Shown: piece after piece, positions 1 through 64,000 of the stretch
How positions within the stretch are numbered: the stretch's first letter is position 1
How the letters are laid out: every line of letters begins with the position of its first letter
DNA from: Opitutaceae bacterium
GTDB lineage: Bacteria > Verrucomicrobiota > Verrucomicrobiia > Opitutales > Opitutaceae
Direction: 5' to 3'
NCBI GenBank assembly: GCA_028280945.1
Contig: JANQKV010000001.1
Coordinates: 1-64,000 of the forward strand
Length of the DNA stretch: 64,000 nt
Position numbers and translations under genes: made by a program
Notes under the pieces: generated by a model
Database searches by the model: none
Told to the model about the DNA's origin: nothing
The model's input: the letters and a program-made list of their open reading frames with translations, nothing else

Positions 1-926
1 CTGCTGAAGGAAAGCCAGTCGCGCACGCCGGGAAATCCGAATCGTTCGGCGCGGGCCGCGGCGGTAGCGGGGGATTGGCGCAGGGCGGCGCCGACCAAAC
101 CGGCGGTTTCGGTCAACGCGACCATCGCGACGGCGGGAGCGGCGGAGAGTTCCATTGCGGTCGCGGCCAATTCGGCCAGACCGACGGTGCGGTGGCCGGA
201 TATCGTTTCAAATCGGGCCAGCCGTTGCGGCAGTTTACCGCCCACCATTCCGAGCATCAATTGGGCTTCGGGCACCAGCGCCTCCTGAGTGACGAGAAAG
301 TCGGGCCGGTTGGAACCGTCCGCCGGCTGGTAGGCGACGGTGCCGGCGACAGCGAGCAACTCACCCAGTCGAGCGGACGCATTGTCGTCGTCGCCCAAGG
401 CCCCAACGCCGAGACCAAAAGCAGTGGGAGGGAATTTGTGGTCTTGCAGCGGACTGGCAGCGGTGCCACCGACCAAGCCCTCGATTGAACCCAAGGTAGT
501 GATAGAGATCGGCGGCTCCGGAGAGTGATCGCCGAAGACTTGAAAGCGGGCGGAGGCAGACGTGTGTTCCCACTCTGTGGTTGTCGTATCTGACGTCTCG
601 GTTGTTGAGGTTGCCGGTGAGGGTTGGTCGGAGATGAAGAGCATCTCGAGCCCCGCGAGTTCGAGGACCTCGCGCACCCCGGCGGAGGGGTGGCGAACGC
701 CCAATGAGCCGTTGATGGCCTTGAGTTGTTTGAAGTGGGAAAGCAGCACCTGCAGGCCAGCAGAGCTGATGTAGGACACGGCCTGCATGTCGAGCAACAC
801 GTGGTGCTCGCCGGTCCGGACGGCGGCGTCAAGGGCATGCTTCACGTGGTCGCACCAGCTGGCATCCAGGCGACCGGTCAGGGTCAGCACGTAGGAGGAA
901 CCGTCTTTAGCAGTGGTTATTTCCAT
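1..926 (-). CDS. STAS-domain (anti-sigma-factor antagonist-like) protein, C-terminus cut by window edge
   Basis: The frame is open from an ATG at 926 to the left edge: 308 codons with no stop, so the C-terminus is missing. Residues 1-105 or so read as a STAS domain, with a beta-strand pattern and the motif YISSAGLQVLL, where the conserved Ser of anti-sigma antagonists (the kinase target in SpoIIAA) would lie. A Thr/Ser/Pro-rich linker follows (about 110-140). Then comes a second globular region of about 170 residues that I do not recognise, rich in Ala and Gly, with runs such as FGLGVGALGDDD and LTETAGLVGAALRQSP. STAS domains act in partner-switching regulation. The neighbouring triple substrate-binding protein lies on the same strand 141 bp upstream, so the two may be co-transcribed. 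STAS call firm; second domain unknown. Confidence 0.8.
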   Translation of the reverse strand, partial: MEITTAKDGSSYVLTLTGRLDASWCDHVKHALDAAVRTGEHHVLLDMQAVSYISSAGLQVLLSHFKQLKAINGSLGVRHPSAGVREVLELAGLEMLFISDQPSPATSTTETSDTTTTEWEHTSASARFQVFGDHSPEPPISITTLGSIEGLVGGTAASPLQDHKFPPTAFGLGVGALGDDDNASARLGELLAVAGTVAYQPADGSNRPDFLVTQEALVPEAQLMLGMVGGKLPQRLARFETISGHRTVGLAELAATAMELSAAPAVAMVALTETAGLVGAALRQSPATAAARAERFGFPGVRDWLSFS

Positions 927-1067
927 GATGTGGCAGGTCGGTGTCCGGATTAAAGTCTGGGTTCTCCATCGATGTCTTTACCCCAGTTGGATGGACTTTG
1001 AGAGCGAGGCCAGCGGAAGAGGGGACAAGGATGACATTCAAGATTGAGACTGAAACGGTTGTTGGGC

Positions 1068-4000
1068 TCAGCGCTCGACGGTGCGGGCTTCGCTGAGCAG
1101 GGAATCCGGCAGGGTCATGCCGACAGCATCGGCGTTGGGGACGCTGGCTGCGATGTAAATGCGGGGGGAAAGCATGATGGGGATATCGGCGGGGCTTTCG
1201 CCGCCGATGACCCGCACGATGTATTTCCCCAGCTCCTCTCCGGAGTAGCCGTAGTCGCGGCCGATGGCGATCGCAGCACCGAACTCCACGCTCGTGTTGT
1301 TGAGACTCAGCAAGGGGGTGCGGGCTTGGCGAGCAGCGCGGGTAATGGCCGCAAATCCGGCCGAGGACTGATTGTCCGGAATCTGCACGATGGCATCAAC
1401 CGACCGGGACACGAGAGCAAGGGCGGCGTCTGGCAGTTCACTGGGACTGTTGGCAGCGACGGCCACCAATTCGTAGCCGCGTTCCTGACACAGTTTTTCA
1501 AAGGTGTCTTTGAAGAAAACTGAGTTGGCTTCAGAAGGGCAAAACAGCGTGCCCAGTCGCCGGTAGTCCGGGAAATGTGCTGCCAGCAGGTCCAACATCT
1601 CGGCGGCGGGGCCCATGACCGTGATGCCGGTGAGATTGTCAGGATGATCGGTATAACTCTTGGCGGCGCCGGCGGCGACCGGATCGGCCACCACGCCGAA
1701 CAAGACCGGGCGGTCCTTGATGCGCGCGGCAGCCACCTGGGTCGCGGGAGTGCTGAGGGGGATGACGATGTCGGCGCGATCGGTGAGAATGGCGTCCACG
1801 ATGCCGCTGAGTGCTCCGATGTCGCCCTGGGCACTGCGGATGCGCAAGGTGTAATCGCGCCCCTCCTCCAGCGGGCTTTCGTGCAGCACCTTCTCAATCC
1901 CTTCGATGGCCTGCTCGAATGGCGGTGACTCCATGTAGAAATACAGTTGGAGGTTCCAGGTTTTGCCGGAGGGATTGGGAGAACGGGCGGAGGTGCGCGC
2001 GGTGGCGGCAGTTGCGGAGGAGTTCACAGGGGCGCCGGACTGCGACCCCTCAATTTCGGCGATCACGTCTTCGGGAATCTGCAAACCCAAGGCCTGCATT
2101 TGCGCCCGATTGAATTTGCTTTCGCCCACCGAAACGTTTGCGAGCGGGATATCGGCCGGATCCCCACCAAGAAGCACGCGGGCGAGCGGCTCGGCGGCGG
2201 CTTTACCGCTGAAATAAAACCCCGGACCGACCGTGAACAGGAATCCTCGGTCGAGATAGGTGGCGTCTTCACCGATGAGTGGAATGCCGGCGGTGGCGGC
2301 AGTCTTGGCCACCGCTTCGATCGCCTGATAGGCCGTGTTGTCGCTCGGCACATAGAACACATCGATGTTACGGCTGACGAGTCCCTGGGCAGCCTGGATG
2401 ACTTCGCCGGTGTTGGCAGCGGTGAGTTCCACCAGCTCGATGCCCGCAGCATCGCAGAGGTCACGCATCATGGAGACGACCTTTACCGAGTTGGCCTCAC
2501 CACTGTTGTAGAGGGTGCCGATTCGTTTGACGTGGGGAAAGGCAAGCTGGGTCAGGCGCAGGAGTTCGTCCAATGGCGGCAGTGAACCGATACCGGTGAC
2601 GCCCGGTGCGTGGTCCTTGAAAGTGGGGCCGGCTCCGGCTGCCAATGGATCGGTCACAAACGTAAACACCACCGGTTTTTCCTTCACGGCCAAAAGCGCT
2701 CCTTGCAGGACGGGAGTGGAAAACGTGACGATTGCATCGACCGGCGTATGATCGAGATTCACGAGCATGGGGCGGATGTTCACCATTTCGCCCTGTGCAT
2801 GGGTCTCACTGATCTCCAGGTTGCGTCCCACTTCGAATCCCAATTCGGCAAGGCCATCGAGCAATCCCTCTTGGCAGATCTCACGGCTGTCATCCGGGGC
2901 GAAATAAGCTGCGGCGATGCGGTAGGTTTGCCCGGGTTGCGCCAGGGGTCGGGTACCGGGCGCGGCAGCTTCGGAGTTGCGTGGTGCCATGGCTTTTTCG
3001 TGTTCGACTCCCTGTTCGTCGATCACGAGTCGTGCGCTGGTGATGAGGTCCGCCGGGATGGTCCAATCGTCCTTCAAGTTGTTCAGTGCCTGACGATTGA
3101 TCATCAGCTGCTCCGGCATGTAGTTATCAATCGAAACCGAAGCCGGATCGAGGCCGTTGAGGATGTCGCCGGCGAGTTGACCGGTCCGGAACCCAACGGC
3201 GTGGTAGTCAGCTCCGACATCAAACAGGGTGCCACGACGGACGTTGGGCGGAATCACACTAAACGTTGGGATGTGGCCTTTGCGGGCGGCGGCGATGACG
3301 CCATCGATTCCGACGATCACGGAAACGTCGCCCGGCACCCAGATTGCCTCCGCACCGCGGGAGACGACGGCGGCGGCGGCCTCTGCGACGCCGGCGGTGT
3401 TTTCGACGGTGGCTTCAAGAAGTTCGATTCCCAGATCCGCACAGATTGAGCGGGCGAGCACGAGTTGGGCTTCGGAATTAGTCTCGGCGGCGTTCCATAC
3501 TACGCCCACTCGCGAAAGAGCAGGATACATCTGCCGGGCAGTGCGCAGTGCCAGTTCCACGGGCTGCATGGTGCCATATCCGGCCAGGTAAGGGGGGTGG
3601 TCGCGGTGGTTGTCGCGGTTTATGCCGACGCCGGCGCCGTAGGGATCGGTGACCAATCCGAAGACATGGTTGCGGCCTACCGCCTGATTGGCGGTGGCGA
3701 CCGCTTGGAGTGATGGCGTGCTGTTGCTCAGCAGGAGGTCGTAATTTCCTCCGACCATGCCTTGGGCGATGGATTGGGCGGTGGGCATGTCGCCCTGCGC
3801 ATTGTAGCGGGTGAGCTTGAGATTCTGACCCTCGATCCACCCCTTGTCTGCCAAACCGGCAATCATGCCGGCGCTGCCGTCATCGAGAATCGTCTGGGAG
3901 GCGTGCTGCAGCAAAGCGACCCGCATGGCGCGGGCAGGATTGGAACCGCTTTCGCCACCTGCCCGCATGGCGGCTGCCGGTTTGATTCGCGAATCGAGAT

Positions 4001-4073
4001 CCGAGAGCAGGAGGACGCCAGAGGTGGCGGCGATAAGAGTGAGCCCTAGGAGGAGTCGGCGAACTACGAGCAT
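1068..4073 (-). CDS. Exported protein with three fused TrpX-type ABC substrate-binding domains
   Basis: 1001 residues. The N-terminal hydrophobic segment (about residues 5-25) is a signal peptide or anchor. Three successive copies of an ABC_sub_bind (TrpX/PF04392-like) domain follow, beginning near residues 50, 385 and 705. Each copy repeats the same landmarks: an AQGD or AQGE element after the first helix (NAQGDMP, HAQGEMV, SAQGDIG) and a VTDP/VADP..AG element (VTDPYGAG, VTDPLAAG, VADPVAAG). Single-domain relatives are about 320 residues, so this is a true tandem fusion. The linkers between copies are Ala/Ser/Pro-rich. TrpX-type proteins normally feed an ABC permease, but none is encoded nearby. 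The adjacent downstream gene encodes a STAS regulator instead, so a sensory role is possible (inference). The ATG at 4073 precedes a good signal sequence. Confidence 0.85.
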   Translation of the reverse strand: MLVVRRLLLGLTLIAATSGVLLLSDLDSRIKPAAAMRAGGESGSNPARAMRVALLQHASQTILDDGSAGMIAGLADKGWIEGQNLKLTRYNAQGDMPTAQSIAQGMVGGNYDLLLSNSTPSLQAVATANQAVGRNHVFGLVTDPYGAGVGINRDNHRDHPPYLAGYGTMQPVELALRTARQMYPALSRVGVVWNAAETNSEAQLVLARSICADLGIELLEATVENTAGVAEAAAAVVSRGAEAIWVPGDVSVIVGIDGVIAAARKGHIPTFSVIPPNVRRGTLFDVGADYHAVGFRTGQLAGDILNGLDPASVSIDNYMPEQLMINRQALNNLKDDWTIPADLITSARLVIDEQGVEHEKAMAPRNSEAAAPGTRPLAQPGQTYRIAAAYFAPDDSREICQEGLLDGLAELGFEVGRNLEISETHAQGEMVNIRPMLVNLDHTPVDAIVTFSTPVLQGALLAVKEKPVVFTFVTDPLAAGAGPTFKDHAPGVTGIGSLPPLDELLRLTQLAFPHVKRIGTLYNSGEANSVKVVSMMRDLCDAAGIELVELTAANTGEVIQAAQGLVSRNIDVFYVPSDNTAYQAIEAVAKTAATAGIPLIGEDATYLDRGFLFTVGPGFYFSGKAAAEPLARVLLGGDPADIPLANVSVGESKFNRAQMQALGLQIPEDVIAEIEGSQSGAPVNSSATAATARTSARSPNPSGKTWNLQLYFYMESPPFEQAIEGIEKVLHESPLEEGRDYTLRIRSAQGDIGALSGIVDAILTDRADIVIPLSTPATQVAAARIKDRPVLFGVVADPVAAGAAKSYTDHPDNLTGITVMGPAAEMLDLLAAHFPDYRRLGTLFCPSEANSVFFKDTFEKLCQERGYELVAVAANSPSELPDAALALVSRSVDAIVQIPDNQSSAGFAAITRAARQARTPLLSLNNTSVEFGAAIAIGRDYGYSGEELGKYIVRVIGGESPADIPIMLSPRIYIAASVPNADAVGMTLPDSLLSEARTVER

Positions 4074-4817
4074 GGGAAGTAATGCGGCGATACGAAAGCC
4101 GAGTAGGGATGCAGAGCGAAACTCCGAGTCGAGACAATTATCCCCAATACGAATTTTCGGGGAGCGAACAATGGGGGATATCGGCGTGAAGCGGCGTAGT
4201 GTTTGTTAGTGATGATCTTCCACCAGTCGATATTCTCCGGTCTACGGGTGGAGGGTCTCTTGTTGTCGTTTAGCCATTGGCCCGGCAACTGAGGGGAGAT
4301 CACCTATACCTGACCACTGCGAGGGATACTACCGAGCCAAAATTCAGACCATAATTCGATGTTTCGCCTACCTCGTGGCTTTTTCCTTTGTCAGCCGGAA
4401 GGAAGCCCGCAGCCGCCTTCTCGAGTCGGACAAGCTATAATTCGGGACGGATGCATAAGGTCTAAAGTAGTATTGATATGGCCCAGCTATGAAGTGCTCA
4501 ACGATGTGCCTCTTGAGCAGCAAACCGACCTGAGAGTTCAAAGTCAGTCCGGTTTGGGTACCCTTATTATGCTGCGTGAATCGGTTTGGAGAGAGTCCGG
4601 AAAGAGGCCTCAGGGGGGGTCTGCGGAGAGGCACCACATATGGTTGTGAGTAAGTTGCATTTGTCAGGGTGCTCAGACGGCAGTTTCACCGCAGGCAGTA
4701 ATTGAGTTAGGGGCCAGACCAAACAACAACCGCTTGCGTTGCAAAGAGGGCCTGCGATTTTTGATCGGTTCTTAGGTTTCCACCCAGTCCGTCGGTGCTT
4801 CCATATCCCCTGACAAT
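4074..4817. other. Intergenic region between divergent genes
   Basis: About 740 bp separate the triple substrate-binding protein (minus) from the RiPP export genes (plus). Promoters for both must lie here, but I could not fix them with confidence. Short open frames in this stretch have no recognisable protein character. It carries copy A of the dispersed repeat listed separately. The last bases before 4818 are AT-richer and give only a weak ribosome binding site. Confidence 0.6.
4299..4586 (+). repeat. Dispersed intergenic repeat, copy A
   Basis: Three collinear blocks match copy B at 14077-14382 in the same orientation. Block 1 is GATCACCTATACCTGAC (4299-4315). Block 2 is a CTTTGTCAGCCG-like element followed by GAAGCCCGCAG (about 4386-4411). 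Block 3 is CCGGTTTGGGTACCC (4549-4563) followed by CTGCGTGAATCGGTT (4572-4586). The sequence between blocks is much more diverged. No open frame or transposase is associated. Confidence 0.55.
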
Positions 4818-5645
4818 ATGAAACTAAAATCTCTCTTTCGTGACCGAGCCCTTGAGGCGATGGAGGTGCCGGACCAATTGGATCGGGTGTTTCAGGCCAC
4901 CAATGCCCGCGGCTGGCTGGCCCTTGTCGGAGTCGTGGCGGTGCTTTTGGTAGCGCTGGGATGGGGAGTAACGGGCACCCTTCAGGTGCAGGTTCCCGCA
5001 TCCGGGGTGTTGGAACGTCCGGGCGAACTCTTTACCGTGGCTATCCGGGAATCCGGATTTATCGAAGCGGTCTTGGTCAAGGAAGGCCAGCTCGTTGGGG
5101 ATGGAGAGTATCTTGCAACCATGGTCATCGACACCGGTCCGGATGAGCCGTGGCCGGTATCCAGCCCTCAGTCGGGCCGGGTTATCGAGCTGATGGTGAC
5201 GGAAGGCGAATATGCGGAACATGGTCGGTCGTTGGCCCGGATCGAACGGGACGACAGCGACAATGATCTGGTAGCCATGCTTTTTTTGCCTGCCCGGGAG
5301 GCGGGCCGGGTGGAGCCGGGAATGGCTGTGGAGGTGCTACCGCAAACAGTCCACCCTCGCGAGCACGGCTATCTGCGGGGGGAAGTCGTTGACGTGGAGG
5401 ATTTTCCCGTGACGTTGGCCGGATTGGAAAGGCGATTAGGCAACGAGGCGCTGGCTCGCACATTTATTGGTGAGACTCCCCCGGTATTGGTGCGGGTGGC
5501 TTTGCGGCGAACGCAGTCAAATACCAGCGGTTACGAGTGGTCCATTTCCGGAGGACCAGATCATCGTTTGCGGAGCGGCACGCTTTGCGATGCGCGGATC
5601 ACCCTGCGGCGGACGGCACCAATCCAATTGCTGTTTGATCGTTGA
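4818..5645 (+). CDS. NHLM/NHLP bacteriocin system secretion protein (HlyD-like membrane fusion protein)
   Basis: 275 residues. A short cytoplasmic start is followed by one membrane segment (about residues 33-55, rich in Leu/Val/Ala). Then comes a periplasmic part with two short biotinyl-lipoyl-like half motifs (VPASGVLERPGE near 58 and SPQSGRVIELMVTEGEY near 115) and a beta-barrel-like C-terminus. At 275 residues it lacks the long coiled coil of classic HlyD, as is usual for the adaptor of nitrile-hydratase-leader peptide (NHLP) systems. The next gene, a peptidase-containing exporter, starts 3 bp after this stop, so the two are almost certainly co-transcribed. It would couple the ABC exporters to passage across the periplasm. 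The family call rests on context as much as on sequence. Confidence 0.85.
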   Translation: MKLKSLFRDRALEAMEVPDQLDRVFQATNARGWLALVGVVAVLLVALGWGVTGTLQVQVPASGVLERPGELFTVAIRESGFIEAVLVKEGQLVGDGEYLATMVIDTGPDEPWPVSSPQSGRVIELMVTEGEYAEHGRSLARIERDDSDNDLVAMLFLPAREAGRVEPGMAVEVLPQTVHPREHGYLRGEVVDVEDFPVTLAGLERRLGNEALARTFIGETPPVLVRVALRRTQSNTSGYEWSISGGPDHRLRSGTLCDARITLRRTAPIQLLFDR

Positions 5646-5648
5646 GGT

Positions 5649-7862
5649 ATGCCCGACTCCGTCCAAACCCGTGACGTGCCGCCGCTGCCGCGACGGAGGG
5701 TGGTGACCCCGACCGTTTTGCAGATGGAAGCGGTGGAGTGTGGGGCGGCCGCTCTCACCAAAATCCTGCGTTACCATGGTTGCATGGTTTCGCTCGAGGA
5801 GGTGCGGGTCGAATGCGGGGTATCACGGGATGGCAGCAAAGCGGCGAATCTGCTCAAGGCTGCGCGGCGTTATGGCTTCAAGGCAGAGGGGCGCCATGTT
5901 GACCTCGCATACCTCAAACAGGTGCAGCTGCCGTTCATCGCCTTTTGGAATTTCAATCACTTCCTGGTGGTGGAAGGATACAGCCGCAGGGGGGTGCACT
6001 TGAACGATCCAGCCGGGGGGCGGAGGGTAGTGACGCGAGAAATGTTTGACGAGGCGTTCACCGGGTTGGTGCTGACCTTCAAGCCGGAGCCTGATTTCAA
6101 GCCGAATGGACGTTTGCCAACGTTGTTCAGCCGTTTGCAGAGCTACCTCGCCGGCTCCTCCAATGCAGTGGTATACACGGTATCCGTCAGTCTGCTACTT
6201 TTGATCCCGGGCCTGCTTGTGCCGGTGTTCAGCAAGGTGTTCATCGACGAGGTGCTCGTTCATCGGTTCGATGGGTGGTTGCGACCCTTGTTGATTGGGC
6301 TCGGTCTGCTGGCAGTGTTACGTGGTGTTCTGGTGTGGTTGCGGCAGCACTATCTTTTGCGCCTGGAAACCCGGTTGGCGCTGACGGCATCCAGTCGATT
6401 CCTCTGGCACGCTTTGCGCATGCCAGCGGTATTTTTCACCCAGCGATTTGGCAGCGAAGTGGGTGCCCGCGTGATGTTGAACGACCGGGTGGCTTCCTTG
6501 CTTTCCAACGATCTGGCCACCGCCGCGCTCGATCTGTTGTCGCTGTTTTTTTTCGTGGGGATGATGGCCTACTACGACCCTTTGTTGGCGGTGGTCGCAT
6601 TGTTGTTCGGCGCAGGCAACTTTTACGCCTTGCACAAGGGTTCGCGCGTGCGTGAGGAAGCCAGTCGCCGCGCAATGCAGGAGGCGGGCAAATACAATAC
6701 CGCATCCATGATCGGTTTACAGACCATCGAGTCGATCAAGGCAGGTGGCCGCGAAGACACGTATTTTCGTGGTTGGTGGGGGCACCACGTGAACATGCTC
6801 AATGCCCAGCAGGCGCTTAGTGTGCCGGGGCACGTGCTCAATGCCTTGCCGGGACTGCTCAACGGACTGGCGTTGGTCACGATATTGGGCATCGGCGGAA
6901 CACGTGTGATTGAAGGAGACTTGTCCATCGGGACTCTGGTCGCGGTCCAGGGATTGATGATGGCCTTCGCAGACCCGATCAGTCGGTTGGTCAAACTGGG
7001 TGGGACGGTGCAGGATATGACCGGGAGCATTGATCGGCTCGACGATGTGTTGTGTCACTCTGTCGACCCAGCCTGCCGGGACGAGGACCAGTCCCCCTTG
7101 TCAGCCGATTCGGAGGAGCCCAAATCAGATCCGCAACCAAAGTTGGTAGGGCGATTGGAATTACGGAACCTGACCTTCGGATATGCCCGGCTGTCCCGAC
7201 CTTTGATCGAGGATCTCAATCTCACCGTGCGGCCCGGATCCCGGGTGGCCCTGGTGGGTCCGAGTGGTTGTGGCAAGTCGACCATCGCACGGTTGGTGGC
7301 TGGATTGTATGCACCGTGGTCTGGCGGGGTTTTAGTCGATGGCAAACCGGAACCCGAGTGGCCGCGCATAACCCTGTGTCACTCGCGGGCAATGGTCGAT
7401 CAGGACATCTTTCTGTTTGCCGGCACGCTGCGGGAAAATCTTACCCTTTGGGACGCGACGGTGCCCGAACAACATATTGTGCAAGCCGCGAAGGACGCCT
7501 GCATTCACGACGACGTTATGCAGCGCAGGGATGGTTATGAAACGCTGGTGAAGGAGAATGGCACAAACTTCAGCGGTGGTCAGCGCCAGCGCATCGAAAT
7601 CGCCCGTGCTCTCGTGAACAACCCCAGTCTGTTGATTCTTGATGAAGCGACGAGCGCGCTCGATGTGAACACCGAGTTGGAGATAGATCGCAACCTGCGC
7701 CGGCGGGGCTGCACCTGCCTGATCATCGCCCACCGGCTCAGCACGATCCGCGACTGTGACGAGATCGTGGTGCTTGATCGCGGCCGAGTGGTTGAGCGGG
7801 GGACACATGACGAGCTCATCGCCGACGACGGCCTTTACCATTCCCTCGTGAAACACATGTGA
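5649..7862 (+). CDS. NHLP-type peptidase/permease/ATPase exporter (C39 peptidase ABC transporter)
   Basis: 737 residues with the order C39 peptidase, six-helix membrane domain, ATPase. The peptidase (about 15-145) has its Cys at C31 (VECGAA), His at H104 (NHFLVV) and Asp at D120 (NDPAGG), so the catalytic triad is complete. It should cut RiPP leaders after a double Gly, and the precursor at 10827-11177 has such a site. The membrane part covers about 170-460. The ATPase shows Walker A GPSGCGKST, signature FSGGQRQR, Walker B LLILDEATSALD and an H-loop IIAHRLST. The start ATG at 5649 lies 3 bp after the HlyD-like gene, and the next exporter begins 4 bp after this stop. It should remove the leader while exporting the peptide, powered by ATP. 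Confidence 0.93.
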   Translation: MPDSVQTRDVPPLPRRRVVTPTVLQMEAVECGAAALTKILRYHGCMVSLEEVRVECGVSRDGSKAANLLKAARRYGFKAEGRHVDLAYLKQVQLPFIAFWNFNHFLVVEGYSRRGVHLNDPAGGRRVVTREMFDEAFTGLVLTFKPEPDFKPNGRLPTLFSRLQSYLAGSSNAVVYTVSVSLLLLIPGLLVPVFSKVFIDEVLVHRFDGWLRPLLIGLGLLAVLRGVLVWLRQHYLLRLETRLALTASSRFLWHALRMPAVFFTQRFGSEVGARVMLNDRVASLLSNDLATAALDLLSLFFFVGMMAYYDPLLAVVALLFGAGNFYALHKGSRVREEASRRAMQEAGKYNTASMIGLQTIESIKAGGREDTYFRGWWGHHVNMLNAQQALSVPGHVLNALPGLLNGLALVTILGIGGTRVIEGDLSIGTLVAVQGLMMAFADPISRLVKLGGTVQDMTGSIDRLDDVLCHSVDPACRDEDQSPLSADSEEPKSDPQPKLVGRLELRNLTFGYARLSRPLIEDLNLTVRPGSRVALVGPSGCGKSTIARLVAGLYAPWSGGVLVDGKPEPEWPRITLCHSRAMVDQDIFLFAGTLRENLTLWDATVPEQHIVQAAKDACIHDDVMQRRDGYETLVKENGTNFSGGQRQRIEIARALVNNPSLLILDEATSALDVNTELEIDRNLRRRGCTCLIIAHRLSTIRDCDEIVVLDRGRVVERGTHDELIADDGLYHSLVKHM

Positions 7863-7866
7863 ACAG

Positions 7867-10800
7867 ATGAGCGAGCGAAATCCAGAAACGGCGAAGATGT
7901 CTACTCATTGGCGTGATGAAGTGCGGGCTTGTGGACAAGTTGAGGAACGCGGAGGAAATCAACCGTTCACCCTGGATGGAGCGGATGCGGTTTGGTGGAT
8001 TGAGTCCGGTTCGGTTGATTTGTTTTCGGTATCATTGCCGGGTGAAGACGGATCCCGGAATCCGTTGGGGCACGTGGACGGCGATGGACTGCTGTTTGGA
8101 TTAAACCTGACCGAGGATACCATGGCCGCGGGGGTGCAGGCTGTGCCAACGGCAGACACCCGTTTGAGACGGGTGGACCGAGCCGCGTTCTCCGCCTTGC
8201 TCACGGTCGCTCCGGTGCTACCTGATCTGGCCGAACGCGTTGACGATTGGCTGGCGGCATTGCTCGGCGGCATTGCAAGGGACATCAATCCACGGGCGGA
8301 CATGTTGTTGGAGGCAGGACAGCAGGTTGAACTGGAGGCGGGACAACATGTGCGTTCCGCAGGTGGCATTGTTTGGGCACGGCACAGCGCGGGCGCGGGA
8401 TTGTTCATCGGCATGGAGGAGCGGGTGGTGGAAAACGGACCGGTTTGTACCCCGCTCTCGCGTCGCGCTTGGATGGAGGTATTGAGCGCGGGAAAATGGG
8501 AGGGGCTGGACACGGCGATGGTTCTGGCCGGCGAGGATTTTTGGACGCAGATTGACGGGTTTCATGCGGTCGTCAGCCGATGCGAATGGATGAACCGTGG
8601 GTTGCTGGCGGTCGACGAGTTGAATCGCCTCAAGGACAAACGCGATTACCATCGAAAGGTGCGACTGGAGGGAAACGCCTCGCTGGGACGAGTGCTTAAC
8701 CCCAAAAGCATCCCGGAATCTGCGATACCCGGTGGGGATGCCTTGCTGGCGGCCTGCCGGAGGATCGGTGAGGTGCTCGGAATTTCGATCAAGCAGCATC
8801 GTGATGCGATAGCGGGTCGCCCCCAAATCGACCCGCTCGGTGACCTGGCCAAGGCGTCTGGTCTGCGGGTGCGCGAGGTGGCACTGGAAGCGCAATGGTG
8901 GAGGGAGGATAACGGTCCCTTGCTCGGATACTGGCACGACAATTCGGAACCGGTGGCGCTCATTCCCGCCTCGTCGACAAGCTATGACCTATACGCGTTG
9001 ACGGATACCCGGCCCCGCCGTGTTGATGCCACGCTGGCGGCGCGCCTTAAGGGTCGTGGACATCAGTTCAACAGCCCGTTGCCGGATGAACCGGTCACCT
9101 TGCGCGGCCTGCTCAAAGTCGGCCTTCGCCGCACCGGACGGGACTGGGCCCGCGTTGCGGTGCTGGGACTGCTGGGCGGTGGCATGAGCGTGCTGCTGCC
9201 CTGGGCCACCGGGATCGTATTTGATCAGTTGATACCCCACGGCTCGATCGGGCAGCTGGTGATGTTGTGCGTTGCATTGGCCGTGACTTCGCTGGCGGGG
9301 GCGTTTTTCCAACTGACTCGTGACCTGAGCATGACCCGTATTGAGGGTAAAATGGATGCGGATATGCAGACGGCGATCTGGGATCGGTTGATCCGGTTGC
9401 CGGCGCGTTTTTTCCAGCAATATTCGTCAGGCGAACTGCAGGAGCGCGGATCGGCGATACCTCGGATTCGTCGGCAGTTGTCGCAATTTTTCGTCACAAC
9501 CGTGTTGGGAGGAATCTTTGGCGGACTCAACTTCCTGATGTTGTTCATCTATGATGTCCGGCTGGCTTTGTGGGCGACGCTTATAATGCTGTTGGCGGTG
9601 GGACCGTTCGTCTATTCGAGTTGGCGGCAATATCCGCACCAATGGGCGGCGGCCGAAGCACGCGGCAAGGTGGAAGGACTGGTGCAGCAGCTTTTCCGCG
9701 CGATCAGCAAGATTCGAGTCAGCGGAGTTGAGCCGTTGGTATTCGGAGAGTGGGCCACGGCGTTTGCCCGCTATCGGGATCACCGTTTTATGGCGCGGGT
9801 CCTGGCCAATCAGATCAGGACCTATCTCGCCGTGATCCCGTTGCTTGGCACGATGGTATTCTTCTTCCTGGTGGTGGGACGCGAACCTCCATTGGAGGTG
9901 GGTCGGTTTGTGGCGTTTACCTTTGCGTTTGGAGTCTTCTTTCAGGGCTTTGTCGCCATGCTCGGAGCACTTACATCGATCGTGAACGTGGTGCCGGTCT
10001 ACCGGCGAATCGAGCCGGTTTTGCAGGAGGTCCCGGAAACCGCGGGAGCCAAGACGGACCCAGGCACCATCCGAGGAGGGATGGAATTGAATCACCTGCG
10101 TTTCCGCTATGCTGAAGACGGCCCCTGGGTGATTGATGATGTTTCGTTGTCCATCGTCCCGGGAGAATTTACTGCCGTTGTCGGGCCGTCCGGGGCGGGC
10201 AAGTCGACCCTCATGCGTCTCATGTTGGGATTTGATGCCCCGCAGTCGGGGGGCGTCCTGTATGATGGCAGGAACATGCAAGACTTAGATGTGAAGGCCG
10301 TGCGAGGCTTGATGGGGGTGGTGCTGCAAAACGATCGGCTCGCGGCCGGAAGTGTGATGACCAATTTGTGCGGGCAGGGAACCTACACCCAGGAAGAAGC
10401 ATGGGCAGCGTTACGTGCAGTGGGTTTGGAGGAGGACGTGAAGGCGATGCCGATGGGCATTCACACCATGTTGACGGGTGGCGTGGATACGCTTTCAGGC
10501 GGGCAGCGTCAGCGGTTGATCCTGGCGCGAGCGATTATCAGCAATCCGCGCATCTTGATTTTGGACGAAGCGACCAGTGCGCTCGACAACCGTGCCCAGC
10601 GCGTGGTTACGGAGAGTCTCGCCGCGCTGCAGACCACCCGCGTGGTCATTGCCCATCGACTGAGCACGGTGATTTCAGCCGACCGGATCGTGGTAATTGA
10701 TCACGGGAAAATTGTGGAGCAAGGCACCTACGAGACTCTGATGAAACGCAACGGCCTTTTCTCTACGATGGCCAGGCGACAGTTGGCAGCCGAATCGTAG
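7867..10800 (+). CDS. NHLP-type ABC exporter, permease/ATPase with long N-terminal domain
   Basis: 977 residues. The first 370 or so carry no peptidase triad. They begin with a cyclic-nucleotide-binding-like beta fold (about 35-120) and continue with a region of unknown job, as in the second exporter subunit of NHLP clusters. The membrane domain spans about 410-700. The ATPase at the C-terminus is intact: Walker A GPSGAGKST, signature LSGGQRQR, Walker B ILILDEATSALD, H-loop VIAHRLST. It probably pairs with the peptidase-containing exporter just upstream, forming a heterodimer (known for related systems; inferred here). The stop lies 26 bp from the end of the convergent precursor gene. Confidence 0.9.
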   Translation: MSERNPETAKMSTHWRDEVRACGQVEERGGNQPFTLDGADAVWWIESGSVDLFSVSLPGEDGSRNPLGHVDGDGLLFGLNLTEDTMAAGVQAVPTADTRLRRVDRAAFSALLTVAPVLPDLAERVDDWLAALLGGIARDINPRADMLLEAGQQVELEAGQHVRSAGGIVWARHSAGAGLFIGMEERVVENGPVCTPLSRRAWMEVLSAGKWEGLDTAMVLAGEDFWTQIDGFHAVVSRCEWMNRGLLAVDELNRLKDKRDYHRKVRLEGNASLGRVLNPKSIPESAIPGGDALLAACRRIGEVLGISIKQHRDAIAGRPQIDPLGDLAKASGLRVREVALEAQWWREDNGPLLGYWHDNSEPVALIPASSTSYDLYALTDTRPRRVDATLAARLKGRGHQFNSPLPDEPVTLRGLLKVGLRRTGRDWARVAVLGLLGGGMSVLLPWATGIVFDQLIPHGSIGQLVMLCVALAVTSLAGAFFQLTRDLSMTRIEGKMDADMQTAIWDRLIRLPARFFQQYSSGELQERGSAIPRIRRQLSQFFVTTVLGGIFGGLNFLMLFIYDVRLALWATLIMLLAVGPFVYSSWRQYPHQWAAAEARGKVEGLVQQLFRAISKIRVSGVEPLVFGEWATAFARYRDHRFMARVLANQIRTYLAVIPLLGTMVFFFLVVGREPPLEVGRFVAFTFAFGVFFQGFVAMLGALTSIVNVVPVYRRIEPVLQEVPETAGAKTDPGTIRGGMELNHLRFRYAEDGPWVIDDVSLSIVPGEFTAVVGPSGAGKSTLMRLMLGFDAPQSGGVLYDGRNMQDLDVKAVRGLMGVVLQNDRLAAGSVMTNLCGQGTYTQEEAWAALRAVGLEEDVKAMPMGIHTMLTGGVDTLSGGQRQRLILARAIISNPRILILDEATSALDNRAQRVVTESLAALQTTRVVIAHRLSTVISADRIVVIDHGKIVEQGTYETLMKRNGLFSTMARRQLAAES

Positions 10801-10826
10801 GCGGCTTTAGGATGACGCTCAACCTA

Positions 10827-11177
10827 TTACCAGCCGTCGTCACCGTCGGCGCCGTCCGCGTCTTCGCCTTCATAATATACGTAAGGTCCTCCGGCGACCT
10901 TTGACAGGGCATCGTCGGAAATTGCGCGGTTTTGAGGGTTCTGAGGAACGACAAAATTTATCTCATCTTCAGTTTCGAAAATCACTTTGATTTCGGAGAG
11001 ATCCAGTTGCTCCTTCGCTTCATCGGCCCTTTCCGGTTTGAATTCATCGATGGCGCTGGAAATGGCCTCAGTGGGATTGTTCTTCAATGCCTCCGCGAAT
11101 TCGGGATCGTTCCAAGCCTTTTGAATGATAAGTTCTTCGATGGCTCGACGGGTGGTTATACGGTTATGGAGATTCAT
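10827..11177 (-). CDS. RiPP precursor with nitrile-hydratase-type (NHLP) leader and acidic Tyr/Trp core
   Basis: 116 residues. The leader resembles the alpha subunit of nitrile hydratase, as in the NHLP family: RRAIEELIIQKAWNDPEF near the N-terminus, a strand rich in Glu/Ile/Val (IKVIFETEDEINFVVPQ) and a terminal ALSKVAGG. The double Gly is at residues 96-97, which predicts cleavage there and a 19-residue core, PYVYYEGEDADGADGDDGW. The core has three Tyr, one Trp, seven Asp or Glu and five Gly. It contains no Cys, Ser, Thr or Lys. The gene faces the exporter operon tail to tail and diverges from the FAD oxidase gene. Upstream sequence is AT-rich with no clear Shine-Dalgarno. The precursor call is strong; the nature of the mature product is unknown. 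Confidence 0.9.
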   Translation of the reverse strand: MNLHNRITTRRAIEELIIQKAWNDPEFAEALKNNPTEAISSAIDEFKPERADEAKEQLDLSEIKVIFETEDEINFVVPQNPQNRAISDDALSKVAGGPYVYYEGEDADGADGDDGW

Positions 11178-11442
11178 ATATTCAATTTGATTCTACACTA
11201 TCCGGTTCATTCCCAATCGGACGGCGCGGTTAATCACTTACCAATCGTTCGGTGACGTGAAGAGTAAGTATTGTGTGATTAAGTTTTGGTTAAATTTTGG
11301 ATCTGATCCCTACCTCGCCTGAAAGGCTTGCACAGGAAATGCACCGATACTGAAGCATCAGCGTTCAAGTTCGCGGACTGAGCAGCGCTCCGATTGAGTT
11401 TGTTTTCTCGCCTCGGCAGTTGAGCCAATCAGGTATGATCTC
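11178..11442. promoter_or_regulatory. Divergent promoter region between RiPP precursor and FAD oxidase
   Basis: 265 bp separate the starts of the precursor (minus) and the oxidase (plus). The precursor side is AT-rich, and reading minus it offers TAGAAT as a possible -10 about 15-20 bp before the ATG. I could not assign a confident -35. A shared control region for substrate and tailoring enzyme is plausible. Confidence 0.35.
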
Positions 11443-12804
11443 GTGACTCTGCCTCGTGCCCAGCTAACGAAGTATCGAACCGATTTTGGACGCCTGGTCG
11501 TGCGGCCTCCTTTGGTGGTCGCCCAACCTGATTCAGTGTCGATGTTACGTTCGTGTTTTAAGCAGGCGGTAGAATACGGCTGGTCGATCGTGGTGCGCGG
11601 AGGCGGCCAGTCTTTCGGGGGGCAATCGACGTGCCTTGGCGGTGCCGTCGTTGATATGACCCGGATGACTGAGCATGGCTCGGGCCGTCAAATCGGTTCC
11701 GACTGGTGCAAATGCGGTGCCGGGGAAACCGTCGGTAGTATTCAGGCGTTCTTACGCCAACGCGGTGTTCGTCTCCCTATCTACACAAGTGGAACCGATG
11801 CGACCATTGGAGGGGTCTTGGCGCTCGGTGGCGTGAGCGGTCGTAGTTTTCGCCGCGGTTTGCTGGCCCATCATGTCTTGGAATTGGAGGTAATGGGAAC
11901 TGACGGACGCTTGTGGGTGTGTCGACCGGACCATAACCGGAATCTCATGGACTTATTTTTGGGCACGGCTGGCCTAGCCGGCGCGCTGGTTTCAGTCTGC
12001 CTGCGCACCGAACCGCTGAAACCATGGCGAAGCCGACTAAAGGTCAGTGATATTCCGCTCGAGGAACTGGAGGAGGTGTATCGGTGTTGTGTTCGCGAGC
12101 TGGAGTTAGTGAGCTTGGAAGGCTTTGTGGTGCGAAAGGGGGAAACAGCTCGGTTGGAGGTGCATGCTGCGATCGAATGCGCAGACAGATTGGAAGCGGA
12201 ACGACACCATTCTCGATGGGAGTCCTTGCAACTGAAGTGGCCAGGCTGCTCAGGGGCGATGGTCACTACCGGGAGCATAGATGATCCGCTCAAATTTTCG
12301 GCTTCATTGGGCGGATGGTGCCGTGACGAAAAGTACACGCGTTTGGAAGGACTTCCAGACGGGCAGGCTGCCCTGCCCATCTCGCTTGCGTTCCACCCCA
12401 GCGACGCCGTCGTTTTCGTGAAGAGGTGGGCGCGTTTGGCGGCCGCCAATCCGGATGTTTTTGCGACCCGACCCTATTTCGCAATGGTCGCCGCGCGACT
12501 TCCGGGAGTAGGGAACTGGCTCCGTTTGTCGGAGTCGGTCGAACACATGGTGGCGTTCGATATTTTTGCGAGTTTTCCATTCCAGGACAGAATACACGCC
12601 CAAAGTTTGCTGGGTGAGCTGGCGGGTTCCGCGGCCGACTGCCGGGGGCGGCTTTATCCTTATGGCTGGATGCCGGGGACGGATGTCTTGCGCCGACTGT
12701 TTCCCAAGCCGGACGGTGCCATGCATGAGGCACGCCGGACGCTGGATCCCGCGGGGCTGCAGCGATCAGTGCTCGAATCCTTGTTTGACTGTCCTCAGGA
12801 ATGA
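11443..12804 (+). CDS. FAD-linked oxidase (PCMH/cytokinin-dehydrogenase-like), likely RiPP-cluster enzyme
   Basis: 453 residues from a GTG start; the nearby ATG at 11435 is out of frame. The FAD-binding PCMH domain fills the first 200 residues: RGGGQSFGGQS at 52-62, then TIGGVLALGG at 121-130 and a typical LELEVMGTDG strand. In relatives with covalently bound flavin the fifth position of the first motif is the His that links to FAD. Here it is Q56, so flavin is probably non-covalent (inference). The C-terminal half is a weaker match to the substrate domain of the VAO superfamily. No signal peptide is seen, so it should act in the cytoplasm. It sits beside the RiPP precursor and is the only recognisable redox enzyme in the cluster. 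Substrate unknown. Confidence 0.8.
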   Translation: MTLPRAQLTKYRTDFGRLVVRPPLVVAQPDSVSMLRSCFKQAVEYGWSIVVRGGGQSFGGQSTCLGGAVVDMTRMTEHGSGRQIGSDWCKCGAGETVGSIQAFLRQRGVRLPIYTSGTDATIGGVLALGGVSGRSFRRGLLAHHVLELEVMGTDGRLWVCRPDHNRNLMDLFLGTAGLAGALVSVCLRTEPLKPWRSRLKVSDIPLEELEEVYRCCVRELELVSLEGFVVRKGETARLEVHAAIECADRLEAERHHSRWESLQLKWPGCSGAMVTTGSIDDPLKFSASLGGWCRDEKYTRLEGLPDGQAALPISLAFHPSDAVVFVKRWARLAAANPDVFATRPYFAMVAARLPGVGNWLRLSESVEHMVAFDIFASFPFQDRIHAQSLLGELAGSAADCRGRLYPYGWMPGTDVLRRLFPKPDGAMHEARRTLDPAGLQRSVLESLFDCPQE

Positions 12805-13859
12805 AATCCTGTGTGCTCTTCAAACTCGATGCCGAAGTAAGCTTTCCAGCCTAGAGAGGCGCTTGGCGTGACGCTCAATTTCACGTGATTGAATCGACGC
12901 CGGAAGGAAAACGCACGGCCTGCACAGACGAAGTCACCCGTGGCCGACCAATCCAGAATCGACTGTGCTTGGGACGCAGCCATAACCCCGAGGGCAACCA
13001 GATTCTCCAGAAGCGGTTTCGCAGAATTCTTTCTCCCAACTGTGAATTCCAGCCCCAGCCGTTCACCCCTACACGGTCCAATGTCGAGATGGAGGCACCA
13101 CAGTTGATTAATCAAGCCGGTCGCCTGCCAATGAACCAAGCGCTCCTGGAGATCGCCTGTCCAGCCGAGCGATTTGATGACATTTGGCAGGTGTTCCCAC
13201 TTGCCTTTGCCCCCTCGGTGGACGACGCAACATCGCATCCAATCCTTATTGCGATCCAACATGACGCCAAACTGAAACACCACCAGTGGATTGCGAACTG
13301 CTCGGACGAAGCGACCCAGGTTTCTGGCGATTTCCACTGGAACTTGAACGCCTCGCAAAACCCTCCAGTAGGGAAGCAGGCGCTTCAGTTGCTCGAGTTC
13401 GGATAAGTCTTCGTCTCGTCGCCAAGGTGGTGGGAAAAATACGCCCGGTGCGGGTAGAGCCTGCCCGTGACCCAGGGCTGGCAAATTTGTCAGATCAAAC
13501 TCCAGCCAAAGGGCATTTGGATTGTGGGTCGCGAATTCCGCGACGCGAGACCACAAGACGCCTTGCTGGCATTCGGTTGGAGGAAAAGCCGACGGCGGAT
13601 TCATGCCGGAAGCAACGAGCGCCCGGTCCCTACGCTCGTTGTGGTCGAGCCGAAAGGCCAGGTCGGCTGATGTGCCTGGGTTCTTGCCCAGCTGGCATTC
13701 AACACCAATTCCGGAGGCTAGAGTAAAAGGAAAACGGTGAGAAAGGTTGGAAAGTTTGGCAGCGAGTTCGGGTTGAACCAGACCGCAGCCAGCGAATGCG
13801 ATTTCTGATCCACCGGAATGTGTCACCAAGTCTCCAAGACTGATTGGATTTGTGATCAT
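12795..13859 (-). CDS. Unrecognised RiPP-cluster-associated protein
   Basis: 354 residues from the ATG at 13859. The frame stays open to a GTG at 14027, but the extra 56 residues lack protein-like character, so I chose the internal ATG. I do not recognise the family. Visible features: no signal peptide or membrane segment; LWLEFDL and APGVFFPPPW in the middle; a regular alternation of hydrophobic residues; a C-terminal strand-rich segment VKLSVTPSASLGWKAYFGI that resembles a fold-closing beta hairpin. It overlaps the FAD oxidase by 10 bp, tail to tail. Its place next to precursor, oxidase and exporters suggests a role in maturation or immunity, but nothing in the sequence shows which. Confidence 0.7.
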   Translation of the reverse strand: MITNPISLGDLVTHSGGSEIAFAGCGLVQPELAAKLSNLSHRFPFTLASGIGVECQLGKNPGTSADLAFRLDHNERRDRALVASGMNPPSAFPPTECQQGVLWSRVAEFATHNPNALWLEFDLTNLPALGHGQALPAPGVFFPPPWRRDEDLSELEQLKRLLPYWRVLRGVQVPVEIARNLGRFVRAVRNPLVVFQFGVMLDRNKDWMRCCVVHRGGKGKWEHLPNVIKSLGWTGDLQERLVHWQATGLINQLWCLHLDIGPCRGERLGLEFTVGRKNSAKPLLENLVALGVMAASQAQSILDWSATGDFVCAGRAFSFRRRFNHVKLSVTPSASLGWKAYFGIEFEEHTGFHS

Positions 13860-14076
13860 ATCATAAGTGAACCCCACAGGCCAACCAAAGCACGATGAAG
13901 GCCTGCGTGCCAAGTGAGTTGAAATACGCTTTGAGTCAGCTTTTGGTTCACTGCGCTCAGAGCTTACGCCCCAAATCCATTGGATTTGCCCATCTCCGCT
14001 TTGCTCCGTCGACTGCGAGCCCTCCACAATTGGGCTCTTGTGGTCGTGTCGTCGTTCGGCTCGGAACAGGAGCGAA

Positions 14077-14382
14077 GATCACCTACATCTGACTTTTCCG
14101 AGGAGCGAAGTGACGAGAAGACCGGGCTTTGGAACCGGACCACACCCAATACCTAGCCCATCCTCCTTCGCCAGAGGCTTCGGTGGACAGGCCTCGAGGC
14201 ACTTTCCTTTGCCAACCGTGGGAAGCCCACAGTGGTTTTATTCCGCGATGAAGCCGTCCGAACTGAAGTAGGGATGCGGCTACTCATGCTATGTCATTGG
14301 ATATTCTACCTGACGTGAGCTGTCGGCCAATCGGATGTTCGAAATGAGCCCGGTTTGGGCACCCGTTCTGCGTGAATCGGTT
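14077..14382 (+). repeat. Dispersed intergenic repeat, copy B
   Basis: Same block order and orientation as copy A: GATCACCTACATCTGAC (14077-14093), CTTTGCCAACCG with GGAAGCCCACAG (about 14206-14232), CCGGTTTGGGCACCC (14350-14364) and CTGCGTGAATCGGTT (14368-14382). The spacing between the outer blocks is about 273 bp here and 250 bp in copy A. Its right end touches the pseudogene remnant at 14401. Confidence 0.55.
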
Positions 14383-14400
14383 CGAAGCTGGTCCGGTACT

Positions 14401-14640
14401 GGGCCCCATCTCACGATCCCGGTTGAACAGGGAATCCAAGAGCACGCGGCCCAAGGACCCTATCCCGACCAAGGCGACATTGATCGTATCGCTGGGGGAC
14501 TGGGCTTTGATGATGGCGGGAGTGGCCAATTCCATGGCGCGGTCGATGTGAGCCTCGGCTTTGTGCGGTTCGGTGATGAAACCCAGATGACAGCCTCCGA
14601 GGCAATACGATGTGACCGTCTCGCCCGTGCGCAGGAGCTG
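14401..14640 (-). pseudogene. Composite remnant: aldo/keto reductase N-terminus joined to Gfo/Idh/MocA N-terminus
   Basis: Reading minus, one frame gives RTGETVTSYCLGGCHLGF (14527-14640 region), like the first strand of aldo/keto reductases (xTGexVsxlgLGgyHLG). It runs straight into SPSDTINVALVGIGSLGRVL (about 14410-14500), like the nucleotide-binding start of Gfo/Idh/MocA oxidoreductases after their Tat signal. Both pieces stop within about 40 residues of their family's start, and neither catalytic domain is present. No credible start codon precedes it. It looks like a deletion scar joining two former neighbour genes. Confidence 0.6.
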
Positions 14641-14860
14641 TCGCTGCGGGAGGATATGCTCCCCTAATTGTCGCTCCTGGTTTTGGCCGAGGCCCAGTTT
14701 GTCATCATCCCGACTGCGACCGGGGCTCAGGTTTGTTTGGTAAATTCACGGCGACTTTTCATGGGATGGGTCAATTGAGCGGCTGGGAGATAGGCAGCGT
14801 TGCTGATGTCGGAGTTAGGAGTTAAATGGACACCATTTCCCCGGTGTGGGTGATAGATGG

Positions 14861-16300
14861 TCAGGCGATCAGCTCGGGGATAACCTCACCACCGAACTGG
14901 CTCAACTGTTTGAAGCGGCCGGCGTGGTAGTAGGTGAGCTGGTTGTCGTCGAGTCCGAGCAGGCGGAGAATGGTGCAATGAACGTTGCGCACGTGGTGCA
15001 CCTCGTCGACTGCGTGCATGCCGAGTTCATCGGTGGCGCCGATGGTATGGCCGGCCTTCACGCCGCCTCCGGCAAACCATATGGTCATGGCGTTGGGATT
15101 GTGGTCGCGGCCGTAAGCGGTGCCACTGCGCAGACCGTTGTCGGGGGTGCGACCAAACTCTCCGCACCAGACCACCAGAGTGCTCTCGAGCAGACCGCGC
15201 TGCTTGAGGTCGGTGATCAGTGCGGCGATTGGTTGGTCGACGCCCCGTACCAGATTTCCGTGGGCGCGGGCAATGTAGTCGTGGCTGTCCCAGGTGCCGT
15301 TGTAGAGTTGCACGAAGCGCACGCCCTTTTCGACCAGCTTGCGAGCGAGCAGGCACTTGCGGCCGAAGGAGTCAGTTTCTGCCTTCCCGATACCGTAAGC
15401 CTCCCGAGTCTTTTCACTTTCATTGGAGATATCCATGGTCTCCGGTACCTGCATCTGCATGCGGAAAGCCAGCTCGTAGTTGTCCATCCGAGCGGCGAGT
15501 TCGTCGAAACCGTCATGGTAGGCAGCATGCCGCGCATTAAGTTCACCGATGAGATCAAGGTTCTTGCGCTGGCGTTCGGGGCTGACTCCGGGAGGCGGAG
15601 AAAGATCGAGGATCGGAGACCCCTTTGCCCGGAGGGGCGTGCCCTGAAAGCTCGCTGGCAGGTAGCCGTTGCTCCAGTTTGCCGATCCGCCCTGAGGGTA
15701 GGAAATATCGGGGAGCACGATGAATCCGGGTAGATCCTGATTGAGGGAACCTAGGCCGTAATTTACCCATGCGCCGATACCCGGGTCACCGCCGAAACGA
15801 TTGCCACAGTTCATCTGATACATGGCGGTGGGGTGATTGACGCTGTCGACTTGGCAGCCGCGGTAGAAACAGAGGTCATCGGCGACCTTGGCGAGGTGTT
15901 CCCAGTTGGTTGCCATGTCGGCGCCGCTTTGACCCACCTTGTGAAACTCAAAAGGACTGCGCACGTAGTAGCGCGTCCCGCTTTCCATTTGGGACTTCTG
16001 TTCTCCCTGGCGGACGAACTCCTCCAGGTGCAGAGAGTTGAGCGCCGGCTTAGGATCAAAGGTGTCGATGTGGGAGGGACCTCCCTCCATCATCAGGAAA
16101 ATGCAGTTTTTGGCCTTGGCGGGGAAGTGGCCCGGGCGGGGGGCGAGGGGATTCCCGTTGGCAGCGGCCCGGGCAGTGCCGGGTAGCATGGCGGAGAAGG
16201 CGACGCTGCCGATGCTGGCACCCAGTCCGTAGAGAAAGTCTCGGCGGGTGGGGGCGTGCAGGGCACGGGCACCGGCACAAGGAAAAAAGGGGGCACTCAT
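14861..16300 (-). CDS. DUF1501 family protein with Tat signal
   Basis: 479 residues from the ATG at 16300. The open frame extends 47 codons further upstream, into the neighbouring gene, but those residues lack a leader. The twin-arginine signal RRDFLYGLG near residue 20 is followed by a hydrophobic stretch, so the protein is exported folded. The body matches DUF1501 (PF07394), a sulfatase/phosphatase-like fold common in Planctomycetes and Verrucomicrobia: MMEGGPSHIDTFDPKP near the start, WCGEFGRTP and GRDHNP toward the end. It lies 22 bp after the PSCyt1/DUF1549/DUF1553 gene on the same strand, the usual two-gene unit in these phyla. The exact reaction is not established for the family; surface polysaccharide processing is often suggested. 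Confidence 0.9.
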   Translation of the reverse strand: MSAPFFPCAGARALHAPTRRDFLYGLGASIGSVAFSAMLPGTARAAANGNPLAPRPGHFPAKAKNCIFLMMEGGPSHIDTFDPKPALNSLHLEEFVRQGEQKSQMESGTRYYVRSPFEFHKVGQSGADMATNWEHLAKVADDLCFYRGCQVDSVNHPTAMYQMNCGNRFGGDPGIGAWVNYGLGSLNQDLPGFIVLPDISYPQGGSANWSNGYLPASFQGTPLRAKGSPILDLSPPPGVSPERQRKNLDLIGELNARHAAYHDGFDELAARMDNYELAFRMQMQVPETMDISNESEKTREAYGIGKAETDSFGRKCLLARKLVEKGVRFVQLYNGTWDSHDYIARAHGNLVRGVDQPIAALITDLKQRGLLESTLVVWCGEFGRTPDNGLRSGTAYGRDHNPNAMTIWFAGGGVKAGHTIGATDELGMHAVDEVHHVRNVHCTILRLLGLDDNQLTYYHAGRFKQLSQFGGEVIPELIA

Positions 16301-16322
16301 GGTTGGAACGGGGTAATGGGCT

Positions 16323-19175
16323 TCAATAAACGTAGGAAAATTCGGCGGTGTTGAAGAGCGCGAGGCAGACATCGGCCAAGGCCCGGGTCTCCACAGGCAC
16401 GTCATTGGCCTGCAAGTCCGGGACGTAGTCGGCGTAGGCAAATAGCGTCTCCTCGAAGACGAATTGTTCGCCGGTGTTTTCCTCGACGGCCTCTCGGATG
16501 ACCTTCAAGGGGGGTTCCCAAGACGGTGGGATATTGTCGGCGATCATTGTCGTGATCTCGTGCCAGTGTTGCAGGCAGACGGCGAGTTCGGCGGGGCTGG
16601 GGGGGCGACTCAGCGCGAGTTGGAAACCACGCACAATGGCCTCCTCCCTGGCCGTTGCGCCGACTTCCTGCATGATCCGGTTAGCCAAGGCGAGGGAACG
16701 CGCGTGACTGGCAGTGCTGTTGAAGAGACTAAAAACCTGAGGGGTCACCACTGAGGCGGTGCGTTGTTCACAGGAAAAATCAGGGGCGGGTTGGTTAAAG
16801 ACCTCCATCGCCGGATCGGGCAGCCCCCGCAGCTTGAGGGCGTAAAGACTGCGGCGATGTCGATCCTCCGGGAGCGGGTTGGGCACCCAGGCGGGGGCGA
16901 ACGAACCCATGACCTGGCGAGGCTGCAGCGCCGCCTCGAGATTGATATCGGGACGATTGGGAATGCCGCCGAGTTGAGAATTGAGTTCACCGGTCGTCAG
17001 CAGCATGGCATCGCGTAGTTCCTCGGCGGTGAGGCGGCGGGGGAGAAACACCGCGTAGGATTGCCCCTCGGGATCCAATTCGGCCAGCTGATCCAGATTC
17101 GGATGCCGGGCACTGCGACGGTAGGCTTCGCTCATCATGATGGTGCGATGCAGTGCCTTGAAGGACCAGCCGTCGTTCACGAGTTTACCGACCAACCAAT
17201 CCAACAGCTCGGGGTGGGTGGGCTTGCCGCCCGTGCTGCCAAAATTGTTGGGATTAGCGGCCAAGGGCTTCCCAAAGTGCCAGAGCCAGATGCGGTTGAT
17301 GATTGTGCGGGTGGTCAGGGGATTGTCGGGGCGTGCCACCCAATCGGCAAACGCGGTGCGGCGACCTTCGATCTGAGGAGGAATGGGCTGAACCGGCTCG
17401 ATACCGAGCACCGAAAGCACCCCGGGAGGGACCTCTTCGTCGCCGGCAAAAGGATCTCCGTAGGGCAGGATCGTGGTCTTCTCCAATTCGCCGCGACTCA
17501 TGCGATTGGCGGGCATGCGAAGGGGGTTGTGAATGGCGACACGCTCGGGAGTGCGACCGCTGTAGACCGCCAGAGCGAAGGGCTGGTAGCGCTCCTGTTC
17601 CCAGCTCGTTCGCTGATACCCCTTCCGGGCCATGCGTTCGTTCCCGTAGTCCTGGGTTTCGAATCCCACGAATTTGGGAGGGAAGTCCTCCTCCGGGACC
17701 TTGGCCTGCAGCAATACCCGGCGAGTAGCGTCGAAATAGTCTTCGAAATCACGATTTGCTTTCGGAGACTTGTCGGCTTTCACGGTGGCAAGTGCCTCCC
17801 GCCACAGCGCCGGGTCGCGCTCTTGATCACGATACCATTCTTCGGCGTTGGCCAGGAGCTGGCGATCATAGTGGGTCCGGGTTGCCGCGTAGTCAGCGCG
17901 GCGTTGGTCCAGGTAGAGTTGTTCCTCGAATCCGGTGAGGTTCTCCTCAGGCAAAAAGGCGGCATCTCGTTCGGCAACCTGGGTCGTGGCAAAAACGGAC
18001 TGAATTGAGTAGTAGTCACGCGTTGGGACCGGATCGAATTTGTGGTCGTGGCACCGGGCGCACTGGAGGGATTGGGCGAGGAATGTTTCGCCCACACTGT
18101 TGGTGACGTCGTCGAGGAAGCGCTGCCGGGCGACCTTGGGCACCTCCATTTGGGTAAATTCCCATGGCCCCATGCGTAGGAAACCAGTCGCGATGATCAT
18201 TTCGGGATTGTCCGGATCGATTTCGTCGCCGGCTATCTGCTCTCGGATGAACTGATCATAGGGCTTGTCGGCGTTGAACGAACGAACGACATAATCCCGG
18301 TAGCGCCAGGCATTGCCTCGTTCGTAGTCGTTGGCGAAACCGCTGCTGTCGGCATAGCGGGTGACATCGAGCCAATGCTGGGCCATGCGCTCGCCGTAGT
18401 GAGGGCTAGCCAGCAGGCGTTCAATCAGGTCACTCATGGCCTGATCTGGGTTCGTGCTCATCGCAGTCTCAAATGCGGCCACTTCTTCCGGGGTGGGCGG
18501 CAGGCCCAAAAGATCAAAGCTGGCGCGGCGGATCAGATTGCGAGCTTCGGCGGCTGGCGCGAATGACAAGCCCCCGGGACGTTGGGCCTCGATGAAGGCG
18601 TCGATCGGATGGGGCGCCGAGCTGCTGGGAATCTCGGGTTCTGTCACCGCTTGGTATGCCCACAGGCCCGCAGGGTCGTAGCGGCGATTGGTCCAGGCAT
18701 CGTCAAGCCCTCCACTGGTTGCCATCTGGATACCATCTTCCGCATCCCATTGTTCAGCGTGATCCGCCGCAATTTGGGTTTGCGTGGTTTCGTCCGGCCA
18801 TGTCGCGCCCGCCCGGATCCACTGTTCAAGGATCAAAACCTGCTCTTCATCCAGCCGCTCCGTTTTCTTGGGCGGCATGGGCTCCCAGTCTTCATGCTCG
18901 CGCAGCACGGCCAGATAAAGGGGGCTTTCGTCGGGGTTTCCCGGAGAAACCGCCGGTTGGTCGCTGTCGCCACCGAACATCATTTCCCCGTGTGAACGCA
19001 GGTCCAAACCGCCTTCAAACTCCTCGTCCTTCCCATGACAGGAGATGCACTTTTCCTGGAGCAGCGGTTGCACCCGGCGCACAAAGAAAATGTCGTCATT
19101 CGAGTAATCGGTGACCGCCCCCAAAAAGAGTGGGGTGAAAAACGCGACCCGGGTGATCAACGCGGACACGGTCAT
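16323..19175 (-). CDS. PSCyt1/DUF1549/DUF1553 (planctomycete cytochrome-c type) exported protein
   Basis: 950 residues. After an N-terminal hydrophobic segment (about 3-22), a PSCyt1 domain carries the haem c site C43-x-x-C46-H47 (CISCHGK). The later PMPPKK supplies a likely Met ligand. DUF1549 (PF07583) covers roughly 185-410, with LDVTRYADSSGF and the second haem-like CARCHDHKFDP. DUF1553 (PF07587) covers roughly 600-880, with NRIWLWHFGK and SEAYRRS. The length fits the family. It forms a unit with the following DUF1501 gene. Such pairs are strongly expanded in Planctomycetes and Verrucomicrobia and are thought to act in the periplasm on complex substrates. The start ATG at 19175 faces a sulfatase gene across about 305 bp. 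Confidence 0.92.
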   Translation of the reverse strand: MTVSALITRVAFFTPLFLGAVTDYSNDDIFFVRRVQPLLQEKCISCHGKDEEFEGGLDLRSHGEMMFGGDSDQPAVSPGNPDESPLYLAVLREHEDWEPMPPKKTERLDEEQVLILEQWIRAGATWPDETTQTQIAADHAEQWDAEDGIQMATSGGLDDAWTNRRYDPAGLWAYQAVTEPEIPSSSAPHPIDAFIEAQRPGGLSFAPAAEARNLIRRASFDLLGLPPTPEEVAAFETAMSTNPDQAMSDLIERLLASPHYGERMAQHWLDVTRYADSSGFANDYERGNAWRYRDYVVRSFNADKPYDQFIREQIAGDEIDPDNPEMIIATGFLRMGPWEFTQMEVPKVARQRFLDDVTNSVGETFLAQSLQCARCHDHKFDPVPTRDYYSIQSVFATTQVAERDAAFLPEENLTGFEEQLYLDQRRADYAATRTHYDRQLLANAEEWYRDQERDPALWREALATVKADKSPKANRDFEDYFDATRRVLLQAKVPEEDFPPKFVGFETQDYGNERMARKGYQRTSWEQERYQPFALAVYSGRTPERVAIHNPLRMPANRMSRGELEKTTILPYGDPFAGDEEVPPGVLSVLGIEPVQPIPPQIEGRRTAFADWVARPDNPLTTRTIINRIWLWHFGKPLAANPNNFGSTGGKPTHPELLDWLVGKLVNDGWSFKALHRTIMMSEAYRRSARHPNLDQLAELDPEGQSYAVFLPRRLTAEELRDAMLLTTGELNSQLGGIPNRPDINLEAALQPRQVMGSFAPAWVPNPLPEDRHRRSLYALKLRGLPDPAMEVFNQPAPDFSCEQRTASVVTPQVFSLFNSTASHARSLALANRIMQEVGATAREEAIVRGFQLALSRPPSPAELAVCLQHWHEITTMIADNIPPSWEPPLKVIREAVEENTGEQFVFEETLFAYADYVPDLQANDVPVETRALADVCLALFNTAEFSYVY

Positions 19176-19480
19176 AAACGAATCAGCAAGGTGCTTGTCG
19201 GAGTGAAAGGTAAGGGACGGCGGTGGGGGACAGTTCCGGGGGGATGAACCAGGTGCTCATTGAACCAGACTGTCTTTTTATGACAGACACCCGAGTTTCC
19301 GAATTCCTTATGGTTTGGCTTACGAAATGCGTTCAATCCACCCGTCTCGGGCGATTTCTCGGCCGTAAACCACGGAAATTGCATAAACCCCGGGACCCTG
19401 ATGGGAGTTACCCTATGATCCGGTCTGCCCCAGCTCGACAGGCTAACCCCCGGCACCGGAATCATGAAGCCCCATTAACC
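19176..19480. promoter_or_regulatory. Divergent promoter region, PSCyt1 gene and sulfatase
   Basis: About 305 bp lie between two divergent starts. An open frame from 19223 continues into the sulfatase, but its first 86 residues are unlike a secreted enzyme and precede a proper signal peptide, so I treat them as untranslated. No clear operator or promoter could be singled out. Confidence 0.4.
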
Positions 19481-20890
19481 ATGTCCAAGTCTCCTCGCTG
19501 CGTCCTCCTCTTCGTCCTTGGTTGGGTTTGGCTGTCAGGCGTGGCTTCTGCCGAGGGATCGCCCAATATGATCATCATTCTCGTCGATGACCAAGGGTAT
19601 TACGACTTGAGCGGCTACGGAGCGACCGAGGTCAATACGCTCAATATCGACCAGATGGCCCGGGAGGGGATTCGATTCACCAATTACTACGCCGCTGCTC
19701 CGATTTGCAGTCCTTCGCGGGCAGGACTTTTGACGGGGCAATATCCGCGGCGTTTGGGAAACCATGTCTGGGTTCACCGTCCTGACTCGAACCGGGGAAT
19801 ACCTCCGGAGTCACTCACTTTGGCGGAGTTGTTCCGCCAGAACGAATATGCCACGGCGTGTATTGGGAAATGGCATTTGGGTTCCGCAGAGGAGTTTCTG
19901 CCGAGGAATCAGGGGTTCGACCACTATTTTGGAGTTCTGCACAACCTCGATGGTGGTGAGGTCGGTCATTTTGAAGACGGAGCCGGTGTCCCCGTCATGC
20001 GCAATGACAAGGTGGTGACCCGGCCGGCGGATCCCGATTTGCTCGCACGGGACTACACGGACGAGGCCATTCGTTGGGTGAAGGAGCACGTTAAACAAAA
20101 CCAAGCTCCCTTCCTCCTCTACCTGCCTCACACCATGTTGCACAATCCGCTCGGGGTGGGTGAGGGGTTTATCGGTTCGTCAGATTGGGGGGAATATGGG
20201 GATGCGATTCAGGAGTTGGATCATCACGTCGGGAGGCTGATGCAGGTCTTGAAGGACCTGGAAATCGCAGATGATACCCTGGTCCTTTATCTTTCGGACA
20301 ACGGTCGAGGTCCGGGACGCAACACAGACCAACCGATTCGTGGCTCCAAGTTGACCACGTGGGAAGGAGGCATCCGGGTTCCGGGTATCATTTGGGGGTC
20401 GGGGGTCGGCATTAAGGAACGGGGAACTTCGCACGAAATCGTGCACGCGATGGATTGGTTCCCAACGCTGTCGGCCCTCGCTGGAATCCGCATACCCAAT
20501 CAGGTGGTATTGGACGGGAGGGACCTGAGTGGCTACCTCACGGGTCGAGGTAACCGAGCCACCGCCTTCCCCAGTGAACCGTCCTTGAATTCTAAAATCG
20601 CCGAACGTCGATTCTGGGATCCCGGCTGGGAGTGGACTCAAGCCGTTCCGATCACTCAGGAAGAATACCTGAACGCGTTTTTTTATCATGGCAGCACCGG
20701 CGCATTGGCTGCCGTCCGCAGTGGCAAATGGAAGCTGCATCTTCATCCGTCGCTTGTGCTTTATGACCTGAACGAAGATCCCGGGGAGCGGCATCCGATT
20801 GCCAATGGTTCTATGAAACGAAAGCTACGTGGCATGGCGATCCTGTTCCAGGAGGAGATGGCCCGGTATGCGGAGGCTCGGGTGAAGTGA
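19481..20890 (+). CDS. Secreted type I sulfatase
   Basis: 469 residues from the ATG at 19481, chosen because a signal peptide (about 1-25, ending near GVASA) follows at once. Metal ligands D36-D37 (ILVDDQG) and the sulfatase signature C76-S-P-S-R80 ([12 protein letters not shown]) are present. C76 is the residue converted to formylglycine. KWHLG and SDNGRGPG further on are also family marks. The enzyme removes sulfate esters outside the cytoplasm, probably from a glycan. No formylglycine-generating enzyme is encoded in this window. It lies divergent to the PSCyt1/DUF1501 pair and just before a decayed GMC gene whose frame begins inside the sulfatase stop. Confidence 0.92.
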
Positions 20891-21428
20891 CCCCGGTCGT
20901 TCGTCAGGTCTTGGCTTGGGAACGGCGGGAATCGGCATCCCGTCGCGTTCGGCCGCGGCAATTCACCTGGTGGCGTGCGCGAATCATGGGCGGGCGCACC
21001 AATCACTGGGGGAGAATTTCCCTGCGCAACGGCCCCTACGATTTCAAACCCTACAGCTACGACGGCTTGGGAGTGGACTGGCCGATTTCCTATGAAGATG
21101 TTGCGCCTTATTGCGACAAGGTGGAGATGCTGATTGGGTGTTCGGCAGCAACACCGGCATTGAAAACACCCCTGGCTCCTCTCCCGGAGTGCTACTGTCT
21201 CCGCCCAAGACCCAAGTGGGGGATTTGTTAACTCAGAAAGCCGCGAAATCATTGGGCATTCCGGTCGTGCCGGTGCACCGGGCGGTTCTTACCAAGTCGT
21301 TGGATGCTGGCTCCATTCCAGCAAAACTTCATCCGGGAAACAAGCGGGTGCAGGAAATCGTAGCCCGGTCGGTGCGCACAAGCACAGGACTAGAAGGCCC
21401 GCAGCGAATCTGCGATAGCAGGGAGTGA
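20887..21428 (+). pseudogene. Decayed GMC-family oxidoreductase fragment with frameshift
   Basis: The first frame (20887-21138) contains [20 protein letters not shown] and [20 protein letters not shown], clear GMC/gluconate-dehydrogenase-like segments. The homology then moves to another frame at about 21138 ([13 protein letters not shown], then AAKSLGIPVVPVHRAVLTK) and fades by about 21310. The N-terminal GxGxxG FAD site and the C-terminal catalytic His region are both missing. A frameshift plus loss of both ends makes this a pseudogene. Confidence 0.8.
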
Positions 21429-21474
21429 AGCGGGAAGGGGCAGCAACGTCCGTTGACGCGGCGTCGGGGCTTTG

Positions 21475-23595
21475 TCAGCCCGCAAGGTCGTTGGCGTTGA
21501 AGGGCAGTTTGCGAATACGGACTCCGGTGGCTGCGAAAATTGCATTGGCCACGGCGGCGGAAGCGGGAGGCAAGGCGGGCTCCCCCAAACCGGTTGGAGG
21601 ATAGTCGGTTTTCAGGAACTTGGTCTCAATTTCAGGCACTTCATTCATGCGAATGAGCCGATAGGTGTGGAAATTTGTATTGGCGGAGGCTCCGTCCACG
21701 ATGGGCATGTCACCAAACCAAGCGGCCCCGATGCCATCGATGATTCCGCCTTGGCATTGATTCTCAGCCCCGCTCAGGTTGATCACCTGGCCGCAGTCAG
21801 CGGCACAGTAAACCTTGTGGACCTCGAGATTCCCCTCGGTGACCGAAACCTCGGCCACTTGGGCAACATAGGAATGATGCGAGTAGTGGGCAGCGATTCC
21901 CTGGAACCGGCCGGCGGGTGGATTTCCCCAGTCTGCCATTTTGGCGACCTCTTCCAATACCCCCCGCAGGCGGGCCGGCTCGTAGTTGATATTGCCGTAG
22001 GGATCGGTCTCCGCCTGCCGCAACAGTTCGAGACGGAAGGCGAGCGGCTCCTTGCCCAGGGCGTAACCCACTTCTTCGAGAAACGACTGATCGAGCATGG
22101 CGCATACATTGTGATTGGGTGAACGCCAAGCTGCCGTGGTAATCGCGGAGCGCACCCGATGGTTGTCGACTTGGAAATGGGGCACCGCGCCATTGGGGAA
22201 ATTCGTCGGCACGATGGCACCGCGGCCGGTAATGCTGGCGGACTTGAGGTGCCAGGCGATGAGTCGTCCCTGAGAATCGATGCCAGCCCGATAATGGTAG
22301 AGAGCAGCGGGGCGGAAATTTCCGCCGATCATTTCTTCCTCCCGTTTCCAGACGATGTTGACTGGGGTACCGGCAAGCCGCGAGGCCTGTACGGCGTCTT
22401 CCACGAAGTCGGTTTTAAGGCGGCGTCCAAAGCCGCCGCCGATTCGGGTCATCTCGGTCGTGATTTTGGTCTCCGGTAGACCGGTGAGCTGGGAGGTAAG
22501 CTGGCGGGCGTTGGCCGGGGTCTGCATGGGGCCGAGCAGGTGAACTGAGTCCGCCTTTACGTCGGCATACATGTTGATGGGCTCCATTGGGGCATGGGGC
22601 AGGAAGGGAACCTCGTAGGTGGCCTCAATGACCCGATCGGCCCCGTCGAGGGCACGTTCGACGTTGCCGACTCTGCGACGGTGTTCGCCACTGCCATTGG
22701 CGATGGCATCGGCAAAGGCTTGGGAGAGACGGGCCGTGCTCTCCCGCACCGCCGCAGCCTCCCATTCGATTTTCAAGGCATCCTTGCCTAGAAAAGCGGC
22801 GTAAGTGTGAGTGGCGAGCACGCACACTTTGTCAGGCCACGATACTACCTTGACCACCCCGGGAACTTTGAGGGCGGCGGTATCGTCCACTGAGCCAAGT
22901 TTTTGGCCATGTTCCGGCGGGTTGGTGATCGCACCGTAGAGCATTCCCGGCGTCTTGGTGTCGATGCCGTAACGCTGCTCCCCGGTCACAATTTTGGGCA
23001 CATCCGTGCCGCGGACCCGAGTGCCCAACAGGGAGAAGTCTTTGGTGGATTTCAGCGTAACCGAGCGGGGAAGGGGCAGTTTGCCGGCAGCATCGGCGAG
23101 CTCTCCGTAGGTCAAGGATCGGCCCGAGGGAGGATGGGTGACGACACTCTTGGCCGTGCGGCACGATTGCGGAGCTACACCCCATTGTTGGGCAGCGGCT
23201 GCGACCAGCAGGGCTCGGGCGGAGGCTCCGGCTTCCCGCAAGGTTTGATACGTAGTGCGGATGGCGCCACTTCCGGCGGCTACCTGCCGTTCGTAGGCCT
23301 CGGTGTCGAGAGGTGCCTGTTCAATGACCACATCCGCCCAATCGACATCCAGCTCCTCCCCGATGATCATGGGAAAGGCGGTTTTGATGCCCTGGCCGAT
23401 TTCGGGATTCTGGTTGAGCAGGGTGACGCTGCCCGAGGGAGCGATGCGAAGAAAAGCATTGGGTTTAAAAGTGGCCGGCTTGGCCGGGACAACTTCAGCG
23501 GCTCCCCAGCGGAATCCCAGCATCAGGCCACCGCCCACGGCAGTCGAAAGTTTCAGAAAGGCGCGGCGGTTCAATTGGGTAGATTCAGCGCTCAT
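21475..23595 (-). CDS. iorB: Molybdenum hydroxylase large subunit (isoquinoline 1-oxidoreductase beta-like)
   Basis: 706 residues with a Tat signal ([14 protein letters not shown] near residue 10), so it is exported folded with its cofactor. It matches the xanthine-dehydrogenase-family molybdopterin subunit in the IorB arrangement: a first Mo-binding part, an internal a/b hammerhead-like region (about 200-290), then [13 protein letters not shown] and later Mo-binding loops such as GLGEPALPP near the end. Its stop-proximal partner, the 2Fe-2S subunit, lies directly upstream with a 4-bp ATGA overlap, so the two are translationally coupled. The pair would oxidise an aldehyde or N-heterocycle in the periplasm. 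Substrate unknown, and no cytochrome subunit follows. Confidence 0.88.
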
Positions 23596-24059
23596 TGTGC
23601 GGCTCCTCTCTGGGCGGCGAGTTTAATGGCGGCCTTAATCCGCAGGTAGGTGCCGCATCGGCAAATGTTACCGGTCATGGCCGCATCGATGTCCTCATCC
23701 GTCGGTTCGGGATTTGATTGCAGCAGGGCGGCGGCAGACATGATCTGGCCGCCCTGACAATATCCGCATTGGGGGACGTCCATTTCCCGCCAGGTGACCT
23801 GCAACGGATGGTCACCCGTGGGGGAAAGCCCTTCGATGGTGGTGATGGATTGGTTGGCGGCGGCGGAAACCGGAAACATGCAGGTCCTAATGGGTGCACT
23901 GTTCAGATGGACGGTGCAGGTGCCGCACTGACTCATGCCACATCCGTATTTCGTGCCGGTCAAACCAAGGAGGTCGCGGAGGACCCACAACAGAGGCATG
24001 TTCGGATCCGCCTCCACCGTGCGGGTCTCGCCATTAACGATGAGTTTAAATTGGGCCAT
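23592..24059 (-). CDS. iorA: 2Fe-2S small subunit of the molybdenum hydroxylase (isoquinoline 1-oxidoreductase alpha-like)
   Basis: 155 residues, the usual size. The plant-type 2Fe-2S cluster ligands are in [15 protein letters not shown] with a later Cys at RTCMFPV. The second cluster ligands are in CGYCQGGQI and GNICRCGTY. It passes electrons from the molybdenum subunit encoded 4 bp downstream in overlap. It has no signal of its own, so it probably travels with the Tat-targeted partner (known for this enzyme type). Confidence 0.92.
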
Positions 24060-24752
24060 GGTCAGAGGGAAACAGGTGCATCACGCAGGATTGGATACTC
24101 AAGGTTCTACTCCTAATTCAAAAGCAACTTTACGATCACTGTGCGGATGAGAATCCGTTTTTGCCCCGGGTCCTGCCAATGGGCGCTTTTCCGGTCTGCT
24201 TGCACCGTGAATTCGGAGGGTTGCCACGGTCAATTTGATCGTACGTTCCGCCCCCTGCCTTGGAGTAGTAAGTTACATGCGCCCGTCGGGCCAAATTGGC
24301 GTAGTGTTGCGCGTTAAAGCAGCTTCTCGGTTCCGAACCCTCCATTTTTTCCAGGAGCGAAACCAACCCATTTCGACCTTCTTTTGAGTTCTGAATTTAA
24401 ACTTACGAGTTCGGATTATCCGACCCAAGCCCGGATAGGGAAGGGGGCCTTTTCCCGGCACTGACGTAGCCCAAACCCGATCAGATTGGGGACGATAGGC
24501 TCGGTCTTGTTAGGAGGGGAAATGGAGGAACATGTTGCTTGTTAATTGCTTCGAGCCATCCCCTCAATCCGCAGGCGTTCTGGGTATCTTTCCTCGGCCA
24601 GATAGCACGATGCCAAGAGTCTCGGGGTGATTCGGCAAATTCGTTCCTTTTAATTCAACGGTTGTATTGGGATGCGATTGAGTGACCGAGCGTGGCGAAT
24701 GAGGATCTCTTACCATCACCTATCGCCCTAAACCCCAACCCCAACCCCACAA
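24060..24752. other. Intergenic region upstream of TonB receptor
   Basis: About 690 bp lie between the divergent iorA and TonB-receptor genes. The short open frames here have no protein character. It contains the palindrome at 24652-24668 (separate entry) and a small tandem run AACCCC x3 at 24731-24748 just before the receptor start. A 10-bp match (GGCGTAGTGT) is shared with about 4192-4201, too short to call a repeat. Confidence 0.5.
24652..24668. promoter_or_regulatory. Candidate LacI-type operator upstream of TonB receptor
   Basis: AATTCAACGGTTGTATT is a dyad around G24660 with one mismatched pair (CAAC-G-GTTG core). It lies 84 bp before the receptor start. It matches the site at 35804-35820 at 11 of 17 positions, sharing ATTCAA and GTTG. 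Operator function is inferred. Confidence 0.4.
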
Positions 24753-27698
24753 ATGACTGTTAGAAATGCTCTAATGAACAAGCCCATCTGCAGCTTGTTC
24801 TTTGTTCTATGTCTTGGATCTCCCTTGGCATGGTCCCAAGCCACCGATCAAGCAAATGACCAGGAGGAGGTCATAAGCCTGTCACCGTTCGTGATTGAAG
24901 CTGACGACGAAGGGTGGGTCGCCGGAAGCACATTGGTGGGCAATCGAACCAAAACGTCGCTCTCCGAACTTCCGCTCAGCGTCGATGCTGTCACGGCTGA
25001 CTTTATGGATGACCTGGCCATCAACGATCTTGCTGAAGCGGCTGAATGGATCCCGGGCCTGGATAGAACCGACTTGCTGAATCAGGACAATGACGAGAAT
25101 CAAGTCTCGTTCCGCGGACTGCAGACGGGCGGTAGAGAAAATCCACAGTCCAGTCGCAACTTCTTCCTGTGGTATCCGCGCACCGACTCCTACAATATTG
25201 AGCGAATCGATTTTAACAAAGGCTCCAATTCCCTCATGTTTGGAGACGCCTCTCCCGGAGGAGTGGCAACAACTTATACAAAACGGGCCTACACCGATCG
25301 AAACTTCGGCGGTGCGACCGCCCGCTACGGAAGCTACGACACGTATCGTTTCACTTTTGACTATAACTGGGGACTTAATGACAAGCTGGCGCTGCGGTTG
25401 AACCTGCTCAATCGATCTACCAAGCAATTTGTCGATTTCTTTGATGACAGTGTCGACGGGGGGCATGTTGCCCTGACATTCAAGCCTTTTAAAAATACCA
25501 CGATCCGGGCTGAATACGAGACGCTCGACTGGTATCGCACCCAAGGGAGCAACAGAATCAGAATCAACGAGCGGGCCGGAGACGATGGGGGCTTCGCGGC
25601 CACCAGTTCCACCCGGCAGGTGCTCACGTCAGATGGTGATTACTACGATGTGAGAACCGAACTCTTTTATCCGTCCGATGGAGCGGGAGGATTCCTCGAA
25701 CCCTTCTTTCTCGACCGACGCAGTGGGCCCACGGGTGACGATCTGTCTCTCGCCGACGGTCAAATTGCGGGAGTGCGTCGTCGGGATTCGCCCAATGAGA
25801 TCTTTCTCAACGTGGGGCCGATCGATCCGAGCACCAATATTAGAGGCAACTTTGCTTATCTTTCCCGCGACGTAGAAAACTATACGGTGTGGCTGGAACA
25901 GTCGATAGGTGACCTGTCGGTGGAACTGGCCTTCAATCATCAGGATCAAGAACAGTTCAGGGATGATTCCGGATTCTCGGATGTCCTGAATGCGGACTGG
26001 GATGGTCGAATTTTCAATCGATCAGACTATGCTTGGAAATTCTACGGAAACGAAACGAACGTTGTGCGACTTACGGCAGCCTACCCCTTGGAAACCAAGT
26101 GGTTCTCTCAATACGTGGTTGCCAACGCCACTTACCAGGATGACGAGGCGACCAGTTTCCGTCAGCACGTCGTGAATAAAGCAAAGGCGTTTGATCCGGA
26201 TACGGGTGAGTATGATGTCACCGAAGATCTGGATGCACGCCATCGCATCAGGTTCAGGAATTTCATCGATTTAGAAAACCCCGGAAACTTCGGTCCTCAG
26301 TCCGCCAATATTGAGGACTGGCCAGTTGTTCCGGGAATCTTTGAGCCGATTCTCGTGGATTACACCACGGCCAATCGTCCCTACACCGATAAACGCTACA
26401 CTCGCACGGCCTCGCTTTCCTCGTTTGGGAACTACTTCGACGGCCGGCTGAAATCGCTGCTGGGGGTCCGGCATGACGAGTTTAAACTCAAGCGATACGT
26501 CCTCCCCACGGGTTCTCGCCAAGAATTGGTTGATGAATACGGCGAGCTGGCTTGGTGGGGGCAGGATGTTTACTTGGGCAGCCCCGACGAGGCTCCGGAA
26601 CAGTATGAATACCAACCGGACCTGGATCAAAGCGACACCACCTATACTGCCGGCCTGGTATACAGTCTGACCGAGAATCTGAACCTTTATGGCACCACCT
26701 CCACATCCTTCCGCTGGCAAGGGACGGAAGATTTCCTTGGTCGGGTGTTGGGGCCGCAAACGGGTGAAACCTTCGAACTGGGTCTTAAGGGAACCGCTTT
26801 CGATCAAAGAGTATCCTGGAATCTCGCGGGTTACGAAATCCAGCGGGACAACGTGGCGTTCCGCTTGGGAAGCGGCAACAACGCCGATGAGCTGGAGCTG
26901 CTCTTTAATGATGTAGCCATCAACATCGAACCGGACGGAACGATGGTGTATGTTCCGGCAGAAGTGGGTGACCCTGGTTTTAACGAGATTCCGCGGGGTC
27001 TTAACAGCGAGCATCGCCAAATCACGGCCAGCGAGACGAGTCGCGGCATGGAGTTGTCCACGACCATGCGGCGTTGGAATGGTCTGCAGGTGCGCTTGAC
27101 GGCGGCTTACGTCGATATCGAGAGCGCGCGCAACATCAGCGAGTATGCTTCCTTCGTTGATGCGGCGGCCCAGCGCGAAGCGGAACGGGCCCAGATTGTC
27201 GATCAATTCTGGCCGAATGACCCCAACTACGACCCGGATGAACTGCCGGAGCTGGAGGAAGACCTCCGCGATTACCTCGACTATGCTCAAGGCCAAGTTG
27301 AAGCCAACAGTGGCTTGGGTCGTATCGAGGGCAGTCGGGCTCGTCCTTGGCGGTACAGTTGGATTCTGGACTACCAGATGCCGGAGTCATTTGTCCTTCC
27401 CGGCCTCCGGGTCCTCCTTTCCGGCCGTTATCGGGATAATTACCTGATCGATGTCAACGACGACCTGGATTGGATCGGCGGCAGTGAACATATTCTCCGC
27501 TTGGGGTTTGTTTACGAAACCAAGATCATGAATTACCGGACGCGGTTCCAGCTGGATATAAACAACCTGGAAGACCTGGAGAACGGATCGATTCGCCGGT
27601 CGGGCGGTTTTGTTGATCGCTACACGGATGTTCCTACCTGGCAGTACCGCAACGTCACGCCCACGAGTGTGGATTTCACGGTCAGTGTTAAGTTCTGA
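24753..27698 (+). CDS. TonB-dependent outer-membrane receptor (large, glycan-type context)
   Basis: 981 residues. A signal peptide ends near residue 28 (AWSQA). The mature start EEVISLSPFVIEADD is the TonB-box-like element typical of Opitutaceae receptors. The plug domain covers about 50-180 (NRTKTSLSELPLSVDAV, then FNKGSNSLMFGDASPGG). The remaining residues alternate as in a 22-strand barrel and end in an aromatic residue (VDFTVSVKF). The alternative start at M8 (24774) would also give a good signal peptide. The receptor imports large or scarce molecules using TonB energy. Its neighbours (sulfatase, sugar symporter, lyase-like protein) suggest a sulfated oligosaccharide, though siderophore-like ligands cannot be excluded. 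Confidence 0.9.
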   Translation: MTVRNALMNKPICSLFFVLCLGSPLAWSQATDQANDQEEVISLSPFVIEADDEGWVAGSTLVGNRTKTSLSELPLSVDAVTADFMDDLAINDLAEAAEWIPGLDRTDLLNQDNDENQVSFRGLQTGGRENPQSSRNFFLWYPRTDSYNIERIDFNKGSNSLMFGDASPGGVATTYTKRAYTDRNFGGATARYGSYDTYRFTFDYNWGLNDKLALRLNLLNRSTKQFVDFFDDSVDGGHVALTFKPFKNTTIRAEYETLDWYRTQGSNRIRINERAGDDGGFAATSSTRQVLTSDGDYYDVRTELFYPSDGAGGFLEPFFLDRRSGPTGDDLSLADGQIAGVRRRDSPNEIFLNVGPIDPSTNIRGNFAYLSRDVENYTVWLEQSIGDLSVELAFNHQDQEQFRDDSGFSDVLNADWDGRIFNRSDYAWKFYGNETNVVRLTAAYPLETKWFSQYVVANATYQDDEATSFRQHVVNKAKAFDPDTGEYDVTEDLDARHRIRFRNFIDLENPGNFGPQSANIEDWPVVPGIFEPILVDYTTANRPYTDKRYTRTASLSSFGNYFDGRLKSLLGVRHDEFKLKRYVLPTGSRQELVDEYGELAWWGQDVYLGSPDEAPEQYEYQPDLDQSDTTYTAGLVYSLTENLNLYGTTSTSFRWQGTEDFLGRVLGPQTGETFELGLKGTAFDQRVSWNLAGYEIQRDNVAFRLGSGNNADELELLFNDVAINIEPDGTMVYVPAEVGDPGFNEIPRGLNSEHRQITASETSRGMELSTTMRRWNGLQVRLTAAYVDIESARNISEYASFVDAAAQREAERAQIVDQFWPNDPNYDPDELPELEEDLRDYLDYAQGQVEANSGLGRIEGSRARPWRYSWILDYQMPESFVLPGLRVLLSGRYRDNYLIDVNDDLDWIGGSEHILRLGFVYETKIMNYRTRFQLDINNLEDLENGSIRRSGGFVDRYTDVPTWQYRNVTPTSVDFTVSVKF

Positions 27699-27940
27699 TC
27701 TGATCCCCGAAAATGGTCACCGTTCTCTGAGCATAAACCCATTCCGAGGTGAACCAATCCCTTCTTTCAGGGCAGATTGATCCCCGGAATTGATCACGGA
27801 ACGAGCAATGACTTCGTCTCAAGCCTTGGTTTGGACCGCTATTGAGTGGTTCAAACCCGGGCGGCTGCCCCTTTCTCAGTCTCACCAGCCACGCGTCTAC
27901 CCGAATTTGGAAAACCGGTCGAACCGAACTTAAACCGATA

Positions 27941-29479
27941 ATGATCAAAAAGCTTCTTTGCCTGACCGTGCTTCTGCCGGTGGTGTCGTTTGGTATGGCG
28001 ATGAAGGACCATGGGATCTCTCCCAATATCCTCTTTATCGCCGTGGATGACCTGAACGACTGGATTGGGGCAATGGGGGGGCATCCGCAGGCCGACACGC
28101 CCCACATGGACCGGCTGTTCGACCGCGGCACCCTGTTCACCAATGCCCACGTGGCGGCCCCGGTTTGCAACCCGTCGCGCCATGCCACGATGACGGGTCT
28201 CCACCCGACCAACACCGGATGGTATGGCAACGTGGGTTTGAGCAGTATAGCTGCCACCTATGACGAGGTTCTGGGCGACCGCCTGCCGATGCCCGCCTTC
28301 TTCCGTGAACACGGCTATACCGTAATGGCGGCGGGAAAGATCTTCCACAAGGGCGTGCAGGATTTCGACTACCCCTATTGGGACGAAGTTCGTCCGGCCC
28401 GATACAATTTCCCGCCTCATTCGTTTCGCAAAAATCATTTCGCTCCTTACGCCAAAAACGGAGGAGCGATTGCCATCAAGCATGGAGGCAGGGTAAGCGG
28501 TGACACACTCTCCTGGGAAGCACTGGAGGATGAAGACATGCCGCGCGAGGGTATGCCCGATGAGCAAATCGCGGCTTGGGCCATCGAGCAATTGCAGCGG
28601 GATTTCACCCAGCCCTTCTTCATGGCGGTGGGTTTTTTACGGCCTCACGTGCCTTACACTGCACCCAAACGGTATTTTGAAATGTTTCCGCTCGATTCCA
28701 TCGTGGTGCCGGAAGTGCCTGACGATGATTTGAGCGACATCCCGCTTTACGGCAAGGCGATGGCCTATGGCACCCTGGCCAACGGTGATCACCGAGAGGT
28801 GCTCGATCTCAGTCCGACCTATTGGCGCGAACTGGTCAGGGCCTATCTTGTCTGCACCACATTTGTCGACGATCAGATTGGTCGGGTGATCGAGGCTTTG
28901 GATCAAAGCGACCATGCGGATAATACCATTATCGTCCTTTGGTCGGACCACGGCCAGCATCTCGGAGAGAAAAAGCATTGGCGTAAGCAGGCGCTTTGGG
29001 AGGAGTCCACCCGAGTTCCCCTTTTCATCGCTTATCCGGGAATGCAGAAGACCGGTCTCAGAAACGACAGTCCGGTAAGTCTCTTGGATATCTACCCGAC
29101 TCTGTCTGCTCTTGCCGGACTTCCCGAGCAGGATTTGGATGGGAAAAATCTCACGGCGCTTCTCGATGATCCGGAGGCCGAGCGTGGCCGCCCTGTTCTT
29201 ACGACACGTTACCATCAAAACCATGCCGTGTGCAGCCAGGATTGGCGGTATATCCGCTACCGCGACGGCAGCGAGGAGCTCTACGATCATCGCGTGGATC
29301 CACTGGAGCATACCAATCTTGCCGCAGACCCGGCCCATGCGTCGATTCTCATGGAGCATCGCCGGTGGTTGCCCGAGATCGATGCCTTCCCGGCGGGCAA
29401 AGATCACTTTCCCCGCGATCGCTATGACGATCGGGTCGACTCCTTCAAAGAGGATGGCGTCCCGGCCTGGCTGCAGTAG
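27941..29479 (+). CDS. Secreted sulfatase, iduronate-2-sulfatase-like
   Basis: 512 residues from the ATG at 27941; an open frame extends 33 codons upstream but lacks a leader. The signal peptide covers 1-20. Metal site AVDDLND has D36-D37, and the signature C76-N-P-S-R80 (VCNPSRHATMTG) gives the formylglycine Cys. WSDHGQHLGEKKHWRKQALWEE is the C-terminal metal and substrate loop seen in iduronate-2-sulfatase and choline-sulfatase-like enzymes (the run is longer, key residues D and H). It probably desulfates a uronic-acid-containing glycan outside the cytoplasm. The GPH symporter starts 65 bp downstream on the same strand. Confidence 0.92.
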   Translation: MIKKLLCLTVLLPVVSFGMAMKDHGISPNILFIAVDDLNDWIGAMGGHPQADTPHMDRLFDRGTLFTNAHVAAPVCNPSRHATMTGLHPTNTGWYGNVGLSSIAATYDEVLGDRLPMPAFFREHGYTVMAAGKIFHKGVQDFDYPYWDEVRPARYNFPPHSFRKNHFAPYAKNGGAIAIKHGGRVSGDTLSWEALEDEDMPREGMPDEQIAAWAIEQLQRDFTQPFFMAVGFLRPHVPYTAPKRYFEMFPLDSIVVPEVPDDDLSDIPLYGKAMAYGTLANGDHREVLDLSPTYWRELVRAYLVCTTFVDDQIGRVIEALDQSDHADNTIIVLWSDHGQHLGEKKHWRKQALWEESTRVPLFIAYPGMQKTGLRNDSPVSLLDIYPTLSALAGLPEQDLDGKNLTALLDDPEAERGRPVLTTRYHQNHAVCSQDWRYIRYRDGSEELYDHRVDPLEHTNLAADPAHASILMEHRRWLPEIDAFPAGKDHFPRDRYDDRVDSFKEDGVPAWLQ

Positions 29480-29544
29480 CTTTTCACCGATCGGAGAAAT
29501 CAGTTCCCCGTTTTTGCGATCACCTCCATTCCGCGACCCCTTCC

Positions 29545-30945
29545 GTGAGTAACAAAATCCCTTTTGGCACCAAGTTGGCCTATGGCCTTGGCAATGTGGC
29601 CGTCATGATTGCCAAGCAGGCTCCCAAGCGTCTCAGCTTTCCCATCTATAACATTGGATTGGGCGTAAATGCAGCGTGGATCGGCACACTCTTTTCGCTG
29701 ATGCGTATTTGGGATGCGTTCACCGATCCGCTGGTAGGGCACCTTTCCGACAATCTGCGATCCCGCTTCGGCCGCCGTAAGCCGTTCATCTTGGTGGGCG
29801 CGATTCTCACCGGAGTGTTTTTCGCCGCCATCTGGCTGCTGCCGCGCGGGCTTTCGCCCGTGGGCTACATGGTGTATCTCTCGGTAACACTCCTGCTGTT
29901 CTACACGGCGCTCACCGTCCTGTCGGTTCCCTGGTATGCGATGGGTTATGAGCTTTCGGACGACTACGATGAACGGACCAAGCTGTTTGCGTTCCCCAGT
30001 TTCTTCAGCCCGATCTCCCAAATCGCCGTAGGGTGGCTCTATTTCCTGACTCAACGGACCTTTTTCGAGGACACGGTGGAAGGCGCCCGCTGGGTTGGCT
30101 CCATAACCGGTCTGCTGCTGATCGTATTTGGAATCCTCCCCGTGCTGTTCGTAAAGGAACGCGACATCAAAGTGCCGCTCACCGAACCGGTTGCGAAGAA
30201 GCCGAAGCCCAATTTCCTGCAGAACCTCAAACAGTCTTTGAGTTGTCGGCCGTTCCTGCTGATCGCTTTTTCCATCTCCGGCATCCTGATGGCTTCGGCC
30301 ATTGTCGGCAGTCTCCACTACTACATCAATATCTACTACATTTACGGTGGAGACAGCGAAGCAGCGTCCACCACCATCGGTTGGTATTGGACGGCGGTTT
30401 ACGGCATGGCGGCGTTGCTTGTACCGGTCATCAGTTGGTTGGCCGTCCGTTTTGGGAAGAAGGCGGTTTTTCAGGCCAGCCTCTTCTGGGGGGTGTTGGT
30501 CATGGCCGCCCGCTGGTTTCTCTACACGCCGGACATGCCCTACCTGCAACTCCTCGATGGAGTGATGTATGCGTTTTTCGATGCCGCGGTTTTCCTGCTT
30601 TGCCAATCGATGATCGCCGATGTGTGCGACTTCGATGAACAGCAGCACGGCATCCGCCGGGAGGGCGTTTTTGCCGCTGTCTTCGGTTGGATGTTCAAGA
30701 CCGGCTTGGCCCTGGGTGCGTTTGTCTCGGGAATTCTCCTGGCCTACATCGGATTCGACAAAGCGGTCACGGAACAGCCCTCCGCTGAAACGCTTCATAC
30801 CATGCGGGTGATCTACTCGGTCGTGCCCGGGGTGATCTTTCTCACGTTCTTTCTCCTGATGTTTCTCTATCCGCTGACCAAGCAACGGATGAATGAAATC
30901 GGGGAGGACCTTCGCTCCCGACGCACGGAATCGATGGATAGCTGA
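29545..30945 (+). CDS. GPH-family (MelB-like) sugar:cation symporter
   Basis: 466 residues from a GTG at 29545, with about 12 membrane segments. The loop RSRFGRRKPFI between helices 2 and 3 and the Asp in WDAFTDPLVGHLSDN on helix 2 are the marks of the glycoside-pentoside-hexuronide family. Members bring in oligosaccharides or hexuronides with H+ or Na+. Between a sulfatase and a beta-helix lyase-like protein, it likely imports the disaccharides these enzymes release. The downstream small gene follows within about 20 bp. Confidence 0.92.
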   Translation: MSNKIPFGTKLAYGLGNVAVMIAKQAPKRLSFPIYNIGLGVNAAWIGTLFSLMRIWDAFTDPLVGHLSDNLRSRFGRRKPFILVGAILTGVFFAAIWLLPRGLSPVGYMVYLSVTLLLFYTALTVLSVPWYAMGYELSDDYDERTKLFAFPSFFSPISQIAVGWLYFLTQRTFFEDTVEGARWVGSITGLLLIVFGILPVLFVKERDIKVPLTEPVAKKPKPNFLQNLKQSLSCRPFLLIAFSISGILMASAIVGSLHYYINIYYIYGGDSEAASTTIGWYWTAVYGMAALLVPVISWLAVRFGKKAVFQASLFWGVLVMAARWFLYTPDMPYLQLLDGVMYAFFDAAVFLLCQSMIADVCDFDEQQHGIRREGVFAAVFGWMFKTGLALGAFVSGILLAYIGFDKAVTEQPSAETLHTMRVIYSVVPGVIFLTFFLLMFLYPLTKQRMNEIGEDLRSRRTESMDS

Positions 30946-30963
30946 ACCCGGTTGCCGATCCTG

Positions 30964-31611
30964 ATGGCTTCTATTCTGCGCTGCTTTCTCGTTTCTGGTC
31001 TGGGGTTTCTGGGCCTGGCCTCAATGAGCCGGGCAGACTTACGGGACGAGCTGGCGCAGGCCTCGCCTGTCGTAGCGGTGGTAAACGAGGAGCCGCTTTC
31101 CCACCAAGCTCTGCTGCATTGGATGCAGAAAGACCGGCACGAGGTGGCCCGCTATTTTTTTCGGGAGCATGACGTGCGGCCGGGACCGGATTTTTGGAGC
31201 CCGGCAACCGCATTCGAGGGGGAAAGCCCGTTTCAAATGCTGGCCAAACCCGCATTGTCTAAAGCCATTTCAACCCAGGTTTTGCTGCAACTGGCGGAGG
31301 CCAACGGCATTATCCGAGGCACTGACCATGGAGCCGCGCTGCAACGTCACCGGAGCCATGAGGAAGCTCGAACGCAGAAGTTGCGCCAGCGTCAGGTCGT
31401 TTACGGACCGAAACAATTCAACGCCGTCCCGTTTTTTGATCACTTCCTTGCCCTCGTGAAAATCGAACTGGAGGGCCTCCTCGCCTCCGATCGGATTCAG
31501 TTTCCGGCATGGGCCAAAGTTAACCCGGCGCTCGAAGAAGCCGGTTCCGTGGAGGGGTTGATCGAACTTCTCGAGGCCCAATCCCGCGTCGAAATTCTTT
31601 TGCAGTCATGA
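30964..31611 (+). CDS. Small exported SurA-N-like protein of unknown role
   Basis: 215 residues from the ATG at 30964; a TTG at 30952 would add four residues. A signal peptide (about 1-25, ending SMSRA) is followed by VVAVVNEEPLSHQALLHWMQ, like the first helix pair of SurA or peptidyl-prolyl isomerase N-domains. No parvulin catalytic domain follows. The rest is helical and charged. Its stop overlaps the start of the beta-helix gene by 4 bp (ATGA), implying coupled translation. A dedicated chaperone for that secreted protein would fit, but this is inference. Confidence 0.65.
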   Translation: MASILRCFLVSGLGFLGLASMSRADLRDELAQASPVVAVVNEEPLSHQALLHWMQKDRHEVARYFFREHDVRPGPDFWSPATAFEGESPFQMLAKPALSKAISTQVLLQLAEANGIIRGTDHGAALQRHRSHEEARTQKLRQRQVVYGPKQFNAVPFFDHFLALVKIELEGLLASDRIQFPAWAKVNPALEEAGSVEGLIELLEAQSRVEILLQS

Positions 31612-33173
31612 TCCCACCCAAACTCCTCATCGTCTTCCTTCTAGCCCTGTCGTTGGCGTCCGTTTCCGGGGCCAACAACTACTATCTCGATTCGATTGCG
31701 GGCGACGACGCAAACACCGGAACCAGTCCGGAACTCGCGTGGCAATCACTCGCGAAGGTAAACGCCACGGTTTTCGAGCCAGGCGATACGTTGCATCTCA
31801 AGCGCGGATCGATTTGGTTTGGCCAACTGAAGCCGCAGGGTTCGGGGGCACCGGGAAAACACATCGTGGTTCGCGATTATGGCCAAGGGGACCTGCCTCT
31901 TATCGATGGCAACGGCGTCACGGGTGAAGCCGTCATCTACCTGCACAACCAGCAGTATTTTGAGTTCCACAATCTTGAAATCGTCAACGATGCCGGGGAA
32001 GAGGGGGATCGCCGGGGCGTCTGGTTGAGCGGCTCAAACGTTGGGGTGCTGAACTCGCTCTACCTCAAAGGCCTCTACATTCACGACATCTACGGCATTG
32101 CGGGGCAGAGCCTCACGGCCAAACGGACCGGGGGCATCTACATCGCGATGACCGATGACGCGGAGAAGCCGAGTCGTTGGAATGACATCCGCATTGAGGA
32201 CTGCACGATCCACGATGTGCGCAATTCCGGAATTACCACCCAAAACGAAACCACTCAGGGCATTCACAACTTTCCGCCCGGTTCAGAGAAGTGGACCCCG
32301 CGACGCATCACCAATCTCTACATCGCCAACAACACCATCTACAACGTCGCCAAGAACGGGATGATCGTCCGCCTCGCTGACGGCGGTGTGGTTGAGCATA
32401 ACCTCCTGCATGAAACGGCGATCGGGGCCGATGGGAAAGGCATGACCGGCAATACGATCTTTTCCCGAAGCTCCCGTGGCACCGTCTTTCAGTTCAACGA
32501 AGGTTACAACAATCGTTCCAACAACTATGACGGTTGTCTCTACGACGCCGACCTCAACAGCCCGGACACGATTTGGCAGTATAGCTACAGCCACAACAAC
32601 GCACACGGGCTTTACTGGGGATGCACGGTCCAGCGCGATGCGGGTGTCATCATCCGCTACAACATCAGCCAAAATGACAAGGGCGGCATCTTTGTCGTCA
32701 ACTATCCCACCAAGGGCACGACGATCCATAACAACACAGTCTACATCGGACCGCACCGCTCCCCCATTGTGATTTATGAGCGGGGACGCGGCGGCAAGGG
32801 ACGGCGGGACTACACGTTCTACAACAACCTCATCTACTCCCGGAGCGTGGACGCTACCTACGAGTTCAACACTGATCCCGAACGGGGATACAATCGCGAG
32901 ATTCACCACAATCTCTTCTACGGGATAGAGCCGCCGGAATACTCCGTGGATCACATTGTGGAGGACCCTCAACTGATCGAGCCTGGTATCGGCGGGAGTC
33001 GCATCGACTTCGAGGACCCCAACCGCCTGCCGGGTTACAAGATCAAGGCCTCATCTCCCGCGCGGGATGCCGGCGTCTTCACTGCGGACGATGGCGGCCG
33101 CGACTTTTGGGGCAACCCGCTGTCTGACGGCACGACGGACATCGGTGCCCATGAATGGACGGAGGAGGACTGA
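31608..33173 (+). CDS. Secreted right-handed parallel beta-helix protein (polysaccharide lyase-like)
   Basis: 521 residues with a signal peptide (1-21, ending SVSGA). The sequence begins NNYYLDSIAGDDANTGTSP, the 'Asp-rich DSxxGDDxNxG' start of many secreted beta-helix enzymes. It continues with regular Asn-rich coils (NNTIYNVAKNG, HNNTVYIG, FYNNLIYSR) that form the helix rungs. The end has DIGAHEW, a frequent closing motif. Pectate, alginate or chondroitin-B lyases share this fold, but catalytic residues cannot be assigned by eye. Its position after a sulfatase and a GPH symporter supports an extracellular glycan-cleaving role. Confidence 0.85.
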   Translation: MIPPKLLIVFLLALSLASVSGANNYYLDSIAGDDANTGTSPELAWQSLAKVNATVFEPGDTLHLKRGSIWFGQLKPQGSGAPGKHIVVRDYGQGDLPLIDGNGVTGEAVIYLHNQQYFEFHNLEIVNDAGEEGDRRGVWLSGSNVGVLNSLYLKGLYIHDIYGIAGQSLTAKRTGGIYIAMTDDAEKPSRWNDIRIEDCTIHDVRNSGITTQNETTQGIHNFPPGSEKWTPRRITNLYIANNTIYNVAKNGMIVRLADGGVVEHNLLHETAIGADGKGMTGNTIFSRSSRGTVFQFNEGYNNRSNNYDGCLYDADLNSPDTIWQYSYSHNNAHGLYWGCTVQRDAGVIIRYNISQNDKGGIFVVNYPTKGTTIHNNTVYIGPHRSPIVIYERGRGGKGRRDYTFYNNLIYSRSVDATYEFNTDPERGYNREIHHNLFYGIEPPEYSVDHIVEDPQLIEPGIGGSRIDFEDPNRLPGYKIKASSPARDAGVFTADDGGRDFWGNPLSDGTTDIGAHEWTEED

Positions 33174-33188
33174 TCGACTTGGAGAGCC

Positions 33189-34034
33189 CTAAACCTCGCA
33201 ACGAGGGAGGGCTTCTTGCAGGGTATTCACGAAGCCAGTCTCCGTTTCCTCATCGTAAGATTCGGCCAGGAACGGGTTGAGGAGATTCTCCTTGGCCACG
33301 GCCCAACTGGTCTTTTCCTGATTGGGCAAAACCGGGAAGAATCTGACCCCCGCTTTCTTTGCGGCACGATAGTCACCGAGTGCGTCGCCGATCATCAGAA
33401 CACGAGTTGGAGGGAATTGCCCTTTGCCCATGGCGGAGCGGATTTGTTGGTCCTTGGGGCCGAATTCCTGGCCGGCAATATGGGTGACGAAGCGATCGAA
33501 ACCCACTCTCTCCCATTCATCATGCAGGGCATCCTTTGTCGCAGCTGAGCATACCATGATGTTGGCATGAGCCACCGCTGCTTGCAAAAACTCCCGCACG
33601 CCTTCGAAAGGATCAATGGTGGCCGCCAGGGTGGCGATCTTCTCGTTGCAATCACGACTCCAGCGCAAAGCCAGTTTGAGCACTTCGGCTCCGGTGGTCT
33701 CTATCTGTTTTTCGATGGAGTCCTGGGAGAGGGTGGGCTGGGAGCGCACAAAATCCTCCAACGGTTCGATGTCGGGAATACCCAGCGGGTGATTCACCCG
33801 CCTCCGGGTGAGAGTGAGGGAACAGTAGAGCGCTTCGAATCGATTGCAGCCGCGAAGGTGAGAAAACAGGTTAACCTCTTCGGCACACTGGACGTAAACT
33901 TCGGCCACATCCTCCAACGCAAAAACGCGGATGGCTTCGGGGATGAAGGCCTGGCGCTGCTTGACTGTCAGTCCGTCAAAAGCGCAGCCATCGGAATCGA
34001 TGGCGATGAGGAACGGCTTGTTGAAACGGGTCAC
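33189..34034 (-). CDS. HAD-superfamily hydrolase
   Basis: 281 residues from a GTG that overlaps the GH3 stop by 4 bp. Motif I is AIDSDGCAFDG (nucleophile Asp in DSDG), motif II is VCSAATKD, and motif IV is MIGDALGDYRAAKKAG. There is a helical cap between motifs I and II. No signal peptide, so cytoplasmic. It likely dephosphorylates a sugar phosphate or similar metabolite. Coupled translation with the beta-N-acetylhexosaminidase-like gene ties it to glycan catabolism; the substrate is not shown by sequence. Confidence 0.87.
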   Translation of the reverse strand: MTRFNKPFLIAIDSDGCAFDGLTVKQRQAFIPEAIRVFALEDVAEVYVQCAEEVNLFSHLRGCNRFEALYCSLTLTRRRVNHPLGIPDIEPLEDFVRSQPTLSQDSIEKQIETTGAEVLKLALRWSRDCNEKIATLAATIDPFEGVREFLQAAVAHANIMVCSAATKDALHDEWERVGFDRFVTHIAGQEFGPKDQQIRSAMGKGQFPPTRVLMIGDALGDYRAAKKAGVRFFPVLPNQEKTSWAVAKENLLNPFLAESYDEETETGFVNTLQEALPRCEV

Positions 34035-35746
34035 GGGCGCGCTCCATAAATGAGCGCCGCCACCGCATCCATAAACTCGGGAGCGCCCGGCTGGTAGCAG
34101 ATGATGACGGAACCAAAATCATCGGGTGCGCCGAAAGCGTAGGGGGTGTTGGATACAACGATCACCTTTTTCCCAAGGCTCATGATTTTACGCACGAGCT
34201 CACTGTTGGAGGTCGCGGCCTTGTGGTAGTAGTAGTTCGTCACAATCAGCAGGTCGGACTCATCCAACCGCATTTCCACTCGCCTGATGTCGTCCTCGGT
34301 CGGCACGTTGGCGATTTCCACTGCCCCAACATTTGTGCTGTGGCTGCAAAGCGATTCCCAAAGCAACCCCGGGTGGCTATACATATTATTGGCAAATGCC
34401 TGAGTAGGGAAAACCTGCTCCACCAACAACACCTTCTGCGCTGGGTCCAAGGGCATGAGACTGTCTTCGTCCCGAAGCACGATGGTCGATTTTTGGGCCG
34501 ATTCCAGGCAGGTGGTGACCACTGCCGGGTCGTTGGTGATGGCCTGGGCGTGGGTGGGATCGACGGACAGTTCGGGTTCAAACAGCCCTTGATCGTAACG
34601 CATGGAGAGAATGCGTTGCACCGATTCGTCGATTCGATTTTCGGAGATATCCCCGCGTTGCACACTCTCAACCACCCCCTCGAGGATGCGCAGTCGCAAG
34701 GGGGTCTCGTCACGGCACAGAATTAAATCGTGTCCCCCGTTGATGACGGCGATGACCGCTTCCACCATTTCGTAACGTTGGAGAATCCCCCCCATCATCA
34801 TATTGTCGGTTGTCACCAAACCTTCGAATCCGAGTTCGTTTCTCAACAGGTCCACCACGATTCGTTTGCTGGTTGAAGCCGGGATACCCTCCACGCCCAG
34901 TGCCGGGTATTGAGAGTGGGCGGTCATGATCGCTGGCAAACCACATTCAATCAACTCGCGGTAGGGACGAATATGCTCCTCGGTCAGTTTCTCCAAGCTG
35001 AGGTCGACGATGGGCAGATCCCAGTGGGCATCGCTGATGGATTCGCCGCGCCCGGGAAAGTGTTTGCCGGTGCAGACCAAGCCTGCATCCAGATATCCGC
35101 GAATGGCTTCCCTGGCGTTGCGAATGACTTCGTCGGGATCGTCGGAGTAGGAGCGTGAACCGATCTCCGGATTCAAGGGGTTCGTGTTCACATCAAGCGC
35201 CGGCGAGTGGATCATGTTAATCCCCAGCGCCTTCAATTGTCGTCCGGTCTGGTGGGCGACCCGGTAGGCGAGTTTGGGTTCTTTGGCCGTGGCAACACCC
35301 TTGGGGTGGGGGAAAAGACGTTGGCCGCTCAGGATGTCATCACAGGCCGAGCCTTCCTGATCGACGGTGAAGTGAATGGGGATTCCCAAATCACGCTTTT
35401 GCGAAAGAGCCCTCAAGCGATTGAGCACTTCCGCATACTCATAAGCGGTGGCGCTGGTCGCTGCTTTCAGTCCCGAAAAATCCCGGTGGTTTCCGATTGG
35501 GGTATGAATGGAGCGCCTGATATTGGCGTCGGGCTCTGTCCCGGGTTTTACATCATGGACCATGGACATGGTGCGGAACTTCTGACTGATGCGAAGTCCA
35601 CCCACGTGGTGCTTTTGAATCAGATCGACAATGTCCGGAGTGATGATGGGTCCGCAGAACCCAAACACCATCATTTGGCCGACCTTTTGTTCCAAGGTCA
35701 TCCGGTTCATCAGGTTGCCGATCAGGGATTTCTTACGTTCGTCCAT
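34031..35746 (-). CDS. Glycoside hydrolase family 3, beta-N-acetylhexosaminidase-like
   Basis: 571 residues, no signal peptide, so it acts on imported oligosaccharides. The GH3 barrel holds KHFPGRG (228-234) followed by D239 and H241 (SDAHWDLP), the Asp/His dyad arrangement of NagZ-type enzymes that serves as acid/base. The nucleophile is D314 in VTTDNMMMGG. A C-terminal alpha/beta domain (about 400-571) is present, unlike single-domain NagZ. The match to the NagZ branch suggests cleavage of GlcNAc- or GalNAc-containing ends. It is co-transcribed with the HAD hydrolase and lies just downstream of the LacI-family regulator on the same strand. Confidence 0.9.
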   Translation of the reverse strand: MDERKKSLIGNLMNRMTLEQKVGQMMVFGFCGPIITPDIVDLIQKHHVGGLRISQKFRTMSMVHDVKPGTEPDANIRRSIHTPIGNHRDFSGLKAATSATAYEYAEVLNRLRALSQKRDLGIPIHFTVDQEGSACDDILSGQRLFPHPKGVATAKEPKLAYRVAHQTGRQLKALGINMIHSPALDVNTNPLNPEIGSRSYSDDPDEVIRNAREAIRGYLDAGLVCTGKHFPGRGESISDAHWDLPIVDLSLEKLTEEHIRPYRELIECGLPAIMTAHSQYPALGVEGIPASTSKRIVVDLLRNELGFEGLVTTDNMMMGGILQRYEMVEAVIAVINGGHDLILCRDETPLRLRILEGVVESVQRGDISENRIDESVQRILSMRYDQGLFEPELSVDPTHAQAITNDPAVVTTCLESAQKSTIVLRDEDSLMPLDPAQKVLLVEQVFPTQAFANNMYSHPGLLWESLCSHSTNVGAVEIANVPTEDDIRRVEMRLDESDLLIVTNYYYHKAATSNSELVRKIMSLGKKVIVVSNTPYAFGAPDDFGSVIICYQPGAPEFMDAVAALIYGARP

Positions 35747-35803
35747 GGGGTCGCTTTGGCCTACAGGCGTAGCAGGCTCGAATTCCGTTGATCAGCCGTC
35801 ATC

Positions 35804-35820
35804 CATTCAATCGTTGAAAA
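35804..35820. promoter_or_regulatory. Candidate LacI-type operator upstream of GH3 gene
   Basis: CATTCAATCGTTGAAAA contains the perfect dyad TTCAA-N3-TTGAA (35806-35818), 58 bp before the GH3 start and inside the gap after the LacI-family gene. It resembles the site at 24652-24668. Shared control by that regulator is inferred. Confidence 0.4.
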
Positions 35821-35930
35821 CAAGAGTCTTGGGACGGAGCTCGAGGTTCCCAACGCCCCAAGTGAGGCCAACCGTATTGGCCGGAGTCATCCCACCCTGA
35901 TCAGGCTGGGAATCTGAGGCCGTTTAGACG

Positions 35931-37001
35931 TTAAAGATGGCTGGTGCTTACTCTGGGGTGAGCGACCTGCGGGGCATTTAGCGTGGTCCCCTCGCACCAG
36001 ACGGGGCGGATTGTCGTAGTAAAGGGATGAACCGGCACACCGATTTCGTTCCGGTCCAGAAACCCCGATAACTGTCGTGCAGACATTTGGCCCAGCAAGA
36101 AGGGCTGTTGATCGATGCTCGAGGTGCCGGGGGCGCCGTCGTATTTATCGAGCAGGGCAAATCCGATGTCTTCCGGAAATCGCATGCCCTCCTGTTGCAA
36201 AGCTTCCGCAAAGTCATAACTCAACCCGATCACAGCATCGATCTCGTTCCGCCGCACAAAGTCCACAAACCTGGTGCCAGCATCTCCGGAAAACACATGG
36301 GTTTTGGCAAGGGTCGGAAACAGGTTCGAACTCCCCTCGAATGCGATGCTCCACCGCCGATTTACATGCAGATCCCGACCCTTCCGATACGCGAGGAGTG
36401 GGCGAGTGTAGTCTCGAGCCACCAGGGTTTCGAGCACCAGTCGAATTGTGATGAACTGGTCGCACACAACCCGACACAAACTTGGTTCGCGCAAGCGGTA
36501 ACCCATGGTGATGGCAGCAAACTCCGACCAGTTGAACCCTTCTATTTTGGAAATTCCAACCGGTGGCGAGACCAACAGGCCACGGATTCCGCGATTCAAA
36601 AGGACGTCGGATAGCCGGCTTGCGTTGGAAGCATAATCAGCCAGCCGGAAGACTTCGACGCGGTAACCAAGTCGTTCCATTTCGGATCGAGCTCCGCGCT
36701 GAAACTCCCTGAAGATGGGGGTCTCTTCCAAGTCGCGCTCTCCCGGTGGCTCCAGCTTCAGGTAGGCCACACATTCCCCCTGGTTCTTGTCCTCCTTGGA
36801 GCGGAGATATCCCATCAATTGGGAGAGATGGGGATCCGGACGGTAGTCCATTTCCTTGGCGATCGAGAGGATTCGCTGGCGTGTTTCCTCCTTGATGCGT
36901 GGATCTCCTCGCAGAGCCAGTGATACGGTGGATTTGTCGACACCTGCGGCAACCGCTATGTCAACCAGCCTCACGCGGCGTTTTTCGGGGCCAGAAGTCA
37001 C
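35931..37001 (-). CDS. LacI-family transcriptional regulator
   Basis: 356 residues from a GTG at 37001. The N-terminal helix-turn-helix RLVDIAVAAGVDKSTVSLAL and the hinge region (about 12-70: RIKEETRQRILSIAKEMDYRPD) are typical of LacI/GalR. The rest is a periplasmic-binding-protein-like sugar-sensing domain. It probably represses the glycan locus until an inducing sugar binds. It lies directly upstream of the GH3/HAD pair and about 8 kb from the TonB receptor gene, both of which have similar palindromes. A palindrome 25 bp before its own start suggests autoregulation. Confidence 0.92.
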   Translation of the reverse strand: MTSGPEKRRVRLVDIAVAAGVDKSTVSLALRGDPRIKEETRQRILSIAKEMDYRPDPHLSQLMGYLRSKEDKNQGECVAYLKLEPPGERDLEETPIFREFQRGARSEMERLGYRVEVFRLADYASNASRLSDVLLNRGIRGLLVSPPVGISKIEGFNWSEFAAITMGYRLREPSLCRVVCDQFITIRLVLETLVARDYTRPLLAYRKGRDLHVNRRWSIAFEGSSNLFPTLAKTHVFSGDAGTRFVDFVRRNEIDAVIGLSYDFAEALQQEGMRFPEDIGFALLDKYDGAPGTSSIDQQPFLLGQMSARQLSGFLDRNEIGVPVHPFTTTIRPVWCEGTTLNAPQVAHPRVSTSHL

Positions 37002-37025
37002 GGTGGCAGGCTTGGTTTTAGTTGG

Positions 37026-37036
37026 TTTCAGTGAAA
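37026..37036. promoter_or_regulatory. Palindrome upstream of the LacI-family gene
   Basis: TTTCA-G-TGAAA is a perfect 11-bp dyad 25 bp before the regulator's start. The position would suit an autoregulatory operator. It differs from the two sites near the catabolic genes, so it may bind another factor. Confidence 0.3.
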
Positions 37037-37124
37037 TGAAAAAAGGCTGTTCGGTAGGGGTGTTCCGACTGAGTGAGTGGAAAGATTGGGCGCATTCTGG
37101 TTGAGTGAAAAGTTTGAACCCAAA

Positions 37125-37153
37125 CCGGGCTTTGCACCTATTCCGCGTGAATC
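37125..37153 (+). repeat. Dispersed intergenic repeat, partial copy C
   Basis: This 29-bp stretch (CCGGGCTTTGCACC then GCGTGAATC) aligns without gaps to 14350-14378 of copy B, with about three quarters of bases identical. Only the last block of the repeat is recognisable here. Confidence 0.4.
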
Positions 37154-37208
37154 ATCCCGAAGACGATCGGGTTCCAGGCTCCATTTACGGATTATCCGAG
37201 TGATTCAG

Positions 37209-37241
37209 GTGCCCGGGCGTGCTCGCCCGGGCACTTTGATT
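37209..37241. terminator. Strong hairpin, possible terminator
   Basis: An 11-bp perfect stem (GTGCCCGGGCG at 37209-37219 with its complement at 37224-37234) has a 4-base loop. It is followed on the plus strand by TTTGATTT. It lies 27 bp beyond the stop of the minus-strand RND gene, which it probably ends, although the T-rich side faces the other way. Confidence 0.5.
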
Positions 37242-37267
37242 TCAGTATTGTCCTCTTCCCATATGAC

Positions 37268-41731
<4,464 letters not shown>

Positions 41732-41735
<4 letters not shown>

Positions 41736-43027
41736 TTTTTGTGAAAGGAAAGGGTTTGGGAGGAAGAGTTGGTGGTTTGATTGAGCGGACCACCGAGCAG
41801 GCGTTCGATTTCGATGACGTGGAGCTGGTAGGCGGTGGCTTGGTGCACGAGCTCGGTGCGACGAGCGATGAGGGCCTGCTGTGCGGCTTGGAGTTCCAGT
41901 AGCGAATAGCGGCCGTGTTCGTAGCCCTCTCGCACAATGGCCAAGGACTCCTCGGCCGTGGGCAGGAGCACGTCCTGCAGCGAGGTGATGGCCGAGAACG
42001 CGTGCACCATCTCTTGGTAAACATCGAACAAAGTCGCGCGCAGCTCGAGACGGGCGACCTCGACTTCAGCAGCGGTCAGTTCGCGTTGGACCTCGGCCTC
42101 GCGTACGGCTCCGGTGGAGGGATCGCGTACGGGCAGTGGCATCGAGAAACCGGCCACGAGACCGAAGTCGCCGGAGATTTCCGCGCGACGCAGGCCGGCA
42201 GTAAAAACAGCCGGACTGTGGGCCAGGCTGCGGGCGAGGCGCAGGCGGGCCTGATGCCAGCGGTCCTCGGCCGCGAGATGGGCGAAGGCCGGACTGGTTT
42301 CCAGACGTGTCGCTAGGACCTCAAAGTCTGGTGCGACCGGCAGGTTGAGCAGATCGGCGCGAGCTTCGCCAAAGTGCGGCGAGGTGTCGCCGAGGGCTGC
42401 GGCGAGCGACTGCCGGCAGCTCGCCAGCTCGTGTTCGGCGTGTTCTTCCTCGATATGTAGTTGCTCGAGGACGGCCTTGGCTTGGTTGATCTCCAAGCGC
42501 GAGGCTTGGGCGGCTTTGACCCGAGCTTCGACGGTGGCGAGAGCCTGCTCACCGAGCTCACGGGCGTCGCGGGCATGGGCCAGCAGCTGTTGTTCGGCCA
42601 CGATTTCGACAAAGCGACGTGCAACTGCAGCGAAAACAGCAACGCGTTGGGACTGGTAGGCTGCCAGCGCCACATTGCGTTGGGCCGAGGCGCTTTCGAC
42701 CCGGCGGTCGATGGTTCCACCCAGATCAACGAGTTGGCTGAGCTGGAGAGTGGTCTCCAAGCTGTTGATGCCGGAGTAGCGGCCGGTGCCGAGGAAGTTC
42801 TCGACCTCAACGGCCAGTTCAGGGTTGGGCCGGAATCCGGCCTGTAGCACGCGGGCTTCCGCCACACGCGGCCCCAAGGCGTAGGCCCGGAGGGTGGGAT
42901 TGTGTTCCAGAGTACGGGCGAGTGCAGCGGAGAGGGTGATCGGGTCACCGGAAGACGGATCCGTGTCGGTGGAGGCGAGCAACGGCAGGCCTCCTGCCAG
43001 GAGGAGGGAAAATAAAGACCATTTCAT
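41732..43027 (-). CDS. czcC: CzcC-type TolC-family outer-membrane channel
   Basis: 431 residues from the ATG at 43027; 69 upstream codons are open but precede the signal peptide. The leader MKWSLFSLLLAGG is followed by two repeats of the TolC-like helical domain (AALARTLEHNPTLRAY, then a second set around EVEVARLELRATLFDVYQE). Heptad-like Ala/Leu/Glu patterns fit the long periplasmic helices. It forms the exit duct for the CzcAB pump. It is the first structural gene of the operon, with the small His-rich gene 157 bp upstream. Confidence 0.92.
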
Positions 43028-43184
43028 GATGGCAAAGCGTATTGGATTGCGGGTGCGGACGGCCCACGAAGGAAGGGCACGCCAAGGGAGAGCAAGCGGT
43101 CGATATGACCGCGCATGCCGGGACTTTTTTACACGGCCCGGCGGAGACGCCCGCGTGGTCCACGGGTCGTCTGCTACAATCGGA

Positions 43185-43607
43185 TCAAGCCCGCACCGGC
43201 GGGGCAGTTGCCCACAGGGCGCAACGCCACACAAATTGCCAACACTTCAACAGATGCTGTTCTCGCCATCGCGGTGACGCAGAAACAGGCAGGAAAAGCG
43301 GGACTGAAAGTAATGAAACCCCACACCAAACAGCGATGAAATCCACAACCAGCTGTGGTATCCCGCCGGCAAGCCGGTTCTCCTTGGACGAGCCTTGTGC
43401 CAGGATCAGTCCGTGACTATCGGCAACGTCGGGTAGATCATGGGGAGCTCCATCCTGATGGTGATCATGATCGGCAGCGGCGTGAACATGACCGATCTGG
43501 TGACCGTAGGCCCGCATTTGCGAACACCCCTCGGCTGCGACGTGGTGCAAGGACAGGATCCAAGCCAAACAGAGCAACAGAGCTATAGTTGAGCGGTGCT
43601 TGCGCAT
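43185..43607 (-). CDS. Small exported His-rich protein leading the metal efflux operon
   Basis: 140 residues with a signal peptide (about 1-25). A His/Asp cluster follows (HVHAAADHDHHQDGAPHD) and then a hydrophobic segment (about 86-110). Small proteins of this kind often precede czc/cus-type efflux genes and may sense or bind metal. I do not recognise a named family. It lies upstream of czcC on the same strand and is probably in the same transcript. Confidence 0.65.
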   Translation of the reverse strand: MRKHRSTIALLLCLAWILSLHHVAAEGCSQMRAYGHQIGHVHAAADHDHHQDGAPHDLPDVADSHGLILAQGSSKENRLAGGIPQLVVDFIAVWCGVSLLSVPLFLPVSASPRWREQHLLKCWQFVWRCALWATAPPVRA

Positions 43608-43920
43608 TTCCAGTAGACGATGGACCGAATTTCAGGAGTCGCTGGAACTCAAGCGAAATCCTGACTGCAAACCTCGTGAGCCATTCCAGTTATAGTGATT
43701 ACCAACATGTCAGGGGAAAGCATGTGCACAAGACAGCTTCTGATTCGTTTTAATACGGACTCGAGACTGTTCATCTCCATTTTTCTAGTAAACTGCGAAC
43801 CGGATTCGAACATCCCTGAAGAGCATTTAGACGATATGGAGAAGTTGGGTCTTCTACTCTTTTAGGAACATGAAACTACCTTCGGAGTCGGGTGTATCGC
43901 AGGCACCTAAGCTACTATTG
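43608..43920. other. Intergenic region between efflux operon and siderophore-type receptor
   Basis: 313 bp upstream of the efflux operon's first gene (minus) and downstream of the receptor gene (minus). The operon promoter should be here. I see no clear hairpin terminator, operator or coding frame. Confidence 0.45.
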
Positions 43921-46071
43921 CTAAAACCGTCCGACAAACGCAATGCGGGCGTTGATCGGTGCTCCCACTGTCGCTTGGTGCGTGCTGTGGGAGTTCGGGA
44001 AGTAGAGTTCATCGGTCAGGTTTTCGACGTTCACTTGGATACGCAGGCGGTCCGACACGTCGAAGTAGGCGGCTGCATCGATGCGGGTATAGCTCGGCAG
44101 GACGGCAGTATTCCCATTGTTGATGAAGCTATCGCTTTGGTGGATCAGCCCCAGGCCCAAGCCAAAACGAGTCGTGACCCTGTAGTTGTTCCAGATCGAA
44201 AACATATGCTCAGGCAACTCTCGCGGGCGAAGGTTGGTGGGGCCGAGTCGATTGACCTGCTCACCGTCGAGGTAGCTGTACCCAGCGGAGATGAACCACC
44301 AATCGGTGACATTACCTTGGAGCTGAGCTTCGAAGCCCGTGATTTGAGAGTCGATGACATCCAGGGTCGACGGATCGTTGTCAGCAACTTGGGGAGAGCT
44401 TTGCTCGATCTCAAATACGGAGGTCGTCAAGCTCAGTCCTTGATTGAAATCCCACTTCAGTCCGGCTTCGAGGTTTTGGAAGGTATTTGGATCCAGTATA
44501 TTATTGTTTCCATTAATATTGGCGAACTGCTCGCCGCTCCGGGGAAGGAAGGATTCACTAAAGCTGGCGTAGAGGGAAACCGTCTCTTGCGGCTTAAAGA
44601 CCAAACCGAGGCGGGGAGAAACCTCCTCGTCCTTGCGGCTGCGGGTCTCGTCGGCCAAGACGTTGAAGACCTCGATATCAAAGCTGTCGAAGCGGCCGCC
44701 GATGATGCCGTGCCACCGCTCGGTGAACTCAATCTCGTCCTGAATATAAAAAGAGAATACATTGATGCTCACGCGGGTGTCGTCGTTGAGATCGGTGGTA
44801 TAACTGTTTGTGGTCGTGACACCTGATGAGTTTACGCCAACGCCGCCGCTGAGATTGAGCGGACGCGCGATGGTAAACATCTCATTGTCGTCGGCCGTGG
44901 TGTCCCAAAACGCGTTATAGCGGTCCTGATCCGAGGAGGTGTCGATAAACTCGACTCCGGTGACGAGGGTGTGGTCGATTTCTCCAGTAGCAAATTCGCC
45001 AATCAGGTTTCCGGACAGGATCAGATTTTGCCGCTGGGTTGTGTCGACATACCCGTCGAGTGTGGCCACGTCGGGTGAGTTGGCCTGACTGTAGCTCGAA
45101 ACGTAAAAGTTTTCATAGAGCTTGTCGTAATCGCCATAAAATACGTTGAAGTTGCCTTTCAGGAAATTCGAGAAGTCATGTTGCAGCGTGGTGCGCAGCA
45201 GATGGGCTTCGAGTCGGTTGTTGTTGAGTGCGGGATCACCAAATACGATGTCCTTGAATGCCTTGACGGGGCGCCCATCCGACCCGGTGGGGATGCCACG
45301 ATCGATAAAACGTTCGTGGTCAATGTATTCATAGGACAGGTCGAGGGTGGTGGCCGGGCTGAGGGCAAACTTGGCGGTCGGGTTGAAGCCCAGCCGGTCT
45401 CCGTCGTAGAAATCACGATCGTTTTCCAGGTGCTCAAAAAAGGCGTTCACCCGAAAGGCGGAATCCTCGCTGGCGGCATAGTTGCTGTCCACTTCCACAC
45501 TGAATGCTCCGAAGGTATCAAAGCTGGCCTTGTATCCGGTGAAGTTCCTGTCGAGCACACCTTTCTTGGTCACGCGGTTGAGGATGCCCCCCGTTCCTCC
45601 ACGGCCAAAGAGCAAGGCATTCGGGCCACGCAGGATTTCAATCTGCTCAAGATTATAGAACGGTCGGTAGTATTGAACGTCGTCCCGGAAGCCATCGATG
45701 AAGAAATCGGCGGTTGAGCGCACACCACGAAATACGATCGCGTCACGATGACCTTCTCCTTGGGAGGTATTCACCCCGGGGGTGTAGTTGATGATGTCCC
45801 CGATGTTTCTAAAGCCCTGAAGTCCGATTTGTTCGGCGGTGAAGATCGAAAGGCTCTGAGGCACGTCAATGATGGGCGTGGGTGACTCCAGCGCGTTGAC
45901 CTGATTTGAGTAGAGATACTTCCCCACAACCTCGAATTGATTCATCTCCACAACCTCATCGGAAAGAGCCAAGTTTGGCACAGTTATCAGTAGCGTGGAG
46001 ATCTTCGCCACATTGAGAAGGCGAGAGAATTTGTTTTTCTCGTTATTGAGTCCAGGTATCATCTTAGTCAT
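43921..46071 (-). CDS. TonB-dependent siderophore-type receptor
   Basis: 716 residues, the usual size for siderophore receptors (about 700). The signal region ends near residue 37. The mature start DEVVEMNQFEVVGKYLYS resembles a TonB box. The plug holds DVPQSLSIFTAEQI and RDAIVFRGVRSTADFFIDGF, then IEILRGPNALLFGRGGTGG, the classic FhuA/FecA-type signature. The barrel ends in an aromatic residue (FVGRF). It probably imports ferric chelates. The divergent neighbour is a Gfo/Idh/MocA gene; no siderophore synthesis genes are present. Confidence 0.92.
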   Translation of the reverse strand: MTKMIPGLNNEKNKFSRLLNVAKISTLLITVPNLALSDEVVEMNQFEVVGKYLYSNQVNALESPTPIIDVPQSLSIFTAEQIGLQGFRNIGDIINYTPGVNTSQGEGHRDAIVFRGVRSTADFFIDGFRDDVQYYRPFYNLEQIEILRGPNALLFGRGGTGGILNRVTKKGVLDRNFTGYKASFDTFGAFSVEVDSNYAASEDSAFRVNAFFEHLENDRDFYDGDRLGFNPTAKFALSPATTLDLSYEYIDHERFIDRGIPTGSDGRPVKAFKDIVFGDPALNNNRLEAHLLRTTLQHDFSNFLKGNFNVFYGDYDKLYENFYVSSYSQANSPDVATLDGYVDTTQRQNLILSGNLIGEFATGEIDHTLVTGVEFIDTSSDQDRYNAFWDTTADDNEMFTIARPLNLSGGVGVNSSGVTTTNSYTTDLNDDTRVSINVFSFYIQDEIEFTERWHGIIGGRFDSFDIEVFNVLADETRSRKDEEVSPRLGLVFKPQETVSLYASFSESFLPRSGEQFANINGNNNILDPNTFQNLEAGLKWDFNQGLSLTTSVFEIEQSSPQVADNDPSTLDVIDSQITGFEAQLQGNVTDWWFISAGYSYLDGEQVNRLGPTNLRPRELPEHMFSIWNNYRVTTRFGLGLGLIHQSDSFINNGNTAVLPSYTRIDAAAYFDVSDRLRIQVNVENLTDELYFPNSHSTHQATVGAPINARIAFVGRF

Positions 46072-46092
46072 AAGATATGAGACTGGGAATCA

Positions 46093-46115
46093 ATTTCACT
46101 TGAAATCCATGTCAA
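46093..46115 (-). promoter_or_regulatory. Candidate promoter -35 with overlapping dyad for the siderophore-type receptor
   Basis: Reading minus, TTGACA (46115-46110) lies about 40 bp before the receptor start. The perfect dyad ATTTCA-N2-TGAAAT (46093-46106) falls immediately downstream, in the spacer. A repressor bound there would block the promoter. It is not a clear match to the classical Fur box. The -10 is weak. Confidence 0.35.
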
Positions 46116-46312
46116 GAGATTCTCCGAGGGAATGCACCAGCTCTGACTCCGAGTTACCATGTGGTGGTATCTAGGGCTCGCGTGGAGGCGGAGGTGTGCC
46201 CCAGCCGGACCGGGTGAAAGGGGAAAGCAGGACCAAGTGTTTCTCACCCTTGGTAACGGTGCCATCCTTGTTCCGTTGACCGAATTTGGATGGAGTAACA
46301 TTCATCCTCGTA

Positions 46313-47602
46313 ATGAATCGTCGTGACTTTGTGAAAGCCGGTGCGTTGTGGGGAACAGGAATCGCCTTGGGGGCACGGGCTTCCGCAGAAAAAGTGCGGG
46401 CGGCCAACGATCGCATCAACGTGGCGCTGATCGGTGCGCGCAACATGGGCGGTAAATCGCACCTGCCAAGCCTGGTGGGTTCATCCGAGTGTCAGGTAGT
46501 GGCGATCTGCGACGTGGATTCGCAGGTCCTGGCCGCCGCGTTCGCCACGGCCAAACAGGGTTACGCTGAAAAGAATGGAACGACCGGGCATCAAGGGATC
46601 GCGACCCATGAGGATTATCGTGAGGTCCTGGCCCGGGACGATGTTGACGCGGTGGTGATCGCCACTCCGGACCATTGGCATGTGCCGATGGCGAAGGCGG
46701 CGGTGTTGGCGGGGAAGGATGTCTACGTTGAGAAACCGCTCTCTCTTTACGTAGGCGAGGGACGTGACTTGATAGGTTTGGTGGCCGACCGCGACGCCAT
46801 CGTGCAGGTGGGCACTCAGCAGCGCTCGAGCCTGCGTTTCCTGATTGCCCAGCAGATCATCCGCAGTGGCGCCATCGGCGAGATCACCCAAGTGGATGTG
46901 GGCATCCGCACACGATCGGGCAGCGCCGAACCACCGGAGTTGCAGGAACCGCCCCCCGAGCTGAATTACGACATGTGGCTGGGACCGGTGCCGTGGCTTG
47001 AATACGCCCCGCGACGCGTGCACTACGATTTTCGTTTCGTGCCCGAGTTTTCGGGAGGCGACATCACCAATTGGGGAGCGCACTTCATCGACTCGGCCCA
47101 TCAGATTCTGGGACTCGACGACACGGGCCCTGTGTCCGTGCGCGGCAGCGGCCAGCGCAATCCGGTTGGCTCGGTGCACACGAGTTTTTACGATATCGAG
47201 ACTGATTTCACTTACGCGAGTGGCCTCACCATGCGGTTGTACACCGGCAAGCTCGGCGTGCGTTTCAGGGGCTCGGAAGGCACGTTGTTTGTCAGTCGCA
47301 GTGCGTTGGCCACGACCCCGGCCAATATTCTGGAAAACCGGTCCCGCGAAATTGATGCCCAACTCAGGGAGGCCGGAGACCATTGGGACAATTGGTTCGA
47401 TTGCATTCGTTCCCGCCAAAAGGACGCCCTGCGGGCACCTCTCGAACCTGGCCATCGTTCCGCGACGGTCTGCCACCTGGCCAACATCGCCATTGAGCTG
47501 AACCGTCCCTTGATCTGGGATCCGGGGCGGGAGATTTTTGAGTCCGATGCTCACGCCAACGCTCTCTTGACCCGACCGGAACGACCGCAGTGGCGTGTTT
47601 AA
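46313..47602 (+). CDS. Tat-exported Gfo/Idh/MocA-family oxidoreductase
   Basis: 429 residues from the ATG at 46313. The twin-arginine leader MNRRDFVKAGALWGTG leads to a Rossmann fold with VALIGARNMGGKSHLP. EKPLSLYVGEG is the family's EKP motif, with the Lys that usually contacts substrate. NWGAHFIDSAHQ fits the second domain. Exported members of this family are abundant in Verrucomicrobia and act on sugars in the periplasm with a tightly bound NAD(P). The following secreted isomerase-fold gene starts 49 bp on and is probably in the same operon. Confidence 0.9.
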   Translation: MNRRDFVKAGALWGTGIALGARASAEKVRAANDRINVALIGARNMGGKSHLPSLVGSSECQVVAICDVDSQVLAAAFATAKQGYAEKNGTTGHQGIATHEDYREVLARDDVDAVVIATPDHWHVPMAKAAVLAGKDVYVEKPLSLYVGEGRDLIGLVADRDAIVQVGTQQRSSLRFLIAQQIIRSGAIGEITQVDVGIRTRSGSAEPPELQEPPPELNYDMWLGPVPWLEYAPRRVHYDFRFVPEFSGGDITNWGAHFIDSAHQILGLDDTGPVSVRGSGQRNPVGSVHTSFYDIETDFTYASGLTMRLYTGKLGVRFRGSEGTLFVSRSALATTPANILENRSREIDAQLREAGDHWDNWFDCIRSRQKDALRAPLEPGHRSATVCHLANIAIELNRPLIWDPGREIFESDAHANALLTRPERPQWRV

Positions 47603-47651
47603 GTAGAGGTTTTGCTGGTCGGAGTCGGAATCGAAGCGTTTGCTTCCAGCG

Positions 47652-48470
47652 ATGAAGCGTTTCCCGCTAGTCACCTCGTTATTGATCGTTGCATGTGCGC
47701 TCAGCTTAGCCCCGCTGTCTGCCGCCCCGGAGCTGGGCCTCCAAAGCTGGACCTGCCGCAACATGACCTTCGAGGAGGCCGTGCTTTTCGCCCAAAAGCA
47801 CGAGATCAAAAACGTGCAGTTCTATCGAAAGCACATTGATCCGAGTTCGAGCCGAGAGAAGCTCCTCGAGCAAAAGGCCTTTCTGGAGAAGCACGGAGTG
47901 AAGGCTTACTCCATCGGGGTGAGCCGGACTTCCATGGATGCCGGTGAGAATCGGAAGCTCTTTGAACTGGCAAAGCTGTTCGGCATGGAGGTGATCGTGG
48001 TCGAACCGCGTGACCTGGCCCAGTGGGATGGGTTGGAGTCCTTGGTCAAAGAGTATGACATCAAGCTCGCGATTCATAATCACGGCACGGGAACCATCTA
48101 CGGCAATCCTGCCACGGTTAAGCAGGTGCTGGCTGGGCGTGATGAACGCATCGGCGTGAGCATGGATGTGGGATGGGTCACCGCGGCGGGGTTTGATCCA
48201 GCGGTGATCTATCGCAATTACGGAGGTCGAGTCTTCGACATGCACGTCAAGGACAAGATGTTTGATCCGCGGAATTCCGACGTTAAGCCGACGGATACGC
48301 ATTTTGGGCTTGGTAACGTTAATTTTGACGAGCTCTTTGAACTTCTGGTTGAGGACGGCTGGACGGGTGTTTTGGCGATCGAAACCGACAGCAAGGATTT
48401 TGCCCAGGAGCCGACCGAGTTCGTGAAGCGGGCAAAGGCTTTTTTTGAAGCTCACGTGCCCCAGAAGTAA
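47652..48470 (+). CDS. Secreted sugar phosphate isomerase/epimerase-like TIM barrel
   Basis: 272 residues from the ATG at 47652, chosen for the signal peptide (1-25, ending LSAAP). The AP-endonuclease-2/xylose-isomerase-like barrel shows ELGLQSWTCRNMTFEEA, LAIHNHGTGT, VSMDVGWVTAAG, MHVKDK and LAIETDS, whose His, Asp and Glu are the expected metal ligands. With the upstream Tat-exported oxidoreductase it may form a periplasmic sugar-modifying pair. True substrate unknown. Confidence 0.87.
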   Translation: MKRFPLVTSLLIVACALSLAPLSAAPELGLQSWTCRNMTFEEAVLFAQKHEIKNVQFYRKHIDPSSSREKLLEQKAFLEKHGVKAYSIGVSRTSMDAGENRKLFELAKLFGMEVIVVEPRDLAQWDGLESLVKEYDIKLAIHNHGTGTIYGNPATVKQVLAGRDERIGVSMDVGWVTAAGFDPAVIYRNYGGRVFDMHVKDKMFDPRNSDVKPTDTHFGLGNVNFDELFELLVEDGWTGVLAIETDSKDFAQEPTEFVKRAKAFFEAHVPQK

Positions 48471-48535
48471 TTTCGGTTGCCGTCTGGATCGGCGGTTTGC
48501 TCTCCGGCCATAATTTGGCTAAGCATGTGCGATCG

Positions 48536-49309
48536 ATGCGCCGGTTTCGCTTGGTTACGCTCAACATTGCTCATGGCCGGGGTCTGAACCCGATCCAAGG
48601 CACCAGTTCGGCAGAACGATTGCGGCACAACCTGCGTCGGATCGCGGCGCTCCTGCGTCGCATCAAACCGGATTTTGTGGCTCTGCAGGAAATCGATCAA
48701 CGTTCCGCTTGGGCCGGGAACTTTGACCAACTCGACTACCTGTTGGATCACACGGACCTGACGTATTCGGTCTTTGGGGTCCACAATCGCCGGGAGGGAC
48801 GAATCAATTTGGCCTACGGCAACGCCATCCTTTCACGGTATCCGATTGTGTCGTCGGAGACGGTGGCTTTTGGCAATCAGGCGGTGGGAGAGAAGGGGTT
48901 TGTGTTTGCGGAAATCGATATCCCGGGAGGTCACCTTCCCATTGTGAATCTGCATCTGCATTATCGCTCGCGGGCCAAGCGATTTGACCAACTGCGCCAG
49001 CTGATCGAGTTCCTGCAGCAAAAACGCGACGATCATGCGGCGGAATGGGATATGTTGCCCATCGTCTGCGGCGATTTTAACACACCGGAATCCAAGGCGG
49101 ATGTCACGGCGGCGTTGCGTGACCATTTGGAGTCCTTGGCCGAATACACGCTGCATCCGCGGCGAGGCCGCACCTTTCCCTCGATCCTGCCGGTCCGATT
49201 GTTGGATTTTGTTTACCTGCCTCCCCGTGCCTTGCGGGCACGAAGCCGCGTGTTGCGTTCGTTGGTTTCCGACCATCGGCCGGTACTGGTGGATTTTTAT
49301 GCCGCGTAA
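48536..49309 (+). CDS. Endonuclease/exonuclease/phosphatase (EEP) family hydrolase
   Basis: 257 residues from the ATG at 48536. The fold marks are all present: LVTLNIAHGRG (first strand, Asn), FVALQEIDQRS (metal Glu), NLHLHYRS, VCGDFNTPESK (Asp/Asn) and SDHRPVLVDF (catalytic Asp-His). No signal peptide. The superfamily includes nucleases, sphingomyelinases and inositol phosphatases, so the substrate stays open. The following trpA starts 57 bp on. Confidence 0.87.
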   Translation: MRRFRLVTLNIAHGRGLNPIQGTSSAERLRHNLRRIAALLRRIKPDFVALQEIDQRSAWAGNFDQLDYLLDHTDLTYSVFGVHNRREGRINLAYGNAILSRYPIVSSETVAFGNQAVGEKGFVFAEIDIPGGHLPIVNLHLHYRSRAKRFDQLRQLIEFLQQKRDDHAAEWDMLPIVCGDFNTPESKADVTAALRDHLESLAEYTLHPRRGRTFPSILPVRLLDFVYLPPRALRARSRVLRSLVSDHRPVLVDFYAA

Positions 49310-49366
49310 CTCTTCCACAAGGATTGGTTTGCCCCGGGGGCGGGAATTTGCCGCGATGCACGGTTC

Positions 49367-50170
49367 ATGGATCGCATAGCCCAAACCTTCAAGAAAGCCA
49401 GTGATGAAAATCGCGCCGCATTTGTCGCTTACCTGTGCGCTGGCGATCCGGATTTCGAAACGTCGCTGGAAGCGTGCCGTTCCCTGTTGAATGGCGGGGT
49501 AGATGTCCTGGAACTCGGGGTTCCGTTTTCCGATCCCCTGGCCGATGGCCTGACCAATCAGTTGGCCGCCCAACGGGCCTTGGAAGGCGGTATGACGGCG
49601 GCCCGGGTGTTCGAGTTGGTGAAGGTGTTGCGCAGCGAATATCCCAAAACGCCCATCATTTTTTACACCTACTACAACCTGGTGTTTTCGAATGGGCTGG
49701 AGGACTATGTCAAAAAGGCCAAGGCGGCGGGGCTGGATGGCTTGTTGACCCTTGATCTCCCGCCCGAAGAGGCGGCCGACTTGGCTGCGGCCTGTGCCGA
49801 ACACGACTTGAAGACAGTTTTTATCGTCGCTCCGACCACTCCCGCGGAGCGACTGCCGAAGATCGGGGCGGCCACAACCGGTTTTGTTTATTACGTCTCC
49901 CGCGAGGGCGTTACCGGAGAACGCGACTCCGTTGCGGCGAACATTCCGGATTCGATTGCGGCCATCAGACAGCACACCGAGTTGCCGGTCGTGGTTGGCT
50001 TTGGCATCTCCAAGCGCGAACATGTGGCGGAAGTCGCCCAATACGCGGACGGCGTGGTGGTGGGGAGCGCCTTGGTGAATGTCATTCGGGAACGCGTTGA
50101 TCACCGCACGGAAATCGGTGCTGCCATGAGCAGCAAGATCGCTGACTTGATCGTGGGAGTAAACCGATGA
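49367..50170 (+). CDS. trpA: Tryptophan synthase alpha subunit
   Basis: 267 residues, standard length. VDVLELGVPFSDPLADG holds the catalytic Glu (of ELGVPF) and Asp (of ADG). Phosphate-binding loops GFVYYVSREGVTG and VVVGFGISKREH and the C-terminal GVVVGSALVNVI are intact. The enzyme splits indole-3-glycerol phosphate into indole and glyceraldehyde phosphate, passing indole to TrpB. No other trp gene is in the window. Its stop overlaps the start of the GGDEF regulator by 4 bp. Confidence 0.96.
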   Translation: MDRIAQTFKKASDENRAAFVAYLCAGDPDFETSLEACRSLLNGGVDVLELGVPFSDPLADGLTNQLAAQRALEGGMTAARVFELVKVLRSEYPKTPIIFYTYYNLVFSNGLEDYVKKAKAAGLDGLLTLDLPPEEAADLAAACAEHDLKTVFIVAPTTPAERLPKIGAATTGFVYYVSREGVTGERDSVAANIPDSIAAIRQHTELPVVVGFGISKREHVAEVAQYADGVVVGSALVNVIRERVDHRTEIGAAMSSKIADLIVGVNR

Positions 50171-51114
50171 GTGACGGTGCTTCCACTGCGGCGGCGAAGG
50201 CGCCGCGCCCGTTGCTCTTGATTGATGACGATCGCCTGCAGGCGCGGATGGTGCAGCAACAGTTGAAGGCGTTTCGTCGCGATCAGTTCGAGATGGAGTG
50301 GGCGGCGACGTTTGAAGACGGCTTGGAGCGCCTGCTTTCGGACGAACACGAAGTGTGTCTGTTGGATTTCCAGTTGGGGGAACGAGATGGGTTGGAGTTG
50401 ATCCAAAAAGCCAAGGAAGCGGGTTGCACTGTGCCCATCGTGTTTCTTACCGCTGAGTCCTCCTCCGATATTGACATCAGAGCCATGAATGCCGGAGCCA
50501 TGGACTATCTGGTGAAAGGGGAGATATCTGCATCCACGCTTGAGCGCTCCATTCGCTACGCCCTGAAGTTGGCCTCAACCTTGGCGGAGCTGAATCGCCT
50601 CGCGACCCACGATGAACTGACCGGCTTGCTCAATCGGCGGGAACTCGACCGCATCCTTTCGGAGGAAGCCGATCGGTCGGCGCGCTTTGGCCGTCCCTTC
50701 TCGCTGGTGATGCTGGATCTCGATCACTTCAAATCCGTGAACGACAAGTATGGGCATGCCGCGGGCGATCAGGTTTTGCAGGAGACCGCCCGCCGTATCT
50801 CCGGGCTCCTGCGGAAAACAGATCGTATTGCGCGGTTTGGGGGAGAAGAGATTGCGGTATTGTTGATCGAGTTGGCGGAAGATGCCGCGGCCGAAGTTGC
50901 GGATCGATTGGTCGCCGAGGTGCGATCCACGCCTTATCTGCTCAAGGATGGGACGTCTTTGCAGATCACAATCAGCGCGGGACTGGCTTCGTTGTCTCAT
51001 GTCGCCGCCACCGCGGATGAATTGATGACCGCCGCAGATGCGGCGCTTTATCGGGCCAAATCCACGGGACGCGATCGCCTCGAAGTTGCACCGCTTCGCG
51101 AGGGCCAGGACTGA
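50167..51114 (+). CDS. Response regulator with GGDEF (diguanylate cyclase) output
   Basis: 315 residues. Receiver domain (about 14-135): acidic pair in LLIDDDRL, phospho-acceptor Asp in CLLDFQLGERDG, Thr/Ser in LTAES and Lys in YLVKGE. A linker helix leads to the GGDEF domain (about 150-308): DELTGLLNRRELD, VMLDLDHFKSVND and the active-site GGEEI. An RKTD five residues before GGEEI fits the product-inhibition I-site (RxxD). It should make cyclic di-GMP when phosphorylated. The 4-bp overlap with trpA implies coupled translation; no histidine kinase lies nearby. Confidence 0.94.
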   Translation: MSDGASTAAAKAPRPLLLIDDDRLQARMVQQQLKAFRRDQFEMEWAATFEDGLERLLSDEHEVCLLDFQLGERDGLELIQKAKEAGCTVPIVFLTAESSSDIDIRAMNAGAMDYLVKGEISASTLERSIRYALKLASTLAELNRLATHDELTGLLNRRELDRILSEEADRSARFGRPFSLVMLDLDHFKSVNDKYGHAAGDQVLQETARRISGLLRKTDRIARFGGEEIAVLLIELAEDAAAEVADRLVAEVRSTPYLLKDGTSLQITISAGLASLSHVAATADELMTAADAALYRAKSTGRDRLEVAPLREGQD

Positions 51115-52017
51115 TCAGGCCGGGACGAGAACCCGCAGGCTCTGCGGTTTGATCGATACCTCCACCGTCGCGTCGGTGTGGTGAACCTCGCCATCCGTGT
51201 GGATCGGGCCTGCTTCACTTCGTTCGATTAGAAAATGGTCTCCCTTGAGGCTTTCGACGTGGGGGCTCTGTTGCACGGTGCGCCGGAAAAGTTGGGTGGC
51301 GAGTGGAAGCAGGCCCAGGTTTCCGAAGGGGCGGATGGCGGTGAGATCCAACAAACCATCGTCCACCTTCGCTCCGGGAGCGATGAAGCAGTCATTGCCG
51401 TATTGATCGGAGTTGGCCACGGCAATGACGAAGGCGGGCAGCGCCAGTTGCCGCGTGCCATTGCGGATGGCGTAGTCTTGCGGCTGATATTTCATCCAGG
51501 TCCGCAGTCCGGTGCGGACGTAGGCCAAAAAACCTCGTTTGGTGAGTCGGTTGAATTGCGAGCTGATTTCGGCGTCAAATCCAACCCCCATGACATTAAA
51601 AAAGGGCAGGCCATTGGCTACGCCGGTGTCGATGGTGCGCACGGTGGCTTTGCGCAGAACCCGCAGGGAAGCGCTGCCGCCATTGGGCAGGCCGAGATGC
51701 CTGCCCAAGCCATTGCCCGACCCACAAGGGATGAGTCCAAGGATGGCGGAAGTGTTGGTGACGGCGCGGGCGACTTCATTGAGGGTGCCATCGCCGCCCA
51801 TCGCCACGACCACGTCACATCCTTCGGCAATGGCATTTTTCGCCAGCTCCGTGGCGTGATGGGGGTGGGTGGTGTCGACAATGTCTCCCTGCAGCCGTTC
51901 GCGCTCAAGAAAGGCGACCGCTTCCCGCCGCAGCTTGGCGTTGCGCGGGGCATGCCCGGACTTGGGGTTGAAAATGATGCGATAGCGCACCGTGGAAGGG
52001 TCGAACACGTCGGACAT
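51115..52017 (-). CDS. Diacylglycerol-kinase-family lipid kinase (YegS/BmrU-like)
   Basis: 300 residues from the ATG at 52017; a TTG at 52020 would add one. FNPKSGHAPRNAKLRREA, MGGDGTLNEVARA (the GGDGT catalytic loop) and PCGSGNGLGRHLGLP are the family signatures. The C-terminal beta domain ends in a short strand (SLRVLVPA). It phosphorylates a lipid such as diacylglycerol or sphingosine-like bases using ATP, at the inner face of the membrane. It ends tail to tail with the GGDEF gene with no gap. Confidence 0.93.
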   Translation of the reverse strand: MSDVFDPSTVRYRIIFNPKSGHAPRNAKLRREAVAFLERERLQGDIVDTTHPHHATELAKNAIAEGCDVVVAMGGDGTLNEVARAVTNTSAILGLIPCGSGNGLGRHLGLPNGGSASLRVLRKATVRTIDTGVANGLPFFNVMGVGFDAEISSQFNRLTKRGFLAYVRTGLRTWMKYQPQDYAIRNGTRQLALPAFVIAVANSDQYGNDCFIAPGAKVDDGLLDLTAIRPFGNLGLLPLATQLFRRTVQQSPHVESLKGDHFLIERSEAGPIHTDGEVHHTDATVEVSIKPQSLRVLVPA

Positions 52018-52175
52018 CAAACGGAGGAATCGTGTTCGAGCAAAGGGGGCCGGCGGAACGCGTCGAGCTTGAGTCGTGCAAATTGCATCGATTGCCGCGG
52101 AAGTTTACGTGAGTGTAACCAAAGGTTGGATATCGTGACCTCGTAAGCCTCGATCCCTCCACCCTTTCTGAAAAA

Positions 52176-53108
52176 ATGACCGGAGCTCGAGAATTGCACG
52201 TCCTCACGGGCCCCACCGCGGTGGGGAAAACCGAATTGGCGTTGCGTTGGGCGGAGGCCAACGACGCCGAAATCGTTTCCGCCGACAGTCTGTTGTTCTA
52301 CCGGGGAATGAACATTGGCACCGCTAAACCGACACCTGCCGAGTTGGCGCGTGTGCCGCACCACTTGATCGACATCGTGGCACCGTCGCAGCCGATGAAT
52401 ATCGCGGATTATGTCGAACGAGCCCGGGCCGCAGTCGACGAAATCGAAGCCCGAGGGCGTCGCGTGTTGATTACCGGCGGCAGCGGATTCTACCTGAAGG
52501 CCTTTTTTGAGCCGGTGGTGGATGAGGTGGAGGTGCCTGTTTCGCTCCGGGCAAAGGTAGAGCAGGATTTGGTCAACCGGGGACTGGCTGCCTTGGTGGC
52601 GGAGTTACACGAGCTGAATCCCGCGGGGTTGGCAGGTTTGGACATCGCAAATCCACGCCGGGTCACGCGTGCGTTGGAGCGTTGCCTGGCGAGCGGTCGG
52701 ACGCTGCAGGCATTGAAGGCAGATTTCGAGTCCCGGCCGGGGCCCTTTGCTGATTGGACGGTGCGGGGAGTCCTGCTGGTCCGTGAGGCGGCCGAGCTGG
52801 AAGATAGGATCATTCGTCGCGTCGACCAGATGCTGGCAGACGGGTTGGTGGCCGAGGTCAGCCGGTTGGATGATGCGGGCATTCGGCAAAACCCCAGTGC
52901 GGCGCGATCGATCGGCTATCGCGAAACCCTTGCGGTCTTGGATGGCACGTTGTCACGCGAGACCCTGGCGGCGGAGATCGTGCGCAATACGAAGGCGCTG
53001 GTGCGCAAACAACGCACTTGGTTCAGACAACAGCTGCCGCAGTTGCAACGAGTCGAAGCAACCACCGCGACGGTCCCGGCGCTCTTTGCCGGGGCGGGTT
53101 CGACTTAG
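52176..53108 (+). CDS. miaA: tRNA dimethylallyltransferase
   Basis: 310 residues, standard length. The P-loop is TGPTAVGKTELALR. The SADSLLFYRGMNIGTAKP segment holds the catalytic Asp and corresponds to the family's 'SADSxQVYRGxDIGTAKP', with Leu-Phe replacing the usual Gln-Val. HHLIDI, ITGGSGFYLKA and the late SARSIGYRE are conserved. The enzyme adds dimethylallyl to A37 of tRNAs reading U-starting codons. It overlaps the TolC-like gene tail to tail by 4 bp. Confidence 0.96.
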   Translation: MTGARELHVLTGPTAVGKTELALRWAEANDAEIVSADSLLFYRGMNIGTAKPTPAELARVPHHLIDIVAPSQPMNIADYVERARAAVDEIEARGRRVLITGGSGFYLKAFFEPVVDEVEVPVSLRAKVEQDLVNRGLAALVAELHELNPAGLAGLDIANPRRVTRALERCLASGRTLQALKADFESRPGPFADWTVRGVLLVREAAELEDRIIRRVDQMLADGLVAEVSRLDDAGIRQNPSAARSIGYRETLAVLDGTLSRETLAAEIVRNTKALVRKQRTWFRQQLPQLQRVEATTATVPALFAGAGST

Positions 53109-54604
53109 TTCATGTCCGGCATCTCGTATTCGATCGCAAACCGGTCCAGTGACGTTCCTTCAAGGCGAGCGAGCTCGGCGTGGGCGATGGCCAGGCTGAC
53201 CTCGGCTTGGAGTTCCTGAACCCGCGCATTGTCCAAGTCTTCCTGAGCCTCCTGCACCTCACGAAATGTCGAGAGCCCGGCGTCGAAGCGGGCCTTCTCC
53301 AGCTCATATTGCTCGGAGCTGAGCTTGGTGGAAAGTTGCGAGATGCGGAGCGCCTCCAACGAGGTTTCCACCGTGCGAACGGCCGACCGCACATCTACGA
53401 GAATCGATTGCTCCAACTGCAGCAGGCGGGTACGTTCCCGGCCCAACTGAGCGACGGCTTGGGCGTGGCGGGCTTTTTCATCGCGAAGACCCCAGGGCAT
53501 CGTGAGAGCCAGTTCCAGGCCCCAGGAGTAGCCATCACCAGACCAGAGCTCATCCACGGCGCTGCCGCCACTGTCCTGAATGTTGTTCAGTCCCATGGAA
53601 GCTCCCAAATCGAGCTGAGGTTTCTTGTTGTTGCGGGCGACCCGCTCGCCGATCTCCAACTGGCGAATCGTAAGTTCACTCGCAGCGAAGTCCGGGCGGT
53701 TCACCCGCGCCAATTTGTAGGAGTGATCAAAAGACACCGCCTCCAGATTGGGTTCGCCGAGATCGACCTCGCCGACACCCTGCTGGAAGACGAATTGATC
53801 GATGAGCGCGAGCAGCTCGTCCTCCCGGTCGCGAACGGCATCCTCTGCCAGCACGATGTCCCGCTCGGCGTTGGCGACTCCAAATTGGGCCTGGAGGACA
53901 TCCAAGTCGGTCGCGACACCTGATTCCCGCTTGGCTTCGTTTTCCTCGAGCAACTGGCCGGCCAGCTCCAGACTGAAGTTGCGCAGCTTCAATTGCTCGC
54001 GGGCGAAAGCCAGCTGATAGTAGGCCGATTCAACATTACGCACGACGGTGAGCACCGCGTCGCGGTATTCGAAACTGGCGCGCTCGAGGCCCAGCCGGGC
54101 CTGATTGAGAGCGGCACGCGTGGCCTCGGGGCCAAAGCCCTTCAGCAGTGGTTGGCGCACACTGACAAATGCGTCACTGTTGTAGGCTGGATTGATGAGG
54201 TCGTTGGTGGAGTTGGTTTCACTGCGGCGCAGGTTGCCGCCGACCTGAATCTGAGCCCCGGTTGCGATCTGTTGTTGAGCGCTGATTCTCAAGATATCGT
54301 TTTCGTTGCGCGGACCCTCGATCTCCGTTCCGTCCAAGATGGATCCGGGGGAGGCTTGTTGGCCGAGGTCTTTTTGTGCGGTAACAGAGAGACTGGGGTC
54401 AAAGCTGGACCTCGCCAAATCGACTTGGGCTTCCGCTTCTTCAGCCGCAAAGGCTTGGATTTGCAGAGCGAAATTCTTCTGCAAGGCCCGGGCGATGGCG
54501 TCCTCCAAGCGCAGCATCGGACCAGTTGTCTCGGGTTCTGATTGAGCGAACGCGGCGACAGGGAGTGAAAGAGCGAAGGAAAGAATTCGAGCGTAGCGGG
54601 TCAT
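53105..54604 (-). CDS. TolC-family outer-membrane efflux protein
   Basis: 499 residues with a signal peptide (1-21, ending VAAFA). The two-fold helical repeat is visible: RLEDAIARALQKNFALQIQA at the start and the second half beginning near VNRPDFAASELTIRQLEIGERVA. Long Ala/Leu/Glu/Gln helices form the periplasmic tunnel. No adaptor or pump gene lies next to it, so its partner transporter is encoded elsewhere. It differs clearly from the czcC copy at 41732-43027. Confidence 0.92.
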   Translation of the reverse strand: MTRYARILSFALSLPVAAFAQSEPETTGPMLRLEDAIARALQKNFALQIQAFAAEEAEAQVDLARSSFDPSLSVTAQKDLGQQASPGSILDGTEIEGPRNENDILRISAQQQIATGAQIQVGGNLRRSETNSTNDLINPAYNSDAFVSVRQPLLKGFGPEATRAALNQARLGLERASFEYRDAVLTVVRNVESAYYQLAFAREQLKLRNFSLELAGQLLEENEAKRESGVATDLDVLQAQFGVANAERDIVLAEDAVRDREDELLALIDQFVFQQGVGEVDLGEPNLEAVSFDHSYKLARVNRPDFAASELTIRQLEIGERVARNNKKPQLDLGASMGLNNIQDSGGSAVDELWSGDGYSWGLELALTMPWGLRDEKARHAQAVAQLGRERTRLLQLEQSILVDVRSAVRTVETSLEALRISQLSTKLSSEQYELEKARFDAGLSTFREVQEAQEDLDNARVQELQAEVSLAIAHAELARLEGTSLDRFAIEYEMPDMN

Positions 54605-54772
54605 TTCTGATGGGGAGGTGAGTTAACCACACGAGTAACGATGCGAAAGTTGCAGGTCACTCGAAAGTTAACTCGGTTTGGTAATATGCGTTACACCAAG
54701 TCGTAAAACGGTTTGGTGTCCACTTGGCCACCGGCATTCGGATGGACGGTCACCGGGAGTGATGGGTGGATC

Positions 54773-54803
54773 AAAAAAACGCGACCCGGAGAGGAGTCGC
54801 GTT
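54773..54803 (-). terminator. Rho-independent terminator of the PpiD-like gene
   Basis: Reading minus: an 8-bp stem AACGCGAC (54803-54796), a 10-base loop, its complement (54785-54778) and a run of seven T (54779-54773), overlapping the stem end. It lies 25 bp after the stop at 54828. Confidence 0.8.
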
Positions 54804-54827
54804 CTGATATCGGTTGTTGGGATTGGT

Positions 54828-56486
54828 TCAGTTGGTGACTGCTTCGCTCATTTCGAGTTCGGCGGCGACCATCGCACGCATGACGCCGCTGGCGGTGGAT
54901 GCAGCGTTTACCTGGGCGAGTTGATCCCGCAGTTCGACGTAGCGGGGATCGGCTGAGCCGATATTGGGAGCCGTGCGGGAGGCGGCGTAGGTCAGCAGCC
55001 CTTCGTTGGCGAAGAGAACCATCTCGGAAACATCACCCGGCTTGAGTCCTTCCAGGCTGCCACTGGCGGCGGGGGGGAAATTCTCCGGCGGGTTAAGGCG
55101 TGTGAATTCAGTGAAGCCCTCGGCGGTGGCCGTCGCCCCATCCAAGTCGGTGAGGGCGGCGACGGCGTCCGCCAGGCTTGTGCCCGCAGCGACGGCGGTT
55201 TCCAAATCGGTGCGAACCCTTTGTCCCAGGGCCACAAAGCGCTCACGCTTTTCTGATTCGAGGTAATCAGTTCGGACCTGCTCGACAACGTTCTCGAAAG
55301 GAGAGGGGGCAGAGGGGATCGATTCTTCCCAAACCAGCACAACGGCTCCAGCGGCAGTCTGGAACGGATCGGAGATGCGGTCGTCCTCGGAAAGGCGGAA
55401 GGCGGCCTGCACGTTCTGTGGGGTGGTGTTGAGAAATGGCGGGGGATTGGTGCGGTTGAAGGGTTCCGCCGCACGGAGCGAGGCACCCTGGGCTGCCACG
55501 AATTCGTCCAGTTGCTCTCGCTCCACACGATTGTCGAAGATCGCCACGGTGAGATCGGAGGCGGCCTCTGCGGCGAGTCGCCGGGCGCGCTCAAAGCGCA
55601 ATGCCGCGGACACTTGGTCGCGCACCGCAAGGTAGTCGATGTCGGGATCGGAGGTTCCGCCGATCTCGGTGCTGCTGCTCTCCCGGGGGAAGCGGGCGGG
55701 GTTGGCCTCATAGTGGGCCCGAATTTCATCCTCGGTCAGCTGGATGGAGGCCAAATAACTTGTGGCGGGATACTCGATGTAGCTTACCCGAACCTCGGGG
55801 GCGGTATCGTAGCGGAAGGAATTGGCTTCGAAGTAGGTTCGGAGGTTGTCGTCGGTCGGCTCGATCAACGGAGCGTAGGTGCTGTAGTCGAGCTTCACGA
55901 TGTCGGCCGACCAGACCGTGTCGGTACGTTCGAGTTGGAATTCAACCTCGGAAGGAGCCACGTATCCCGGCCCACCGATCAGTTCCTGAATCTGGCGAAC
56001 CTTGAAGTCGTCACGCAGGACGCGAGCAACGTCCGCTTCGGTGTATTGCTGGGACAACTTCAGGTTGTCGCGGAAGCTGGCGTAAACCGAAGGGTCAAAC
56101 TCGCCGGTTGGTCCCATGAACGCCCGCACTTCCTTGACGAATACCTCGTACTGTTCGTCGGTGGGGCCGGGAAGGTTGAGCTGGCGCGCGAGATAGAGCG
56201 CGGCATAACGTTCGAGCGCGAATTCCTGCACCTGGGCACTGGAAAAGTTTTGAAAGCCCGATTGCAGCATGACGCTCAAGCCCGCGTCATTGCTCAGCGT
56301 GGCCTCGCCCTCGGGGGAACTCAGATTGAGGTCGAAAAAGGTGCGGGCCTGCACTTGGCGCTCACCGCTGCCGATGCCCGGGGCGGCACCAATAGTGAAC
56401 ACGAACGACACGATGAGAACTGCCAGCAACACGAAGAAAACGACGCGAAAGTGCCGCTGCAGGGAGGTCTGAATCCAGGAAATCAT
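54828..56486 (-). CDS. PpiD/SurA-N-like inner-membrane chaperone
   Basis: 552 residues. One N-terminal membrane anchor (about 14-35, VVFFVLLAVLIVSFVF) is preceded by basic residues, as in PpiD. A SurA_N_3-like helical domain (about 50-200) follows: FQNFSSAQVQEFALERYAAL, EADVARVLRDDFKVRQIQ. The middle (about 215-290) resembles the region before a parvulin domain, but I cannot point to an intact set of parvulin catalytic residues. The rest is helical and low in Cys. It probably helps exported proteins fold at the outer face of the inner membrane. Confidence 0.8.
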   Translation of the reverse strand: MISWIQTSLQRHFRVVFFVLLAVLIVSFVFTIGAAPGIGSGERQVQARTFFDLNLSSPEGEATLSNDAGLSVMLQSGFQNFSSAQVQEFALERYAALYLARQLNLPGPTDEQYEVFVKEVRAFMGPTGEFDPSVYASFRDNLKLSQQYTEADVARVLRDDFKVRQIQELIGGPGYVAPSEVEFQLERTDTVWSADIVKLDYSTYAPLIEPTDDNLRTYFEANSFRYDTAPEVRVSYIEYPATSYLASIQLTEDEIRAHYEANPARFPRESSSTEIGGTSDPDIDYLAVRDQVSAALRFERARRLAAEAASDLTVAIFDNRVEREQLDEFVAAQGASLRAAEPFNRTNPPPFLNTTPQNVQAAFRLSEDDRISDPFQTAAGAVVLVWEESIPSAPSPFENVVEQVRTDYLESEKRERFVALGQRVRTDLETAVAAGTSLADAVAALTDLDGATATAEGFTEFTRLNPPENFPPAASGSLEGLKPGDVSEMVLFANEGLLTYAASRTAPNIGSADPRYVELRDQLAQVNAASTASGVMRAMVAAELEMSEAVTN

Positions 56487-56614
56487 GGGAGGAAAACGAG
56501 CGACGGTAGATTGCCCCCTTGGGGTGTCAACCGGGGAGTGGACTCCGTCGATCCCGGAGGAATTGGAAGGAGTGGAAGAGGATTGAAAGCCGCTGCGGGC
56601 GACCCGGAACCGGC

Positions 56615-58117
56615 TCAGTCTTGGTTCGCCTTTTTCGCCTCGTCGCGGAGGACTTCCTCGGAGAGCGGATGGTCCTCGAAAAGCTTGTCGAGTGGTTGGC
56701 TCAGCACTTCAGACCGGCAGAACTCTTCGGTGGCATCGTTGAAAATACTGAGCACGGGGTCGCGGAAACCGTTGAGGGGGCCGCCGATGTCGATGCCAAA
56801 CGCATCATCGCCGTTTTTGAAGTGGGCCAGGGTGGTGCGTCCCAGGGGGCGGGCGGGCAGGTAGCTTTGATCAACCGATGCCTTGCCTTTGGGGGCTGGA
56901 ATGGGGGTCAACATTCGCGTGTGCACCAGCCGGTGGAGACACTCGTTCAGAATCTGGTCGGGCACCCCCAGGATGTTGCCGAGTTGGGTTGCCGTAGGCG
57001 GCGGCGCGCAGGCGTGAAAACGACGGCAAACCGCCAGGAGCACGGCCAGTGACAGGCGCTCCCGCATGTTTTCCGCCAGATTGTTCCACGCCGCCCGGGA
57101 ATTGCGGAAGCGGACGTTTTGGATCGCGTAGGAAACCTGTCCGCCCAGCAGCACGAGCAGCCAAAAAACGTAGAGTCCGAACATCAACACCACGGGAATC
57201 GCGAGGGAACCATAGAGGGCCTTTTGGCGCAGCACCCAGCTGATGTAGAGGAAGGCCAGTTGATTGTTGGCCCACAGCAGCAGGGCGACCAGGAATGCGC
57301 CGATTCCGGCCGGCACCCAGTTCACGTGGGTGTTGGGAATCGCCCGGTAAAAGAGGGTGAGAATTCCCACCAACAGGGCGAAACCGCCCAACGGCAAAAA
57401 GAAGCCAATGACGTTCGCGAGTTGCTCGCCGAAGGGCATGACCTGGGCAAAGGTATCGAGCAATGCGTTCGCCGACAGCCCGGTGACTGAGGCGAACAGG
57501 GCGAAGGGCCCCAGCGACATCACTGCCCAGTAAAAGACGATCCGCATGATCCAGGGACGACCCTGGCGCACCCCCCAAATCTCATTAAACGCGGTTTCGA
57601 TCGTCGTGAAGAGCTGGAGTACGATGATGATCAGGACGATTGCACCGACTGCGCCGACGGTGCCATTGCGGGCACTCGCCACAAAGGTATCGATCATCGA
57701 AAGCAGTTGCGGGTCGAATTCGATCGAAGACGTGAGCTCCCGTTCGGCGGCTGCGGCAGATGAGCTGCCCGTCTCCGCATCGACTTCATCGAGTTGGGTG
57801 AGTTGGGGAGCCACAAACACCAGCACACGGTTGAGGGTGTTGGTCGCCAGATTGGGATCTTCCTGGTCAACCAGAAAACCGGCGATCATCACCCCCAGTG
57901 CGACAATCGGCCCCAGGCCAATCAGGGAGCTGAAACTGAGGGCGGCCGCCCGACTGGCCGCGCGATTTTCCTCCAAACCACCCCGCGTAATCGAGATCAC
58001 GCGAAGCATGGCGTGCAGTTTCCCCCGCATTCCGCCAAGCGCCAGGGATTCCACAGACCAGATGTCGACTTTGAACAATCTTTGCAGCGATTGAAACTGT
58101 TGGCGAAGCCAGGTCAT
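56615..58117 (-). CDS. YihY/BrkB-family membrane protein
   Basis: 500 residues. The first 400 or so contain about six membrane segments with the family marks AALSFSSLIGLGPIVALG, FNEIWGVRQGRPW and LFGLYVFWLLVLLGGQVSY. A C-terminal winged-helix-like extension (about 365-500) fits the longer BrkB-type members (AVCRRFHACAPPPTATQLGN). Once annotated as RNase BN, the family is now regarded as a membrane protein of unclear function. It lies between the PpiD-like gene and a GYF-domain gene, all on the minus strand. Confidence 0.9.
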   Translation of the reverse strand: MTWLRQQFQSLQRLFKVDIWSVESLALGGMRGKLHAMLRVISITRGGLEENRAASRAAALSFSSLIGLGPIVALGVMIAGFLVDQEDPNLATNTLNRVLVFVAPQLTQLDEVDAETGSSSAAAAERELTSSIEFDPQLLSMIDTFVASARNGTVGAVGAIVLIIIVLQLFTTIETAFNEIWGVRQGRPWIMRIVFYWAVMSLGPFALFASVTGLSANALLDTFAQVMPFGEQLANVIGFFLPLGGFALLVGILTLFYRAIPNTHVNWVPAGIGAFLVALLLWANNQLAFLYISWVLRQKALYGSLAIPVVLMFGLYVFWLLVLLGGQVSYAIQNVRFRNSRAAWNNLAENMRERLSLAVLLAVCRRFHACAPPPTATQLGNILGVPDQILNECLHRLVHTRMLTPIPAPKGKASVDQSYLPARPLGRTTLAHFKNGDDAFGIDIGGPLNGFRDPVLSIFNDATEEFCRSEVLSQPLDKLFEDHPLSEEVLRDEAKKANQD

Positions 58118-58152
58118 TGCTCAGCGCAGAAAGAGGGCGGGAGCGGAAGTGC

Positions 58153-58905
58153 TCACGAGGTGAGCACCGCGTAAGCGAAGTAGCCCATGCCCCCCAAGGC
58201 CAAGACTGTCGTCAGAATGACGGCCGCAAGATTCGTGAAGACCGTGGAAAAATAAACCCCGACCGAACCGATGACGGCAGCGAGCGCGGTGGTGGCATCA
58301 CCCTGAGTGTAGAAATATACGCCAAGAAAACCGGCCCCGAGAGCGGCGCGAAACCGCACGAACGGATATATGCCCACTGCCTGCAGGAGCAGCACCAGGC
58401 AAATGAACATGTCGATCGCTCCAAGCACCGCGAAAGGTTGTTTGAGCAATTTCTGATAGTTTCCCGCCACGATCGTATCAATGGACGGAGCAAGCAGAGC
58501 GGCGCCACTGATAAAGACCGAGATCGTGCAGCAATACATGCCAAGATTGGCGGCGCGCGCGAGGTCTTCGGTGGCGTCCTTCTTGTCCTTGGTGTCTTCC
58601 GTCCGGCCTTCGGCCGCGGCGAGCATGTCGCCGACTTCGATGGGCGGCACACTTTCCTCGCTGCGGTTGAGCGACGGGATGTCATCCTTGCTCTTGAGCG
58701 AGAGCTTTTTTTTCTCGGGGAAAAGCTGGGCTTTCAATTCGGCATTGGCGCCAACCGACACCCATTCCTCGGCTTCGGGATCATAATAAACGGTCTCGTT
58801 CGTGACTTGGCCGTTTTCCGCCAGCGACGAGAGCTGTTCGAGGTTGAATGGACCTCGGGCTTCGGTGTCGGACTCGTTGCGGATGTAGAACTCCTGCGGG
58901 GCCAT
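58153..58905 (-). CDS. GYF_2-domain membrane protein
   Basis: 250 residues from the ATG at 58905. The first 65 residues form a GYF_2 (DUF4339-like) domain: FYIRNESDTEARGPFNLEQL and WVSVGANAELKAQ, a small peptide-binding fold. A charged Lys/Asp/Glu linker (about 65-115) leads to about four or five membrane segments. The function is unknown; such proteins are common in Verrucomicrobia. The stop sits inside a perfect 8-bp stem with a 3-base loop (58149-58167) that lacks a T-run. Confidence 0.85.
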   Translation of the reverse strand: MAPQEFYIRNESDTEARGPFNLEQLSSLAENGQVTNETVYYDPEAEEWVSVGANAELKAQLFPEKKKLSLKSKDDIPSLNRSEESVPPIEVGDMLAAAEGRTEDTKDKKDATEDLARAANLGMYCCTISVFISGAALLAPSIDTIVAGNYQKLLKQPFAVLGAIDMFICLVLLLQAVGIYPFVRFRAALGAGFLGVYFYTQGDATTALAAVIGSVGVYFSTVFTNLAAVILTTVLALGGMGYFAYAVLTS

Positions 58906-58971
58906 TTGCGGCAAAGTGCCCTTCGGTCGGCAGGCCCGCAAGGCTCTTTTAAATGCCCAAACGCCCCGTGT

Positions 58972-60735
58972 TCACATGCGCTCAAGGGTGCGCAGACCCA
59001 ACAGTCCGAGCCCGGTTTCGAGCAGCAACAGCGTTCGGGCGCAGAGGCGTAATCGGCGCTCCCGGATCGCCGGATCTTCGACTGAAACTTTGTCGGCTGT
59101 GTAGAACGCGCTGAATTCGCCCGCGAGCTCATACAGGTAGAGGCACAAGACATGGGGTCGCAACGGTCCGACTGCGCCGGACAGTGCCTCAGGGAACTTG
59201 GCCAGTTTGCGCGCCAGGGCGATCTCGGTGGAGGTTTCCAGACCTGAAGCCTCCGCTCCACCGGTTGAAGCGGCCGGATCGCGATCGAGTTTCCGGAAAA
59301 TCGATCGGATCCGCGCAATGGCGTAGAGCAGATAGGCCGCGGTATTGCCTTCGAGGGAAATCATCTTGTCCCACGAGAAAACGTAGTCGGTGGAACGGTT
59401 TTGGCAGAGGTCGGCGTATTGCACCGATCCCACGCCCACCACGGCGGCGATCTCGGCCTGCTCGGCAGCGGAGAGATCGGCGCTCTTTTCCGCGACAAGG
59501 CGGGCGGCCCGTTCGGTCGCTTCGGCGAGCAACTCGCGCAGTTTGATGTTCTCGCCGGAACGGGTTTTCAGCGGCTTGTTGTTTTCACCCAACACGGTGC
59601 CAAACGACGTATGCTCCATCCGCGGCACGGCGCGGTTGGTTTGGGTAAACCACTTTTCCGTCGTCAGAAACAGTTGTTGGCAGTGATCGCTTTGGCGGGA
59701 ATCGATCACGTAAATCACCGCGTCGGCGTCGAAATGCTCGCGGCGATAGAGCAGGGTGGCGAGATCGGTGGAGGCATAATTTGCCGCCCCGTCGCTTTTG
59801 CGAATCAGGAATGGCTGCTTCTTGAATTTGGGATGCTCCGGGTGGAAGACGACCAACGCTCCCTGGCTTTCCCGGGCGAGGCCCGCCGCAGTGAGCTCCT
59901 CGTAAACCTGCCCCACCTTGTCGTTGTAGAAGCTCTCGCCGAGCGTGTAGTCGAACTTGATGCCGAGTTGATCGTATATCTCCTGGAACGCGGTGAGGGA
60001 GACCTCGTTGATGCGGCGCCATATCGCGAGATTCTCCTTATCGCCTGACTGCAACTTCACCAGCTCCTGGCGTGCCTCCGCCAGCACCGATTCGTCCTCG
60101 TCGGCCGCTTGGTTGCCCACTTTGTAGAGACGTTCGAACTCTTCCAAAGGATCGGATTCCAGCGCGGTTGCATCCAACTCACGTTTGTAAGCCCAGATGA
60201 GCTTGCCGAACCCGGTGCCCCAGTCACCGATGTGGTTGTCCCGAATCACCCTGGCCCCGCTGAAATCAAGCAACCGGGAAATCGCTTCGCCGATGACGGC
60301 CGAGCGCAGATGCCCCACGTGCATTTGCTTCGCGGTGTTGGGAGCGCTGTAATCGACAATAAACACCTTTCCCGCTTCCGGCTGGCCGGATTTGGCACCT
60401 TGCCGCAGGGAGTCTTCGTCGGCGAATGCCTCCAGCCATGCCTCCAGGGTGGTGGGTTTCAGCGTAAAATTGAGAAAACCCGGACCGGCAACGGCCACCT
60501 CGCAGGCACCAGTAATACTGGCGGGAAGAGCTCCCACCAACTGCTCGGCCAGTGCCCGGGGATTCTGGCGCGAACGCTTTGCGTAGGGCAGCACTCCGTT
60601 TGCCTGGAAATCGCCGTGCCGCGGGTCTGCCGTACGCACATCCGGTGCAAAAACAGCAGCGTCCCATTCGAGGGAGGCCGCCGCCTCGTCGAGGGCAGCG
60701 GAAATCGCAGGAGCAAAATTAAACGGCACGGACAT
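58972..60735 (-). CDS. argS: Arginine--tRNA ligase
   Basis: 587 residues from the ATG at 60735; a TTG at 60747 would add four. It has the N-terminal Add1 domain, then VDYSAPNTAKQMHVGHLR (HIGH-type motif HVGH), and FSWDKMISLEGNTAAYL and YARIRSIFRK in the helical anticodon domain. It ends LGLLGLRTLERM, the standard ArgRS C-terminus. The KMSKS equivalent is degenerate (SGENIKLRELL), as is normal for many class I ArgRS. It charges tRNA-Arg. The deoA-like gene diverges from it across about 235 bp. Confidence 0.96.
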   Translation of the reverse strand: MSVPFNFAPAISAALDEAAASLEWDAAVFAPDVRTADPRHGDFQANGVLPYAKRSRQNPRALAEQLVGALPASITGACEVAVAGPGFLNFTLKPTTLEAWLEAFADEDSLRQGAKSGQPEAGKVFIVDYSAPNTAKQMHVGHLRSAVIGEAISRLLDFSGARVIRDNHIGDWGTGFGKLIWAYKRELDATALESDPLEEFERLYKVGNQAADEDESVLAEARQELVKLQSGDKENLAIWRRINEVSLTAFQEIYDQLGIKFDYTLGESFYNDKVGQVYEELTAAGLARESQGALVVFHPEHPKFKKQPFLIRKSDGAANYASTDLATLLYRREHFDADAVIYVIDSRQSDHCQQLFLTTEKWFTQTNRAVPRMEHTSFGTVLGENNKPLKTRSGENIKLRELLAEATERAARLVAEKSADLSAAEQAEIAAVVGVGSVQYADLCQNRSTDYVFSWDKMISLEGNTAAYLLYAIARIRSIFRKLDRDPAASTGGAEASGLETSTEIALARKLAKFPEALSGAVGPLRPHVLCLYLYELAGEFSAFYTADKVSVEDPAIRERRLRLCARTLLLLETGLGLLGLRTLERM

Positions 60736-60817
60736 TTTACCACTCAACGGCTCCCGTTAGCCGACCCGCAAGCGCGGATTTAGGGGGTCAAAACGACTCG
60801 ATTGGGTAAAACTAGAT

Positions 60818-60863
60818 GAGGTTAATCTCTTTTTAACCCACTCTTTTGTAGTGAGATAACCTC
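60818..60863. promoter_or_regulatory. Inverted repeat between argS and the thymidine phosphorylase gene
   Basis: GAGGTTAATCTC (60818-60829) and GAGATAACCTC (60853-60863) form an imperfect dyad with one missing base. The spacer is T-rich. It lies in the divergent promoter region, 109 bp before the phosphorylase start and 83 bp before argS. It could be an operator or an RNA hairpin. Confidence 0.4.
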
Positions 60864-60971
60864 AGATTGACGGTATTAGGAGGCATTATTTCAGCTCGAC
60901 AAATGGGGAAGTTTTGTCCTAACCTTGACGGTTTACGGCCAAAACCGGCCCCGCAGATATCACAAGCACTC

Positions 60972-62315
60972 ATGAGCAAACGCACCCTGCCTCCTCGCAG
61001 ATTTATCAAGCCCACGTTCGAATTCCTCATTGAAAAGAAGCGCGACGGTGGCGAGTTCTCCCAGGAAGAGATCCGCTACATCATCGATAGCACCTTGGAT
61101 GGAGACCTGCCCGAGCACCAACTTTCGGCGCTGTTGATGGCCATCTATTTCCAACAGATGTCGGCTCAGGAAACCGCTGAACTGACCGAGGAAATGATGC
61201 TGTCCGGCGAGGTTATAGACCTGTCCCACATTGCGAAACCGAAGATCGACAAATATTCGACCGGTGGCGTGGGCGACAAGACCTCCCTCGTGTTGGTGCC
61301 GCTGGCGATGGCCAGTGGAGTGGTGGTTCCCATGATGTGCGGCACTGAGCACGACCACATTATTTCCACGCTCACCAAACTCGCTGCCGTTCCCGGCTTC
61401 AAAAAAGAGCTCTCGATTGAAGACTTCGTGAAGCAACTCGGCAAAATCGGTGGCGCCATCGTCAAACAGGACGTCGAACTTGCCCCGGCCGACGCCAAAT
61501 TCTACGCGATGCGCAAGTCCACCGGCACCATTCCCAGCTTGCCGCTCATCACCGGTTCCGTGCTTTCCAAAAAACTTGCTGAAGGTTCCGAAGGTCTCGT
61601 CATTGACGTGAAGTGGGGCAACGGCTCCTTCATCAAGGACTTGGAGCAAGCCAAGCAGCTGGCTCGTTCGATGACCCGCGTCGGCCGCTCCATGAAGCGC
61701 CGCTGTGTCGCGCTCGTCACCGACATGAACCAGCCGCTTGGCGACACCGTCGGCACCGGTTTGGAGCTCAAGGAGGCCATCTCATTGCTGAAGGGGGAAG
61801 GCCCTGAGGATCTGCAGGAACTTGTGCTGAAACTCGGCATGGAGATCGTGCGCCTCGCTGGTGTCGCGGGTTCGACCCTTTCCGCCAAGCAGACGGTGCA
61901 GCGTCATCTTACCGACGGTTCCGCCCTCCAAAAACTGAAGGATCTCGTGGATGCCCAAGGCGGCGACACGTCCTACATCGACGACCCAGAGAAATTCCCG
62001 GTGGCGAAGCACATTCGCAAGCTGCCGGCTCCTAAACGCGGCTATGTGCACACCATCAACGCCGCCATGATCGCGCGGGGCGTGCACCTGCTCGGCGCCG
62101 GCCTGACCGGTCGCGGCAAAAAAATCGATTACGCGGTCGGAGTTTCCGAGGTCCGCAAAGTTGGCACGCAAGTGAAACAGGGCGAGCCGTTGATGATGAT
62201 CCACTACAACGACGAAGCGAAGTTGGAGCAGGCCTTGGAATACTTCAAAAACGCCTACCGCCTCGCGCCGAAGCGCCCGACACCGCCGCCGCTGGTGGTC
62301 GAACGCGTGGCGTAA
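60972..62315 (+). CDS. deoA: Thymidine phosphorylase-like protein with altered active-site loop
   Basis: 447 residues from the ATG at 60972; 35 upstream open codons look untranslated. The family order is clear: helical N-domain, KYSTGGVGDKTSL (94-106), PSLPLITGSVLSKKLAEG (thymine-site Ser and Lys) and a C-terminal barrel-sandwich domain (AVGVSEVRKVGTQVKQGEPL). Two usual elements differ. The His of DKHSTGG is Y95, and the phosphate-site loop, normally SGRGLGHTGGT, is CGTEHDHIIST (123-133). The enzyme would cleave thymidine with phosphate, but these changes could alter activity or substrate. The DNA gives an intact frame here. Confidence 0.85.
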   Translation: MSKRTLPPRRFIKPTFEFLIEKKRDGGEFSQEEIRYIIDSTLDGDLPEHQLSALLMAIYFQQMSAQETAELTEEMMLSGEVIDLSHIAKPKIDKYSTGGVGDKTSLVLVPLAMASGVVVPMMCGTEHDHIISTLTKLAAVPGFKKELSIEDFVKQLGKIGGAIVKQDVELAPADAKFYAMRKSTGTIPSLPLITGSVLSKKLAEGSEGLVIDVKWGNGSFIKDLEQAKQLARSMTRVGRSMKRRCVALVTDMNQPLGDTVGTGLELKEAISLLKGEGPEDLQELVLKLGMEIVRLAGVAGSTLSAKQTVQRHLTDGSALQKLKDLVDAQGGDTSYIDDPEKFPVAKHIRKLPAPKRGYVHTINAAMIARGVHLLGAGLTGRGKKIDYAVGVSEVRKVGTQVKQGEPLMMIHYNDEAKLEQALEYFKNAYRLAPKRPTPPPLVVERVA

Positions 62316-62347
62316 GCCGCTTCGTTGTCTCCTTCCAGACTTGCACG

Positions 62348-62373
62348 GGCCGGTGTTCTGCACCGGCCTTTTT
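62348..62373 (+). terminator. Rho-independent terminator after the thymidine phosphorylase gene
   Basis: An 8-bp stem GGCCGGTG/CACCGGCC (62348-62355, 62361-62368), loop TTCTG, then five T. It ends only 8 bp before the next gene's ATG, so that gene needs its own promoter or readthrough. Confidence 0.8.
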
Positions 62374-62381
62374 GTCGACCA

Positions 62382-63599
62382 ATGTCCGAACGCGAAGCAC
62401 CTCCTGCCGTTGATCCATCCGATCGTCCGAAGCCGTGGGCGCAGCTGAAGTTCTTTACCTTTCAGCCGGCGATTTTCCCGCGGATGCTGGGCAAAGTCTC
62501 GGCCGGGGTAAAACCGGGTGATTGGGTGACCGTCTACAACAAAGCGGGGCAGGTTTGCGGCAACGGACTCTACAACCCACGGGCCAAGATCCCGTTGCGT
62601 GTCGTACGGCATGGAACGGATTCCGTTGATGAAAGCTATTGGGAAACAGCGCTGCGACGCGCCGTGGCGTTGCGACGCGGTTTGCTGAAGCTTGACGAAA
62701 CCACCGATGCTTACCGACTGATCAACTCCGACGGGGATGGACTGAGCGGACTCACCATCGATCGTTACGGTAACACGCTGCTTTGTGATGTCATGAGTTT
62801 GGGCATCGCCCAACGGTTGCCCGGTTGGTTGCCATTGCTGCACGAGTTGGCCGGCACGCAGTTTGCCCGCGTGCAGGTCGATCATGACCTGGGTAGTCTG
62901 GAGGGAATTCGTCCCTCGGTCTTCAACGAAACCAACGCTGCAGCGCCGGACAAGGTGAAGATCAGAGAGCACGGGATTCGCTATGAAGTGGACTTTGCCG
63001 AAGGGCACAAAACCGGGTTCTTCTGCGACCAGCGGGAGAATCGGCGCATGCTGGCCCGGTTGACCCGTGATGCCCGGGTGCTCGACCTGTGTTGTTATAC
63101 TTCGGGTTTTGCGCTCAACGCCAAGATTTCCGGTGGGGCCGATGAGGTGACGGCTGTCGATCTGGACGAAACCGCCATCGCGCAGGCCAAGCGCAACGCG
63201 AACCTCAATCGCACCCGGATCAGCTACGTGCACGCCGATGCGTTTGCTTACGCCCGTCAGATGCAGTCGAACGGTGAGCGCTATGATGTGGTCGTTTGCG
63301 ACCCGCCGAAGTTCATCCTCACGCGCGAACCGGCGGGCGCGGCGGAAGGCCGCCGCAAGTATGAGGATCTCAACACCCTTGCCATTTCGTTGGTCAAGCC
63401 GGGTGGGGTGTTCGTGACCTGCTCGTGTTCGGGATTACTTTCGGCCGAGGCCTTCGAAGCGGCCGTCACCAAGGCGGCCCATCGGCTCGACCGCCGCCTG
63501 CAGTTTTTCGAGCGAACCGGTCCCGGTGCGGACCATCCGGTTTACTCCAATGCCCCCGACCAACGTTATCTGAAGGTGCTGTGGGCACGGGTAGTTTGA
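62382..63599 (+). CDS. Class I rRNA large-subunit methyltransferase (RlmI-like)
   Basis: 405 residues from the ATG at 62382, after a terminator hairpin. The N-terminal PUA domain (about 15-90: WVTVYNKAGQVCGNGLYNP) and a middle EEHEA-like domain (YRLINSDGDGLSGLTIDRYG) precede the SAM-dependent methyltransferase fold: VLDLCCYTSGFALNAKISGG and the catalytic-region VVCDPPKF followed by LVTCSCSG-like FVTCSCSG. The PP motif and the late Cys match m5C methyltransferases such as RlmI, which modify 23S rRNA. The exact target base is inferred from family. Confidence 0.9.
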   Translation: MSEREAPPAVDPSDRPKPWAQLKFFTFQPAIFPRMLGKVSAGVKPGDWVTVYNKAGQVCGNGLYNPRAKIPLRVVRHGTDSVDESYWETALRRAVALRRGLLKLDETTDAYRLINSDGDGLSGLTIDRYGNTLLCDVMSLGIAQRLPGWLPLLHELAGTQFARVQVDHDLGSLEGIRPSVFNETNAAAPDKVKIREHGIRYEVDFAEGHKTGFFCDQRENRRMLARLTRDARVLDLCCYTSGFALNAKISGGADEVTAVDLDETAIAQAKRNANLNRTRISYVHADAFAYARQMQSNGERYDVVVCDPPKFILTREPAGAAEGRRKYEDLNTLAISLVKPGGVFVTCSCSGLLSAEAFEAAVTKAAHRLDRRLQFFERTGPGADHPVYSNAPDQRYLKVLWARVV

Positions 63600-63623
63600 G
63601 GGAAGCGGGAAAACTCGCGGGAT

Positions 63624-64000
63624 TTACTCCTTCGCCCGGCCCATGTAGGAGCCATCGGCTGTGCTGATCTGAAGTTTTTCGCCTTCCTTGATGAAGAGCG
63701 GGACTTGCACCACGAGACCGGTCTCCATGGTGGCTGGCTTCTGCACATTACTGGCCGTATCACCCTTGATGCCTTCGGCGCTTTCGGCGACTTCCAACAC
63801 GACGGAGGGCGGCAGATCGATGGTCAGCGGCTTGCCGTCAACGTAGAGAATCTCGACCATGCCGTTGGATGTAAGGTAGTTTTTGGCGTCGCCCACCAAC
63901 TCCGCATTCAGCTCGATCGTCTCGTAGGTCTCAGGGTCCATGAACGCGAACACGTCGCGATCCGCATAACTGAACTCGAGATTCTTCCGCTCGGTCATTA
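63624..64000 (-). CDS. efp: Elongation factor P, N-terminus cut by window edge
   Basis: The last 125 codons or so are inside the window; the first 60 (KOW-like domain with the modified Lys) lie beyond the right edge. What remains is the two OB domains: FAFMDPETYETIELN, LPPSVVLEVAESAEGIKGDTA (key residues P, E, G, D) and the closing KLQISTADGSYMGRAKE. An internal ATG at 63998 is not the true start. EF-P eases peptide-bond formation at polyproline stretches. Confidence 0.95.
   Translation of the reverse strand, partial: MTERKNLEFSYADRDVFAFMDPETYETIELNAELVGDAKNYLTSNGMVEILYVDGKPLTIDLPPSVVLEVAESAEGIKGDTASNVQKPATMETGLVVQVPLFIKEGEKLQISTADGSYMGRAKE

What the first reader, a model, noticed from the sequence alone, without database searches (positions are those of the whole stretch)
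4818..13859. NHLP RiPP cluster with no recognised classical maturase
An adaptor, two exporters and a leader-bearing precursor are all intact, yet the only other genes are an FAD-linked oxidase and an unrecognised protein. Known NHLP clusters usually hold a LanM, YcaO, radical SAM or similar enzyme. The oxidase or the unknown protein may define a new kind of modification. The exporters and precursor are seen directly; the maturation role is inference.
Basis: partly seen in the sequence, partly recalled or inferred. Interest (0 to 1): 0.8.

Follow-up and report, generated by a model that had tools for sequence, protein, structure and literature searches.

The report
Peptide cluster with likely prenyltransferase maturase
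A bacterial gene cluster that seemed to make a modified peptide without any known modifying enzyme most likely uses a recently described type of enzyme that attaches a terpene-like chain to the peptide, next to an oxidase that may reshape that chain.

Summary
The cluster is real: NHLP-type exporters (over curated cut-offs), an NHLP-like precursor (slightly under its cut-off), an FAD-linked oxidase and an unannotated protein at 4818-13859. No LanM, YcaO or radical SAM protein is among the 11 proteins scanned there and beside it. Two corrections: the HlyD adaptor lacks its coiled-coil block, and the genome holds a LanM locus elsewhere with its own precursors. LanM cannot act on this core (PYVYYEGEDADGADGDDGW), which has no Ser, Thr or Cys.

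The "unrecognised" protein belongs to a divergent family (leave-one-out E=4e-20). Of seven members found by protein search alone, six lie beside RiPP genes. One is fused to an MstE-like terpene cyclase domain (5e-49), the layout reported for the peptide prenyltransferase-cyclase NctPC. I conclude it is an NctPC/MppC-type peptide prenyltransferase acting on the C-terminal Trp or a Tyr; five of 12 precursors in family-bearing clusters end in Trp, against 0 of 13 elsewhere. Direct alignment to NctPC/MppC and structure prediction were not possible.

The oxidase resembles cytokinin dehydrogenase and berberine-bridge-type flavoproteins; oxidation of the attached isoprenyl group is plausible but untested. 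The gene set was seen in no other genome searched.

The parts
4818..5645 (+). NHLP-type HlyD adaptor without its coiled-coil block (275 aa)
   Evidence: TIGR03794 216.7 bits, over the cut-off; lacks about 135 central residues found in 5 of 5 compared adaptors
5649..7862 (+). NHLM ABC1 exporter with N-terminal C39 peptidase
   Evidence: TIGR03796 998 bits; Peptidase_C39 3.5e-35; motifs present
7867..10800 (+). NHLM ABC2 exporter
   Evidence: TIGR03797 825.5 bits; ATPase motifs present
10827..11177 (-). NHLP-like precursor, 116 aa; 97-aa leader ending SKVAGG, predicted 19-aa core PYVYYEGEDADGADGDDGW (3 Tyr, C-terminal Trp, 7 acidic residues, no Ser/Thr/Cys/Lys/Arg)
   Evidence: TIGR03793 E=1.7e-12, 47.0 bits, below the 50.9 cut-off; composition
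11443..12804 (+). FAD-linked oxidase, VAO/PCMH superfamily, 453 aa; C-terminal substrate domain unassigned
   Evidence: FAD_binding_4 3.9e-23; best solved relative cytokinin dehydrogenase 3e-16 over residues 12-198
12795..13859 (-). Predicted NctPC/MppC-type peptide prenyltransferase, 354 aa from the ATG at 13859 (frame open to a GTG at 14027); overlaps the end of the oxidase gene tail to tail by 10 bases
   Evidence: Family membership: leave-one-out E=4e-20, tblastn 2e-9 to Nostoc; a family domain is fused to an MstE-like cyclase in G629

Best explanation
This is an NHLP-type RiPP cluster whose main maturase is the protein at 12795-13859, a stand-alone peptide prenyltransferase of the alpha-beta-beta-alpha (ABBA) kind described for NctPC and MppC. 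Proposed order of events: the NHLP leader docks on the prenyltransferase; an isoprenyl group is moved from its diphosphate to the C-terminal Trp (next best, a Tyr of YVYY); the FAD-linked oxidase then takes a hydride from the isoprenyl-aryl unit, giving a dehydrogenated or ring-closed product; the C39 domain cuts after Gly-Gly and the two ABC proteins export the peptide. Shown here: gene content, leader-like and exporter assignments, family membership, and the MstE-like fusion in a relative. Inferred: prenyl transfer by this protein, the target residue, the oxidase's substrate, and the order. My step-wise estimates: family is the NctPC/MppC prenyltransferase family 0.85; this member prenylates this precursor 0.7; site is the Trp 0.5 or a Tyr 0.3; oxidase acts on the prenylated residue 0.35.
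For: Family: a profile built without the window protein finds it at E=4e-20, and each of the other 7 members is recovered when left out; 15 columns are invariant in 8 members, 9 of them charged and 2 Gly. Context: of 7 members found by protein search alone, 6 lie beside RiPP precursors or maturases: Nostoc (LanM 955 bits, PoyD-type epimerase 573 bits, NHLP and Nif11 precursors), Azospirillum (LanM 402 bits, two NHLP precursors of about 82 bits each), Pseudanabaena (LanM 820 bits, annotated Nif11 precursor; family domain fused to a 2OG oxygenase), Acaryochloris (annotated RiPP radical SAM C-methyltransferase and Nif11 precursor), G203 (NHLP precursor 61.1 bits, YcaO domain, SagB 106.5 bits), G629 (Nif11). 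The seventh, G501, lies on a 7.1-kb contig with no RiPP gene seen. An eighth, G562, was met through its exporters and has an NHLP precursor (72.0 bits). Prenyl chemistry: in G629 the family domain is fused to a domain matching the terpene cyclase MstE at 4.5e-49; a review says NctPC is an ABBA prenyltransferase domain fused to an MstE-like cyclase that geranylgeranylates Trp (PMC13290415, section 8). G562 has an adjacent protein with weak terpene-cyclase matches (Pfam SQHop_cyclase_C 2e-4, under its cut-off; drimenol synthase 1.7e-5) and a Trp halogenase (2.5e-38); the mpp cluster likewise joins MppC, a terpene synthase and a halogenase (PMC11791876, passages), and MppC geranylates Trp in a leader-dependent way (PMC12715784, whole text). 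Target: 5 of 12 precursors in family-bearing clusters end in Trp, against 0 of 13 in clusters whose fetched stretch has no family gene; Fisher p=0.015, by cluster 4 of 7 vs 0 of 5, p=0.08. Oxidase: berberine-bridge-type flavoproteins are known to oxidise isoprenyl groups on phenols and indoles (PMC11375781, passages), and cytokinin dehydrogenase, the closest solved relative, acts on prenylated adenine (recalled).
Against: No direct sequence match to NctPC or MppC could be made, as neither sequence was at hand. Profile-profile comparison is not convincing: with NphB P 0.03-0.05, where a reversed NphB control gave P 0.046 and 30 column shuffles reached 22.1 against the observed 22.2; with PagF-type enzymes P 0.03 (score 23.2, shuffles up to 17.2) but over only 22 columns out of register; global alignments gave P 0.33-0.72. 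The positive control, NphB against PagF-type, also failed (P 0.28-0.52), so the test has no power. The window protein is the most divergent member by leave-one-out score (74.5 bits). AlphaFold on the single sequence failed (pLDDT 33.5). The Trp pattern was noticed first and counted afterwards; Nostoc, G203 and G629 precursors do not end in Trp, and two of the five comparison clusters (C13, G576) share nearly the same cores. No MstE-like cyclase gene was found in this genome, though that search also missed the weak cyclase-like protein of G562. No match to the oxidase was found in any other family cluster fetched (tblastn), and its gene lies on the opposite strand to the precursor.
Confidence: 0.62

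Rival explanations
1. The FAD-linked oxidase is the true maturase: it oxidises or crosslinks the tyrosines of YVYY through quinone-methide or phenol-coupling chemistry, doing with flavin what P450 enzymes do in cittilin-type peptides, and the 12795-13859 protein is secondary.
For: The core has YVYY and no Ser, Thr or Cys; the oxidase belongs to a superfamily that oxidises phenols. P450-made aryl crosslinks are established for cittilins (PMC8708641, passages; that the core is Tyr-Ile-Tyr-Tyr is recalled).
Against: I found no RiPP with such a flavoprotein (0 papers; 0 uses of 'ripp' in the review's text). The four plasmid relatives of the oxidase whose neighbourhoods I opened (of 11) show no RiPP genes. 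A four-residue motif is weak evidence.
Confidence: 0.13
2. The family protein is RiPP-associated but not a prenyltransferase, for example a leader-binding or other accessory protein shared by many RiPP classes.
For: It occurs with LanM, YcaO, radical SAM epimerase and C-methyltransferase clusters and no member tested hits a family library through this domain.
Against: Fusion to an MstE-like cyclase, adjacency to a weakly terpene-cyclase-like protein, and presence here with no other likely core-modifying enzyme but the oxidase. A tailoring prenyltransferase may well accompany many classes.
Confidence: 0.1
3. The locus is decaying or vestigial: the adaptor has lost its coiled-coil block, no TolC or cyclase is near, and no relative keeps the set.
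For: Shortened adaptor; set not found elsewhere; no MstE-like cyclase found in the genome.
Against: All six frames are open and long, the exporters keep their motifs, and the family protein keeps all 15 invariant residues. The adaptor deletion is clean and in frame.
Confidence: 0.1
4. The precursor is matured in trans by the LanM of contig C13.
For: The same genome holds a LanM NHLP locus.
Against: The core has no Ser, Thr or Cys, and the C13 locus has its own precursors and exporters.
Confidence: 0.03

Closest known systems
NctPC (Hubrich et al. 2024, known here only through a review, PMC13290415, and reference lists)
   Same: ABBA prenyltransferase domain of a RiPP pathway; a relative of the window protein in G629 shows the same layout, family domain plus MstE-like cyclase domain
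   Different: The window gene has only the prenyltransferase-type domain, no MstE-like cyclase was found in the genome, and an FAD-linked oxidase is beside it
MppC lanthipeptide prenyltransferase, mpp cluster of Moorena producens (PMC12715784, PMC11791876)
   Same: Stand-alone ABBA prenyltransferase beside a long Gly-Gly leader precursor; Trp target; halogenase and terpene-cyclase company seen again in G562
   Different: mpp has a LanM, arginases and a Nif11 leader; the window has an NHLP-like leader, no LanM and an acidic core
Cyanobactin F-family prenyltransferases (PagF, PirF, LimF, PatF)
   Same: Peptide prenylation; same proposed fold class
   Different: No convincing sequence or profile match; these are leader-independent (PMC12715784)
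Berberine-bridge-type and cytokinin-dehydrogenase flavoproteins
   Same: N-terminal FAD_binding_4 domain
   Different: C-terminal substrate domain unassigned; Gln in the window protein (RGGGQS) where cytokinin dehydrogenase has His (RGRGHS) (alignment), so the usual His-FAD bond is not expected (recalled rule)
Cittilins and biarylitides
   Same: Short Tyr-rich aromatic motif
   Different: P450-made, not flavin; no P450 among the 11 window proteins scanned

Membership tests
NHLP / proteusin-type RiPP cluster | NHLM exporter set (TIGR03794, 03796, 03797) | tested here: met
   All three over curated cut-offs
NHLP / proteusin-type RiPP cluster | Precursor with NHLP leader over the TIGR03793 cut-off | tested here: inconclusive
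   E=1.7e-12 over the full model but 47.0 bits vs 50.9; the two C13 precursors beside a LanM also fall short in the genome search, 44.5 and 40.3 bits
NctPC/MppC-type peptide prenyltransferase family | Homology to the RiPP-linked family that includes a domain fused to an MstE-like cyclase | tested here: met
   Leave-one-out E=4e-20 with G629 in the profile; G629 cyclase domain vs MstE 4.5e-49
NctPC/MppC-type peptide prenyltransferase family | Direct sequence homology to NctPC or MppC themselves | not tested
   Neither sequence was available; the paper PMC11484575 is not held
NctPC/MppC-type peptide prenyltransferase family | ABBA (alpha-beta-beta-alpha x5) barrel | tested here: inconclusive
   A crude propensity profile and an untrusted single-sequence model can be read as strand pairs between helices, but do not show five clean pairs; profile comparison without power
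NctPC/MppC-type peptide prenyltransferase family | Transfer of an isoprenyl group to the precursor | not testable with these tools
   Needs an enzyme assay
Cyanobactin F-family prenyltransferase | Sequence similarity to PagF/PatF/TruF | tested here: not met
   No such PDB hit from the family profile; hhalign P 0.03 over 22 columns out of register
VAO/PCMH FAD-linked oxidase | FAD_binding_4 domain over cut-off | tested here: met
   82.1 vs 26.4 bits
Berberine-bridge-type oxidase in the strict sense | C-terminal BBE domain | tested here: not met
   Only FAD_binding_4 is above cut-off in Pfam; PDB matches end at residue 232 or earlier
Lanthipeptide | Ser/Thr and Cys in the core and a LanM in the cluster | tested here: not met
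   No Ser/Thr/Cys in the core; the only LANC_like hit in the genome is on C13

The most novel reading that the evidence does not exclude
A RiPP counterpart of the ergot or cannabinoid logic: a leader-guided prenyltransferase puts an isoprenyl chain on the Trp (or Tyr) of a ribosomal peptide, and an FAD-linked oxidase then closes or desaturates it, giving a terpenoid-alkaloid-like ring on a highly acidic peptide without any lanthionine, azole or radical SAM step. Here the flavoprotein stands in for the MstE-type cyclase of the known pathway.
Probability: 0.28. Interest if true: 0.75.

Novelty: new variant of a known kind. Interest (0 to 1): 0.5.

Why it matters
It turns a 'no maturase' puzzle into a testable prediction and shows that the recently found NctPC/MppC-type peptide prenyltransferases probably reach well beyond cyanobacteria and lanthipeptides (Azospirillum, and a few genomes of the window's own phylum, one of them with a YcaO/SagB cluster). 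No Pfam model hits this domain in any of the 8 members tested and no NCBIfam model in the 4 tested, so annotation pipelines will keep calling them hypothetical. If the oxidase acts on the prenyl group, it would be a way to build terpenoid-alkaloid rings on gene-encoded peptides.

Tried and rejected
Single-sequence AlphaFold of the 12795-13859 protein and of the oxidase: pLDDT 33.5 and 33.9, useless; no fold search was run on them.

Profile comparison with NphB and PagF-type enzymes: not convincing, and the positive control failed too, so I draw nothing from it.

Scans of genome contigs with the two proteins: nothing for the unknown, one weak 36% hit over 53 residues for the oxidase in a Calditrichota contig, not followed. 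Viral contigs: nothing.

Oxidase relatives on plasmids: 11 records, N-terminal FAD domain mainly; I opened 4 of 11 (Nostoc x2, Streptomyces, Amycolatopsis) and their annotated neighbourhoods show no RiPP genes. So the oxidase-RiPP pairing was seen once only.

The idea that the 598-aa neighbour in Pseudanabaena is a cyclase-like protein was dropped as evidence: no Pfam or PDB hit. The G008 hit (58 residues, E=4e-4) was not followed up. LanM in trans was rejected by core composition.

Full report
What is there. The six genes are present as described. The three exporter proteins pass their curated NHLP models and the motifs of both ABC proteins are present. The precursor matches the NHLP leader model over its whole length at E=1.7e-12, though its 47.0 bits miss the 50.9 cut-off; the two precursors beside the LanM of the same genome also score under it in the genome search. 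After a 97-residue leader ending SKVAGG the 19-residue core reads PYVYYEGEDADGADGDDGW: three Tyr, one C-terminal Trp, seven acidic residues, no Ser, Thr, Cys, Lys or Arg. A Pro directly after Gly-Gly is unusual for a C39 cut (recalled), so the exact cut is uncertain. No tRNA and no Rfam match at gathering threshold lies in the window.

Two corrections to the observation. The adaptor lacks its central coiled-coil block, about 135 residues that are present in 5 of 5 adaptors beside other NHLM-type exporters, and no TolC gene was seen beside it. The genome does hold a classical maturase: contig C13 carries a LanM (779.7 bits), two NHLP-type precursors with Cys/Ser cores, an exporter set, a JmjC-like protein by eye and a peptide-arginase-like protein (NF052474, 190.3 bits against a 350 cut-off). 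It gives the only LANC_like hit in the genome, and there is no YcaO hit (assembly 96% complete). Radical SAM enzymes were not searched genome-wide. The core of the window precursor offers LanM nothing.

How unusual the locus is. The oxidase at E <= 1e-15 was found only in the window's own genome among 286 class genomes. The unknown protein, as a single query, found only itself and one weak 58-residue hit in 286. The precursor finds, besides itself, only leader matches in one genome (G521) and one weak hit in another among 387 phylum genomes. Of two same-genus genomes, neither has the unknown protein; the one listed has no ABC2 match at E <= 1e-100. So the arrangement was not seen elsewhere.

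The unknown protein has a family. Translated search of plasmids gave full-length relatives in Nostoc (2e-9) and Azospirillum (1e-5) and a partial one in Pseudanabaena (0.01); later searches added Acaryochloris (broken gene), G203 and G501, G629 and, by way of its exporters, G562. Identity to the window protein is 18-24%, but leaving any one of 8 members out and searching with the rest recovers it, the window protein at 4e-20 (Z set to 100,000, background of 468 ORFs less the family copies). Fifteen positions are invariant; 6 of the 15 fall in strands listed for the untrusted model. In samples the family is rare: 3 of 387 phylum genomes, 4 of 177 order genomes and 2 of 315 class genomes, own genome included each time.

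What the family does. Six of the 7 members found by protein search alone lie beside RiPP precursors or maturases of different classes: LanM in three, a PoyD-type epimerase, an annotated RiPP C-methyltransferase, a YcaO/SagB pair, a Nif11 peptide. G501 does not, on a short contig. A protein that accompanies many classes is likely a tailoring enzyme. Its chemistry is suggested by company: in G629 the domain is fused to one that matches the terpene cyclase MstE at 4.5e-49, beside a Nif11 peptide; in G562 it sits beside a protein with weak terpene-cyclase matches (not recovered by the G629 cyclase as query) and a Trp halogenase. A review describes NctPC as an ABBA prenyltransferase domain fused to an MstE-like cyclase, with low similarity to cyanobactin enzymes, acting on Trp (PMC13290415, section 8 and passages). 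MppC is an ABBA, leader-dependent lanthipeptide prenyltransferase (PMC12715784, whole text) in a cluster that also has a terpene synthase and halogenase (PMC11791876, passages). The primary NctPC paper is not held. The match is thus by layout and company, not by direct alignment to NctPC or MppC. Fold evidence is weak: a crude propensity profile and the untrusted model can be read as strand pairs between helices, and profile comparison with two ABBA families is unconvincing with a failed positive control.

Target residue. Five of 12 precursors in clusters with the family end in Trp (window, Pseudanabaena, two in Azospirillum, G562), against 0 of 13 in five clusters whose fetched stretches have no family gene; p=0.015 by precursor, 0.08 by cluster. 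The pattern was noticed first and counted afterwards, and two of the five comparison clusters share nearly the same cores. Nostoc precursors lack Trp, though four of its five cores have Tyr, so Trp is the favoured but not the sole candidate.

The oxidase. It has a sound FAD_binding_4 domain. The closest solved relatives are cytokinin dehydrogenases; others include EncM, DprE1 and, weakly, the cannabinoid synthases and berberine bridge enzyme. Its C-terminal half matches nothing. A review of berberine-bridge-type oxidases tells of enzymes that oxidise isoprenyl groups on phenols and indoles (cannabinoid synthases, EasE, CnsA; PMC11375781, passages). A flavoprotein beside a peptide prenyltransferase could do the same. 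This is inference from one locus: no other family cluster fetched has a tblastn match to it. Other family clusters carry 2OG oxygenases (Pseudanabaena) or a flavin halogenase (G562), so an oxidative partner as such is not rare.

Novelty. I filed it as a new variant of a known kind: a prenyltransferase-based RiPP cluster without a recognised LanM, YcaO or radical SAM protein, with an FAD-linked oxidase in place of a cyclase. Searches of the held library found no paper joining RiPPs with such an oxidase (one search returned 0 papers, the others listings of which I opened only some); most subscription papers are not in that library, so this is not proof of absence. Whether prenyltransferase-only NHLP clusters have been described elsewhere I could not check.

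Noticed in passing
window 4818-5645: NHLP HlyD adaptor with a clean in-frame lack of the central coiled-coil block; such an adaptor could hardly reach TolC in the usual way.
   Followed up: partly
G000 contig C13 (L004 843-17481) and G576 (L042 2131-13955): LanM NHLP locus on C13 with a peptide-arginase-like protein and, by eye, JmjC-like and GNAT-like proteins; G576, in another family of the order, carries a similar set with one identical core (ARCAASCAASCAVTSTVSIGYPGVGAVGGCV), which suggests transfer or strong selection. No LanM was seen in the part of G576 fetched.
   Followed up: partly
L040 7966-9817 (G594): Five NHLP-like precursors in a row with exporters and, by eye, an outer-membrane-factor-like gene, but no maturase recognised in the 20-kb stretch: a better 'no maturase' case than this window.
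   Followed up: no
L044 8672-10027 (G562): A weakly terpene-cyclase-like protein that begins with an NHLP-leader-like stretch (NHase_alpha 1.3e-4, under its cut-off), beside a prenyltransferase-family gene, a Trp halogenase and a precursor with core LCCCW.
   Followed up: partly
L065 7941-10052 (G629): Fusion of the prenyltransferase-family domain with an MstE-like cyclase in a genome of the window's own order, next to a Nif11 peptide gene.
   Followed up: yes
L011 14911-16704 (Pseudanabaena plasmid pPg_03): The prenyltransferase-family domain fused to a 2OG-Fe(II) oxygenase, annotated only as 2OG-Fe(II) oxygenase.
   Followed up: partly
window 1068-4073: One protein with three ABC_sub_bind stretches.
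   Followed up: no
window 20887-21428: Short reading frames in two frames that look by eye like pieces of one GMC-type oxidoreductase; perhaps a pseudogene. No search was run on them.
   Followed up: no
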